Source of the DNA: Nitrospiraceae bacterium
GTDB lineage: Bacteria > Nitrospirota > Thermodesulfovibrionia > UBA6902
Length of the DNA: 51,135 nucleotides
Assembly: GCA_020356065.1 (NCBI GenBank)
Contig: CP070632.1
Span: 1,201,761-1,252,895 of the forward strand
Reading direction: 5' to 3'
The position numbers and the translations under genes are program-made. This document shows positions 1 through 51,135 of this stretch, one piece after another. The notes under the pieces were generated by a model. The model saw only the letters and a program-made list of their open reading frames with translations, had not been told where the DNA came from and did not search any database. The first letter of the stretch is position 1, and the number at the start of each line of letters is the position of its first letter.

Positions 1-281
1 CCCTAACATGTCAAATATAAAATATTTATACACTTTATTAAAAAAATTTATATAAAACAATATTACATTATTGTATATTTTTTATCAATAGATAATAGCC
101 AATGATGTATCTATTTGTAAATTAGCATATTTGTAAACGAACATCATTCATATTAAACTCTGTTCCAGTGTTTACAAAGCAAGGACTCAAATGGCATTAA
201 ATAATAATAATGAGGAAATATGCAGGTTAATTATTGCAGGAATCGTGGAAATCTAACATTCAGCATATGATGATTATGCAT

Positions 282-2309
282 TCAGTTAACAGGGAGGGTT
301 ATTACAAATTTCGAACCTTTACCAAGTTCACTATCCACCGTAAGGAGCCCGTTGAGCTTCTCTATGATATTCTGGCTCACTGCAAGCCCGAGACCCGTTC
401 CCTTGTCCTTTGTCGTATATAAGGGATCAAATATCCGCGTAAGATTTTCCTTTGAAATGCCCGTTCCTGTATCTTCAAAAGTAAGAACAATATCTTCACC
501 TTTCATTCTGCTCCGGATCATGAGAGTTCCTGTATCTGACATTGCATCAGCAGCATTTAAAACAATATTTACTATTACCTGTGCAAGCAGGTTTCCATCC
601 GTCTTGGTCATGGGAATGCCCGGGCTCAGGTCCCTCATGATCGTTATATCATTGACCCTCTTATCGTATTGAAGCAGTGACAGTGCGTCCTCTATCAAAC
701 CGTTCACCTTACATGGCTTCAATTCCGCGCCGTTTATTTTTGAGAAACCGGACAGCTGTTTTAAAATATCGGCAATTTTATTCGTATATAAATCAATGGT
801 CTCCAGACTTTCTTTCTTAAATTCATCATGTTCTTTCTCCTTTAACATCTGAACAAAAGAAAAAACTGAAGTTAGGGGATTCCCTATTTCGTTCACAATA
901 CCTGTTGTCAGTCTTCCAAGCAATGCCAGTTTTTCGGAATACATCATCTGGTCTTCCATTTTCTTGATTTCTGTTACATCATCTACAAGCCTGATAAATC
1001 CCTGGATATCCTCTTCCGCCCCTTTCACAGGAGCGGTTGTGACCTGAAAATACTTGTCACTCTGTCCAAAGAGATTGGAAAGTACATCAGTCTGCATGTT
1101 ATCAGATTTATAGGAGCCAATAATTTTACAGTCAGTAAAAAAATCATCACATTGCATCCCCGTAATATCTTTCCCAACAATGTTCTTCATCATCTGGTTT
1201 ATCCACAGAATCTTTCTCTGATTGTCAATCAGCATTATGCCGCTTCCTATGGCAGTCACAACGGTATTAAGCTTTTCCTTTTCTGTTGTCAGCTCCTGTG
1301 TCCTGTCTACAACCTTTTGTTCCAGTTCCATAGTGTGCTTTTCCAGTTCTTCAGCCCTTACTCTTTTTCTGTTCAGCACTATCAGCACTGCAGACACAAC
1401 AGTCACGGCCAGGAAGATCAGAACCGTTAGAAACAGGTGGTATTTCCTGGATGACTGAATTGCCATGGTGATCTCTGAATATGGTGCCGATACGGTCACT
1501 ATCCACTGGGCATCCCCTACTGTTATGGTGGAAAAGGCAAGGACCTTGTCCTCACCGGTAGGTGCAACATACTGCCCGTAATTGTCGCCTTTACTCTCTA
1601 CGATCTTCTTTTCCACATCAAAAGACTTGTGACAGTTAAAGCAGGATGTATCGGTATTGTACAGATTTCTCCCGACCATATCAGGTTGGGAAGGATGATA
1701 CAGGAGATTTCCCTCTCCATCCATCATCCACGCATATCCCTGTGAACCGGATCTGATAGGGCCAAGAAATTCACGTGCAAGGTCCTGAATATCTATAGAG
1801 GTGATAATGGCTCCGACGAGTGCATCAAAACGACACACCGGTATAATAATATTGATTCGTTGGGAATTCTGCCTAACCTGGAGATCACTTGGACATGACC
1901 GTTCAGCAATCTCGATAATTTCCTCGTTGCTCGGAATATATCTGTTAGCACGTTGTTTAAAGGCCACTATCCCCTCGGTAAAGATCGTCTCCCCTTTACT
2001 GTCCAGATATTTTATACCCAGTTTTACTTTCCCAAGGTTTCTTAAAAAAAATTTCGAGAGAAATTGATAGAGCGCTTCATCATTTACCCTGAATAAGGAC
2101 GCGAGCTGGGCAATACTGAACATCTCTTCCTTAACTCTGTTTATATAAGCCAGGATATTTGATGCTTCCGACCTGGCAAGGAGTAGCTGCTGTTTGTTGA
2201 ACTGTTGCGCCATCTCCATCTGGAGCGTATGCTGAAAAGAAACGCTCAGCAGTAAGATGCCAGAAATAATGATTACAAGAATGGCTATGATAATAAGTTG
2301 TGCCTTCAT
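282..2309 (-). CDS. Membrane sensor histidine-kinase homologue with extracytoplasmic haem motif and no phospho-accepting His
   Basis: 675 aa. The order seen is an N-terminal membrane helix (about 4-27), a large extracytoplasmic Cache-like region, a second helix (about 290-312), a coiled-coil linker, a PAS domain (about 345-455) and a HisKA/HATPase transmitter (about 460-675). The sensory region carries CFNCH at 223-227, the CxxCH motif for covalent haem c, so redox or gas sensing is likely. The ATPase lobe looks intact: N box NIVLNAADAM, DTGTGI, and GTGLGLA. The H box, however, reads GIVNEIGNPLT, so the normally phosphorylated His is Asn473 (codon 891-893). The family autophosphorylates on that His, so this copy probably cannot act as a classical kinase. 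The start lies 2 nt from the stop of the upstream sigma-54 activator gene, implying one transcript and joint function. Confidence 0.9.
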   Translation of the reverse strand: MKAQLIIIAILVIIISGILLLSVSFQHTLQMEMAQQFNKQQLLLARSEASNILAYINRVKEEMFSIAQLASLFRVNDEALYQFLSKFFLRNLGKVKLGIKYLDSKGETIFTEGIVAFKQRANRYIPSNEEIIEIAERSCPSDLQVRQNSQRINIIIPVCRFDALVGAIITSIDIQDLAREFLGPIRSGSQGYAWMMDGEGNLLYHPSQPDMVGRNLYNTDTSCFNCHKSFDVEKKIVESKGDNYGQYVAPTGEDKVLAFSTITVGDAQWIVTVSAPYSEITMAIQSSRKYHLFLTVLIFLAVTVVSAVLIVLNRKRVRAEELEKHTMELEQKVVDRTQELTTEKEKLNTVVTAIGSGIMLIDNQRKILWINQMMKNIVGKDITGMQCDDFFTDCKIIGSYKSDNMQTDVLSNLFGQSDKYFQVTTAPVKGAEEDIQGFIRLVDDVTEIKKMEDQMMYSEKLALLGRLTTGIVNEIGNPLTSVFSFVQMLKEKEHDEFKKESLETIDLYTNKIADILKQLSGFSKINGAELKPCKVNGLIEDALSLLQYDKRVNDITIMRDLSPGIPMTKTDGNLLAQVIVNIVLNAADAMSDTGTLMIRSRMKGEDIVLTFEDTGTGISKENLTRIFDPLYTTKDKGTGLGLAVSQNIIEKLNGLLTVDSELGKGSKFVITLPVN

Positions 2310-2310
2310 T

Positions 2311-3681
2311 TTACTGCTCTATTTCCATCATTTTAATTTTTTTCCACAAAGTGACCCTGCTGATTCCCAACTGCTTTGCCGCAAGTGTCTTGTTCCCTTT
2401 ACACTGGGAAAGAACAGAACATATTCTTTCACGGGTAAGGTTATTTTCTTCAGCAGCAATCGTACGCACACTCCCGGACATTTTATCACTGACAATATAG
2501 TCCGGGAGGTCAGAGACCTCGATCGTATCTCCTTTACATGTCACCGCACTGTGCTCAAGTGCATTAATAAGACGTCTTACATTACCCGGCCATGGAAAAT
2601 TAATGAGCATTTCCATTGCAGGAGGACTGATACTTCGGATCTCTTTGTTGTTCACTGCAGAGATCTTTTTCAGATAGTGAAATGCGATAAGGGGAATGTC
2701 TTCGCGTCTCTCTCTCAAAGGTGGTGCCTTAATGACAATAGAGTTAATCCTGTAAAGCAGGTCCTCCCTGAATTTGCCGGTGTGCATCAGATAGTTAAGG
2801 TCTTTATTCGTGGCGGAAATCAGTCTTATATCCACTGAAATCGGCTCATGGTCACCGACCCGCTCAACCACCTTCTCTTCCAGTACCCGAAGAAGTTTTA
2901 CCTGCATGGTCATGGGCATGTCACCGATTTCATCGAGGAAAATGGTCCCGTTATTTGAAGCCTCAAACCTGCCGACACGGTCACTTACCGCGCCAGTGAA
3001 AGCTCCCTTTTTATGACCGAAAAGCTCACTCTCAAGAAGCTGCTCATTGAGCGAGGCACAGTTCATCTGGATAAACGGGCCTTCTTTCCGCCTGCTTAGT
3101 TTATGCAGTGCATGGGCAATCAGGTTTTTTCCGGCCCCGCTTTCTCCGAATATCAATGCCGGGGCTTCGCTCTGGGAAGCATTCCGTATATGTTCATAAA
3201 GTCTCTGCATTGGAGTGCTTTTACCCAGTAATCCCATAAACCAGTATTCCTGTCTTAATTCCTGCTTTATGTCCTGAAGCTCCATCTCCTTTTTATAAAA
3301 GGAGGTAATATCTGTCATTGACTCCACAGTGCCAATAACTTCTCCGTTATTGTCCCGAACTACTACGGCATTCTTCAGGAGGCGGACAGAACGTCCGTCT
3401 CCTGAACGAATTGTACATTCCTTATTGTAAACAGCACCGAATTTAACCAGTTGGGAGTCTCGCTGGCTGCCTGACCCATTTAATACCACACATGCATCAC
3501 AATCAAAAAGTGTACACTTTCTCCCTATCACTTCTTCTTTCTTATAGCCTGTAATGTCTTCAGCAGCACGGTTGAATAGTTGGATATAACCTTCATTATC
3601 CACAACCATAAGTCCATCCCTCATGGTCTCAAACACTTCAGGTAGAAATTGGGGATTTTTTAAAAACTTTTCGATAGTCAT
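2311..3681 (-). CDS. Sigma-54-dependent activator: Cys-rich PAS, AAA+, Fis-type HTH, no receiver
   Basis: 456 aa. A PAS domain (about 15-125) is followed by a sigma-54 interaction AAA+ domain (about 150-385) with Walker A GESGAGKNLIA (179-189) and the sigma-54-contact loop GAFTGA (226-231). A Fis-type helix-turn-helix ends the protein (about 420-456). There is no N-terminal receiver domain, so it cannot be phosphorylated as a standard response regulator. The PAS has Cys56, Cys61, Cys64 and Cys89 in a C-x5-C-x2-C arrangement plus one, which could hold a metal or Fe-S centre or act as a thiol switch (inference). It is transcribed divergently from the stress-protein/transporter operon that has a sigma-54 promoter, which is its most likely target. 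It is cotranscribed with the sensor gene downstream. Confidence 0.93.
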   Translation of the reverse strand: MTIEKFLKNPQFLPEVFETMRDGLMVVDNEGYIQLFNRAAEDITGYKKEEVIGRKCTLFDCDACVVLNGSGSQRDSQLVKFGAVYNKECTIRSGDGRSVRLLKNAVVVRDNNGEVIGTVESMTDITSFYKKEMELQDIKQELRQEYWFMGLLGKSTPMQRLYEHIRNASQSEAPALIFGESGAGKNLIAHALHKLSRRKEGPFIQMNCASLNEQLLESELFGHKKGAFTGAVSDRVGRFEASNNGTIFLDEIGDMPMTMQVKLLRVLEEKVVERVGDHEPISVDIRLISATNKDLNYLMHTGKFREDLLYRINSIVIKAPPLRERREDIPLIAFHYLKKISAVNNKEIRSISPPAMEMLINFPWPGNVRRLINALEHSAVTCKGDTIEVSDLPDYIVSDKMSGSVRTIAAEENNLTRERICSVLSQCKGNKTLAAKQLGISRVTLWKKIKMMEIEQ

Positions 3682-3718
3682 AATGTATTAAGATTTCATT
3701 AAACCGTTAATCAGCGTA

Positions 3719-3737
3719 AACATTGTTAAGCAATGTT
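3719..3737. promoter_or_regulatory. Palindrome, candidate enhancer (UAS) for the sigma-54 activator
   Basis: AACATTG-TTAAG-CAATGTT is a perfect 7-bp inverted repeat with a 5-nt centre. Further TTAAC/GTTAA elements follow to about 3769. It lies about 100 bp upstream of the sigma-54 promoter at 3838, the usual distance for an enhancer bound by a Fis-type activator. It is also just upstream of the activator's own start, so autoregulation is possible. The assignment to this activator is inferred. Confidence 0.5.
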
Positions 3738-3837
3738 AACTTTGACCTTAACAGATTAACGTTAAACAGTCAATAAAAAAATGACATCATGACTTTAACA
3801 TATTAAATTTATTCAATTTTATATTTATCTTTAATTC

Positions 3838-3853
3838 TGGCATCAGACTTGCG
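3838..3853 (+). promoter_or_regulatory. Sigma-54 (RpoN) promoter of the usp-usp-yeeE operon
   Basis: TGGCATCAGACTTGCG matches the -24/-12 consensus TGGCAC-N5-TTGC, with the invariant GG and GC exactly 12 bp apart. It lies 67 bp upstream of the first stress-protein start. No good -35/-10 pair is evident in the same gap. Confidence 0.82.
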
Positions 3854-3919
3854 AATTGAAAATTAATTCTATTTTATTTTTTTCCGGATTAACAGTAAAA
3901 ATAAGGACTATAGTAAAAA

Positions 3920-4483
3920 ATGAACAGAGTGTTAATAGCAGTAGACAACACAAAGATTTCAAAAACAGTCATTACCACACTTATAAATTCAACCTATAAT
4001 GTTAAAGAAGTTATTCTGCTTCATGTTGAGAGGCTGGGAGGCATGTCATTAATGTTCGATATGCTGGGACAGGCCGAGCTGGCAACATTTAAGGAATCAT
4101 TAAAGGACACTGATCATAAACGGTCTCTTGATAAAAAAGCTGAGGTGATAATCGACCATTATAAGAAAGAGCTGAACAAGCTGGGGTATTCCCGGATTAC
4201 GACAATAATAAAATCAGGACACCCTGCAGAGGAAATCCTTAAATTTGCAGATGATGCCGGTGCTGATCTGATACTGCTTGGCTATGTGAGCTTGAGCGGT
4301 CTCGGGAGACTGTTGAGTGGGTCCATAGCTTCAGATGTGCAAAAGCAGGCAAAAGTCCCTGTAATCATTGCAAAAAAACCGGCTACATGTGAAGAGCAGT
4401 ATAGCTGGAAAGACGCTTACGCGGCTGTAACATTAACAACGCTGCTAGTAATTGCCATGTTTCTCATAGGAACTGTACTTTAG
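3920..4483 (+). CDS. Universal stress protein (UspA family) with C-terminal membrane anchor
   Basis: 187 aa. The Usp fold is recognisable from the N-terminal RVLIAVDNTK strand, LLHVERL, ADLILLGYVS and the nucleotide-loop region GLGRLLSGSIAS. A final segment of about 35 residues, absent from ordinary Usp proteins of about 145-150 aa, contains one hydrophobic helix (about 164-187, TLTTLLVIAMFLIGTVL) ending at the stop. This should tether the domain to the cytoplasmic face of the membrane. It is the first gene behind the sigma-54 promoter and is followed by a paralogue and a sulfur-transport permease. Its role is inferred to be membrane-localised sensing or protection during redox or sulfur stress. 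Confidence 0.9.
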   Translation: MNRVLIAVDNTKISKTVITTLINSTYNVKEVILLHVERLGGMSLMFDMLGQAELATFKESLKDTDHKRSLDKKAEVIIDHYKKELNKLGYSRITTIIKSGHPAEEILKFADDAGADLILLGYVSLSGLGRLLSGSIASDVQKQAKVPVIIAKKPATCEEQYSWKDAYAAVTLTTLLVIAMFLIGTVL

Positions 4484-4538
4484 CTAGGAGCATTTTAAGA
4501 TAACATCAACATAAATAAACCATAAAGGAGGAAAAACA

Positions 4539-5054
4539 ATGGAAAAAGTATTGATAGCAGTAGACGACACAAAGGGATCAAAGAGTGTATTGGGAGTATT
4601 CAACAACCTGGTGAAACCGCCAAAAGAAGTACTGCTTCTTCATGTACAGAGACTGGAAGGCAGGTCCTTGATGATAGACATGCTCAGCGACCATGAGCTT
4701 GCTACATTAAAGGAATCAATGGAAGGCTCTGAATATAAGGAGAAACTGGACAGACACTCTGAAAAGATCCTTACCTATTACAGAAAGGAATTCGAAAGTA
4801 CAGGTCTTGTAAGTGTCAGAACTATCAAACGGGAAGGAATTCCGTCAGACGAGATACTGAAGGTAGCTGAAGAAGAAAGCGTTGACCTCATCGTGGTAGG
4901 TGGTAGCGGCAAAAAAGGCCTGAACAGGATTATCACCGGCTGCGTAAGCAAGCATGTAGAAAGAAACGCATCAGTTCCTGTCATAGTGAACAAGCCGGAA
5001 GCAAAAGACAAAGCTGTTCATGGAATCAAAGACGTTGCTCCACAGTTCAGCTAA
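4539..5054 (+). CDS. Universal stress protein (UspA family), soluble
   Basis: 171 aa, a clear paralogue of the preceding gene. Both share the VLIAVD start, the LLHVQRLEGRSLMIDMLS / LLHVERLGGMSLMFDML block and the ELATxKES segment, so tandem duplication is likely. This copy lacks the C-terminal membrane helix. The nucleotide-loop region reads GGSGKKGLNRIITGCVS, with Cys in place of the usual Ser after the last Gly. A strong ribosome site (AAAGGAGG) precedes the ATG. It is second in the sigma-54-controlled operon. Confidence 0.92.
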   Translation: MEKVLIAVDDTKGSKSVLGVFNNLVKPPKEVLLLHVQRLEGRSLMIDMLSDHELATLKESMEGSEYKEKLDRHSEKILTYYRKEFESTGLVSVRTIKREGIPSDEILKVAEEESVDLIVVGGSGKKGLNRIITGCVSKHVERNASVPVIVNKPEAKDKAVHGIKDVAPQFS

Positions 5055-5120
5055 AAGAATATAAGTTCCATTTTGGCAGTCACAACCTGCTAACAATTAA
5101 AAATTTATGGAAGGAGGCAT

Positions 5121-6203
5121 ATGCTTCATAGTGCTTACATATCGGCCTTTTCAGCAGTACTTGTCGGGCTCTTGCTCGGGTTCATTCTGCAGAGAGGCCG
5201 TTTTTGCCTGAATTCCGCATTCAGAGACATCATATTCCTTGAGGATTTGGATCTCTTCAGGGCTTATCTCCTGTGTGTCGTCGTGGCAATTCTCGGGACA
5301 AACCTGTTAGAAGATGCCGGCCTTATTATGACATTCAATCAATCCGGGGCACTTGTATCAAGCGGACTGATGCGGCAGAACTTTCTTCCCATCGCAAATA
5401 TCTTCGGTGGATTTCTCTTTGGCCTGGGAATCGTCATGGCAGGAGGCTGTGCAAGCGGAATCGTCTATAGACTGGGTGAAGGACAGATGTCAGCGCTCAT
5501 GGCGATCTTCGGGTTCTTCTTCGGCGTGGTAACAACAACCAGCGGAATGCTCAGACCACTTCACCAGGCCCTCGGAAATTACAAGATCACGGTCTTTGGA
5601 AAAATGAACCCTGCTATCTGGGATCTGTTTGGCGGCGGCCTGACCGCAAAATGGATAACAATAGCTGTCTTTTCTATCGGGGCTCTTGCTTTTGTTTTTA
5701 AAGGCAAGCCAACCTTTGGAAAATCAAGGAATGGATACTCCTGGGGACTGACCGGTATCCTTGTAGGCCTGGTAACTGTTCTTGCCTGGGTTGTGTCCTC
5801 CCTGTTTGGAGGCGGTCCACGAGGACTGGCCATTACAACGCCCATGAGAGAGTTTTTTAGTACCGTACTTTACAACAGCTCCTATTCCCCTTTTCAGGAA
5901 TACAGTTTCCTGGGAATTTTTAAAGGTACCTGGGGGGTCTTCTTTATTCTTGCCATTCCCCTGGGAGCTGCAATCAGCGCCCTGCACCTGAAGGAGTTCA
6001 AATGGAAAATTGCATCAGCGCAGGAAATTATCACCGTGCTTTTTGGAAGCTTTCTTATGGGCATAGGCGCTGTGATAGCCGGCGGCTGTAATCTCGGCCA
6101 CGGCGTGACTGGCATGTCTACAATGGCCATATCAAGCCTGGTGGCAATTACCGCTATAGTGATGGGCAACTGGACAATGGCTTATTTCAAATTTATGCGA
6201 TAA
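5121..6203 (+). CDS. YeeE/YedE-family membrane protein, probable sulfur-compound (thiosulfate-type) transporter
   Basis: 360 aa and highly hydrophobic, with about nine to ten membrane segments. It has the family hallmarks: three Gly/Cys motifs, QRGRFCLNSAFRD (about 25-37), MAGGCASGIVYRLGEG (about 110-125) and IAGGCNLGHGVTG (about 322-334). In the characterised relative TsuA, such Cys residues relay thiosulfate through the membrane. The substrate here could be thiosulfate or another sulfur species. A GGAAGGAGG ribosome site precedes the ATG. It is the last gene of the sigma-54 operon, followed by a strong terminator. With sulfate/sulfite metabolism encoded 11 kb away, sulfur import or export under redox control is a sensible role (inference). 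Confidence 0.88.
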   Translation: MLHSAYISAFSAVLVGLLLGFILQRGRFCLNSAFRDIIFLEDLDLFRAYLLCVVVAILGTNLLEDAGLIMTFNQSGALVSSGLMRQNFLPIANIFGGFLFGLGIVMAGGCASGIVYRLGEGQMSALMAIFGFFFGVVTTTSGMLRPLHQALGNYKITVFGKMNPAIWDLFGGGLTAKWITIAVFSIGALAFVFKGKPTFGKSRNGYSWGLTGILVGLVTVLAWVVSSLFGGGPRGLAITTPMREFFSTVLYNSSYSPFQEYSFLGIFKGTWGVFFILAIPLGAAISALHLKEFKWKIASAQEIITVLFGSFLMGIGAVIAGGCNLGHGVTGMSTMAISSLVAITAIVMGNWTMAYFKFMR

Positions 6204-6247
6204 CCAAATTATGGTTTATTAGAACCATGGGGAATATACTATAAAGA

Positions 6248-6274
6248 AAGCAGGAGAATATCTCCTGCTTTTTT
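6248..6274 (+). terminator. Rho-independent terminator of the usp-usp-yeeE operon
   Basis: A perfect 10-bp stem (6248-6257 with 6261-6270), ATA loop and T6 run (6269-6274), 45 nt after the yeeE-like stop. Confidence 0.93.
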
Positions 6275-6436
6275 ATGATCCTTCCACAGAACAGGCCTCA
6301 ACCTCCATAAACAGTTTTTTTCACAAGAAATCTCCTGACAGGAGATGTTCTTAAGACTCAGGCGACAGGGACCTCAAGGACGCTGCTGCTGGAAAGACAT
6401 GGTATTACGCTTTCTGCATTAATCAGTAGAGTGGAG

Positions 6437-6475
6437 GTAGCAAAATATCGAAGTTGAACTTCGATATTTTGCTAC
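6437..6475. repeat. Perfect 39-nt palindrome overlapping a stop codon
   Basis: Arms of 19 nt (6437-6455 and 6457-6475) are exact reverse complements around a single G. It begins GTAGCAAAATATCGAAGTT. It contains the TAG stop (6472-6474) of the minus-strand glycosyltransferase gene. No T-run follows on either strand, so it is not a standard terminator. A smaller hairpin (ATCTCCT-GAC-AGGAGAT, 6330-6346) lies nearby and shares its core with the terminator at 6248. Confidence 0.9.
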
Positions 6476-8073
6476 TCTTTCAGGGCATAGACTTTCAATC
6501 CGGACACCGTTCCCTGTGTTATATCCCTGTGTTTATGGAGAAACACGGGGATATCGCTCCTGTCTTCCCAGTAAAAAAAATAATCTATATCAAACTTTTC
6601 AAGTTCATTTTCAAGATCTTTGTCATCAATATTTTCTCTGGGTTGACCAAAATATCTGCTTCCCAACCAGTAAGATAAACGCAATGTCTTATGCCATGAG
6701 TCATGTGTGCCTGTTTGTAACTTCAATCTGTTGGAGGCTATATTCCCTTTAATGTCATATTTTACCTTAAGTTCTTCACTCAGCAAGAACATTTCTTTAT
6801 TCATATTTTCATTTCCTATTCCCACAGATGATTTAATCGGAGTAATCATAAACGATAGCATGAATACCAGCATAAATACATTTCTGACAATTTTTTTCCT
6901 GAAAAATTCTGTTTTAAATAAAGTATAAAGCACCTTACCCCCCATTAATAAAAGCAGGATATTTGCTATCCATAAATATCGTGCTTCAATATGAAATAAG
7001 GTATAGCCTCCTGTGAAAAGCAGCAACGTTACAAAGGGATATACAAGATCTCTGTGGGACAGGAGACGGCCACATGGGTTATTTAATAATAACAGCAGAT
7101 ATGCTATCACAATACTTATTGACAACCTTGAGTATGATTCATAAACTCTTATGACGGCAACAATGTTTTTGAGAAAATTACTGCTAAAGTGTCTGAATGT
7201 CTCTTCAGATTCAAAAGGACTCCATGTTTTTTTTCTGGCATAACTGGGATCTTCATATATTACATGTGCAGTTTCATTGGGCGGCGCAAAGAACCCATCA
7301 AAAAATATCGGATCACCTTTTTCAAGTGTCTCATGCTCTGAACCCGGACCCAGCGAAGCAAAAACGCCCCTCCCCATGTTGGAAAAAGTAAAGCGGCCAT
7401 ACTTGTTGCTGATGAGAGATATCCATGCTCCGCTTATGAGTGCAAAAAGCATAAATCCGACTAAGAAATTCCTTAACACACTAATCTTCTGCTCTCTTGT
7501 GAATGCTGATGCATAATGTAAGATATTGAATATTGTGAAATGCGAAATAAAAAAAGGAAATCCATAGGGTTTTGAAAAATAAATCAGTGATCCTGATATG
7601 CCGGCAGAAAATGCATGTTTAATACGTGATGAGTACCTGCTGTCAAACACAACGGCAAAGTAGTAGGTCAATATGCATAAAAGGAGGAAATCCATAGGCT
7701 CTACAAGAGATATGAAAATCAGAACAGGTACCAGGGGAATTAAAATAATGGTCCTGATACTATCACTCATCTCAAAACGGGAGGATAGGTTCCATACTCC
7801 CAATATCGTTAAGATACCGAATATCACATTTAGTGCGTTTATTGCAAAGAGGTGCGTGGATCCCAGTGCTAGAAACGGAATGAGCAGCCATGATAACAGA
7901 GGACCCCAGTATCCGTTTACGGCATTGCTTAAATCCCCTCTGATGTATTTTTCAGCAATGCTGAGATACAGTGTGGCATCACCCGTCAGTCTCTCATAAT
8001 GGAAAAAAGTTGCACAGAAGACGGCGTATACGGTTAAGGGTATCATTAGTACTGAATTATTTCTATATTTCAT
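6472..8073 (-). CDS. Polytopic membrane glycosyltransferase-like protein (GT-C superfamily)
   Basis: 533 aa with about ten to twelve hydrophobic segments and a soluble C-terminal third (about 425-533). The first extracytoplasmic loop contains GDATLYLSIAEKYIRGD, an acidic/Tyr motif in the place where ArnT/PMT-like GT-C enzymes keep their catalytic acidic residue. Enzymes of this class transfer sugars from a polyprenyl-phosphate donor on the outer face of the membrane. The acceptor cannot be deduced. No carbohydrate operon surrounds it; it is convergent with the stress operon and codirectional with typA. The stop codon lies inside a perfect palindrome. Confidence 0.7.
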   Translation of the reverse strand: MKYRNNSVLMIPLTVYAVFCATFFHYERLTGDATLYLSIAEKYIRGDLSNAVNGYWGPLLSWLLIPFLALGSTHLFAINALNVIFGILTILGVWNLSSRFEMSDSIRTIILIPLVPVLIFISLVEPMDFLLLCILTYYFAVVFDSRYSSRIKHAFSAGISGSLIYFSKPYGFPFFISHFTIFNILHYASAFTREQKISVLRNFLVGFMLFALISGAWISLISNKYGRFTFSNMGRGVFASLGPGSEHETLEKGDPIFFDGFFAPPNETAHVIYEDPSYARKKTWSPFESEETFRHFSSNFLKNIVAVIRVYESYSRLSISIVIAYLLLLLNNPCGRLLSHRDLVYPFVTLLLFTGGYTLFHIEARYLWIANILLLLMGGKVLYTLFKTEFFRKKIVRNVFMLVFMLSFMITPIKSSVGIGNENMNKEMFLLSEELKVKYDIKGNIASNRLKLQTGTHDSWHKTLRLSYWLGSRYFGQPRENIDDKDLENELEKFDIDYFFYWEDRSDIPVFLHKHRDITQGTVSGLKVYALKE

Positions 8074-8271
8074 GGTAATGTTGTTATTAAGGAATAACCC
8101 TTTCGCAGCCTATCAGGTATAAACATATCTTAAATATCCTTCTGAATCAAGACCTGTTAATACACGTACTAAATTTTATTATATGTTTCTTTGTTTAAGA
8201 GCAAATCAGGGTGTGATGACAAATACTGCAGTGATAAAACGAAAAAGATGCGGTAACCACGTATAAAATTA

Positions 8272-10077
8272 TTAACTCTTCCACTTTGGTCTTTTGCTGG
8301 CCTCAAGCACCCGCTTTCTGAGCCTGACCGATTGAGGGGTTACTTCTATAAGCTCATCTTCCTTGATAAATTCGATTGACTGTTCAAGGGTAAGCAGTTT
8401 GGGAGGAACAAGCTGAAGTGCCTCATCAGCGCCTGATGCGCGCATATTGGTAAGTTTCTTCTCTTTTGTCACATTAACGTCAAGATCATTGTCACGGGAA
8501 TTCTCCCCTATTATCATCCCTTCATAAACCGGGACATTCTCCTTGATAAACAAAACACCTCTCGGCTGCAGATGATGAAGCGCATATGTCGTGGATGTTC
8601 CTTTTCTGTCAGCAACAAGAGCCCCTGTCTGTCTTGCTGACATCGGACCGAACCACGGTTCATACCCGTCGAAGAGATGGTTCAAAAGACCGGTGCCGCG
8701 TGTGTCTGTCAAGAACTGGGACCTGAAACCAATGAGTCCCCGGGACGGGATTCTGAATTCAAGTCTGACCCGTCCGTTGCCGTTGTTCTGCATTTTCTGC
8801 ATCTTGCCCTTCCTCATACCCACCTGCTGTGTGACAACTCCAACAAATACCTCAGGAACATCTATGACAAGGAGTTCCATGGGTTCATGTGTGGAGCCAT
8901 TTATTTCCTTTGTAATTGTTTCAGGCATGGACACAGAGAGTTCATACCCTTCACGCCTCATCATTTCAATAAGAATGGCAAGCTGCAGTTCACCTCTACC
9001 CATTATTTTAAATGCATCTGCGCTGCTGAAGTCCACCCTGATAGACACATTATAAAGTAGCTCCTTCTCCAGTCTCTCCCTGATATTTCTGGATGTAACA
9101 TATTTTCCCTCCTTTCCTGCAAAAGGAGATGAGTTAACAGAAAACACCATTGAAATGGTTGGTTCATCCACCTTGATACGCGGCAAAGGCATGGGATGTT
9201 CGATATCGGTAATTGTGTCTCCGATATTAATACCGTCAATACCGGCAAGTGCGATGATATCCCCAACAGAAGCCTCTTTCGCCTCTTTTCTGTCAAGACC
9301 GTCAAATGTATAGATCGATGATATTTTCGTCCTGACTTCCTCTGCAATGCTGTTTACCACAACAACCTGATCTCCCACACTGACTGACCCCGAAAATATT
9401 CTGCCAATGGCAAGCCTTCCCACATAATCGTTGTAATCGATGTTGGTCACTAACAGCTGCAGAGGTCCGTTACTGTCTCCTTTGGGGGCTGGGACCGTAT
9501 CAATAACAAGCCTGAAGAGAGGCCTCAGGTCTGCTGTATTATCTTCCAGATCCAGTTTCGCTATTCCGTTCTTTGCATTTGTATAGACAATCGGAAAATC
9601 AAGCTGATCTTCTGTCGCATCAAGGTCGATAAAGAGGTCATAGACTTCATTAAGGACCTCCTGGATTCTGGCGTCCGCCCGGTCAATTTTATTTATAACA
9701 AGAATGGGCGGAAGACCAAGCTCAAGAGCCTTTTTTAAAACAAACCTTGTCTGGGGAAGAGGGCCTTCTGAAGAATCAACAAGCAGAAGCACTCCATCTG
9801 CCATCTTCATTGTTCTCTCTACTTCACCCCCAAAATCAGCATGTCCGGGTGTGTCAACTATATTGATTTTTATCCCGTCATAATCGACCGCCGTATTCTT
9901 TGCCATTATGGTAATCCCTTTTTCCCTTTCGAGATCGATATTATCCATGACCCGTTCTCTTACAGATTCGTTTGACCGGAAAATACCTGCCTGCTGGAGC
10001 ATGCCGTCCAGCAGAGTGGTCTTGCCATGGTCAACATGGGCAATAATGGCTATGTTTCTTATATTTTGACGTTCCAT
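8272..10077 (-). CDS. typA: Translational GTPase TypA/BipA
   Basis: 601 aa from the ATG of [21 protein letters not shown], where family members normally begin. A TTG six codons upstream is possible but has no better ribosome site. G1 AHVDHGKT, G3 [12 protein letters not shown]4 NKIDR and the switch region [11 protein letters not shown] are all present. They are followed by the domain II barrel, EF-G-like domains and the BipA-specific C-terminal domain (ending RPKWKS). BipA is a ribosome-associated GTPase needed for 50S maturation and growth under stress or low temperature. It is a single gene without evident operon partners. Confidence 0.97.
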
Positions 10078-10472
10078 TTTTTCAGTAAAAAGCAATACAG
10101 GTTAACGAAAACATATTGCTCCAATCATACTGTCATCCGAATTCAACTGAACCGCTGCTGTATCTGATAATAGTCCGGGAATACTAACAGGAGGCCTGTG
10201 ACTGATATGATGCGATTTAAGTATATACTATTTCAGCATAGATATGCCATATGATAAAAAGATCTTCAAAACCTGAATATGTTTATTCAGCAATACCTGT
10301 AGTTACTGCATTCCATTTAATATCTCCTAAAGATTAAATAATTTTAGTCCGAAATTATATATGCAGAAAGCATATGTCTGATAATTTGAATAGAGAGAGC
10401 AATGGCGAAATAATATATATACTTTTTTACACCTGATAAACATAACGTCAATACTATCAAGGAATGAAATAA
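10078..10472. other. Intergenic region between divergent typA and pilB-like genes
   Basis: 395 nt, AT-rich towards the plus-strand gene. It must hold both promoters. A weak TTGAAT (10386) / TAATAT (10411) pair is visible for the plus strand. No gene, repeat or RNA structure was recognised. Confidence 0.5.
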
Positions 10473-12569
10473 ATGAGAAAAAAGAGACTGGGCGAAATTC
10501 TGATAGCTGAAAAGTTAATCACAGAAGAGCAGCTTGAGAATGCCCTTATAGCCCAGAAAGGCAAAAACAAAAAGCTCGGAAAAGTACTCATTGAGCTTGG
10601 TTACATAACTGATATCCAGGTAGCTGAAACACTGACCAAGCAGCTCTCTCTTCAGATGATCGACTGTAATGACTATACGCCTACACAAGAAGTTCTCGAC
10701 TTAATACCTCGAGAGACCGCAGAGAGAAAACTGGTATACCCTCTTGAACTGCAAGGCAAGAATCTCAAAATAGCCATGGCCAATCCGCTTGACTGGGAAA
10801 CGATTGAAGATCTCTCATTCACAACCGGGCTTAGATTATCTGTTGCCATATCATCAGAAAATAATATTCTCACGGCCATAGAAGAGAAGTATGGCTCAGC
10901 AGATGAGACGTGGGAGATCATTAATGAGCTGCCTGCTTACGATAATGTAGAGTTTGTTAAGGAGGATGCAGACGAAGACAGTTCATCAATGAATTTTCAG
11001 GCCATGTACCAGAACAGCGAGGCCCCTCCCATCGTCAGACTGGTGACCATGATCATTGCTGATGCTGTAAAGTCGGGTGCCAGTGATATTCACATAGAAC
11101 CAAGAGAGCATAATGTCATGGTAAGGTACAGGATAGACGGTGCCCTGAAAAATATTCAGGCATATCCAAAACAGATCCAGGACGCGGTCATCTCGAGAGT
11201 AAAAATCATATCCAACCTGGATATAACAAATAGACGATTCCCGCAGGACGGCAGAAGCGCCCTTCGTCTTGAGAAGAAAACTGTTGACCTCAGAATATCA
11301 ACACTCCCGTCTATATATGGTGAAAAGATAGTTATCAGACTGCTTGATCCTACAACGGGCCTGATAGCCCTGAGCAAACTGGGTATATCAGACAAGATAC
11401 TGAAACCGCTTATAGAAATCTACAGCCAGCCCCAGGGCATGTTGCTCGTAACCGGACCTACAGGGAGCGGTAAAACAACGACACTCTACTCAATCCTTCA
11501 ACAGGTCAGAACAGAAACAAAAAACATCATAACCCTTGAAGACCCTGTAGAGTACAAGCTGGCTGAAATTACACAGGTTGGAATTAACGAGAGCATCGGT
11601 TTTACATTCGCCAATGCACTGCGATCAGTGCTCAGGCAGGACCCCGATATTGTGATGCTTGGAGAGATCAGGGACCTGGATACAGCAGAAATTGCATCAC
11701 GGGCCGCACTTACCGGTCACTTTGTATTAAGTACGCTTCATACAAATGACACGGTGGCAACCATATCTCGTCTTATAGACATCGGACTTGAGCCGTTTCT
11801 GGTTACCTCAGCTGTCTCCGGTGTAATAGCCCAGAGGCTGATCAGACGGATATGCTCCGAATGCAAGACTGAAACCAAACCTCCTGAGAATATTGACCAG
11901 TACAAGCTCCCTGATGTACCTGTATTTTATAAAGGGGCAGGATGCAACAGATGTAACCATACAGGATATAAGGGACGGGTTGGTGTGTATGAATTATTGA
12001 AGATGGACACAAAACTTAAGCGTCTCATATCTAAATCCTACACAGAAGATGACATTTGGAGATGTGCAGCGGAATCCGGCACCAAAACCATGTTTGAAGA
12101 TGCATGGGATAAAATAATTGAGGGTGAAACCACGTTTGAAGAAGTATTGTCCAAAATACCATTTCAGTATATTGAACGCGATGATAATTATAGCAGCACA
12201 AAGGAGAACGAGAATCATAAAGTCCTTATTTTTGATAATGATGAGAATGAAATCAGGACGATCCGGTCTGTCCTTGAAGAAAACGGTTATCAAGTAGTGC
12301 ACTCTACCAATGGTGAGATGCTTGAGATGACCAAGAAAGAAAAACCCATGCTTATCATTACCAATAACTCAGAGGACAAGCTTACGAATCTAAAGGACAT
12401 CCGTAATATGTCACAGTTTGCATTTACCCCTATAATCTGCCTGGCAGACGAGACATATAAAGAGCATGAACATGAAGGATTTCAACTTGGCATAAATGAT
12501 TTTGTATACAGACCGCTTGATGCAAAAAAACTGCTCTTTTCGATCAATCGAATAATCCAGACATTTTAA
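10473..12569 (+). CDS. PilB/GspE/MshE-type secretion ATPase with degenerate C-terminal receiver domain
   Basis: 698 aa. The N-terminal MshEN region (about 5-60) has two motif copies, RLGEILIAEKLITEEQLENA and KLGKVLIELGYITDIQ, a c-di-GMP-binding module in MshE. The ATPase core has Walker A GPTGSGKTTT (about 327-336), Asp and His boxes (LTGHFVLSTLHTND) and a zinc tetracysteine (CSEC...CNRC). This powers type IV pilus assembly or type II secretion. From about 580 a receiver-like domain is fused to the usual end: VLIFDNDENE supplies the acidic pair, but the phospho-Asp position is Asn631 and the usual Lys-Pro is Arg-Pro. No pilin or platform gene is adjacent. The next gene is a c-di-GMP synthase/receptor. 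Confidence 0.92.
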   Translation: MRKKRLGEILIAEKLITEEQLENALIAQKGKNKKLGKVLIELGYITDIQVAETLTKQLSLQMIDCNDYTPTQEVLDLIPRETAERKLVYPLELQGKNLKIAMANPLDWETIEDLSFTTGLRLSVAISSENNILTAIEEKYGSADETWEIINELPAYDNVEFVKEDADEDSSSMNFQAMYQNSEAPPIVRLVTMIIADAVKSGASDIHIEPREHNVMVRYRIDGALKNIQAYPKQIQDAVISRVKIISNLDITNRRFPQDGRSALRLEKKTVDLRISTLPSIYGEKIVIRLLDPTTGLIALSKLGISDKILKPLIEIYSQPQGMLLVTGPTGSGKTTTLYSILQQVRTETKNIITLEDPVEYKLAEITQVGINESIGFTFANALRSVLRQDPDIVMLGEIRDLDTAEIASRAALTGHFVLSTLHTNDTVATISRLIDIGLEPFLVTSAVSGVIAQRLIRRICSECKTETKPPENIDQYKLPDVPVFYKGAGCNRCNHTGYKGRVGVYELLKMDTKLKRLISKSYTEDDIWRCAAESGTKTMFEDAWDKIIEGETTFEEVLSKIPFQYIERDDNYSSTKENENHKVLIFDNDENEIRTIRSVLEENGYQVVHSTNGEMLEMTKKEKPMLIITNNSEDKLTNLKDIRNMSQFAFTPIICLADETYKEHEHEGFQLGINDFVYRPLDAKKLLFSINRIIQTF

Positions 12570-12705
12570 GCATACATCCTTTAGCTGCATCGTGCACAAT
12601 GACGACATGTCATTCTGTAAAAAATCAGATAAACTATATTTCTCTTCTCATAATCTACTTCACATCAAATTTAAAAGCATGTAAAATAGTGGTCAAAGGT
12701 TCAAC

Positions 12706-14328
12706 GTGAAAAACAGACAATCAACCAGTAAAAAGTTTTTTGAGAGTTTAGCAGACTGGCAAAAGACCTTTGATGCCATTCCTGACATTATTCTTGTCAT
12801 AGACAATAATCATAAAATAATAATGGCAAACAGAGCTCTGTCTTTAAAACTTGATATCGACCGGGGTGCATTACTGGGGCGACACTGTTATGAGGTCATT
12901 CATAATCTAAAGAGTGCACCTCTTTACTGTCCCTGTATTCAGTCCGAACTGGCCGAAACAGAGCAGATATCAGAAGCGTATGAAAAACATCTTGATTGCC
13001 ATTATTCATTCACCGCCTCTCCACTTTTTAACTCAGCCGGTAACAGGATCGGAACTGTTGATGTTATTCGTGACATAAGTGCACATACATTGACAAAGGA
13101 GGCGCTGACCTATAGTGAAAACATTTTCCATGCTATAACTGAATCCGCAACTGATGCCATAGTTTCAATTGACAGGGAAGATAATATCGTTCTCTGGAAC
13201 CGGACCGCTGAAAAGATGTTCGGTTATACTGCTGAAGAAGCCATTGGAAACAAACTGACCTTAATAATGCCCCCGCAACACAAGCTGGCCCACAGGAAAG
13301 GGGTATCACGATATATATCAACCAGGAAATCGAACATGATCGGTAAAAATTATGAGGTAACCGCTTTACGAAAAGACGGCACGGAATTTCCGGTAGAGCT
13401 TTCATTATCCAGCTGGGAAAGAAAAGATGATATCTTTTTCACTGCCATAATACGTGATGCAACAAAACGCAAAAAGCTTGAACAGCAGCTTCGGGACACT
13501 TCATTAACGGATGAACTCACAGGACTTCTCAACAGACGCGGATTTATGACGCTTTCAGAGAAGCAGATGCAGATCTCAAAACGGTATAAGCGCATCTTTG
13601 CAATTCTCTTCCTGGATCTGAATGAAATGAAGCAGATAAATGACACGTTTGGACATAAGGCCGGCGATCAGGCCCTGATCGATCTTGCCGGTCTTCTTAA
13701 GAAAACCTTCAGGTCTTCAGACATTATAGCCCGTATTGGAGGAGATGAATTCACTGTTCTTATAAATGAGCCCAGATCCGATTTTGAAAAAACAATTACC
13801 GAGAATATCGCAAATAGTCTGCAGACGATCAATGACAGCCCTGACCGACCCTATACATTGTCTACGAGTCTGGGCATTTCTTTTTTTAATCCTTTACATC
13901 CACAATCAATCGATGACCTTCTTGCGGAAGCAGATAAACGAATGTACGAACATAAAAGCCTGAAATTCGATGAAAGCCCTCCGGAACCCGCTCTCAAACA
14001 GAAACGGAAAAATGAGCGCATCATCACAGGAAATACATGTATTGCAGAGTTGATAGTCTCTGACAATTCAATGATCAGAAATATAAGCTACAGCGGAATC
14101 TGCCTGGCCACGCCACACGTGCTGAAAAAAGACAATATGTACAATATTAAAATTCATTCAGACGGTTCCGAACTTATCGCCCTTTCAGCTAGAGTAGTCT
14201 GGTCTTCATCTGTGAAAAAAGGCCCTGTACACTCTTCTGACTATTTTGAAACCGGAATGATGTTTACAGGCCTTGATACGGTCAGAAAGAATACATTGGA
14301 AACATTCATTAAAAGCCTTCCCGTATAG
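12706..14328 (+). CDS. Diguanylate cyclase with two PAS domains and a PilZ domain
   Basis: 540 aa from a GTG start preceded by AAAGG. PAS domains lie at about 15-125 and 135-255. The GGDEF domain (about 265-425) has an intact active site, IGGDEF, and the inhibitory I-site RSSD exactly five residues before it. The C-terminal PilZ domain (about 434-540) has both c-di-GMP-binding motifs, RKNER and NISYSG. The protein should therefore make c-di-GMP from two GTP, be product-inhibited and bind its product. Cysteines in PAS1 (C...CPC around 65-85) might serve redox sensing. It follows the MshEN-bearing ATPase by 136 nt, suggesting local c-di-GMP control of pilus or secretion activity. Confidence 0.92.
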   Translation: MKNRQSTSKKFFESLADWQKTFDAIPDIILVIDNNHKIIMANRALSLKLDIDRGALLGRHCYEVIHNLKSAPLYCPCIQSELAETEQISEAYEKHLDCHYSFTASPLFNSAGNRIGTVDVIRDISAHTLTKEALTYSENIFHAITESATDAIVSIDREDNIVLWNRTAEKMFGYTAEEAIGNKLTLIMPPQHKLAHRKGVSRYISTRKSNMIGKNYEVTALRKDGTEFPVELSLSSWERKDDIFFTAIIRDATKRKKLEQQLRDTSLTDELTGLLNRRGFMTLSEKQMQISKRYKRIFAILFLDLNEMKQINDTFGHKAGDQALIDLAGLLKKTFRSSDIIARIGGDEFTVLINEPRSDFEKTITENIANSLQTINDSPDRPYTLSTSLGISFFNPLHPQSIDDLLAEADKRMYEHKSLKFDESPPEPALKQKRKNERIITGNTCIAELIVSDNSMIRNISYSGICLATPHVLKKDNMYNIKIHSDGSELIALSARVVWSSSVKKGPVHSSDYFETGMMFTGLDTVRKNTLETFIKSLPV

Positions 14329-14389
14329 TTAATTTACATTTGCATCCCGTGTGATTTAAACTTACTGCACTTAATTTAAAGGAGTTATC

Positions 14390-14791
14390 ATGAATGTTGA
14401 ACTTTTTGCGCTCTGTGATGCTGCAGCTGACTATAATGGCAAGCTGAGCATACTGGGAGCGTTTGATGCCATATGGGCAAGGACCGCTCCTGCCGTACAT
14501 CCCCAGTGCGCAGTAGCGCTGAGAATGAGATTTTCCAAAATAGAAGAAGGCAACCATAAGGTGAGAATCCTTATTGTTGATGCTGATGGACAAGAAGTAG
14601 TTAAACCATTTGAGACGTCCGCTAACATCAAGTACAGGGAAAATATCAATTCCATTGCAGCAAACATGATATTAAATTTACATGGTATAAAGTTTCCTGG
14701 CTTCGGTGAATATTCCATAGACCTGACTGTCGATGGAAAGCATGAGGCATCGCTTCCCCTTTATGTAAATCAGCTCCCGGCACAGGCCTGA
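14390..14791 (+). CDS. Conserved hypothetical protein (DUF6941-like)
   Basis: 133 aa, soluble, without signal peptide. It begins MNVELFALCDAAADYNGKLSILGAFD and looks like a small beta-sandwich, with alternating hydrophobic strands such as HKVRILIVDADGQEV and GEYSIDLTVDG. It matches what I recall of a widespread uncharacterised bacterial family (DUF6941), but no activity is known. A good AAAGGAG precedes the ATG. The next gene starts 10 nt after the stop, so the two are probably cotranscribed. Confidence 0.8.
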   Translation: MNVELFALCDAAADYNGKLSILGAFDAIWARTAPAVHPQCAVALRMRFSKIEEGNHKVRILIVDADGQEVVKPFETSANIKYRENINSIAANMILNLHGIKFPGFGEYSIDLTVDGKHEASLPLYVNQLPAQA

Positions 14792-14801
14792 ACACAACAG
14801 T

Positions 14802-15380
14802 ATGAAAACAAGATTGACCGAAAAAAAGCTTGAAAGGTTCTACCGTCTCCTGTCAGTCAAGATGACCGAATTTGATTGCGGCTCATTCTGCGCGCCGAAA
14901 AATGACGGCATACCATTCTGCTGCGAAAATGAGTTTGTTACTCCATTACTTTTCCATGAGGAATACAGGTGGCATAGACAAAAAAGCACATTCTGGAAGC
15001 GGGCATCTCTGAAAAATAAGGACATAAAAAAAATGGTTGACGAATCAGCATCGTATTATGTCTACTCATTCTGCCCCGGTTCGGGAGCATGCCAGAGGAC
15101 AAAGCGATCGATTGTTTGCAGAACATTTCCGTTTGAACCTCAGGTTGATACGCAGGGTAAGGTCCTCGGACTCGTTTATATAAACAGCGGTTCAGAAAAC
15201 TGCTCATTGATTGGAAAGCCTCAGAAAATATATAATCCCAAATATATAGCCAACTCGATAACGTTCTGGCAGGAACTCCTCGATCTCTACCCGCCTGAAA
15301 AAGAGCTTTATATCGATGAATCAAGAAAACGTGAGCAAAGACACAAGCGCAAGGGGAAAAAGCTCAAAATCTTTCGCTGA
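14802..15380 (+). CDS. Cysteine-rich YkgJ-like protein
   Basis: 192 aa. Cysteines cluster as in YkgJ-type proteins, which are thought to bind a zinc or Fe-S centre: DCGSFCAPK (about 25-30), FCCENEF (about 41-42), FCPGSGACQ (about 87-95) and VCRTFPFEP (about 106). A basic tail (KREQRHKRKGKKLKIFR) ends the protein. The function is unknown. It is probably cotranscribed with the gene 10 nt upstream. Confidence 0.75.
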   Translation: MKTRLTEKKLERFYRLLSVKMTEFDCGSFCAPKNDGIPFCCENEFVTPLLFHEEYRWHRQKSTFWKRASLKNKDIKKMVDESASYYVYSFCPGSGACQRTKRSIVCRTFPFEPQVDTQGKVLGLVYINSGSENCSLIGKPQKIYNPKYIANSITFWQELLDLYPPEKELYIDESRKREQRHKRKGKKLKIFR

Positions 15381-15489
15381 CAATCGGTTTACGGAGGGGC
15401 CAGGGCACGATGACCGTGCTTCTACATTACTCCTTTTTCCCAACAAAGTACACTATCATTTTAAGAACAGGATTGTTTATGATATTTCC

Positions 15490-15519
15490 TTTACAATCCT
15501 GAAACAATGTGTTTATAAT
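15490..15519 (+). promoter_or_regulatory. Sigma-70-type promoter for the CBS-domain gene
   Basis: TTTACA (15490-15495), an 18-nt spacer and TATAAT (15514-15519), about 70 nt upstream of the CBS gene start. The -35 box overlaps the right arm of a 9-bp hairpin (15468-15476 with 15493-15501) that may also act as an end signal for the gene upstream. Confidence 0.6.
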
Positions 15520-15590
15520 CTGCTTATTAATCATAAATTTCTATAACCATCATTGTACGTATCGTGCACGCAAAAGGGAGGATGAATACT

Positions 15591-16025
15591 ATGGCAACTG
15601 TTAAGCAACTCCTTGAATCAAAAGATAATAATGTCTGGTCCATATCTCCGGATGCTACCGTATTTGAAGGATTGCAGGTTATGGCAGAAAAGAATATTGG
15701 CGCCCTGCTCGTGACCAGAGGGGACAAACTGGTAGGTATTTTTTCAGAAAGAGATTATGCCCGGAAAGTTATCCTCAAGGGTAAAGCATCCAAAGACACA
15801 GCCATAAGTGAACTCATGACAAAGGAAGTTGTATATACAACCCCGGATAATTCTTTGGATGAATGCATGGCTTTGATGTCAGCCAAACATATACGCCACT
15901 TGCCCATCCTTAAGAACAATAAGTTAATAGGCCTCTTAACACTCGGTGACGTGGTAAAACAGATTATGTCAAACCAGGAGTTCAAAATTCAGGAATTGGA
16001 GAAGTATATATCCGGCGAGTTATGA
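15591..16025 (+). CDS. CBS-domain-pair protein
   Basis: 144 aa from the ATG of MATVKQLLESKDN. The GGGAGG ribosome site lies 9 nt before this ATG, whereas the ATG nine bases earlier directly abuts it, so the later start is chosen. Two tandem CBS motifs span essentially the whole protein: VFEGLQVMAEKNIGALLVTR...GIFSERDYARKV and SLDECMALMSAKHIRHLPIL...GLLTLGDVVK. Stand-alone CBS pairs bind adenosyl ligands such as AMP or ATP and report energy status to partners. No partner is adjacent. It has its own promoter. Confidence 0.93.
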   Translation: MATVKQLLESKDNNVWSISPDATVFEGLQVMAEKNIGALLVTRGDKLVGIFSERDYARKVILKGKASKDTAISELMTKEVVYTTPDNSLDECMALMSAKHIRHLPILKNNKLIGLLTLGDVVKQIMSNQEFKIQELEKYISGEL

Positions 16026-16057
16026 TATAGAAAGTAACCGCCTTGTCAGAAAAAAGC

Positions 16058-16453
16058 TTACTGACTGACCTGTTCCGCGGGCGCAGGTCCAAACCTGTTA
16101 TCACCGGGCGTACCCGGTGAAAAGCCGTTCTCAATAAATGCCCATATCGGGCCTGCAATAGGGATGGCATTAAGCAGCAGCCACCAGGCAGATTTGTTTA
16201 TATCGTGCCAGCGTTTTGCCTGCACAGCAAGGCTTGGCCAGAATATCCAGATCATAAACATGAGCTGGGGTCTGGTAAATTCTCCGAACTCTTCAGGTGT
16301 ACCAGTAAGCGCCCCCAGCAACAGTCCGGCAGTAAAAATTATCAGATTAAATATCCAGAACTGTCTTCTGGTAACTCTTCCCTTAAAAGAAAAAAGGAAC
16401 CATGTCCAGTTTGGTTCTTTTTTCTCTTCTTCTTCCTGAATGTCAGAATTCAA
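16058..16453 (-). CDS. DUF805-family inner-membrane protein
   Basis: 131 aa. An acidic/basic N-terminus (EEEEKKE) leads into WFLFSFKGRVTRRQFWIFN, the typical DUF805 opening in which an amphipathic segment with a basic patch precedes the first helix. Three or four membrane segments follow, with the family motif AKRWHDINKSAWWLL. The molecular function of the family is unknown. It is a monocistronic gene convergent with the CBS gene. Confidence 0.88.
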   Translation of the reverse strand: MNSDIQEEEEKKEPNWTWFLFSFKGRVTRRQFWIFNLIIFTAGLLLGALTGTPEEFGEFTRPQLMFMIWIFWPSLAVQAKRWHDINKSAWWLLLNAIPIAGPIWAFIENGFSPGTPGDNRFGPAPAEQVSQ

Positions 16454-16718
16454 ATTGTAATACTCCTTACTTCAAATTATTACACCCTTTACCGCAATGT
16501 ATTGGAATAGATGGCTATATAGAAAGGTGATATTTATTTAAACTGTACAATTAATATTATAAATTAATATGGTATTAAATTACACAGGTATTAATTCTAT
16601 CTGTTCAATCCTTTTTGGGACCTCTTAGCAACTTCAGGTTATGAATGAATAGGGGAGTCTCCCCCTCTAGAAAAGGTCGGTACGACTCTATTCCGAGGGG
16701 ATGCAGGGGGATTTTAAA

Positions 16719-17022
16719 TTAATATTCCCCTTTTAATATCCCCTCAACTGCCTCAATAACCTCACCCACATCATTCTCGGAAAATTCTGAAAACCAGATC
16801 TTCTGAGGATACAGAATCACATTCGGCCCGTCTGAGCATAACCCCACACACCCGCACGATGAAACTCGAACCTTGGACTTCCACCCCCTGTTTGCAACCT
16901 CTTCTTTTAAACTTTTCTTATCTGAGTGCTGTTGTCATCAGCACATGATTTCGTTTGCCCTGCCTGTCTTGAGTGCAGACAAATACATGACATTTAAATG
17001 GAGATTCGTTGTGCTTTGCCAT
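16719..17022 (-). pseudogene. Frameshifted thioredoxin-like [2Fe-2S] ferredoxin
   Basis: Reading the minus strand from an ATG with a good AAAGGAG site gives MAKHNESPFKCHVFVCTQD, the start of a small 2Fe-2S ferredoxin. The frame is then lost, continues as SCADDNSTQIRK in a second frame, and resumes in a third as SLKEEVANRGW...VSSCGCVGLCSDGPNVILYP to a TAA at 16719. Two single-base deletions explain this: the total of 304 nt is two short of 306, and both sites are next to A-runs. Restored, it is a 101-residue protein with the expected Cys set (HVFVC, SC, CGCVGLC). Such proteins carry electrons for hydrogenases or other oxidoreductases. Either a recent pseudogene or homopolymer sequencing error is possible. 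Confidence 0.82.
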
Positions 17023-17180
17023 TGTTGATCTCCTTTCTGTTTCGTTTAAAGAATTATATATTAAGTAAGGATAGGGAGCACATGAAGGACAGTGAGAATG
17101 TGCAGATGTTCAAATGCAGGAGCGAACAGCCGTCCGCCCCAGCGATTGATCTTGATCCTCCATCATGTACCGGGGATAAC

Positions 17181-17215
17181 AAAAAAAGGGCTGTACCGCA
17201 TCGGGCACAGCCCTT
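17181..17215 (-). terminator. Rho-independent terminator of the sulfate-reduction/hppA operon
   Basis: On the minus strand, GGGCTGT (17213-17207) pairs with ACAGCCC (17194-17188) around a 12-nt loop, followed by T7 (17187-17181). It lies about 55 nt after the hppA stop. Confidence 0.92.
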
Positions 17216-17268
17216 AATATTAGCCGCTCTCTCCTCACCCGATCAGGGGAGGGAAAAGCGAAACTTTA

Positions 17269-19314
17269 CTATATAAGAGGAACGATCAGCAGTGCAACGA
17301 TATTGATGACCTTGATCATCGGGTTAATCGCCGGGCCTGCTGTGTCCTTGTAAGGATCACCAACTGTGTCACCGGTAACTGCTGCCTTGTGAGCGTCAGA
17401 CCCCTTACCTCCATAGATACCGTCTTCGATATACTTTTTGGCGTTGTCCCATGCACCACCACCGCTTGTCATGGCAATGGCCTGGAAAAGACCCGTGATG
17501 ATACTTCCGATAAGAACACCGCCAAGGGCCTCCCTTCCCAGAAGCATGCCAACAAGGATAGGCACGACTACAGGTATCAAAGCAGGAATCATCATCTGTT
17601 TGATCGCTGACTTTGTCACGATATCAACACATTTACCATATTCAGGTTTGCCTGTGCCTTCCATAATTCCGGGAATCTCTCTGAACTGGCGTCTGACTTC
17701 CTCAACAACTCCGCCTGCTGCCTTGCCCACTGCTTCCATAAGGAGAGCGCCGAAGTAGTAAGGAAGGAGGCCGCCAATAAACAGACCTGCCAGTACCAGT
17801 GGATTGGAAAGATCAAAAAACATTACCTCAGAGAATGACCTGGAGTACTCAGCAAAGAGAACGAGCGCTGCAAGAGCTGCAGAACCGATAGCATAACCCT
17901 TTGTAACGGCCTTTGTTGTGTTACCAACTGCATCAAGAGGATCAGTAATGTTACGGATCTCTTCAGGAAGCTCTGCCATCTCTGCGATACCACCGGCATT
18001 ATCTGTGATCGGTCCGTATGAGTCGATCGCAACAACGATTCCGGTCATGGAAAGCATTGAGACAGCTGAAAGGGCGATTGCGAAAAGTCCGCCGCCGGGA
18101 TTGCCGTCAAAACCGCCGCCAAGGGAGTAAGCTCCGAGAATGGCTGCAACAATAACAATAACAGGCATGCCTGTTGCCTTCATGCTCACTGCCAGACCTG
18201 CGATAACGTTTGTTCCGTCACCTGTCTGACTGGCTGCTGCAATATGTTTAACCGGGCTGTAACTTGTAGAAGTAAAGTACTCTGTTATCCAGACAATAAG
18301 CCCTGTGAGAACAAGTCCGATAAGTGCTGTCATAAAGATACTTCCGGCTGTAAATCCGCCCCTCGCAGCTTCATCCAGACCGCTGATGAAGTTTGAAGAC
18401 ACAATAAAGAACGCGATCGCCGCCAGTATACCTGATACGGCAAGTCCCTTATAAAGGGCTCCCATTATGTAATCGTCCTTGCCGAGCTTCACAAAGTACG
18501 TACCGATGATGGAAGCAATAATTGAGACACCGCCAAGAAGCAGCGGGAACTCAATCCACGGACTGTCAGAGCCGAATACTGTCTTGGCAAGAAGCATTGC
18601 CGCAACAAGCGTAACCGTATATGTCTCATAAAGGTCGGCTGCCATTCCCGCGCAGTCTCCGACATTATCGCCAACATTGTCAGCAATAACAGCAGGGTTT
18701 CTGGGATCATCCTCAGGGATTCCCGCTTCAACCTTGCCCACAATGTCAGCGCCAACATCAGCGGCCTTTGTATAGATACCTCCAGCGATACGCGCAAACA
18801 CGCTCATCAGGGAACATCCAAAACCAAGTCCAATGAGGGCATGAAACGCCTCCTCACCGGCAGAAGATTTGGCTATGTAATAGTAGCCTGCAATTCCTAA
18901 CAGACCAAGACCAACAACCATGATACCGGTAACTGAGCCGCCCTTGAACGCCACGGAAAGGGCTGCCTGGATTCCATTATGCGCGGCCTGTGCCGTACGA
19001 ACATTTGCACGGACCGTTACCATCATCCCGATATAACCGGCGAGCGCTGAACCCAGGGCGCCGATTACAAAACCGATGCCGGTCCAGATACCCAGTCCAA
19101 AAATCAGAAGCAGCACCAGAACAACTGCGCCTGCAATTGCAACTGTTTTGTACTCACGCGCAAGAAAGGCCTGGGCGCCTTCTTTGACAGCATTTGAGAT
19201 TTCCTGCATTTTTTCATTACCTGCGTCCTGCTTTGTTACCCATCCAGCTGTCAGCAGAGCATATAAGACGCCTGCGCCGCCGCAGATGAGTGCAAATAAA
19301 ATAATACTACTCAT
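17269..19314 (-). CDS. hppA: Membrane-bound proton-pumping pyrophosphatase
   Basis: 681 aa with about 16 membrane helices. The substrate site is complete: [19 protein letters not shown] and [21 protein letters not shown] bind Mg-pyrophosphate, and the C-terminal [18 protein letters not shown] motif is present. [10 protein letters not shown] (about residue 466) has Lys where K+-dependent enzymes have Ala, and the matching Thr three residues on, the signature of K+-independent H+-pumping members. It hydrolyses the pyrophosphate released by Sat and stores the energy as a proton gradient, pulling sulfate activation forward. It follows qmoC by 49 nt and ends at a strong terminator, so it is the last gene of the sulfate operon. 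Confidence 0.97.
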
Positions 19315-19363
19315 AAACGTACCCCCCTTTAATGGATTTAAGGATTTTAGTATTCAATTCAAT

Positions 19364-20578
19364 TTACTCCTGACCTGATTCCTGTTTTGTTTCTGTCCCT
19401 GTCTGTTCTGATTCAGAAGGAGATTTCACAGGAGCTGCTGCAGCCTCAACTGCAGGCTGCGCCTCTGCCAGTGCTTCTCTACCCGAATATTTATTGAAAC
19501 TCAATGCAGCGCCCCTGTAAAACATATGGGCCAGCTTTGAGAACGGAAGATAGACAAACAACGATAATACAACTACGAGATGAATAAAATAGAGGGGGTA
19601 TGCCAGTCCGCCAATTCCGGCTACCCTCGTAAGCCACGCAAGAGTACCCGACACGCCAATAGTTCCGATAAGTCCGATCAGCAGCCAGTCAAAATAGCTT
19701 CCTAATCCAACCCTGTCAGCATGTTTAAACCGGTTGCTCATCATCAGGTATGATCCTGCCAGAATTGCAATGGCACCTACGGTCCCGAATATTTTTATTG
19801 GTGTACCATATCCAAAACGGAAAGGCGATTCCAGGTGTAATATATCGATGTATAGGACCCCAAGTGCGGTTGCAATGCCAAGTGCGATAAAGCTGTAAAA
19901 CACGAGCAGATGAGACGTTGCCCTGTCCTTGCTTTCATCACATTCTTTAAACTTTTCATGGCTCATCAGTTCCTTGAACATCGCTGTTACACTTCCCTTA
20001 AGATCACCCGTTGTTACTCCATTTGCTTCTTTCATATCTGCCCAGAACTTTCTCATACCCATAATGCCGACACCAACTCCAAAGAGCAGAGCCGGAGTAA
20101 ACAGAAACTGGATGGCCAAAATGGGCATGAAATTACTGAAGATAACCTCACCTTCAGGGCTCCAGGATCCGAACATGGAAATCACCAGACCTACAATAAC
20201 CGCAGGAATCAGAATAAGCAGTATCATAGAGCTTTTGTTATTGACGAAATCAACAAGTGCAGATGGGGAAGAATATTGAGCAATTGTCTGTTTCCTGATA
20301 GCTCCCAATACTTCTCCGGGTTTGGCGTCCCTGGGGCAGTATGCCGTACAGTCATTGCATTGATGGCACAGCCATACGTCAGGGTTTCCCTTGAATTTTT
20401 CTTTCAGCCCCCACTGTGCCCATACCATTTCCTTTCTCGGAAAGGGGTTCTGATCAGGAGTAACATTACATACAACTGAACATGTGGCACACTGATAGCA
20501 TTTCTTAAGGGAGTCGCCGCCGGCGGCAATCACGCCCTTTACAAAATCTAAATCAGGTTTAATAACTTGCTCTGCCAT
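19364..20578 (-). CDS. qmoC: Qmo complex membrane subunit QmoC
   Basis: 404 aa, an HdrC/HdrE-type fusion. Two ferredoxin-like [4Fe-4S] motifs, CYQCATCSVVC (about 22-32) and CHQCNDCTAYC (about 71-81), precede a cytochrome-b-like membrane domain with about five or six helices (about 115-365). The C-terminus is a low-complexity Ala/Glu/Pro/Ser tail (about 370-404). In sulfate reducers QmoABC passes electrons between the menaquinone pool and APS reductase, and QmoC is the quinone-facing anchor. It follows qmoB with a 58-nt gap that contains a heptamer repeat array. Confidence 0.96.
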   Translation of the reverse strand: MAEQVIKPDLDFVKGVIAAGGDSLKKCYQCATCSVVCNVTPDQNPFPRKEMVWAQWGLKEKFKGNPDVWLCHQCNDCTAYCPRDAKPGEVLGAIRKQTIAQYSSPSALVDFVNNKSSMILLILIPAVIVGLVISMFGSWSPEGEVIFSNFMPILAIQFLFTPALLFGVGVGIMGMRKFWADMKEANGVTTGDLKGSVTAMFKELMSHEKFKECDESKDRATSHLLVFYSFIALGIATALGVLYIDILHLESPFRFGYGTPIKIFGTVGAIAILAGSYLMMSNRFKHADRVGLGSYFDWLLIGLIGTIGVSGTLAWLTRVAGIGGLAYPLYFIHLVVVLSLFVYLPFSKLAHMFYRGAALSFNKYSGREALAEAQPAVEAAAAPVKSPSESEQTGTETKQESGQE

Positions 20579-20597
20579 CTATAACCTCCAATTAATT

Positions 20598-20633
20598 AGT
20601 AACGCGTTACGAGTTACTCGTTACTGGTTACTG
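20598..20633. repeat. Heptamer quasi-repeat array between qmoB and qmoC
   Basis: Five imperfect 7-nt units in phase, for example CGTTACG, AGTTACT and CGTTACT. The array fills most of the gap from the qmoC ribosome site to the qmoB stop. It is closely related to arrays inside cobU (35996) and cbiE (41572). Confidence 0.85.
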
Positions 20634-20636
20634 TAT

Positions 20637-22886
20637 TTAGAATTCTTTAAACGGGTTCGGTTCCATTTCTTCGATTTCATCAGCAAACTCATTCAACAGT
20701 CCGGGCAGCTTGTCATAATCCTGGATAGAGAGCTGTAACAATTTTACCCTCTCAGATTCAAGCATAAGCCTTCCCAATGTCTCCTGGACTTTGCCCAGTC
20801 TTTCATTGGCAAGCTCACTTCCCCGTACAAAATGGCACTGATAGTTTTCACCGAACTTACAGCCCAAAAGTATCATGCCGTCTATGCCCTTGGAGAGTGC
20901 GTCAGCAACCCAGGCAAGATTCAGGTTGCCCAGGCACCTTACCGAGATAAATCTGAATGCAGAATTTATCCTGATTCGGTTAAATGCTGCGGCATCAAGC
21001 GCAGGATAGGCGTCATTCTCACAGGCAAGAGCGACAATCCTCATTCCCTCTTCCGGAATATCCATGTCCTTAAAGAGTGTTGAAATCATGTTAATACTGA
21101 AGTCCTTGAAGTTAATGACCCTTTCAGGACATGATCCAAGACAGGTACCGCATCTGCGGCAACGTGACATTTTATGAAACGGCGTTCCCTTTTCATCCTC
21201 TTCAATAGCGCTGAAGGGACATTCCTCAGTACATCTCTTGCATGAAGTACATTTCTGCAGGTTCACTTCCGGGTAGGTCTGGTCCCATGCTCGTGGATGA
21301 ACTGAGTAGCCGTTCTTTGTTGCCTCTACAATCTGGATCGCCTTCAGACTGGCGCCCATGCCGTCTTCTATGCTTCCCATCATATGCATGGGCTGTCTTA
21401 TACTTCCTGCAGTATAAATACCTGTCCTTCGTGATTCATACTGGAAACAGATATAGTTTGAATCGGTAAATCCGTATGCCTCTTCAAGCACCGGGAGCTC
21501 CGGCCCCTGTTTGTAATCAAGTTTAAGAATGTTAGGAACCTTATGGGGTTCAAGCGGGGCATTGGGGTCGGGCTGTCCGCCTGACGCCTTGAGTTTCTCA
21601 TCAAATTTAGCCTTCCATTCTGCGAGTTCTTCTACGTCAATTCTTGAGTTGGGGACCATGCCTGTTGCAAGTACAACAAGGTCGGCCTCTATTTTTATTT
21701 CTTTACCTAGGAGCGTGTCCTTAAGGCTGACATACACGCTTCCGCCAGGGGCCTCGCTTACTCCTGTTACATCACCTTTGGTGAGCATGACGCCCGGATC
21801 ATGCTGTATGCTCTTGTAAAAGAGTTCATACTGTCCCGGAGTCCTCATATCTTTATAAAGGATAAACGCCATTGCATCAGGATTTTTCTCCCTCACATAT
21901 GCGGCCTGCTTTAAAGAGGTAAGGCAGCAGTAGGATGAACAGTAGGGCAGGTGGTTAACGTCCCTTGAACCGGCACACTGTATAAATGCCACCCTTTTTG
22001 CCTCTTTGCCGTCTGAAGGTCTTGTTATCTTTCCTTTGGCTGCCATCTCTTCCATCTGCATATTTGTTATCACATTCGGATTGCCGGCGCCGAGATGGTC
22101 CAGTTTGCTCACATCATACGGTCTCCAGCCAGCAGCCATGATAACAGCGCCTGATTTGAATTGCTCTGAACCGCCATTGGTCTTTATTGATACATCATAC
22201 TGACCCGGAACCCCGGCTATCTTTTCTACCTCAGATGATGTAAAGACCTTAATTTTATCGTGTGAATTGACTTTATCGATCGTAGCATTAATAGTTGGCT
22301 CTTCAATGGACTCAAAGGGATAACTCTGGGGAAGCTGCTTATACATCTTCTTGGCCCATCCACCAAGTGCTTCGCTTTTTTCAACAAGAGCTACATTATA
22401 GCCTGCATCTGCAGCACCCAACGCTGAGCTCATTCCTGAAATACCTCCTCCTACAACAAGAACAGACATCTCTGTCTCATCAAGCAGGAAAGGTTCAGGA
22501 AGATCAGCACTTTTCGCTCTTGAAACTCCAAGCCTGACATAGTCCTCTGCCAGCGCCTGTGTGTCTTCTGTTTTGGGTTCCTGTGTCCAGGCAACAAATT
22601 CCCTGATATTTGCCCTTTCCACTACACAGCCGGGAAAAGTAAACTCTTTATGTTTGATCCTTGGAGAACAGGCAGTTACGACGATGGTATTAACTCCTTC
22701 GCCTTCTATATCACTCTTTATTAGATCAATCCCTCCAGGACTGCAGAGCGCGTTATGGGTTTTGTATACAGGGGCCTTCATCTCCTTGGTGGCAACTTCT
22801 TCGAACTTGTCTACCTCAACTGCCTCATCAATTCCGCAGCCTTTACATATATATACTCCGATTTTCTTTTCCCTTTTCTCTTCCAT
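20637..22886 (-). CDS. qmoB: Qmo complex subunit QmoB (HdrA/MvhD-like flavoprotein)
   Basis: 749 aa. An N-terminal segment with KKIGVYICKGCG leads into an HdrA-like flavoprotein core with the FAD-binding GGGISGMSSALGAADAGY (about 145-162), CAGSRD and the Cys-rich CSSYCCLTSLKQA. Two [4Fe-4S] motifs follow (CTSCKRCTEECP, CRRCGTCLGSCP; about 545-590), then an MvhD-like C-terminal domain (about 605-745). It is the large redox subunit that contacts AprBA in Qmo models. Its ATG overlaps the qmoA stop (TAATG), implying translational coupling. Confidence 0.96.
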   Translation of the reverse strand: MEEKREKKIGVYICKGCGIDEAVEVDKFEEVATKEMKAPVYKTHNALCSPGGIDLIKSDIEGEGVNTIVVTACSPRIKHKEFTFPGCVVERANIREFVAWTQEPKTEDTQALAEDYVRLGVSRAKSADLPEPFLLDETEMSVLVVGGGISGMSSALGAADAGYNVALVEKSEALGGWAKKMYKQLPQSYPFESIEEPTINATIDKVNSHDKIKVFTSSEVEKIAGVPGQYDVSIKTNGGSEQFKSGAVIMAAGWRPYDVSKLDHLGAGNPNVITNMQMEEMAAKGKITRPSDGKEAKRVAFIQCAGSRDVNHLPYCSSYCCLTSLKQAAYVREKNPDAMAFILYKDMRTPGQYELFYKSIQHDPGVMLTKGDVTGVSEAPGGSVYVSLKDTLLGKEIKIEADLVVLATGMVPNSRIDVEELAEWKAKFDEKLKASGGQPDPNAPLEPHKVPNILKLDYKQGPELPVLEEAYGFTDSNYICFQYESRRTGIYTAGSIRQPMHMMGSIEDGMGASLKAIQIVEATKNGYSVHPRAWDQTYPEVNLQKCTSCKRCTEECPFSAIEEDEKGTPFHKMSRCRRCGTCLGSCPERVINFKDFSINMISTLFKDMDIPEEGMRIVALACENDAYPALDAAAFNRIRINSAFRFISVRCLGNLNLAWVADALSKGIDGMILLGCKFGENYQCHFVRGSELANERLGKVQETLGRLMLESERVKLLQLSIQDYDKLPGLLNEFADEIEEMEPNPFKEF

Positions 22887-24151
22887 TAGGATAACCTCCC
22901 GACTGTCTGTATGGCTTTAAGGGCTGCTGATGTAGCACTCTGCACTGACTTTGCCACATCTACCGGGTCTTTGGCGCAGCCAACAGCATAAATCCCTTTT
23001 TGGTCTTTGCCCATGACAGCAAAACCGTTTTCATTGATTTTGACATCAGATGGAAGTTTAACCCCGGAGATCATCGGCTCCATACCGGTTGCAAGTACAC
23101 AGAGGTCAAAGGGTTCCCTGATCTTGCTCCCTCCATAGATGTCTTCAGCTTCAACAATTACATCGCCGGTGGCTGGGTCCTCATGGACCCTGGCAACCTT
23201 GCCCTTGATAAGCTTTACCTTTTCATCTTCTTTTATCTTGTTCAAAAACCGCTCGTAGGAAGTTCCTGGTGTCCTGATGTCTATATAGTACATCGTAACT
23301 TCAGAATCCTTATACTGCTCTCTTACATATGTTGCCTGTTTTAATGAAGCGAGGCAGCATACCGCAGAACAGAATGCAAGGTGGTTTTCATCACGGGAAC
23401 CTGCACACTGTACAAAGGCAACTTTCTTGGCTTCTTTGCCGTCTGATGGTCTCGTAATTTTGCCCTGGGTAGGACCGCTGAGTGATGCAATTCTCTCCAT
23501 CATTACATTTGTAATAATATTCTTGCTGGTTCCAAAACCAAGGTTATCTATCTTGCTGGCATCATAAGGTTTCCATCCTGCTGCAAGCACTATTGCGCTG
23601 GCCTCTATCGCTAATGTATCAGGCTTCATATCCAGATCTATTGCATCATATTTACATGCATCTTTACAGGCAGTACAGTCACCTTTCTTGCATGCCCCTT
23701 CATCTATTACATATTGCATCGGGAACGCCTGTTCATAAGGTAGGTACGCAGCCTTTCTCATACTGAGTCCAGCATTGAAATCATTCGGTACTTCAACAGG
23801 ACATGCTTCTGCGCATGCGCCACAGGCGGTGCACTTGTCATTAACAAAACGTGGCCTTGCCTTAACTGTTACGTTGTAATTGCCGGGTCCTCCGGAGATG
23901 TCTTCGATTTCAGCCATTGTATAATAGGTGATACGGTCGCTGAACCTGATCCTTTTAAAATTAATCTCAAGTCCACAGGCAGGAGGACATAGTTTGGGGA
24001 AATACTGGTGCAGTCGCGTTACCCTTCCGCCAAGAAACGGGTCCTTTTCCACCAGGACCACATTATAGCCGGCCTCTGCTGCTTCGCAGGCAGTGGTCAG
24101 ACCGCTGATGCCTCCTCCTATTACCAAAATGTTTTTTTCATGCTCAGACAT
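22886..24151 (-). CDS. qmoA: Qmo complex subunit QmoA (HdrA-like flavoprotein)
   Basis: 421 aa, with the FAD Rossmann motif GGGISGLTTACEAAEAGY near the N-terminus (about 13-30), the HdrA-type CPPACGLE segment, a [4Fe-4S] motif CTACGACAEACP (about 105-116), a second Cys group CKKGDCTACKDAC, and CAGSRDENHLAFCSAVCC. It is homologous to QmoB over the flavin core. It works with QmoB/QmoC to link the quinone pool to APS reductase. It follows aprA after about 240 nt containing a strong hairpin, so expression relative to aprBA may be stepped down there. Confidence 0.96.
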   Translation of the reverse strand: MSEHEKNILVIGGGISGLTTACEAAEAGYNVVLVEKDPFLGGRVTRLHQYFPKLCPPACGLEINFKRIRFSDRITYYTMAEIEDISGGPGNYNVTVKARPRFVNDKCTACGACAEACPVEVPNDFNAGLSMRKAAYLPYEQAFPMQYVIDEGACKKGDCTACKDACKYDAIDLDMKPDTLAIEASAIVLAAGWKPYDASKIDNLGFGTSKNIITNVMMERIASLSGPTQGKITRPSDGKEAKKVAFVQCAGSRDENHLAFCSAVCCLASLKQATYVREQYKDSEVTMYYIDIRTPGTSYERFLNKIKEDEKVKLIKGKVARVHEDPATGDVIVEAEDIYGGSKIREPFDLCVLATGMEPMISGVKLPSDVKINENGFAVMGKDQKGIYAVGCAKDPVDVAKSVQSATSAALKAIQTVGRLS

Positions 24152-24342
24152 ACTATGCCTCCATTTTAAGAGAGTTAGTTAAGTTATCAAGCCTGCCTTG
24201 CAGCAGTCAGGCCTGCCGAAGGTAGTTAGGCAGACAGGATAAATGGCCTATACTTTACAACAATTGATTATTTCAAGACAACAATAATTTCCGGGAAGTA
24301 CATTAGAAATATTTATAACCAAATGCCCGATAACTTAAATAA

Positions 24343-24370
24343 CTCCCCGGGCACCACATGGTGCCCGGAG
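24343..24370 (-). promoter_or_regulatory. Strong intercistronic hairpin between aprA and qmoA
   Basis: CCGGGCACCA (24347-24356) pairs with TGGTGCCCGG (24359-24368). Flanking CTC/GAG can extend it with a bulge. It starts about 20 nt after the aprA stop on the minus strand. Only a weak T-rich stretch (TTATTT) follows, so partial termination or 3'-end protection of aprBA mRNA is more likely than full termination. The rest of the gap (24180-24245) is a GC-rich CTGCC/GGCAG-rich stretch of unclear origin. Confidence 0.75.
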
Positions 24371-24390
24371 AATATTGGTAAAGAAACGGC

Positions 24391-26403
24391 TTAGTCAGGC
24401 CAAATGTTCTTGTGGTCTCTCTTGGACATTGTGAATTCGCCTGTTTCCATGTCGTACTTGGAGCATGTGAATACCTTCCAGTTGTCGTCATCGATGAAGT
24501 CATGATCGCCCCTGTAGTAATAACCGGGGTACCTTGACTCTTCCCTGTAGAGGATGTGGCGTGCATGTGCCTCAAGTGAGAGTATCCTGTGATAGTTCTC
24601 CCAGCATCTCATCAGCTCATGGAGGTCAGCTGCTGCCATCTTCTGACAGTCCTCTTTGAGCATTTTGAGCTGGTTCAAACCTTCTTCAAGCATGGTCTTT
24701 GAAGTCATGTACCATGTTGAGATACCGCCGAAGTACTCATCAGCGATCTTCTGCAGTCTCGTCTGAAGGAGAACCGGTTTGATGTAGAAAGGATTTATCT
24801 CAGGATCTGTTGAGTATGTTTTGTTCTTCTCATATACTTCATATGGCAGATACAGCTCGGCTGCCATCTCATCAGCGCTCTTCCTTGGAGTCGGCTTATA
24901 ATCCGGATGGTCAAGGATAAATGCTATTGCAGCCTTTGCAGCAATCCTTCCCTCTGCATGTGAACCTGAGGAGAACTTGTGTCCGGATGCACCGCAGATG
25001 TCACCGGCCATAAACAGGCCCGGTACTGTGGACATTCTGTTGTAGCCCCAGTGCCAGTCTTCAGGTGTGCCCGCAATATCGCTCGGGCCTGAACACCAGA
25101 ATCCTGCACAGCCTGCATGTGAACCGAGAAGGTATGGCTCTGTCGGCATGATCTCGGAAGGAGTCTTGTCAGGCTCGATGTCCTTGGATGCCCAGAGACC
25201 TGCCTGTCCGATACACATATCAAGAAAATCTTCCCATGCCTCTGCCTCGAGGTGTTTGACCTTCTTCTTGCCTTCTTTCTCACCGAGCTGTTCCATGAAG
25301 GTCTTGTTGATGGCATCCATAGCCTCATCAGTCCTCATGATGATCGGTCCTTTCCCCTGCTTCATATGAAGCATCATGAGGTGGTTTCTCATCGCTGTAC
25401 CCATCTTGTCAACATACTTGTCGCCATATTTCTTTCTTGCGTCTGCAAGGTTGGCTTCGTCAGCACAGTAATCTTCGCCAAGGCTGTTTGTTGCTTTTGC
25501 CTTGAAAAAGAGGAACCATGCGCCAACAGGACCGTATCCGTCTTTAAAACGGGCAGGCACGAACCTGTTTTCCATTAATGTGAGCTCCGCACCAGCCTGC
25601 ATTCCCAATGCATAACCGGAACCTGAGTTCCATACCGGATACCAAGCACGTCCCTGGCCTTCCTTGGAAGACCTCGGCCTGAACACATTAACAGCACCGC
25701 CGGCAGCAAGGACCATTGCTTTGGCCTTGAAGATGTACATCTTGTGCTCTCTTACGCTGAAGCCAACAGCTGCTGCAATCCTGTCAGGATCGTTCGCATC
25801 CTTGAAGAGTCTTACGATGAAAACCCTTTCAAACAGGTTCTGATCAACGCCTGTGGCTGCCCTGTTTTCCTCAAGGGCTTTCTTAGCTGCTTCAGCGACG
25901 ATGGCCTTGTAAGACTCACCATTGATCATGATCTGCCACTTACCTGATCTTACAGGTGTAGCGCCATCTCTCAATGTACCCTTACCGGCGTCTTTTGCCT
26001 GGAATCCGTCAAGAGAAAAACCGTCATCGCCTTTTTTCCAGATCGGAAGCCCCCACTCCTCAAACATATGCACGCTGTCATCAACGTGTCTGCCGAGGTC
26101 GTATACGAGGTCGTCCCTTGTAATACCCATAAGGTCAGCTCTTACGTACCTTACGTAATCTTCAACTTTGTTTTCGCCAACATATGTATTGATGGCTGAC
26201 AGACCCATGGCTACTGCGCCGCTTCTGTCCGTTGCAGCTTTGTCGACCATGGTAACCTTCAAGTTGTTAGCGTTTGCCCATCTTGCTGCTTCATACGCAG
26301 AACCGCAGCATGCCATTCCGCCTCCGATAAGGAGCAGATCTGTTTCATGCTCAACGATTTCCGGCTTCTGGCAATATGAAAAAGTACAAGTTTCTTTTTC
26401 CAT
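24391..26403 (-). CDS. aprA: Adenylylsulfate (APS) reductase alpha subunit
   Basis: 670 aa from the ATG of MEKETCTFSYCQ, which has AAGGAGGG 8 nt upstream. An in-frame TTG two codons earlier is only 2 nt from that site and is rejected. The FAD-binding TDLLLIGGGMACCGSAYEAARW, the catalytic-domain GKWQIMINGESYKA, and PRSSKEGQGRAWYPVWNSGSGYA identify AprA. With AprB it interconverts APS and sulfite plus AMP, using FAD. Gene order aprB-aprA behind sat is typical of sulfate reducers and some sulfur oxidisers. Confidence 0.98.
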   Translation of the reverse strand: MEKETCTFSYCQKPEIVEHETDLLLIGGGMACCGSAYEAARWANANNLKVTMVDKAATDRSGAVAMGLSAINTYVGENKVEDYVRYVRADLMGITRDDLVYDLGRHVDDSVHMFEEWGLPIWKKGDDGFSLDGFQAKDAGKGTLRDGATPVRSGKWQIMINGESYKAIVAEAAKKALEENRAATGVDQNLFERVFIVRLFKDANDPDRIAAAVGFSVREHKMYIFKAKAMVLAAGGAVNVFRPRSSKEGQGRAWYPVWNSGSGYALGMQAGAELTLMENRFVPARFKDGYGPVGAWFLFFKAKATNSLGEDYCADEANLADARKKYGDKYVDKMGTAMRNHLMMLHMKQGKGPIIMRTDEAMDAINKTFMEQLGEKEGKKKVKHLEAEAWEDFLDMCIGQAGLWASKDIEPDKTPSEIMPTEPYLLGSHAGCAGFWCSGPSDIAGTPEDWHWGYNRMSTVPGLFMAGDICGASGHKFSSGSHAEGRIAAKAAIAFILDHPDYKPTPRKSADEMAAELYLPYEVYEKNKTYSTDPEINPFYIKPVLLQTRLQKIADEYFGGISTWYMTSKTMLEEGLNQLKMLKEDCQKMAAADLHELMRCWENYHRILSLEAHARHILYREESRYPGYYYRGDHDFIDDDNWKVFTCSKYDMETGEFTMSKRDHKNIWPD

Positions 26404-26421
26404 TTTCAATCCCTCCTTATA

Positions 26422-26841
26422 TTATTCTTTCCTGGCTTCGTAGTTAAAGAACCCAGGCTCTTTTATTTTTGACATATCTGCTTCAGGCTTTCCACCATAA
26501 CAATCGATAGAAGCCTCAGCTGTGGTCCTGATCGGGAATTTAAACCGTTTCAGAACGCCGTTCCTGAACTTGACTGTCCACATGATAGAGTCCGTACCCC
26601 TCATCGGGATAACGTTTCCACCCAGTGGATTGAAGTCCTGGTACCCTCTTACCTCGATCGCCTGCTGCGGGCAGATCTTTACACAGTTGTAACACTCCCA
26701 GCACTGCTCAGGCTCCTGGTTGTAAGCCTTCATGAGATCTCTGTTAAGAGCCATGAGGTCATTCGGACAGATATACTGACATGCAGTTTTATCCTGTGCC
26801 TTACAACCGTCACATTTTTCCGCGATTACAAAACTTGGCAT
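26422..26841 (-). CDS. aprB: Adenylylsulfate (APS) reductase beta subunit
   Basis: 139 aa. Two [4Fe-4S] clusters are encoded by CDGCKAQDKTACQYICP (with the characteristic insertion) and CWECYNCVKICP. They are followed by a short beta-sheet segment and a C-terminal tail that in known structures wraps around AprA. The tail is somewhat shorter than in Desulfovibrio AprB. It delivers electrons to the AprA flavin. It lies 18 nt upstream of aprA and 90 nt downstream of sat in the same operon. Confidence 0.98.
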   Translation of the reverse strand: MPSFVIAEKCDGCKAQDKTACQYICPNDLMALNRDLMKAYNQEPEQCWECYNCVKICPQQAIEVRGYQDFNPLGGNVIPMRGTDSIMWTVKFRNGVLKRFKFPIRTTAEASIDCYGGKPEADMSKIKEPGFFNYEARKE

Positions 26842-26931
26842 TTTTACTTCCTCCTTTCCAAAATATCTTTGGATTATTTAGACTTAAAATAAGTCTGTGT
26901 GCATTGCCTTTTAAAAGACATGTATTGACCG

Positions 26932-28131
26932 TTAAACTCTCTTTTCAAGTCCCTGATAATAATTAATCAGAATATCAGCCACTTCAGGACGTGAAAACTC
27001 TTTGGGTGGAGCAATGCCATCGGATAACATGGCACGTACTTTTGTACCTGACAGCAGAACAAAGTCTTCTTTTTTATGATCAGGTGCTTCACACATCATC
27101 ACAACCCTGTCCAGTTTCTTCGAGTATGCAGTGTGGTCAGCCTTGAAGATTTCTATTTGCAAAGCGCCTGCAGGCACTTCTTCATCAAAGATTTTCTGCG
27201 CATCAAATGCTCCGTAATGATCGCCTACCCCTGCATGGTCACGGCCGACAATGAAGTGAGTTGCACCCATATTCTGACGGAACACTGCATGCAGTACTCC
27301 TTCCTTTGGGCCGGCATACAGCATATCAAAGCCGTAACCGGTAATCATGGCGCTGTTTGGCTTGAAGTACAGCTCAACCATTTTACGGATCGCGGCATCA
27401 CGAACAGGTGCAGGAATATCCCCGGGTTTCAGCTTACCTAACAGCATATGGATAACCAGACCATCACAACCCAGACGGTCCATCGCCATGTGGCACAATT
27501 CTTCATGAGCCAGATGCATCGGGTTACGGGTCTGGAATGCTACAACTTTATTCCAGCCGCGCTCCTTAATTTCATTACGAATTTCAACTGCAGTGCGGAA
27601 CGTATCAGGGAACTCATCCTGGAAATAAGAGAAGTTCAGTACCTTGATCGGGCCTGATAGACACACTTTCCCCTGAGAATTGAATGTTTCAACACCGGGG
27701 TGGGGTTCATCAGGGCTGGGACGGTACACTTTTTCAGACATCAGCGCCATATCTGCATCGCTGAATTCTTCGATTGCTTCAACATCCATAACAGCCAGCA
27801 CAGGATTTCCTTCAACATTCGGATCTTTCAATGCAATGCGGTCACCGGCCTTGATGGAACCGGCATCTTTCACCAGGTTCAAAACCGGAGTAGGCCAGAA
27901 CAGACCTGATGTGGTTTTCATATCATTGGCAACAGACAACGCGTCAGCCTTGTTCATGTAGCCGGTCAGCGGGTTGAAATAACCGCCACCCATCATAACT
28001 GCATTGGCTGCGGTTGCTGAGCTCACAACAATAGAAGGCAAACTCTTTGCTTCATGCTGCAGGGCCTCATTTTCCGCCGTGTCATATACAAATAGTGGAT
28101 TCAGTTCGTCTGAACCGTGTGGTTTAATCAT
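26932..28131 (-). CDS. sat: Dissimilatory ATP sulfurylase
   Basis: 399 aa, a homo-oligomeric-type Sat. The nucleotide-binding motifs QTRNPMHLAHEEL (HxxH) and GRDHAGVGD are intact, as is LLSGTKVRAMLSDG near the end. It makes APS and pyrophosphate from ATP and sulfate, or runs in reverse during sulfite oxidation. From memory the sequence (MIKPHGSDELNPLFVYD, VMMGGGYFNPLTGYMN) is closer to Sat of purple sulfur bacteria than to Desulfovibrio Sat. An AAGGAGG site precedes the ATG, and adk ends 51 nt upstream. Confidence 0.98.
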   Translation of the reverse strand: MIKPHGSDELNPLFVYDTAENEALQHEAKSLPSIVVSSATAANAVMMGGGYFNPLTGYMNKADALSVANDMKTTSGLFWPTPVLNLVKDAGSIKAGDRIALKDPNVEGNPVLAVMDVEAIEEFSDADMALMSEKVYRPSPDEPHPGVETFNSQGKVCLSGPIKVLNFSYFQDEFPDTFRTAVEIRNEIKERGWNKVVAFQTRNPMHLAHEELCHMAMDRLGCDGLVIHMLLGKLKPGDIPAPVRDAAIRKMVELYFKPNSAMITGYGFDMLYAGPKEGVLHAVFRQNMGATHFIVGRDHAGVGDHYGAFDAQKIFDEEVPAGALQIEIFKADHTAYSKKLDRVVMMCEAPDHKKEDFVLLSGTKVRAMLSDGIAPPKEFSRPEVADILINYYQGLEKRV

Positions 28132-28182
28132 TGCTACTTATTCCTCCTTATTAAGAAAATTAAGTGTATAACCCATTTATGT

Positions 28183-28827
28183 TTATGCTCCCAGAATTGA
28201 GACTATCTGGTTGAAGATATCATCAATGCTGCCTTTACCCTTCACAGACTTCAGAATGCCCTTGCTTTCATAATAGTCAATAAGGGGAGCCGTTGATTTT
28301 TCATATACATCCAGCCTGTTCCTGATTGTATCTTCCTGATCATCATCTCTCTGATATAATTCTCCTCCGCACTTATCACACACACCGTCTTTTTTTGGAG
28401 CTGAAAAATGAATATTATACATCTGCTGGCAGCCCCTGCATGTGCGTCTACCGGTAAGTCGTTTCATTAAATCATCCTTGTCAACATCAACACTCAAGGC
28501 AACGTCCAGGGGGGAGTTCATCCCGGAAAGGACATTATCAAGCTCTTCAGCCTGAGGGGTAGTTCTGGGAAACCCGTCCAGAATATAACCTGTTTTGCAG
28601 TCATCCTGGGCAAGTCTTTCTTTCACTAAACCTATCACTACTGAATCAGGAACCAGTCCGCCTGAATCCATGTATGATTTTGCCTCTTTTCCGAGCGGTG
28701 TGCCATCAGCTACAGCCTTTCTAAGGATATCTCCGGTTGAAATCTGAGGGATTCTATATTTTTCGATAAGTTTCTTCGCCTGGGTCCCTTTCCCTGCTCC
28801 CGGGGCTCCTAACAAAACAAGTCTCAT
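28183..28827 (-). CDS. adk: Adenylate kinase
   Basis: 214 aa from MRLVLLGAPGAGKGTQ, with AAAAGGAG before the ATG. P-loop GAPGAGKGT, DGFPRT and the long LID domain are present. The LID holds a CRGC...CDKC zinc motif (about 128-152) typical of Gram-positive and many anaerobe Adk proteins. It converts AMP plus ATP to two ADP. As first gene of the sulfate block it recycles the AMP made by APS reductase. It is often a ribosomal-operon gene elsewhere, so this position is functionally telling. Confidence 0.97.
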   Translation of the reverse strand: MRLVLLGAPGAGKGTQAKKLIEKYRIPQISTGDILRKAVADGTPLGKEAKSYMDSGGLVPDSVVIGLVKERLAQDDCKTGYILDGFPRTTPQAEELDNVLSGMNSPLDVALSVDVDKDDLMKRLTGRRTCRGCQQMYNIHFSAPKKDGVCDKCGGELYQRDDDQEDTIRNRLDVYEKSTAPLIDYYESKGILKSVKGKGSIDDIFNQIVSILGA

Positions 28828-28905
28828 ATATATCTCCTTTTCAAAGTATTGACAGATAGCACTACCTGCCTGCAATGTAACACACTGGAAAATAAGCCTT
28901 TTTTT

Positions 28906-28947
28906 GGTAATGATAAGTAATGTTAAGTGGTAATTACCAGTAACTAT
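28906..28947. repeat. Degenerate heptamer-like array in the adk leader
   Basis: A run of roughly 7-nt units such as AAGTAAT, GTTAAGT and GGTAATT lies between the promoter at 28976 and the adk start. It is more degenerate than the other arrays. GGTAATTACC forms a small palindrome inside it. Confidence 0.4.
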
Positions 28948-28975
28948 TGCAAGAAGAAAGATTTAATGAAACATT

Positions 28976-29004
28976 ATGATATGCAAGTTTTCGGACAGTG
29001 TCAA
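28976..29004 (-). promoter_or_regulatory. Sigma-70-type promoter of the adk-sat-apr-qmo-hppA block
   Basis: On the minus strand TTGACA (29004-28999), a 17-nt spacer and TATCAT (28981-28976). The predicted transcript has a 5' leader of about 140 nt before adk. The stretch from 29005 to 29287 upstream shows no gene that I can support. Confidence 0.75.
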
Positions 29005-29287
29005 TATAAAAATTTAAATTACTTTATTATATTTGCTTATTTAATATAAATTTTTAATTAAATCAATAAGTTATCTCGTTTCCACTTCCGAAAACTCTCT
29101 GTGCATTCTCTGTTGCATACATGTATTTTCAAGTGTTTCCAGATAATGGAATCGAACCCCGTATAAAAATGCATGATTTCAGGGAGAGAAACCAGGGGGA
29201 TCGTTGATAAATTTATGATTAACTGTATTAATTGATGATCTCTGCAGGCAGGATCGATCGGTTGCACGTGCTCCCTGTCTGGTATGC

Positions 29288-29318
29288 TTGACTAAATCGA
29301 TGTTATATACGTTATAAT
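29288..29318 (+). promoter_or_regulatory. Promoter of the first cobalamin-riboswitch transcript
   Basis: TTGACT (29288-29293) and TATAAT (29313-29318) with a long 19-nt spacer, or 18 nt if the -10 is read as TTATAA. The riboswitch begins about 15 nt downstream. Confidence 0.55.
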
Positions 29319-29332
29319 GTCTCACATAATTA

Positions 29333-29520
29333 GTTCAGGCGCCCGATAGGGCTTAATGGGGAATCCAGTGAAATACTGGAGCGGACCCGCCGCTGTAACC
29401 CTGTACCATATATACTGTGGTTCAGCCTCTGGCAGATGCTTTTTGCAGTAATACCACTTCCTGATTCAGGGAGGGAAGGTTAGCCAGAGGTACAGGGAAG
29501 CCAGAAGACCTGCCTGGACA
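29333..29520 (+). promoter_or_regulatory. Cobalamin riboswitch 1 (upstream of btuFCD)
   Basis: The conserved core is visible: GGGGAATCCAGTGAAATACTGG-type P3-P4 region (from 29358), CCGCCGCTGTAACC (29388-29400), and the B12 box AAGCCAGAAGACCTGCC at 29498-29514. A peripheral arm of about 90 nt lies between them. A rho-independent terminator follows at 29580, so adenosylcobalamin binding most likely causes premature termination of btuFCD transcription. Confidence 0.95.
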
Positions 29521-29579
29521 TGCCTCACGAGGAGCCTTCGTGGTACAAGGTTGTGAGGGTAAAGGTTATTGGCTTTTAT

Positions 29580-29617
29580 CCCCGGCTTTCATCGAAGGCC
29601 GGGGTTTTTTATTTTTT
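29580..29617 (+). terminator. Riboswitch-controlled attenuator in the btuF leader
   Basis: CCCCGGC (29580-29586) pairs with GCCGGGG (29598-29604), extended by a TTTC/GAAG segment to about 11 bp. A T-rich tract (29605-29617) follows. It lies between the riboswitch and the btuF coding region. Confidence 0.93.
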
Positions 29618-29622
29618 AGAAA

Positions 29623-29751
29623 GGTACAGAGTGGCAAAGACACATAAAGGCAGGCACAAAAAGGCAAAGAGACATAGGGACATAGGAGTAAAAAAAATTA
29701 GATTGTTTTTTTTACTATGTGCCTCTGTACCTCTGTTTCTTTGTGCCTGTC
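29623..29751. repeat. Decamer quasi-repeats forming a long imperfect inverted repeat at the btuF 5' end
   Basis: Units of 10 nt run in phase from 29623 (GGTACAGAGT, GGCAAAGACA and so on). After an AT-rich turn (about 29690-29710) a mirrored set runs on the other strand to about 29751 (GTGCCTCTGTACC). The array encodes the putative start, the basic n-region and part of the hydrophobic signal segment of BtuF. Confidence 0.8.
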
Positions 29752-30560
29752 TTTTTTCCCTATTAAGTCTTAATTTTTTACTTCTTACTTCAGCTTTTGC
29801 TGAACCTCCCCAAAGGATAGTTTCACTTGCACCGAGCACTACAGAAATTCTGTTTGCTGCTGGTCTTGGGAATAAAATTGTTGGCGTAACAACATTCTGT
29901 GATTACCCGGAAGAGGCAAAGAGTAAACCAAAGATCGGTGGCATGTCCAACCCGTCAATGGAGGCCGTCATCTCATTAAAGCCTGACATTGTGATCATGA
30001 CAACTGACGGGAATCCAAAGGCGTTTGAGCAGCGTCTCATATCAATGAACATCAGGACATATGTCTTCAGGGCGCGAACAATCGCCCAACTGCCGGATGG
30101 AATCAGACGACTTGGTCAGGAGATTGAAGAAGAGGACAAGTTCAATAAACTTGCTTTAGATATTAAAGGGGCACTGAACGATTTACAAAAAGGGGTGCAG
30201 GCGGGTAATAAAAAAGTCCTTTTCATGATCTGGCCCGAACCGTTAATGGTGGCAGGACCGGGAACAGCAATACACGACGCGATACATCTCCTTGGCGCAA
30301 TTAATATTGCCGGGGATGCCAAGATCCAGTATCCAAAGTACTCTATTGAGGAAATTGTCCACAGGTCTCCGGATATTATTTTTATCGGCAAGGCATATGG
30401 AATGGACATGCAGAAGACAGCGGTAGGACTATTATCAAGAATTTCCTACATACCGGCAGTAAAGAATAATAACGTCTATTACGTAAGTGATCATTTATAT
30501 CGATTGGGACCACGAATCATACCGGGAATAAAGGAGTTGGCAGGATATTTAAATAAATAG
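29631..30560 (+). CDS. btuF: Periplasmic vitamin B12-binding protein of the BtuCDF ABC transporter
   Basis: 310 aa from a GTG with AAAGG 6 nt upstream. The longer frame to the ATG at 29520 would begin inside the riboswitch and cross the terminator, so it is rejected; the true start remains uncertain. A strongly hydrophobic signal segment (about 28-58, ending LTSAFA) precedes the mature domain, which opens with RIVSLAPSTTEILFAAGLG, the classic BtuF/FecB-type fold with KPDIV and the closing DHLYRLGPRI. It delivers cobalamin or cobinamide to BtuC. The unusual Lys/Arg/His-rich N-terminus is encoded by a decamer repeat. It is first in btuFCD under a cobalamin riboswitch. Confidence 0.9.
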   Translation: MAKTHKGRHKKAKRHRDIGVKKIRLFFLLCASVPLFLCACLFSLLSLNFLLLTSAFAEPPQRIVSLAPSTTEILFAAGLGNKIVGVTTFCDYPEEAKSKPKIGGMSNPSMEAVISLKPDIVIMTTDGNPKAFEQRLISMNIRTYVFRARTIAQLPDGIRRLGQEIEEEDKFNKLALDIKGALNDLQKGVQAGNKKVLFMIWPEPLMVAGPGTAIHDAIHLLGAINIAGDAKIQYPKYSIEEIVHRSPDIIFIGKAYGMDMQKTAVGLLSRISYIPAVKNNNVYYVSDHLYRLGPRIIPGIKELAGYLNK

Positions 30561-30626
30561 TTCCATCGGCTTGAACCGTTTGAACCGTGCAAGCGGCTTA
30601 AGCTGTTCAAACGGTTCGAACCATAC
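30555..30626. repeat. Nonamer quasi-repeat array filling the btuF-btuC gap
   Basis: Eight 9-nt units in perfect phase, such as GAACCGTTT, GAACCGTGC, AAGCTGTTC and AAACGGTTC. The first unit contains the btuF stop codon, and the last ends 5 nt before the btuC ATG. A perfect 13-bp inverted repeat is embedded (30573-30585 with 30605-30617), giving an RNA hairpin with a 19-nt loop. Confidence 0.92.
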
Positions 30627-30631
30627 TTAAC

Positions 30632-31594
30632 ATGAAACTAAAACTGACAATTATACTTTTCACATCGTTTATCATATTCGTAATCGCCCTGTTCATCGGT
30701 CCGAAACCGATAAATCCGTTTGGTCTGAATGAAATGGACAGGCAAATAGTCATTTCAATAAGACTGCCCAGAGTCGTCATATCAGTATTAATGGGCATGG
30801 CGCTTGGAGCATCAGGAGCAGTGCTTCAGGGAATACTGCGAAATCCACTTGCAGACCCCTATATACTCGGTATATCAAGCGGGGCTGCCTTAATAGCTGC
30901 AGCAGGGATTATCGCAGGTGTTACGTTCTTCGGAATCTTTACAATTCCTGTGCTTGCATTTTGCGGGGCGCTTTTCAGCGGAATTTTTGTAGGAGCCATG
31001 GGTTGGAAGCGGGGAGGCTTCTGGCCTGACCGGTTACTTCTGGCTGGTGTGGGTCTGGGTTTTCTTTTTTCCGCCCTGCTGATGCTGCTGATGAGCATCT
31101 CAAGCAATGAGGGCCTGAAAAGGGCAACGCTCTGGATATTCGGAGACCTCTCGCTTGCTGACTGGTCGATTATTCCCTTTGGTTGTATGTTCATAACTGC
31201 CGGGCTTGGCATTTCCTTTTATCGTGCAAAGGCCTTAAACAGTCTCATCCTGGGGGATGACCTTTCACACAGTCTGGGGTTTTCTCCGCGGAAAGAGCGC
31301 TTTATCCTGTTTGTGTCTGTCGGGCTGATGACAGCTGCATCTGTATCACTGGGAGGCATGATTGGTTTTATAGGGCTGCTGATCCCCCACATTGGAAGAT
31401 TTATCATAGGATCAGATAGCCGTATGCTAATACCCGTCTCGGCAATTGGTGGCGGGGTTCTGCTTTGCATTGCTGATCTGATAGGGAAATCTGTTGTTTC
31501 ACCCATGGAGCTGCCGGCAGGTATAATTACCGCTATCCTGGGTGCCCCCTATTTTCTTTATCTGCTAAGGAGAAAAGATGTTCTCAGCTTCTGA
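30632..31594 (+). CDS. btuC: Vitamin B12 ABC transporter permease
   Basis: 320 aa, FecCD/BtuC family, with about ten membrane helices. Family landmarks are RLPRVVISVLMGMALGASGAVLQGILRNPLADPYILG near the N-terminus and GFIGLLIPHIGRFIIGSD, the coupling-helix region that contacts the ATPase. It moves B12 from BtuF across the inner membrane. The 3' end overlaps btuD by 17 nt. The gap before it is filled by a nonamer repeat rather than by an ordinary ribosome site. Confidence 0.95.
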   Translation: MKLKLTIILFTSFIIFVIALFIGPKPINPFGLNEMDRQIVISIRLPRVVISVLMGMALGASGAVLQGILRNPLADPYILGISSGAALIAAAGIIAGVTFFGIFTIPVLAFCGALFSGIFVGAMGWKRGGFWPDRLLLAGVGLGFLFSALLMLLMSISSNEGLKRATLWIFGDLSLADWSIIPFGCMFITAGLGISFYRAKALNSLILGDDLSHSLGFSPRKERFILFVSVGLMTAASVSLGGMIGFIGLLIPHIGRFIIGSDSRMLIPVSAIGGGVLLCIADLIGKSVVSPMELPAGIITAILGAPYFLYLLRRKDVLSF

Positions 31595-32342
31595 TAAACA
31601 TATTCTGTCCTTTCATGATGTGGGATTCTCCTATGATGGAAAAAAATCATTTATTCAGGATATTTCCATGTCTGTTGCAAATAGTGCATTCATAGGCCTG
31701 CTCGGTGCAAACGGTTCAGGCAAATCAACTATTCTGAAACTGGCAAGCGGCATTTTACGTCCTTTATCAGGCCGGATTAAGCTCTGGAACAAGGACCTGC
31801 AGACATACAGAAACAGGGACAGGGCAAAGCTGTTAAGTTACCTGCCGCAGTTTCTGGATATGAATATACCTTTCACCGTGAGGGAGTTTGTTGAAATGGG
31901 GCTTTATCCCTATGACACTCTCCCTGAGCTGACCGTTGATGATGCGATCGGCATGGTTGGACTCACAGAATACTCTGAATCACTTATTACTCATATAAGC
32001 GGCGGGGAGAAAAGGAGGGTTTATATAGCCATGACCCTGATGCAGGGAGCCGGGCTTGTGCTTCTTGATGAACCGCTTGCCAACCTTGACATTAAATATC
32101 AGATGGAGCTTATCAGGCTGCTCAGAGACCTGCAGGAGAATAGAAATATAACCGTTGTCATGGCGCTTCATGACATCAACATTGCTTTTCAGTTTGAAAA
32201 TATTCTCCTTATTAAGGAAGGAAGCATTATCGGCAGTGGAAAACCCGAAGAGATGCTGACAAAAGAGATGCTTAAACTGGCTTTTGATATTGACATAGAA
32301 CTGAAGAAGGAAGACTCAGGAGGAATATATATAAAGTATTGA
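31578..32342 (+). CDS. btuD: Vitamin B12 ABC transporter ATPase
   Basis: 254 aa. Walker A GANGSGKST, Q loop (LPQF), signature ISGGEKRRVYIAMTL, Walker B LVLLDEPLANLD and the switch His in ALHDIN are all present. It drives BtuC. It overlaps btuC, so it is translationally coupled, and is the last gene of the first cobalamin-riboswitch transcript. The signature motif ISGGE differs slightly from the usual LSGGE/Q, which is tolerated in this family. Confidence 0.95.
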   Translation: MFSASDKHILSFHDVGFSYDGKKSFIQDISMSVANSAFIGLLGANGSGKSTILKLASGILRPLSGRIKLWNKDLQTYRNRDRAKLLSYLPQFLDMNIPFTVREFVEMGLYPYDTLPELTVDDAIGMVGLTEYSESLITHISGGEKRRVYIAMTLMQGAGLVLLDEPLANLDIKYQMELIRLLRDLQENRNITVVMALHDINIAFQFENILLIKEGSIIGSGKPEEMLTKEMLKLAFDIDIELKKEDSGGIYIKY

Positions 32343-32379
32343 TCCACATTAAGTGAAATAAAGTGGGACAATCGTCAAG

Positions 32380-32476
32380 TTTGTTGTCTGGCAAGGTGTC
32401 GAGGCTTTTTTCGAGTGAGGCGTACCTGCTGTACCATGATCGAGAAAAAAGCAAGACAACGCAGCCGGACGACAAA
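32380..32476. repeat. 97-nt imperfect long-hairpin (REP/MITE-like) element between btuD and riboswitch 2
   Basis: The outer arms TTTGTTGTCTGGC (32380-32392) and GCCGGACGACAAA (32464-32476) pair with two G-U wobbles. Inner arms carry CTTTTTTCGAG against CGAGAAAAAAG, and the tip is GTACCTGCTGTAC. It has no coding capacity. Similar tip-plus-poly-T hairpins occur as dispersed intergenic elements in other bacteria, to my recollection. Confidence 0.75.
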
Positions 32477-32477
32477 A

Positions 32478-32735
32478 TCGGCGATTGATAGCAGGGTAAT
32501 TCGAGGGAATACTGTGCAAAACAGGAACTGCCCCGCAACTGTAATGGGAACGAAAACCTAACAACCAGTTAAGAAGTGAGAATGAAGCATTAAGAGGGAA
32601 TGTATTAAAAAACTTTCAACTTATAACTTCTTACTTCTTAATTGTTTAAAAACCACTGGTGGTTTTTATACTGCCGGGAAGGCGGGTAAGTAGAACGACC
32701 TAAGTCAGGAGATCTTGATTACCTGAAGATTATTT
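32478..32735 (+). promoter_or_regulatory. Cobalamin riboswitch 2 (upstream of btuB-tonB-cob operon) with repeat-expanded arm
   Basis: The core elements are GAGGGAATACTGTGCAAAAC (about 32504), GCCCCGCAACTGTAAT (32530-32545), CCGGGAAGGCGGGTAA (about 32673-32688) and AAGTCAGGAGATC (32702-32714). Between the two halves lies an arm of about 110 nt largely built of heptamer repeats. No clear terminator follows, so control may be at translation or processing. Immediately downstream is a pyrimidine/purine complementarity (CCCCTT with AAGAGGAGG) around a strong Shine-Dalgarno at 32751-32759. Confidence 0.9.
32567..32646. repeat. Two heptamer arrays forming the expanded stem of riboswitch 2
   Basis: Left array 32567-32601 has units such as AGTTAAG, AAGTGAG and AATGAAG. 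Right array 32619-32646 has units such as ACTTATA, ACTTCTT and ACTTCTT. The left segment 32566-32580 pairs with 32630-32644 over 15 positions if two G-U wobbles are allowed. Confidence 0.85.
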
Positions 32736-32760
32736 AACCCCTTCGCGGGAAGAGGAGGTA

Positions 32761-32784
32761 ATGATGAGATACAACAGTTCCTGA
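32761..32784 (+). CDS. Possible 7-codon leader peptide before btuB
   Basis: ATGATGAGATACAACAGT plus one codon and TGA (MMRYNSS) follows an excellent Shine-Dalgarno (AGGAGGT, 32753-32759, abutting the ATG closely). It sits directly after riboswitch 2 and 75 nt before the btuB start, which has its own GGAGG. It may be a regulatory leader or chance. Confidence 0.25.
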   Translation: MMRYNSS

Positions 32785-32858
32785 TTTAGTGAGAAACACA
32801 ATGGAAGAATTCGAAATCAGCAATACCTTAACGAAAAAAAATATGGAGGAATCTATAC

Positions 32859-34841
32859 ATGAAGCATATCATTATGAACATGGTGATCATTTTACTTTCA
32901 TCGTGGACAATTCAGGCAGCACAGGACGAGACAATCAAGGTTGGTGAGGTCGTGGTAACGGCCTCTAGGTATGAAGAAGCTCTATCAACGGTACCGACTT
33001 ACACTAATGTGATTGATAAAGATGCAATCAGCAACTCAACATCCAGTAATATACCTGACCTGTTAAGGGCAGCCGGGTTACATGTAAACGATGTTGCTGG
33101 GAACAAACGTAACATGACAGTCGACATTCGCGGATTTGGAGAAACTGCGGGTCTGAATACACTGGTTCTTGTCGATGGACGGCCTGTAAATCAAGCTGAT
33201 CTCAGTGGGACGGACTGGTCACAGATCCCGCTGGACAGAGTTGAAAAAATTGAAATTGTACGAGGGGGGCAGGCAAGTATTTTATATGGAGACAATGCTA
33301 CTGGGGGCGTAATTAATATAATCACCAGAGAAGGCGATGCCCTGCGTTACGGGGCCGGATTTGCAGCAGGCAGTTATCTTTCATTTAAAGAAAATGCATT
33401 TATCTCCAACAGCACCGACAAATTATCCTACTCTCTCTCTGGCAGTCACTTTTTCTCTGATGGCTACAGGGATAACAGTGAAACAGCAGCAAAGGATTTA
33501 GGCATGAACCTGAATTATTATGCTGCTGATTTTATAAAGCTTAATTTAAGTACTGGATACCATAACGATGAAACCGGATTACCGGGCGCACTAAAAGAAA
33601 GTGATTTTTCGGCAGGAGCTTCACGGACAGATACCATCAATCCTGATGATTTTGCGGATGTAACAGATTATTATGTTAAAGGAGGGCCTGAGGTCTATTT
33701 CCGGGGTGACAGTTTCTTCAAGCTTGATGCTTCCTACAGGAAAAGGACATTCCTGACATTTGCTTCTTTTGTTGGCGGAACATTTCTTGGTGACACGGAG
33801 ATCAAAACGACATCAGTTAACCCCCAGTTACTCATTAAAAATAAAATTGGAAAGTCGATGAATACACTGACTCTCGGATATGACTTTCAGGAGGCAAAGG
33901 AAGACATAGAAAATGACTCCTCCTTCTCAGGTCTGGCCACATTTGATCTCAATAAGAAGAACCATGGATACTATGTGCATAATGAAATAAGATTAATCGA
34001 ACATCTTGTGCTTTCAGGAGGATATCGACATGATAAGGCAGAATTCAGCTTTCGTCCCAGCACCCCTGATGAGGCGACCATGGATGAGGACCTTTTCACG
34101 GGAGGGTTAAATTACAACTTTTATAACCAGTCCTATGCATACGTCAGCTATGCCAAGAGTTTCAGATATCCTGTACTGGATGAACTTTTTAATTTTATTA
34201 CGAACTCAATTGATACGACGTTAACACCGCAGACGTCAGACGATTACGAAATAGGTTTACGACACTATGTTACGAAAACCTCATATGCACAGATTAATGT
34301 ATTCCGGATAGAAACTGATGATGAGATATTATACAATCCTACAGGTGGATCTTTCGGCTTTGGAGCAAATGAAAACCTTGACGGTAAGACACGCAGAGAT
34401 GGTGTTGAATTTGCAATCAGTATGCAGCCTGTAGAATGGATACAATTAAATGCTCATTATACATACATGGAAGCTACGGTAAGAGGAGGACAATACAAGG
34501 ACAAAGACATTCCGAATGTGCCAAAGCACAGAACATCGTTTAACTCGGTTTTCTCCCCTGGTCATGGTGTGACCATTGCTTTGAACGGGGTGTATATCGG
34601 CACACGTCCTTTCATTAGTGACTTTTCAAACAGCTTCAAAAAACAGGAAGATTATTTTGTTTTAAACGGTAAGATTAAATATCAGTGGAAAACAATAGCA
34701 GCATTTGTTGATCTGAATAATCTCATGAATAAGGAATACTCGGAATTCGGCACACTGAGCCTTTTCAGTTTTCCTGTTGAAAGTGCCCTGTATCCGTCAC
34801 TTAAGTTTAATACGCTTTTCGGACTGTCAATAGAAATCTAG
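32859..34841 (+). CDS. btuB: TonB-dependent outer-membrane cobalamin receptor
   Basis: 660 aa. A signal peptide (about 1-20, MKHIIMNMVIILLSSWTIQA) is followed by the TonB box region IKVGEVVVTASR, a plug domain (LVDGRPVNQADLSGTDWSQI, RVEKIEIVRGGQASILYGDNATGGVINIIT) and a 22-strand-type beta-barrel ending in an aromatic-alternating final strand (LFGLSIEI). Cobalamin specificity is inferred from the riboswitch in front and the tonB-cob genes behind. GGAGG precedes the ATG. It imports corrinoids in a TonB-driven manner, and the presence of this protein shows the cell has an outer membrane. Confidence 0.92.
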   Translation: MKHIIMNMVIILLSSWTIQAAQDETIKVGEVVVTASRYEEALSTVPTYTNVIDKDAISNSTSSNIPDLLRAAGLHVNDVAGNKRNMTVDIRGFGETAGLNTLVLVDGRPVNQADLSGTDWSQIPLDRVEKIEIVRGGQASILYGDNATGGVINIITREGDALRYGAGFAAGSYLSFKENAFISNSTDKLSYSLSGSHFFSDGYRDNSETAAKDLGMNLNYYAADFIKLNLSTGYHNDETGLPGALKESDFSAGASRTDTINPDDFADVTDYYVKGGPEVYFRGDSFFKLDASYRKRTFLTFASFVGGTFLGDTEIKTTSVNPQLLIKNKIGKSMNTLTLGYDFQEAKEDIENDSSFSGLATFDLNKKNHGYYVHNEIRLIEHLVLSGGYRHDKAEFSFRPSTPDEATMDEDLFTGGLNYNFYNQSYAYVSYAKSFRYPVLDELFNFITNSIDTTLTPQTSDDYEIGLRHYVTKTSYAQINVFRIETDDEILYNPTGGSFGFGANENLDGKTRRDGVEFAISMQPVEWIQLNAHYTYMEATVRGGQYKDKDIPNVPKHRTSFNSVFSPGHGVTIALNGVYIGTRPFISDFSNSFKKQEDYFVLNGKIKYQWKTIAAFVDLNNLMNKEYSEFGTLSLFSFPVESALYPSLKFNTLFGLSIEI

Positions 34842-34854
34842 TGCGTACGTACAC

Positions 34855-35589
34855 ATGAGTATGAAGAAAACAATCTCAATTTCATTACTGTTTCATGTGG
34901 TTTTTTTCTCCACTGCCCTTTTGTTTTCCGCCGGATTATTCAAGGGCAGAGGGAATAGTCCTGATGAAAAAGTTTTTTTCGTAAAACTTGCGGTTGAAAA
35001 CGGTCAGATTGACAGTAAAGAGTTCATTCTTAAGAGGAAAAAATCTGCGCCGAAAAAAGATCGGCTCGTTGCACAGATGCCTCCTGAAAGCGTTAAGCAG
35101 GAGGCCCCACTGGAAAAAGCACTGGAAAGTCTTAAGGAAACGGCCGCTGAAAGTGAAAGCCCGGCTCAGGATACGTCCGATAGTGCAAAAACAGTTGAAG
35201 AAGCACTTCCTGATCATGCCCTGAAGAATTCAGATGATCAGGATGAGATCGTACAGGCATCCATGGTGACATCTGTCTCTGAAAATAAAGGACACGGAAA
35301 CGGCCCTTCCAGTTCAGGCCTGTCACCTTCAATGATCGATTTAATCGGCAATGCAATTGAAAAAGCCAAGTCATACCCCTTGCTGGCAAGAAAACGAGGT
35401 ATGGAGGGTACCGTGTATGTTAGCTTCAGGATTAACGCAAGCGGTGAACCGGACGAGATCGAGATAAGAAAAAGTTCGGGCCACAGCATTCTTGATTCTG
35501 CTACTGTAAAGGTAGTACAGAAAGCCGCACCCTACCCTTTAATCGAAAACAGAGTGGAGGTACCTGTTGCGTACAGGCTTAGCAATTGA
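34855..35589 (+). CDS. tonB: TonB-family energy-transducing protein
   Basis: 244 aa. A short cytoplasmic N-terminus and one membrane helix (about 6-28) precede a flexible charged/Pro-Glu-rich periplasmic region. The C-terminal TonB domain (about 160-244) includes YPLLARKRGMEGTVYVSF, ASGEPDEIEIRKSSGH and the closing YPLIENRVEVPVAYRL. It contacts the BtuB TonB box to power uptake. No exbB or exbD is present nearby, so it must use proton-channel subunits encoded elsewhere. It lies 13 nt after btuB. Confidence 0.93.
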   Translation: MSMKKTISISLLFHVVFFSTALLFSAGLFKGRGNSPDEKVFFVKLAVENGQIDSKEFILKRKKSAPKKDRLVAQMPPESVKQEAPLEKALESLKETAAESESPAQDTSDSAKTVEEALPDHALKNSDDQDEIVQASMVTSVSENKGHGNGPSSSGLSPSMIDLIGNAIEKAKSYPLLARKRGMEGTVYVSFRINASGEPDEIEIRKSSGHSILDSATVKVVQKAAPYPLIENRVEVPVAYRLSN

Positions 35590-35611
35590 CCGGAAAGGTG
35601 TGTAGATTTTA

Positions 35612-36196
35612 ATGAAAATAACATTTGTCATTGGTGGAGCTAGGAGCGGCAAAAGCTCTTTTGTTCTCAACATGGCATCAAACCTTGAGGGAACAATGGC
35701 CTATATCGCAACCGGAGAGGCCCTTGATGAAGAAATGCGTGACCGGATCAGCAAACACAGGGAAGACAGGGGCCCTGAATGGAGCACGTATGAAGAACCG
35801 GTGGAAATAGCAGAAGTCCTTTCAGAAATTAAAGATTCATACAGTGCCGTCGTTGTTGACTGTTTGACATTGTGGTTATCAAATGTGCTGCACAGAACAC
35901 AGGACACAAAGGTAAGACGTAAGAGGTCAGAGTACAGAACACAGACAACAGAAGATTACATTCAGGAGTTTATTGATAAATTGAAAAGTCTTAAAGACTC
36001 GTCACCCGTCACTCGTCACTCATTACAGCTGTTTATTGTTTCCAACGAACTCGGAATGGGTATTGTGCCGGAAAATGCAATGGCAAGGGAGTTTCGGGAC
36101 CTGACAGGTTTCCTTAATCAGAAAGTAGCAGCAGCAGCAGATGAGGTATATCTTGTTACAGCAGGAATACCTTTAAAAATAAAGGGCTCCATTTAG
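35612..36196 (+). CDS. cobU: Adenosylcobinamide kinase / guanylyltransferase, with repeat-encoded insert
   Basis: 194 aa. P-loop GGARSGKSS (about 8-16), the guanylylation-site region with His (ISKHREDRG, about 46-54), VVDCLTLWLSNVL and SNELGMGIVPENAMAREFRD...LNQKVAAAADEVYLVTAGIPLKIKG identify CobU. It phosphorylates adenosylcobinamide and then transfers GMP to it. Between LTLWLSNVL and FIVSNELGMG, where CobU normally has one short helical linker, two repeat-encoded stretches occur (about 94-115, RTQDTKVRRKRSEYRTQTTE; and about 129-138, SSPVTRHSLQ). The core motifs on both sides stay in frame, so the protein is probably functional. Confidence 0.93.
   Translation: MKITFVIGGARSGKSSFVLNMASNLEGTMAYIATGEALDEEMRDRISKHREDRGPEWSTYEEPVEIAEVLSEIKDSYSAVVVDCLTLWLSNVLHRTQDTKVRRKRSEYRTQTTEDYIQEFIDKLKSLKDSSPVTRHSLQLFIVSNELGMGIVPENAMAREFRDLTGFLNQKVAAAADEVYLVTAGIPLKIKGSI
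35893..35955. repeat. Nine in-phase heptamers inside cobU
   Basis: Units such as CAGAACA, CAGGACA, AAGACGT, AAGAGGT and CAGAACA again. The nine units total 63 nt, a multiple of three, so they add 21 codons without disturbing the frame. Confidence 0.93.
35996..36026. repeat. Second heptamer array inside cobU
   Basis: CGTCACC, CGTCACT, CGTCACT and CATTACA in phase. It encodes SSPVTRHSL. The related array at 41572 in cbiE encodes SSPVTRYAL in the same reading frame. Confidence 0.9.
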
Positions 36197-36223
36197 TTCA
36201 ATGTGGTTCGAGGTAGTTTAACC
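36194..36223. repeat. Decamer repeats starting at the cobU stop codon
   Basis: Three 10-nt units: TAGTTCAATG, TGGTTCGAGG, TAGTTTAACC. The TAG of the first unit is the cobU stop. Confidence 0.75.
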
Positions 36224-36289
36224 CTGTCGATACACAATGATGACCTAATTTTTATCAATTATTAATCTACATATATAAGGGAGATTAAC

Positions 36290-37357
36290 ATGGACTTACA
36301 TTCATTAACGGAAAGAATCACACACACTAACGGCAAGTTTGCAGATGAAGCACAGCAGAGGCTGGACAGCCTGACCAAACCACAGGGCAGTCTTGGAAGA
36401 CTGGAGGAATTTGCAAAGCAGCTGGTTGCCATTACCGAGGAGAAAATGCCTGGGCTGGATAAGAAGGTAGTGTTCACGTTTGCGGGAGACCATGGCGTCG
36501 CAGAAGAAGGGGTTTCCGCATTCCCAAAAGAGGTAACTCCCCAGATGGTACTTAATTTTGTAAATGGCGGCGCAGGCATTAATGTCCTTGCACGTCATGC
36601 AGGTGCTGAGGTAGTGGTAGTCGATATGGGTGTAGATTATGATTTTACAGATGTAGGGGCATGTCGCGACGTGCCCCTGCTGTTAAAGAAAGTCGTTTCC
36701 GGAACAAAAAACATGAGAAAAGGTCCAGCAATGACGAGGGAAGAGGCTGTCAGATGCATTGACGTGGGAATGGCCCTGGCAGCTGAATATGCTGAGAAAG
36801 GATATAACATATTTGGTACAGGTGATATGGGAATAGCAAATACAACACCCTCAGCAGCCATTACCGCTGTCCTGACAGAAAAGTCGGTTGAAGATATCAC
36901 GGGAAGAGGAACCGGCATCAATGATGAAGCTTTACATAACAAGATACAGGTTATAAAAGATGCGATAGAATTGAATAAACCTGATGCCATCGATGCCATC
37001 GATGTACTAGCAAAAGTCGGCGGCGCTGAAATAGGAGGAATTGCAGGTCTGATTCTTGGCGCTGCGGCAAACAAGGTCCCTGTGGTAATTGATGGATTTA
37101 TTTCCACTGCAGGAGCTTTAATAGCGTACAGCATTAATCCAAAATCAAGGGATTATATGTTTGCAGCCCACAAGTCCCGGGAAATCGGACACGCAGCATT
37201 GCTTGATAAAATGGGCCTCAGGCCGATAATTGACCTTGACCTCAGACTCGGTGAGGGAACAGGAGCAGCCCTGGCAATGTTTCTCATTGAAGCTGGATTA
37301 AAGATCTACAAAGAAATGGCAACCTTTGAAGAGGCAGCGGTATCTAATAAAGAATAA
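36290..37357 (+). CDS. cobT: Nicotinate-nucleotide-dimethylbenzimidazole phosphoribosyltransferase
   Basis: 355 aa, the normal family length. [20 protein letters not shown] near the N-terminus, [32 protein letters not shown] and [14 protein letters not shown] (containing the catalytic Glu, E317 in the Salmonella enzyme) are all present. It makes alpha-ribazole phosphate from a lower-ligand base and nicotinate mononucleotide. Unlike its neighbours cobU and cobC, it contains no repeat-encoded insert. AGGGAG precedes the ATG. Confidence 0.97.
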
Positions 37358-37370
37358 ACAGCGTTTTAAT

Positions 37371-37511
37371 ATGGTTCAATGGTCGTTCAGATGTTGTTCA
37401 TCAGTAGTTCAACCATTAAGCACTCGTTAAGCAACTGTTGAGCCATCGTTGATCAACCTTGAACAATTTTCGAACCATATTTGAACTATCGTTGAACAAT
37501 TTTAATTGTAA
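37371..37511. repeat. Undecamer quasi-repeat array filling the cobT-cobS gap
   Basis: Thirteen units, twelve of 11 nt and one of 10, in phase up to the base before the cobS ATG. Examples are GTTGTTCATCA, GTTGAGCCATC, CTTGAACAATT, TTTGAACTATC and GTTGAACAATT. A variable GAAC/GAGC/GATC/TTCA core recurs once per helical turn. No Shine-Dalgarno is visible in front of cobS. Confidence 0.93.
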
Positions 37512-38297
37512 ATGAACAAATTAATTTTAGCCTTTCAGTTCCTCACCATCATCCCTGTAAAGGATACAGGTGAAATACCTGACGAGGAGATGGGCGGCGT
37601 TGCTGCCTTTTTTCCTCTTGTAGGACTTGCTGAAGGCACTGCTCTTGCCGGTCTTGCATACCTGTTTCTTAAAATTCTTCCCGCAGAAGTAGTAAGTGCA
37701 CTGCTGGTGCTTGTGATGGCAATATTAAACGGAGGGTTCCATCTGGACGGTCTTGCCGATACCTTTGACGCTGTTGCTGCACGAGGGGACAGTGCTCGAA
37801 AGCTCGCCATTATGAAAGACAGCTCTATCGGTCCGGCAGGGGTTATATCGATAGTAATGACGTTACTGCTAAACTATGTACTTCTGAATGCAGTTCATTT
37901 CCAGGCATCAAAAGACATTTACTTCGGGATAGTTTTACTTATGCCGGTCGTGTCGCGCTGGGCAATGGTGCCTGCTCTTTATTATGGGAAACCGGCCAGA
38001 CCGGACGGTTTAGGTAACGTATTCATGGAATATACAGGTTTAAAAGAGCAGATATACTCGACTCTCTTGATGTTTATGGTTGTTGCTGTTTATGCCCTGA
38101 TTTTTTCAAACATTGACCTGTTTGTATCGTTCTGCATGATGAATTTCCCCTTGTTATTTGCATTCTGTCTTATTGCCGTATGGTTTTCAAAGATCCACTT
38201 TGAAGGATTAACAGGAGATGTTCTGGGGGCAGTGAACGAGATTGCCAAACTTTTATTTTTAATGACATCGTTGCTATGGCTACAACAATCTACCTGA
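37512..38297 (+). CDS. cobS: Adenosylcobinamide-GDP ribazoletransferase (cobalamin synthase)
   Basis: 261 aa with about six or seven membrane helices. The Mg-binding/active-site motif GGFHLDGLADTFDAVAARGDSARKLAIMKDSSIGPAGV is intact. It joins adenosylcobinamide-GDP with alpha-ribazole (phosphate) at the membrane. The start directly abuts an undecamer repeat array and has no recognisable ribosome site. The 3' end overlaps cobC by 22 nt, so the next gene is probably translationally coupled. Confidence 0.96.
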   Translation: MNKLILAFQFLTIIPVKDTGEIPDEEMGGVAAFFPLVGLAEGTALAGLAYLFLKILPAEVVSALLVLVMAILNGGFHLDGLADTFDAVAARGDSARKLAIMKDSSIGPAGVISIVMTLLLNYVLLNAVHFQASKDIYFGIVLLMPVVSRWAMVPALYYGKPARPDGLGNVFMEYTGLKEQIYSTLLMFMVVAVYALIFSNIDLFVSFCMMNFPLLFAFCLIAVWFSKIHFEGLTGDVLGAVNEIAKLLFLMTSLLWLQQST

Positions 38298-38953
38298 TAA
38301 GACACGGTGAAACAGTTGACGCCGATTCAAGACGTTACAAAGGACACATTGATGTACCTCTTTCCGAAAGAGGTATTGATCAGATCAAACGTCTTGCAGA
38401 CTATATGGGTCAACATAGTTCAATATCGTCTCATAAAGTTCAAAATGGCTCGACGTTGAACAATATCGAACCTTTGCACAACATGGAACAATCCAAGATC
38501 AGGGCCGTATATTCATCAGGATTAAGCCGAGCTTTAAAGAGTGCCGAGATAATAGCCGCGCCCTTTGGCATTAAACCGATTATAAGGGACGAGCTTAAAG
38601 AGCGCAATTTTGGTGCATGGGAAGGAATGACCTTCGATGATATAAGCAAAAAATGGCCTGAAGCATTCACCGCCTGGGCAGAGAATCCTCTCGAGTTCAG
38701 CCCCTTGGAAGGAGAGAGCACGCTGGAGGCAAGGGACCGGGCAATGAAAGCATTTAATGAAATTATCAGCGAACATAAAGATGAAGATATAGCAATAGTT
38801 TCTCATGGAGGGATCACAAGGATTATTCTATGTGAACTGCTCGGTATGCCTCTTGAGAACATATTTCGTATCGAACAGGACTTTGCAGCACTGAATATAA
38901 TTGAATTATGGGATTATCCCGCTGTGAAATTAATGAATGGGAGGGTAGAGTAA
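38276..38953 (+). CDS. cobC: Alpha-ribazole phosphatase (histidine phosphatase family), with repeat-encoded insert
   Basis: 225 aa. The catalytic YLIRHGETV (about 6-14), YKGHIDVPLSERG, YSSGLSRALKSAE, ERNFGAWEGMTFDDI and SHGGITRIIL with the second His are all present. The family usually runs directly from the helix after LSERG into the (V)YSS strand. Here about 27 residues (about 45-71, including SSISSHKVQNGSTLNNIEPL) intervene, encoded by a decamer repeat array. The insert is surface-located by homology, so activity is probably retained. It dephosphorylates alpha-ribazole phosphate or cobalamin phosphate. Confidence 0.9.
   Translation: MATTIYLIRHGETVDADSRRYKGHIDVPLSERGIDQIKRLADYMGQHSSISSHKVQNGSTLNNIEPLHNMEQSKIRAVYSSGLSRALKSAEIIAAPFGIKPIIRDELKERNFGAWEGMTFDDISKKWPEAFTAWAENPLEFSPLEGESTLEARDRAMKAFNEIISEHKDEDIAIVSHGGITRIILCELLGMPLENIFRIEQDFAALNIIELWDYPAVKLMNGRVE
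38408..38487. repeat. Eight decamer units in frame inside cobC
   Basis: Units in perfect 10-nt phase, such as GTTCAATATC, GTTCAAAATG, GAACAATATC and GAACCTTTGC. The unit family (GTTCA/GAAC cores) matches the arrays at 30555, 36194 and 37371. Confidence 0.92.
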
Positions 38954-38992
38954 ATTCAGCAGACAGTATGAAGCGTTCAGGATTGCGCTATC

Positions 38993-39027
38993 CCTGACTC
39001 CTAACTACTGACTACCAACTACTGTTT
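38993..39027. repeat. Heptamer array in front of cobQ
   Basis: Five units: CCTGACT, CCTAACT, ACTGACT and two more of the same pattern. It ends 1 nt before the cobQ ATG, and no Shine-Dalgarno is visible. Confidence 0.9.
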
Positions 39028-39028
39028 T

Positions 39029-40684
39029 ATGGCTAAAGCAATAATGATACAGGGAACCGGCTCCGGTGTCGGAAAGAGAGTTATCGTTGCCGGTCTATGC
39101 AGGATATTCAGGGACCTGGGCATCAAGGTAGCTCCTTTTAAAAGTCAGAACATGGCTCTCAATTCTTTTATAACAATAGATGGAGGTGAGATCGGGCGCG
39201 CCCAGGCCTTTCAGGCTGAAGCTGCCGGTATTGAACCGTCAAATGATATGAACCCTGTCCTACTTAAAGCAGCATCTGAATCAGGATGTCAGGTGATTAT
39301 TAACGGCAAAATATATGCAAATATGAATGCAGCCGAATGTATCGATATCAAGGCAAAGGCCTGGGAGGCAGTGACCGCTGCATATGACAGATTGTCAAAT
39401 CAATATGATTTGATTGTAATCGAGGGCGCAGGCAGCCCTGCAGAGATTAATCTGCGAAAGGAAGAAATAGTAAATATGAAGGTTGCCCGATATGCTGATG
39501 CGCCGGTCATCCTGGTTGGCAATATTGACAAGGGAGGAGTCTTTGCTTCTTTTTACGGCACGGTTGAATTGCTGAAGGATCCTGCAGGGGAGCATGACGA
39601 TACGTACTCCGATGCCGATTTCATCAAGGCATTTATTGTAAATAAATTCCGGGGTGATCGTGACATCCTTCGTCCCGGTCTGAGAATGATAGAGAAAAAG
39701 ACGGGTAAACTCGTCATAGGCACTATTGATTATACAGGTGATCTCGGGCTGCATGAAGAGGACGCAATCCCGGAAGAGAGACTGATTCCAAGGTATAGAA
39801 ATGATTTTCATAAGCCAATCAAAATTGTCGTCATTGCACTTCGTTACATCACCAACTTTACTGACTTTGACCCCTTTATGTACGAGGACGATGTAGAGAT
39901 TAAGTACTCCCTTGATGAATCAGATATCAACAGTGCAGACCTGATAATAATACCGGGGTCAAAGAATACGGTAAGCGACCTGCTGTATTTACGCGAAAAT
40001 GGCATTGAAACAGCGGTAAAGGCAGCAGTGAAAAACGGTACATCCCTCCTTGGTATTTGTGGAGGTTATCAGATGCTCGGAAATAAAATCCTCGATCCAT
40101 TTAGTGTTGAAAGCAGCAGAAAAGAGATAAACGGCATGAGTCTTCTTGATATCATGACCACTCTTGATAAAACCAAGACAACGAGCCGGCTCAGCGCCAG
40201 TATTACCAGTTCAAAATGGTTTGATGCAGTGCAAAGTGCCTCGAACTGCAGGTGGAACAATCTCAGAGGATATGAAATTCATGTGGGAAACACAACCGGT
40301 GACATAGGCTTATTTAAGTTGAAGCGGTTACAGAATACAGACAAAAACAGTAATCAAGACAGTCTGGGATCTGGGCTCTGTAATCTGGGCTCTGAAGTTA
40401 TGGATGGTTCCGCCAAAGACAATGTATGGGGAACATATATTCATGGAATCTTTGACAATAACGGCCTGAGAACTGCCTTAATAAATTCACTGAGAATGAA
40501 GAAGGGCCTGCAGCCGCGGGAAAGCACCATTAATTACGCTGCGGAAAAGGAAAAGGCCATAGACAGGTGGGCAGATATCCTAAAATCCAAAGTTGATATC
40601 TGTTACATGTTAAGGCAGGTTGGCATGGATGCATGTATGAAAAATTTTACAAAGGGTCTGAAATGCAGAACAAAGAAATTATAA
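39029..40684 (+). CDS. cobQ: Cobyric acid synthase, with repeat-encoded insert
   Basis: 551 aa (CobQ/CbiP), somewhat longer than the usual 480-510. The synthetase domain has P-loop GTGSGVGKRV, FKSQNMALNSF, EIGRAQAFQAEAAG and EGAGSPAEINL. The glutaminase domain has the nucleophile in LGICGGYQMLG, GYEIHVG and the catalytic His in TYIHGIFDN. It amidates four side chains of adenosylcobyrinic diamide. Between GDIGLFKL and DGSAKDNVWGTY, about 24 residues (about 434-457, containing NTDKNSNQDSLGSGLCNLGS) are encoded by a heptamer array. The 3' end overlaps cbiX. Confidence 0.95.
   Translation: MAKAIMIQGTGSGVGKRVIVAGLCRIFRDLGIKVAPFKSQNMALNSFITIDGGEIGRAQAFQAEAAGIEPSNDMNPVLLKAASESGCQVIINGKIYANMNAAECIDIKAKAWEAVTAAYDRLSNQYDLIVIEGAGSPAEINLRKEEIVNMKVARYADAPVILVGNIDKGGVFASFYGTVELLKDPAGEHDDTYSDADFIKAFIVNKFRGDRDILRPGLRMIEKKTGKLVIGTIDYTGDLGLHEEDAIPEERLIPRYRNDFHKPIKIVVIALRYITNFTDFDPFMYEDDVEIKYSLDESDINSADLIIIPGSKNTVSDLLYLRENGIETAVKAAVKNGTSLLGICGGYQMLGNKILDPFSVESSRKEINGMSLLDIMTTLDKTKTTSRLSASITSSKWFDAVQSASNCRWNNLRGYEIHVGNTTGDIGLFKLKRLQNTDKNSNQDSLGSGLCNLGSEVMDGSAKDNVWGTYIHGIFDNNGLRTALINSLRMKKGLQPRESTINYAAEKEKAIDRWADILKSKVDICYMLRQVGMDACMKNFTKGLKCRTKKL
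40328..40397. repeat. Ten in-phase heptamers inside cobQ
   Basis: Units such as TTACAGA, ATACAGA, then TCTGGGA, TCTGGGC, TCTGTAA, TCTGGGC. The array encodes an insertion in the glutaminase domain between the GYEIH and YIHG motifs. Confidence 0.93.
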
Positions 40685-41058
40685 TTATCATCGGTCACGG
40701 TAATCCTGAAAAGGAAGCGGACAGTACCGGTTATGTAGCGGATGAGCTTCATAAAATTATTCATCCTTCATGCAGTCATGAGTGCGTACGTACAGCTTAT
40801 CTTCAGTTTATGAAACCTGAACTTCCGGAAGCTATAAACGATGCTGTGAAAGATGGAGCACATAAAATTATTGTTCATCCCTATTTACTCAGCAGTGGAT
40901 ATCACGTGTCAAAAAACATTCCTGATATGATTGATAAGGCAAAAAAAGACCACCCTGATGTTATATTTATATATACCGAACCATTGGGAGCGCACAAAAA
41001 AATTGTAGAAGTAGTTCTTGAGAGAATAAGAGAAACAACAGACCTGCAAAATGAATAA
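40663..41058 (+). CDS. cbiX: Short CbiX-type sirohydrochlorin cobaltochelatase
   Basis: 131 aa from the ATG of MQNKEIIIIIGHGNPEKEA, preceded by AAAGGG. An in-frame ATG ten codons upstream lies deep in cobQ and is less likely. The chelatase active-site His in IIGHGNP and the second His in IIVHPYLLSSGYHV match CbiX-short proteins, which insert Co2+ into sirohydrochlorin as homodimers. It overlaps cobQ by 22 nt and cbiE by 8 nt, so it is tightly coupled in the operon. Misassignment to another small chelatase (SirB-like) is possible. Confidence 0.85.
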   Translation: MQNKEIIIIIGHGNPEKEADSTGYVADELHKIIHPSCSHECVRTAYLQFMKPELPEAINDAVKDGAHKIIVHPYLLSSGYHVSKNIPDMIDKAKKDHPDVIFIYTEPLGAHKKIVEVVLERIRETTDLQNE

Positions 41059-41731
41059 AGTCCTTGTCATAGGTATTGGATTTCGTCCGCTCAATAAAAA
41101 GACCAGCGAAGCACTTCTGCAATCTGATGTCGTTCTAACCAATGACAGACTGCTTGAGGCCTTTAAAGGATATACCGAATATGAAGCCGTTAAAGACAGA
41201 ATAATATCTTTAAAAGATATTCATCAAACGAAACGGTATATTCATGACAATTATCAGAACATTAAAATTGCCCTGCTTGCTGTGGGTGATCCCATGTTAT
41301 TCGGGATAGGCAGAGTAATTAGGGATGAAATTGGCAAAGAGGCAATGGAGGTTCATCCAGACCTGTCCAGTATACAGGTCGCATTTGCAAGGATAAGGGA
41401 GCCATCAAGCAATGCTTTTTTCATGAGTCTTCATGGCGGACCTGATCCTGATAATAGAAGAAAACTTGAATATGAGATTACCGAACTGCCTGATCTGCTT
41501 AAACGGCATAAAAAAATAGCAATCCTTACAGACAGGGTGAATAGCCCAACAGAGATAGCAAAAGTAATCAACTCCTCACCTGTCACGCGTTACGCGTTAC
41601 TGAAAATGTATGTCTGTGAAAAACTGGGATACGACGATGAGAAAATTACAGAGGGCACGCCTGAAGAAATCGCTGCAGAATCCTATGCACACCCCAATGT
41701 AGTAATCATTATATCGGAAAATAATGACTGA
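41051..41731 (+). CDS. cbiE: Cobalt-precorrin-7 (C5)-methyltransferase, CbiE-type
   Basis: 226 aa. The tetrapyrrole methylase fold shows VLVIGIGFRPLNKKTSEALLQSDVVLTNDRLLEAF at the N-terminus and the SAM-site region ALLAVGDPMLFGIG. Its length fits the stand-alone CbiE domain without the CbiT decarboxylase. It methylates the corrin ring at C5. Residues about 174-184 (SSPVTRYALLK) are encoded by a heptamer array related to one in cobU. The other ring-methylating genes are not in this window. It overlaps both neighbours. Confidence 0.85.
   Translation: MNKVLVIGIGFRPLNKKTSEALLQSDVVLTNDRLLEAFKGYTEYEAVKDRIISLKDIHQTKRYIHDNYQNIKIALLAVGDPMLFGIGRVIRDEIGKEAMEVHPDLSSIQVAFARIREPSSNAFFMSLHGGPDPDNRRKLEYEITELPDLLKRHKKIAILTDRVNSPTEIAKVINSSPVTRYALLKMYVCEKLGYDDEKITEGTPEEIAAESYAHPNVVIIISENND
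41572..41602. repeat. Heptamer array inside cbiE
   Basis: CCTCACC, TGTCACG, CGTTACG, CGTTACT in phase. By my count it matches the cobU array at 35999 at 23 of 30 positions when aligned in frame. It is also close to the intergenic array at 20598. Confidence 0.88.
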
Positions 41732-42509
41732 AAAAGATCTGCAGTATTACAAGTGCTGGTATAAAGATTACGCCAATTCATTTCATACCACTGATGAAGA
41801 TGCATGGAAAAACCTGGCCCTTAAAATTGATCATACTGACTATGTTCAGAAACACATTGTAGCTATTGCCAGGGAGCTGTCCCTGAGCAACAGGGAAGTT
41901 ATGCTCGCGGAAACAGTGGCTCTTTTTCATGATCTCGGGAGGTTTCGGCAGTATTCAGAGTACAGAACATTTGAGGACAGAAAATCAATGAACCACGGTC
42001 TCCTGGGAGCAATAACACTTATTGATAACAATGTTCTGAAAGTTCTTCCAGATCATGAGCAACAGCTTGTACTTCAAACCATTAAATTTCATAACGCCTT
42101 TGCAATACCTAATATCTTAGATGATTATTCAATCCTGTTTCTGAAAATGATCAGGGATGCTGACAAGCTCGACATCTTCAGGGTATTTATAGAATATTAC
42201 GAAAGTTCCCCTGAAAACAGGGCCTCTGAAACCGCCTTTGGTTTGCCTGATACGGAGGAATACTCAGAAATAGTAATAGCACAACTGAATAAGAGACACA
42301 CAGCATCTTACCGATCATTGAGAACCGAAAATGATTTTAAACTGCTGAAACTGTCATGGATATATGGAATGCACTTTGATTATGCCTTCACAGTTGTTCA
42401 GGACAATGAATATATCAGAAGGATCTCTGAAAAACTGCCTCAGACAGATGCGATACGATCAGCAGTCGAATCAGTTGAACATTATGTTAAACAAAGACAG
42501 AAGATGTAA
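41724..42509 (+). CDS. HD-domain phosphohydrolase at the end of the cobalamin operon
   Basis: 261 aa. The HD motif lies in LAETVALFHDLGRFRQYSEY (about 70-90), followed by a conserved His/Asp set (MNHGLLGA, IKFHNAFAIP, RDADKLDIFRVF) that completes a typical metal site. HD proteins hydrolyse phosphomonoesters or nucleotides; the substrate here is unknown. It overlaps cbiE by 8 nt and closes the btuB-cob transcript, so a role in corrinoid or nucleotide-loop metabolism is possible (inference). CobC already provides an alpha-ribazole phosphatase, so simple redundancy is not needed. Confidence 0.85.
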   Translation: MTEKDLQYYKCWYKDYANSFHTTDEDAWKNLALKIDHTDYVQKHIVAIARELSLSNREVMLAETVALFHDLGRFRQYSEYRTFEDRKSMNHGLLGAITLIDNNVLKVLPDHEQQLVLQTIKFHNAFAIPNILDDYSILFLKMIRDADKLDIFRVFIEYYESSPENRASETAFGLPDTEEYSEIVIAQLNKRHTASYRSLRTENDFKLLKLSWIYGMHFDYAFTVVQDNEYIRRISEKLPQTDAIRSAVESVEHYVKQRQKM

Positions 42510-42527
42510 CCTACATTTGCGTAATAC

Positions 42528-44123
42528 TTACACCAATTTCATCTCAAGAATCCTCTCAAGATGAAATACCCTCTCATCCTGCCTGTTCGCGCAGAATGCC
42601 TGCACTCCCGGAAACTTCCTCCCCTGATATTCCATTTCGCCGACATATCTGGGGAGAATAGTCCTTTTTGATTTCTCATCACCTGTTTTTAAATACACTA
42701 TTTCCAGTTTTCTGCCTTTTTGAATAGCTTCATCAAGGAGTGCGACCCTGTCATCAAGTGATAAGTGTTTCCCCGCCTGATTATACTGGTAGCGTGTTAC
42801 AAACTGGACAACTCTCCTGTCCAGCAGTACATGTTTTTTATAGACCGGTGTCTTAAGCACAATCCCGTTCAGCGTTGTACACCGGCTGAGTGCAACATAA
42901 AGCTGTCCGTGAGAAAATGTCCCTCTACCGATATCTATTACCGCCCTGTCAAAAGTCATACCCTGGCATTTATGAATGGTAACGGCCCAGGCAAGTCTGA
43001 GAGGATACTGAGTAAAGGCCCCGACACTTTCAGATAAAATTCTGGATGTCTCCCTGTCATAAGAGAATTCATACATCTCCCACTTGTTCGGTGTAACATC
43101 CACTACTTCTCCATCCGGTAATTCTATCCATAAAACATCAGGCCTGTTTTCCTCCTCATCAATATCTGCAATCCTGCCTATACTGCCATTTATCCATCTC
43201 CCATGAGGATCATTATTAAGCAGCATGACCTGAGCGCCCGTCCGCAAGGTGAGGTTTAATGAAGTGGGCAGACTCTTCTCCCCAAAATCTCCATCAATCT
43301 GGCCTTCATAGTAGTGCTCATCAGCTTTGAGTTCTGTTAGTTTAGATGTATTAATGTCATCGGCAAGGGCGTTTGTTGTTGTCAAATATATATAGAAATC
43401 TTCTGTTTTTTCCTTAACGCTTGGGTCATATCTATTATTTATCTCCTCTATATCTTTTTCAGTTATGGAATTATTCCTGATCCCGTTCAACAACTGCAAA
43501 AACCGTTCATCCTTCTGTCTGTAAACCTTTTCAAGCTCAATAAACTCCATATGAAAAGGCCCTTCATCACCGGCCACCCTTGAAAACAGATCAGCATCAA
43601 ATACCCTGGAACTGAAAAAATATGGACTTTTATACAGATCCCTGAACAGGGCCTTTTCCCTTGCCGTGACCACAGGAGGCAACTGATAAAGATCTCCGAT
43701 AAAAATCATCTGGATCCCGCCAAAGGGGCCGGTGGTCTTGCCATGTTTTCTGAGAAAGAGATCTACACAGTCGAGCAGATCAGCCCTTACCATCGAGATC
43801 TCATCGATGATAATGGCATCCAGGTTCGTGTAGAGGTCCCTGTCCCTGGGTCTGATCTTGTGGACCGTGTCAGGGGTCACCCCTATCCTGAAATTAAAGA
43901 AGGAATGGATCGTCTGCCCCTTCACATTCACTGCAGCCACACCCGTCGGTGCCAGCACAGAAACATTTTTATCTGTATTTTCCCTGAAGTATTGAAGAAG
44001 GGTAGATTTTCCCGTACCGGCCCTGCCGGTCACAAAAACATTTTTATCTGTTTCCTCCATCACGGTTAATGCATGAAGAAACTGCTCATTAAAATCAATT
44101 TTTTTGCCTTTTATGAATTTCAT
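42528..44123 (-). CDS. PIF1-family helicase with C-terminal WYL domain
   Basis: 531 aa. Walker A GRAGTGKSTLLQ (about 34-45) with LAPTGVAAVNVKGQTIHSFF, Walker B AIIIDEISMVRADLL, QMIFIGDLYQLPPV and the late motif LAWAVTIHKCQGMTFDRAVIDIG...LYVALSRC define a PIF1/RecD-like superfamily 1B 5'-3' helicase. The last 75 residues (LLDEAIQKGRKLEIVYLKTG...RTILPRYVGE...AFCANRQDERVFHLERI) form a WYL-type domain. A Thermotoga Pif1 with this architecture has been described, in which WYL affects ssDNA binding and ATPase coupling. It is convergent with the cobalamin operon. Confidence 0.92.
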   Translation of the reverse strand: MKFIKGKKIDFNEQFLHALTVMEETDKNVFVTGRAGTGKSTLLQYFRENTDKNVSVLAPTGVAAVNVKGQTIHSFFNFRIGVTPDTVHKIRPRDRDLYTNLDAIIIDEISMVRADLLDCVDLFLRKHGKTTGPFGGIQMIFIGDLYQLPPVVTAREKALFRDLYKSPYFFSSRVFDADLFSRVAGDEGPFHMEFIELEKVYRQKDERFLQLLNGIRNNSITEKDIEEINNRYDPSVKEKTEDFYIYLTTTNALADDINTSKLTELKADEHYYEGQIDGDFGEKSLPTSLNLTLRTGAQVMLLNNDPHGRWINGSIGRIADIDEEENRPDVLWIELPDGEVVDVTPNKWEMYEFSYDRETSRILSESVGAFTQYPLRLAWAVTIHKCQGMTFDRAVIDIGRGTFSHGQLYVALSRCTTLNGIVLKTPVYKKHVLLDRRVVQFVTRYQYNQAGKHLSLDDRVALLDEAIQKGRKLEIVYLKTGDEKSKRTILPRYVGEMEYQGRKFPGVQAFCANRQDERVFHLERILEMKLV

Positions 44124-44374
44124 AATGTCTTTAGTAAAGATAGTGAGAACTCATTCGGAATTAACACAAACTTCGACGACAAAGAATCCCGTGTATATGC
44201 CTTTAAGTATACTCTCTTTAGTTTCGATTTTATACATGAGATATTATGTGAATGTTCGCTGCGTTATAACGTCCATGATCGGAGTTGAGCAAAATCCGTC
44301 CTGTTTTTATTAATCATCTCCGGCTTTACTCATCATAATATGCAATTCTTAAATAAAAAAATTATATTATACTT

Positions 44375-46396
44375 ATGCTCATGTGGGCTGACATTGCTGC
44401 ATACATAACCGTAAATCTCCTGCTTTTTTCTTCATGGTATCTGTTTCTCTTCAGCAAAAGGGCATCATTATCATTTGTTGACCGACTCATCGGGACATCT
44501 GTTCTCAGCCTTGCGCAGATCATCATGACCGAAATGATACTTGGCATTATCTTCAAAAAACTTTATGCGGATCCTCTTTTCTGGATTAATATCTGTATCT
44601 CGTCATCGCTTCTGATTATTACCTTATTAAAAAATAAAGGTTTGTCCCTGACAAAAAAAGTACTCGAAGAGCTGAATGAAAAGGCTGCCCGTTTCTTCAG
44701 AATAATCCGGTCCGATATTATATTGTCTGCACTCCTGAGTCTCCTGGTGGCAAAATTCTGCTGGTTAATTGTAATCGGGTACCTCTTTCCTTCATATACA
44801 TGGGACTCCCTGTCTTACCATCTCCCCATAGTCGGCAAAATAATGCAAAGCGGGGCCATTATGGAGAATCCCGCCAACTTTCAGATCGACACCTTCATAA
44901 ACATCTTTCCCAAAAATATGGAACTCTTCTTTCTCTGGAATATCATATTCCTGAAAAACAGTGCAATTACCGACCTGAGCCAGATGCTCTTTGCAATTGT
45001 CGGAATACTTACAACATACAGCATCGCTTTGAAGCTTGACATAAGCCAAAATAATGCCCTGTACGCCGCTATCCTATTTTTTTTTACACCCATAGTTATC
45101 CTGCAGCTTAATACGAATTATATCGATATTGCCGTATCGGTACTGTTATTGATTGCGGTAAATTATCTGCAGTATACAAGCCCTTTTTTTATTAGTAAAA
45201 CATCAGCTTCGGTGCTCCAGGGAAACAGGCAATTCCCTTTATGTATGGCAGGCATTGCTTCAGGCATACTGCTCGGTTCCAAGGGTTCCGGGCCGTTATT
45301 TTCCCTAATCATTACAACAGCTATCATACTCCAGGAATTTTATAAGCACCGGCTGCTGCTCCTGTCCGGGAACGCCACAGAGAAATTTCACACAGTAAAG
45401 GGGAGTGTGACCTCTTACACCATTTATTTTTTCCTCCCTCTCATACTGCTGGGAAGCTACTGGTACATAAAGAACTGGCTCCTTTACGGCAACCCGGTAT
45501 ATCCGATGGAGATTTCATTTTTTAACATTACCGTCTTTAAGGGTCTGTACAAAAAAATGCTAGATCCCCTGCCACCACTGATCGAGAATGCAACGTATGT
45601 GACCAGACTGTTTAATGTCTGGATGGAGAGAGTTGAATTTTACCTTTATGATTCCCGGTTAAGCGGATTTGGCCCGCTGTGGGTGATATTACTCCTGCCA
45701 AGCCTGGGGTTCACTCTTATTTATTCAATAATAAGAAAAAGGCAGAACTGGCTCTTTATAAGTGTTCTTCTCATTATCAGCTTTCTTGTACACCCAAGAA
45801 ACTGGACGACAAGGTATACAATATTCATGGTAGCACTCGGAGCAATCTCTTATGGTTTTGTCAGAGACTTTTTCGGCAGGAAGGACAGGTTTACGGGGAT
45901 CAGTGCCCTGGCTCTGTCATTATATACATTTATTACGGTCAACTCTCCATGTGTGATGCCTGCGAAGATCAGGGAATTTATAAATCTGCCGGCCAAAGAG
46001 CGGACCATTGCCCGGCATAAGCCATTCAATATAGACATACATGTGAGACAGGAGTATGGTTACTGGACATGGATTCACGACAATGTTAAGTCAGGCGAAA
46101 CATTGGCATATACGTTTGAGCCATTGTTTCTGGCCCCTTTGTGGAGCAAGGGTTTCACAAGCAAAATAATGTACATTCATACCAAAAAAAACAGCCATTG
46201 GCTGGAGAGGCTTAAGGACAAAAATGTCAGTTATGTATTGTTAAAGAAGAACTCTTATGAGGATCACAGGATAGAAAGGAAGAGATATGCCGTACCGGAG
46301 ACGGGAGAGTCGGCAGGAAAACCAGACGTACATTTCACTGTGGTTTTCTCAGACGATATTTACAAAATATATAAGATTGCAAAAGCAGAAGCGTAA
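44375..46396 (+). CDS. Large polytopic membrane protein, probable GT-C-type glycosyltransferase
   Basis: 673 aa with about twelve to fourteen hydrophobic helices and a soluble C-terminal domain (about 540-673). The extracytoplasmic loop YLFPSYTWDSLSYHLPIVGK contains an acidic/aromatic motif like that of polyprenyl-phosphate-dependent GT-C enzymes. No closer family was recognised. It is followed by an overlapping 54-aa membrane protein and convergent with aminotransferase/radical-SAM genes, which hints at cell-surface glycan or lipid modification (inference). Confidence 0.65.
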   Translation: MLMWADIAAYITVNLLLFSSWYLFLFSKRASLSFVDRLIGTSVLSLAQIIMTEMILGIIFKKLYADPLFWINICISSSLLIITLLKNKGLSLTKKVLEELNEKAARFFRIIRSDIILSALLSLLVAKFCWLIVIGYLFPSYTWDSLSYHLPIVGKIMQSGAIMENPANFQIDTFINIFPKNMELFFLWNIIFLKNSAITDLSQMLFAIVGILTTYSIALKLDISQNNALYAAILFFFTPIVILQLNTNYIDIAVSVLLLIAVNYLQYTSPFFISKTSASVLQGNRQFPLCMAGIASGILLGSKGSGPLFSLIITTAIILQEFYKHRLLLLSGNATEKFHTVKGSVTSYTIYFFLPLILLGSYWYIKNWLLYGNPVYPMEISFFNITVFKGLYKKMLDPLPPLIENATYVTRLFNVWMERVEFYLYDSRLSGFGPLWVILLLPSLGFTLIYSIIRKRQNWLFISVLLIISFLVHPRNWTTRYTIFMVALGAISYGFVRDFFGRKDRFTGISALALSLYTFITVNSPCVMPAKIREFINLPAKERTIARHKPFNIDIHVRQEYGYWTWIHDNVKSGETLAYTFEPLFLAPLWSKGFTSKIMYIHTKKNSHWLERLKDKNVSYVLLKKNSYEDHRIERKRYAVPETGESAGKPDVHFTVVFSDDIYKIYKIAKAEA

Positions 46397-46560
46397 TGAC
46401 AGAAGAGCAGAAAAAAAAATATCTATACATACTTTTTATTGTTGTTGTGATTGTGTTGGCCCTTATCTATTTCTCGGTCCCTGAAAGGGCAAAGTTCTTC
46501 GAAAATCAGATACTCTGGTGGAAGGAGTTCAACGAAACTTTTCTGGGTTTTCTTCGTTAA
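46396..46560 (+). CDS. Small single-span membrane protein (54 aa) coupled to the GT-C-like gene
   Basis: The ATG overlaps the stop of the preceding gene as TAATG, a classic translational-coupling junction. The protein has a Lys-rich N-terminus (MTEEQKKKYLY), one membrane helix (about 10-27, ILFIVVVIVLALIYFSV) and an aromatic amphipathic tail (ILWWKEFNETFLGFLR). No family was recognised. It could be an accessory subunit or stabiliser of the large membrane protein. Confidence 0.65.
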   Translation: MTEEQKKKYLYILFIVVVIVLALIYFSVPERAKFFENQILWWKEFNETFLGFLR

Positions 46561-46600
46561 TCAGGTTTAGAAACCTTGCTCACTAGCTGATTCCGCCCTG

Positions 46601-48022
46601 TCATGATATCATGTTCCTGACTTTCAGGCTACTGTAGGCCTTGATCATCCCCGGTATACTCATGGAAAAGAGTTCGTCAATAGAGTCAATAAAGTAATCG
46701 ATTTCATCCCTGCTTACAATAAGGGGCGGAATAATCATTATGACCCTCTTCTCATGCGGACCCGGGGTAACCAGAATATTGTACCTATGCAGGAGAAGGG
46801 ATACGATAATTCCGGTGAGAAATCCATCTGAAAAGTCCTGAATAGTTGTACTTATATTTTTAAGCATCTTTACAATTTTATCTGCTGGCCGTTTTAACTC
46901 AATACAGATCAATAATCCCATCCCTCTTACGTCAGCTATTATCCCTGTATTCCGATCTTTCAGGTCATTGAGCCTATCAAAAAAATATCCTCCCATGTCT
47001 CTTGCATTATTCACCAGCCCTTCCTCAACCAATACATTAATTGACTCTATGGCTGTGTAGCATTCCTCTCCGAGTCCACTGAAGGTGGAGGAGTGAATCA
47101 TCGAGTCCTGAAGGCGGCCATACGCCTTATTGTATATGGCATCCCTTGATATATAGGCTCCGACAGAGGCCTTTCCCCCTCCGAGGGATTTTGCGACTGT
47201 GAATATGTCAGGAATAATTTCTTCATGCTCAAAGGAAAACATTTTCCCGGTCCTTCCGAAACCGCAAAGCACTTCATCGATTATCATCAGGATATTATGC
47301 TCATCACACAGTCTTCTGATGTTTTTAAGATAGCCTGTCAGAGGTTGTATGACTCCTTCAGCATGAACTGCCTCAAGAATAATTGCAATAATATCATTGG
47401 TTCCGGATTTCTCGCCGGAGTTCTCCTTGATAATCTGCTCAAAGGCGTACCAGTTTCCATACGGGACTGAAATGCAGTTATCCAGAAGTTTGAAAAACTT
47501 CCTTGACGGTTCACAGCTCGAAACAGACATCGCAGCATGGGTCTTACCATGGAAAGACAGGTCTGTATAAATTATTTTTTTCCTGCCGGCTCCCTGGTAT
47601 TTCTCTGCAAGTTTCAGTGCACCCTCATTTGCCTCTGCTCCACTGTTGCAGATAAACACATAGTTGAGATCGCCGGGTGATACAGCTGCAATATTCCGTG
47701 ACAGCACTGCAAGATACGGAGATAAAAAAGTCTTCCATATCTCCATCTGCTTTCTTTCATTAAATCTCGTGCGCGCCTTTAAAATTCTTGGATGGTTATG
47801 CCCAAGATTCAGCACAGAAAAACCGCCTGTAAAGTCGTATATCTTTCTCCCGCATTTGGTGTAAATATACATGCCCTCAGCATATTTAATCTCAAATACG
47901 TCAAGACAGAGCATGGAGAGGAATTTGGGAATACCTTTATTTACATGCTTGAGGTAATATTCCTTTACACTTTTTAAGGGCAGATTCTCTAAATCTTCTA
48001 ATGTGATAAGGGGTTCCTTCAT
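46601..48022 (-). CDS. Class III pyridoxal-phosphate aminotransferase
   Basis: 473 aa. The fold-type I class III signature IIDEVLCGFGRTGKMFSFEH (Asp249/Glu250) and the PLP-binding Lys278 in FTVAKSLGGG are present, with the cofactor-phosphate site CNSGAEANE (about 125-133) and LSFHGKT. This class includes acetylornithine, GABA, putrescine and glutamate-semialdehyde enzymes, and the substrate cannot be told. It lies 47 nt downstream of a B12-binding radical-SAM gene on the same strand, so a shared biosynthetic pathway is likelier than arginine metabolism (inference). Confidence 0.9.
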   Translation of the reverse strand: MKEPLITLEDLENLPLKSVKEYYLKHVNKGIPKFLSMLCLDVFEIKYAEGMYIYTKCGRKIYDFTGGFSVLNLGHNHPRILKARTRFNERKQMEIWKTFLSPYLAVLSRNIAAVSPGDLNYVFICNSGAEANEGALKLAEKYQGAGRKKIIYTDLSFHGKTHAAMSVSSCEPSRKFFKLLDNCISVPYGNWYAFEQIIKENSGEKSGTNDIIAIILEAVHAEGVIQPLTGYLKNIRRLCDEHNILMIIDEVLCGFGRTGKMFSFEHEEIIPDIFTVAKSLGGGKASVGAYISRDAIYNKAYGRLQDSMIHSSTFSGLGEECYTAIESINVLVEEGLVNNARDMGGYFFDRLNDLKDRNTGIIADVRGMGLLICIELKRPADKIVKMLKNISTTIQDFSDGFLTGIIVSLLLHRYNILVTPGPHEKRVIMIIPPLIVSRDEIDYFIDSIDELFSMSIPGMIKAYSSLKVRNMIS

Positions 48023-48069
48023 AGGGGGAGCAAAACCTGTTATGTATCTCTGTAGTCAGAAATAAGATA

Positions 48070-49554
48070 TTATGTGGTTTTCTGATATTTCTTCAACAGC
48101 CAGTACTGCGCGTTAAAGGCCTCTGCCACATAATCCAGTCTTCGCGTCTTGAAGAGTTTCATTATTGCATCAATAATTATCTTTGGTTTTTTCAGGACAA
48201 TAATCAGGAGAAGAAAGTAAAAACTGAAGTTTCTCGCATTGGAGAAATAATTTCTGATAAAAAAGTGGTTCTGAAGACGCCGCCGGATCCTGCTTAGCTC
48301 CTCTTTACTGAATGTAATGGATATGAGGGGCATCTCCGGCTGACGGTGCGACCACATTTCGGAAAATGGAAGGTCTTTATCAAGCCAGCCTTTTTCGATT
48401 GCCGTCTTATATATCTCTGATCCAGGGTAAGGGGTGAGGAAATAAAATGCCGTGTAGTCCGCTTTGATTTCTTTTGCAAGACCGAAACTTTCCTGTATGT
48501 CCTCCTCTGTTTCCTCGGGGTTGCCTACGATAAAAGTTGCCAATGTCCTTATTTTGAGCTCAGTACAGAGCTTGAATGACTTTTTGATCTGCTCGGTCCT
48601 GTCTCCTGCGCCTCCCTTGCCCAGAACCTTGAGTATCTTGGTCGAACCGCTTTCGACCCCGAAATCAAGCTGTACCAGACCCGCTTCTTTCATACTTCTC
48701 AACAGGTCCCGTCCTGTCTGGTCTACCCTCGAGTGACAGGCCCACTTGACATCCAGCTTGCGTTCTATGATTTCATCACAGAATTCCCTCACTCTCTTTG
48801 GACTCAGGGTAAATGAGTCATCACAGAAATAAATCCCTTTCATGCCAAAGGTCTTCTTCAGGTATTCCATTTCATCAACCACGTTTTTGGCAGACCGGAG
48901 TCTCGACCGTCTCCCGAACATGTTATGGCTTCCGCAATAAATGCATCTATAGGCACATCCCCTGCTGGTAACAATGGTTGTCTGGTTTGCTTCTGCATGA
49001 CCCCTGATAATACCGGGAGGCTTAAGGTAAGGGCTCATATCTATAAGGTGCCGGGCCGGGAAAGGAAGGGAATCAAGGTCTTCGATGAGTTCCCGCCTGC
49101 CGTTGTCAACGACATCTCCGTTCCTGCGGTACATTGCCCCTTTCACCCCTTCAAGGCCCTGCCCACCGGAGAGTCGTTCACATGCTTCTACTATAGTATC
49201 TTCTCCTTCGCCAACAACAACAAAATCCAGGTCAAGTTCATTCAGTGTCTCTGCAGGTTTCACGGTGGTATGGAATCCCCCAGAGCAATAGATTTTGTCA
49301 GGCAGCGCCTGTTTTAATTTATTCCTGAGACCAAGCGCCTTTTGATATCCAGGGGTAAGAAATGCCAGTCCTATCAGGTCCGGATCAAATTCCAGCACAG
49401 TACTTACAATCGTATTGTCAAAGTCAGGATCAGCATCGATGACGAGGAGTTCATGTCCTGCCCTTTCGAGAACTGCGGCAACATACAAAAGACCCAATGG
49501 GGGGACCACATTATTACCGTCCAATACCTGTGAATTGAGCAATGCTATTTTCAT
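48070..49554 (-). CDS. B12-binding-domain radical SAM enzyme
   Basis: 494 aa. The N-terminal cobalamin-binding Rossmann domain (about 1-135; NNVVPPLGLLYVAAVLERAG, SGGFHTTVKP, VVVGEGEDT) is followed by a radical-SAM barrel with the cluster motif RGCAYRCIYCGS (CxxxCxxC, about 199-210) and downstream SAM-site segments (YFCDDSF, DFGVESGS, FIVGNPEETEEDI). A C-terminal hydrophobic stretch (about 430-455) may associate with the membrane. Such BchE-like proteins perform methylations, cyclisations or rearrangements on lipids, tetrapyrroles or natural products. Its need for B12 fits the large cobalamin locus upstream. The substrate is unknown. Confidence 0.92.
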   Translation of the reverse strand: MKIALLNSQVLDGNNVVPPLGLLYVAAVLERAGHELLVIDADPDFDNTIVSTVLEFDPDLIGLAFLTPGYQKALGLRNKLKQALPDKIYCSGGFHTTVKPAETLNELDLDFVVVGEGEDTIVEACERLSGGQGLEGVKGAMYRRNGDVVDNGRRELIEDLDSLPFPARHLIDMSPYLKPPGIIRGHAEANQTTIVTSRGCAYRCIYCGSHNMFGRRSRLRSAKNVVDEMEYLKKTFGMKGIYFCDDSFTLSPKRVREFCDEIIERKLDVKWACHSRVDQTGRDLLRSMKEAGLVQLDFGVESGSTKILKVLGKGGAGDRTEQIKKSFKLCTELKIRTLATFIVGNPEETEEDIQESFGLAKEIKADYTAFYFLTPYPGSEIYKTAIEKGWLDKDLPFSEMWSHRQPEMPLISITFSKEELSRIRRRLQNHFFIRNYFSNARNFSFYFLLLIIVLKKPKIIIDAIMKLFKTRRLDYVAEAFNAQYWLLKKYQKTT

Positions 49555-49641
49555 GTTTCTACAGTTACTCGGTTATGGGTTGCCGTATTATATACCAAGT
49601 CGTGAGTAATGTTTAATTATTTAATTTAATACTGTTATTAC

Positions 49642-49833
49642 TAACCCACATTATTCATACATATGTGAGCCGGTGAGGTAAGCCTAAAAAAAATTTTGGG
49701 AGCGGCTTTCACAACAGTAGGCAAGCATACATTATGAATGTTGATAAAGTAATAATATTGATCATATCCCCTGTCTTTGCGCTGTATTCAAAACTTTTTT
49801 AGGCTTCACTGGCTGTGTGAATAATGTGGGTTA
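49642..49833. mobile_element. 192-bp MITE-like element with long terminal inverted repeats
   Basis: Left end TAACCCACATTATTCA (49642-49657) and right end TGAATAATGTGGGTTA (49818-49833) are exact inverted repeats of 16 bp. The similarity continues inward with gaps for about 45 nt in total (GAGCCGGTGAG...AGCCTAAAAAA against TTTTTTAGGCTTCACTGGCT). The roughly 90-nt core has no reading frame. It lies between two radical-SAM genes. Target duplications are not obvious, and no transposase is present in the window. Confidence 0.82.
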
Positions 49834-49901
49834 ATTAAATCGCAGATGCTTCGTAAGGTTGGCAGGAATTGAATTATTGATTATTCTGTTTTTTTGAAAA
49901 C

Positions 49902-51135
49902 TTATTTCTCAAACAGCGCAGGCTTTATTTTTCTGAACAGTTTAAGTTTTTCGTCATACTTGACATCCTCTTCATCAAGAAAATTACTTAAAACAATCGA
50001 AAGAGCAGATCTCCAGATATACACGACACTTTTTACTGTCAATACCAGATTATATTTCAGACCCCTCGTGGTAATAAAAAAATAGACTCCGGGTTCCATT
50101 GTTCTCTTAACTATGAAGAAAAGGATGCTTACAAGTTTTGCATGAAAATCAGTTCTTTGTTTTTCCGGGATATTCAGGAATCTTACAATTGAACGGGGTG
50201 TGTACGGTGTTATATACAGGAGTTTATTAAAATACGTATACTCTATATTCATGAGAAACCGGGTAAGGTATGATTCAACATCAGCAATACCATCCTTGAG
50301 TGCCATTTCCCTTATTTTTGTTCCAGGCATATATGTAAGATGGGCCAGAGACAGCACATAGGGCCTGCCAATTTGAAGAATTGCATTCACGGTCTTTATC
50401 TGGTCTTCTTCAGTCTCGTAAGGATTGTCCACTATCATTTCATAATAGGGGGCAGCTTTAGTCTCAGCTATCACCTTTGTTGCATCAAGAACCCTTGAGA
50501 AAGGGACTTTCCTGTTGAAAACCTGGTAATTAACCCTGTCACTTCCGCTCTGAATACCCATTAACACCCAGCTCAGTCCCGCATCTCTCAACTTCAGAAA
50601 CTGTTCCCTGTCCAGCCTGGATGGGAATGCACGGATCATAAAGGGAAGGTTGATGTGCCGCTTGTACTCCCTGCAGAACTCTTCTATCCACTCCCTGCCG
50701 TGAAAAAGAAACCAGTCATCTTCAATATTTATGTAAATTATGTGAGGGTATTTTTTTACCTCCTTAAGTTCATGAATACAATTTTCCACAGATCTCTCTC
50801 TCACACGATTGCCAAAAGCATCCATAAGATATGAGTTGCCGCAGTAACTGCAGTTAAACGGACATCCTCTTGAAGTGAGAATCATATGACATGTGCCACC
50901 ATAGTGGGCATATTTACGAAACAGGTCAGGATTCCTCGAAAAATTCACTATTCTGTTCTTGTGATAACCGAAAAAATATGTGGGAAGGTATTCCTGGTGG
51001 GGAAGACTGTTCAGGTCAGCCACCTCATCCCTCTTTTTTGCACGTATTACATTCCCATTATCATTCACCCAGAGGTTGGGGATATCCGGCAGTAGATGCC
51101 GGCCATGGTCCCTCATATGATCAAGCAGTTGAACT
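49902..51135 (-). CDS. Radical SAM protein (B12-binding type), 5' end beyond the window
   Basis: At least 410 aa. The frame stays open to the window edge (VQLLDH precedes the first internal Met at 51116), so the start and most of a probable N-terminal cobalamin-binding domain are missing. The linker segment DIPNLWVNDNGNVIRA...DLNSLPHQEY is typical of B12-binding radical-SAM proteins. The cluster motif is RGCPFNCSYCGN, followed by IEDDWFLF, WVLMGIQSGSDRV and VDNPYETEEDQ. It resembles, but is not a duplicate of, the gene at 48070. The substrate is unknown. Confidence 0.9.
   Translation of the reverse strand, partial: VQLLDHMRDHGRHLLPDIPNLWVNDNGNVIRAKKRDEVADLNSLPHQEYLPTYFFGYHKNRIVNFSRNPDLFRKYAHYGGTCHMILTSRGCPFNCSYCGNSYLMDAFGNRVRERSVENCIHELKEVKKYPHIIYINIEDDWFLFHGREWIEEFCREYKRHINLPFMIRAFPSRLDREQFLKLRDAGLSWVLMGIQSGSDRVNYQVFNRKVPFSRVLDATKVIAETKAAPYYEMIVDNPYETEEDQIKTVNAILQIGRPYVLSLAHLTYMPGTKIREMALKDGIADVESYLTRFLMNIEYTYFNKLLYITPYTPRSIVRFLNIPEKQRTDFHAKLVSILFFIVKRTMEPGVYFFITTRGLKYNLVLTVKSVVYIWRSALSIVLSNFLDEEDVKYDEKLKLFRKIKPALFEK

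Follow-up and report, generated by a model that had tools for sequence, protein, structure and literature searches.

The cobalamin riboswitch upstream of a btuB-like receptor gene in the Nitrospirota genome under study (G000; 3.17 Mb in one contig) carries, in an internal loop of its aptamer, an extra arm built from two heptamer arrays of opposite polarity. We consider it probable that this loop, just 5′ of the conserved CCACTG, tolerates insertions and serves as a variable insertion site, and that a repeat hairpin from a dispersed family was acquired there by an ancestor and kept both in G000 and in a member of another genus, G022. In such a course of events, an ancestor within the Nitrospirota family would have gained the hairpin at the loop, and the arrays, being of opposite polarity, are predicted to fold on themselves and thereby to stay away from the core that binds the ligand. 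This arm would then have been kept in G000 and at least one other genus with its units drifting, and lost or replaced elsewhere. Positions are those of the window, the whole stretch of 51,135 nucleotides that was analyzed (G000:C1:1201761-1252895), and the riboswitch features and the receptor gene described below lie on its plus strand.

Two matches to the cobalamin riboswitch model RF00174 were found in the window, at 29320–29531 (84.3 bits) and at 32504–32715 (42.0 bits, against a gathering cut-off of 31.5), and these were the only two in the whole G000 genome. The first precedes btuF, btuC and btuD-like genes, and the second precedes genes for a TonB-dependent receptor, TonB, CobU and the phosphoribosyltransferase CobT (DBI_PRT), such that the second riboswitch has B12-related genes on both sides. 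The btuB-like receptor gene directly 3′ of it (32859–34841) was assigned by its PF00593 and PF07715 matches. A covariance model built from seven syntenic relatives, all of which lack the repeat arm, matched 32492–32726 with 87.9 bits (E = 1.8e-22) over model positions 1–143 of 143; it handled the insert as a single block and left the aptamer core complete around it. The conserved core CCCCGCAACTGTAA, the CCACTG (32653–32658, immediately 3′ of the insert), GGGAAGG and the B12 box AGTCAGGAGA were all found, in columns that are invariant in the orthologue alignment. An earlier note on this DNA had called the element a cobalamin riboswitch, which both covariance models accept, and its sequence identifies 32492–32726 as such a riboswitch, situated in front of a btuB/TonB/cob operon and with cobalamin binding predicted. 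The riboswitch would act via a putative expression platform, the conserved CCCTTCGmGGGAAGAGGAGG, which ends in the Shine-Dalgarno sequence AGGAGG (32753–32758) and is kept in nearly all syntenic relatives.

Between the riboswitch and btuB, and served by the same Shine-Dalgarno sequence, we also observed a six-codon micro-ORF (32764–32784). It encodes MRYNSS followed by a stop in G000. In most syntenic relatives the product is MRxNTS or MIxNTS, again followed by a stop, and codons differ synonymously among ACA, ACC, ACG and ACT and among TCA, TCC, TCG and AGT. The micro-ORF has the appearance of a conserved leader peptide controlled by the riboswitch; interplay between a riboswitch and a uORF is known from M. 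tuberculosis (PMC11260477).

The whole insert, delimited against the empty sites of six relatives, spans 32559–32652 (94 nt). Its 5′ arm (32566–32600), recognized by pairing and periodicity, is a heptamer array of AGT-type polarity, and its 3′ arm (32611–32646), recognized in a period-7 scan, is an array of ACT-type polarity made of ACTTCTT units. Within 32560–32650 the period-7 self-match score was 17, with all other periods from 4 to 12 scoring 4 or less, and this value was matched by none of 20,000 dinucleotide shuffles. In the fold, 32566–32581 pairs with 32629–32644 to form an outer stem of 16 unbroken pairs (14 Watson-Crick and 2 G-U). None of 1,000 shuffles had as low a folding energy, and the fold of 32556–32675 gave z = −4.3, with none of 200 shuffles as stable. 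A stem of paired heptamer arrays of opposite polarity, as the earlier note had described, is therefore borne out by the periodicity and the uninterrupted pairing, although its count of 15 pairs was one too low. The arm is AT-rich, and it might be supposed that an AT-rich stretch merely happens to seem periodic and to pair; this has practically no chance of being right, given the repeat family in the genome and the filled and empty orthologous sites described below, and we rejected a chance hairpin on the basis of the shuffle tests.

The place of the arm within the aptamer was established by comparison with about 70 riboswitches from 40 relatives, whose genomes were covered through searches and sampled stretches. 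In a named collection, the relatives of G000 belong to Nitrospirota, and several carry the label Thermodesulfovibrionia. The insert lies between the ...GAAARCCC strand and CCACTG, in the internal loop just 5′ of the latter and distinct from the conserved terminal stem. In Rfam's automatic alignment the CCA is misplaced to the opposite side of the insert, which the orthologue comparison corrects. Among orthologues that share the order btuC-btuD-riboswitch-btuB, the arm site consists of only a few bases, e.g., AAAGCCCAAAATGCCACTG, in G012, G013, G017, G041, G049 and the congener G003; orthologues with an empty site include two genus mates of the filled G022. In G002, of the same genus as G000 (locus L113), the second riboswitch has been lost and btuD and btuB are spaced by 55 bases. 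In the corresponding part, btuF-type riboswitches of this family carry another arm, which is free of repeats. According to these alignments, the arm is an added hairpin in an insertion-tolerant loop rather than a conserved stem taken over. The note placed the arm between the conserved halves of the aptamer; it is an extra arm in an internal loop and not the conserved terminal stem, and the idea that the repeat took over a structured stem while keeping its pairing fails against syntenic orthologues that are mostly armless at this site.

The same site is filled elsewhere. Heptamer arms were found there in G022, G030, G035, G038, G027, G019 and G007, as well as in SKS1.bin124 and BP4.bin66, with fainter heptamer traces in G018 and G024, and hexamer arrays take the place of heptamers in GWC2_42_7 (period-6 score 19) and DBS2-1.bin112 (period-6 score 11). 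The site in G010 holds an unrelated dispersed hairpin, TGTAGGG...CCCCTACA, of which two further copies occur in the same 8.6-kb stretch, one of them just downstream of the riboswitch. G043 has a short arm, and at locus L152 heptamers lie within the loop of a stem that is not itself made of repeats. Relatives bearing an arm without heptamers, which the earlier note had counted against its own reading, thus gave a mixed picture: most orthologues are armless, G010 has a hairpin that is not built from heptamers, and G043 has a short arm. A second filled site is the apical loop of the next (terminal) stem, which carries arrays of an approximately 9-nt unit of the GTTTAAACx type in G003, KR13 and G078 (L062, L127 and L180). 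We also noted that one cobalamin riboswitch of G087 (L183) holds two copies of the hairpin GGGGTCCCCxATCCCGAxTATTCGGGATxGGGG, each in a different loop.

Long insertions are accommodated by riboswitches at particular positions, where they typically form stem-loops (Barrick and Breaker, 2007; PMC2258182). The arm at 32559–32652 belongs to this known kind: empty, short, plain and repeat-built arms share one site across relatives, and the element resembles published cobalamin (AdoCbl) riboswitches (RF00174; PMC2258182) in its core, its gene context and its unconserved stem-loop insertion in a permissive loop. It differs from the variable insertions described for RF00174 in that the insertion in G000 has an identifiable likely source, namely dispersed repeat hairpins, which in this clade have 7-mer, 6-mer and 9-mer units.

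The heptamer repeat is dispersed across the G000 genome. Allowing up to two mismatches, ACTTCTTACTTCTTA gave 87 matches, compared with 31 for its reversed control, and these group into 58 arrays. Eleven pairs of arrays lie within 150 bases of one another on opposite strands, where 0.18 close neighbors would be expected by chance, and in all 11 the minus-strand array comes first (AGT-arm, then ACT-arm), with no pair in the reverse order. At the 20 G000 sites that were read, we found hairpins with AAGTNAG units in the 5′ arm and ACTTCTT units in the 3′ arm, and with differing loops. Because the order of the 11 pairs is fixed, the opposite-armed hairpin appears to be the ordinary form of this repeat in G000, and a riboswitch arm of the same form needs no local inverted copying. 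The earlier note's step from arrays of opposite polarity to inverted copying consequently does not follow, since preformed hairpins of the same unit, and in one order only, are abundant in the genome. The family extends over the clade: three successive TNACTNN units occurred 42 times in G000 (2 for the reversed control) and 2289 times across 41 relatives (740 for the control), exceeding the control in 33 of these 41 genomes. Its units form genomic dialects, with ACTTCTT enriched in G000 and G001 and not in G022, and ACTTTTA enriched in the genus of G022 and in G035 and not in G000, and the riboswitch arms of G000 and G022 each use the dialect of their own genome.

It could alternatively be, along the lines of the earlier note, that the arm originated in place, a short pre-existing arm having grown into paired heptamer arrays through slippage and inverted (template-switch) copying. 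The short arm of G043 would suit such a beginning, as would the heptamers of L152, which sit inside the loop of a non-repeat stem. So would the recurrence of CAG at the base of the stem in 11 of 13 repeat arms, irrespective of unit length; 8 of the 13 also have CTG at the end, and random insertion would not predict such a pattern. However, most orthologues have no arm from which growth could have started, hairpins of the same unit and the same single order are found all over the G000 genome, and the arms follow the dialects of their genomes; we therefore regard an origin in place as quite unlikely. Our preferred reading is that the hairpin came from the dispersed family, and since neither target-site duplication nor conserved element ends were seen at the arm, and the loops of the genomic hairpins vary, we infer rather than observe that it entered as a unit.

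The dispersed hairpins do not resemble a transposable element of the MITE type, in which terminal inverted repeats and a target-site duplication flank a conserved body: no duplication was evident between filled and empty sites, the G000 hairpins read had no shared body, and their inverted arms are arrays. A link to Y1/RAYT transposases was rejected as well, as a profile search with PF01797 found no match in the array-bearing genomes G022 and G003, and no conserved palindrome was present. REP elements with RAYT/TnpA-REP transposases are similar in being intergenic palindromes in many copies, but the G000 repeats lack their conserved palindrome. The palindromic elements of Rickettsia are dispersed hairpins that lie in genes and functional RNAs and have a conserved body sequence, whereas among G000-type copies nothing beyond the short units is conserved.

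Tandem heptamer repeats have been described in other bacteria, including TAACTGA in marine Beggiatoaceae (PMC4679880) and GGGAATC in Xanthomonas and GGGGA(C/T)T in Nostoc (PMC4692102). These likewise form dispersed, mostly intergenic arrays; the Beggiatoaceae unit fits TNACTNN, and an inverted pair has been shown for the Xanthomonas repeat. Published heptamer arrays are mainly direct, whereas in G000 close pairs on opposite strands in fixed order are common and one of them lies inside an aptamer. The text of PMC4679880 does not contain the word riboswitch, and a search of the open-access literature returned no repeat-built riboswitch arm.

How old the arm is was assessed from the G000 and G022 copies. 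Their alignment covers both arms completely, together with the loop, and has 73 identical columns out of 96 and a local score of 46. Against the 20 genomic hairpins of its own genome, the G000 arm scored no higher than 31.5. In 322 kb of G022, the best scores were 28.5 with the G022 arm and 25.5 with the G000 arm, and comparisons among the genomic hairpins of G000 peaked at 37.5. As the two riboswitch arms align above this background, the best reading is a single inherited arm that several relatives have lost and whose units drifted in each genome. An arm common to another genus is, on this alignment, not private to G000. The arms of G030 and G035 scored 21.5–38.5 against those of G000 and G022, values that genomic hairpins also reach (up to 45.5), and we do not claim homology for them; such distant arms may have arisen separately.

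The distribution of filled sites raises the alternative that each lineage, G000 and G022 included, recently and separately gained an insertion at the same permissive loop. In the BtuC-BtuD tree, built from 23 loci and weakly supported at its deep branches, empty relatives come between the filled G000 and G022, and retention of one arm thus needs several losses: parsimony on presence and absence takes five changes from an empty root, compared with one gain and nine losses for a single origin. Unit length also varies among the arms, with 6-mers in GWC2_42_7 and DBS2-1.bin112. Fresh, independent insertion in G000 and G022, which presence/absence and dialects favored, was nevertheless set aside after the two arms were found to match over their whole length, loop included, beyond the background of genomic hairpins, and we consider separate insertion in every lineage decidedly improbable. 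Returning to a single arm inherited by G000 and G022, transfer between lineages may have contributed, and we infer that the pattern among genera reflects retention and loss instead.

A further question is whether the arm was kept because it is functional, through tuning of folding, RNA stability or protein contact. A stable, long hairpin has been kept in G000 (−23.6 kcal/mol) and in G022 (−22.0 kcal/mol) despite differences in units and register, which counts in favor of such a role. The arm is missing, however, from close relatives whose downstream gene is of the same kind, and a hairpin from a dispersed family would fold anyway. Single pairs are poorly kept: of the arm pairs compared between G000 and G022, seven are the same, three changed on one side and five are broken, and pair-by-pair covariation was not shown. 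We therefore think a functional role unlikely as the reason for its retention, and take the arm to be probably neutral, or nearly so, for B12 sensing; the prediction is that it forms a hairpin of its own, projecting from a loop in the peripheral domain, and leaves the core unchanged.

Unconserved riboswitch arms drift fast, and their origin is seldom visible. Here, sites with and without an arm can be compared in orthologous operons alongside the likely genomic source, and what is new is that the likely source of an insertion can be read, that these loops host arrays of three unit lengths as well as an unrelated dispersed hairpin, and that a repeat-built arm was apparently inherited across genera. 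The origin of new RNA arms, and the point at which they begin to matter, thereby becomes a directly testable question. The comparison also brought out a clade-wide heptamer hairpin family of fixed polarity. More tentatively, and with rather less conviction than for the G000 arm itself, we suggest that dispersed short-unit hairpins might generally provide structured RNAs with new arms: families with 6-, 7- and 9-mer units might have lodged again and again in two permissive loops of Nitrospirota cobalamin riboswitches, some being inherited with the units of both arms drifting, and that optional riboswitch arms could be domesticated repeat hairpins.

No period-7 signal was present in the five RNase P RNAs found. 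RF00010 had no match in the 24 genomes of family f1 (G000–G023), while some genomes from other families of the class have one; the usual reading of such an absence would be that RNase P is protein-only. Further arrays were observed within the window. The stretch from the first riboswitch to btuF contains, at 29633–29744, two arrays in inverted orientation with a period of about 8 (GGCACAAAAAGGCAAAGAGACATAGG / CTATGTGCCTCTGTACC); an ORF called from 29520 runs through them, its Pfam match beginning no earlier than residue 100 and its tblastn matches mostly at about residue 70. Period-7 arrays of other units lie at 41576–41600, within a TP_methylase gene (41051–41731), and in intergenic DNA at 38993–39022 and 20599–20633. 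Inside cobU (35612–36196), two period-7 arrays of opposite polarity run in frame at 35912–36021, a stretch whose length varies among relatives, and the CobU of one relative also bears SSPVTRH in the matching variable stretch.
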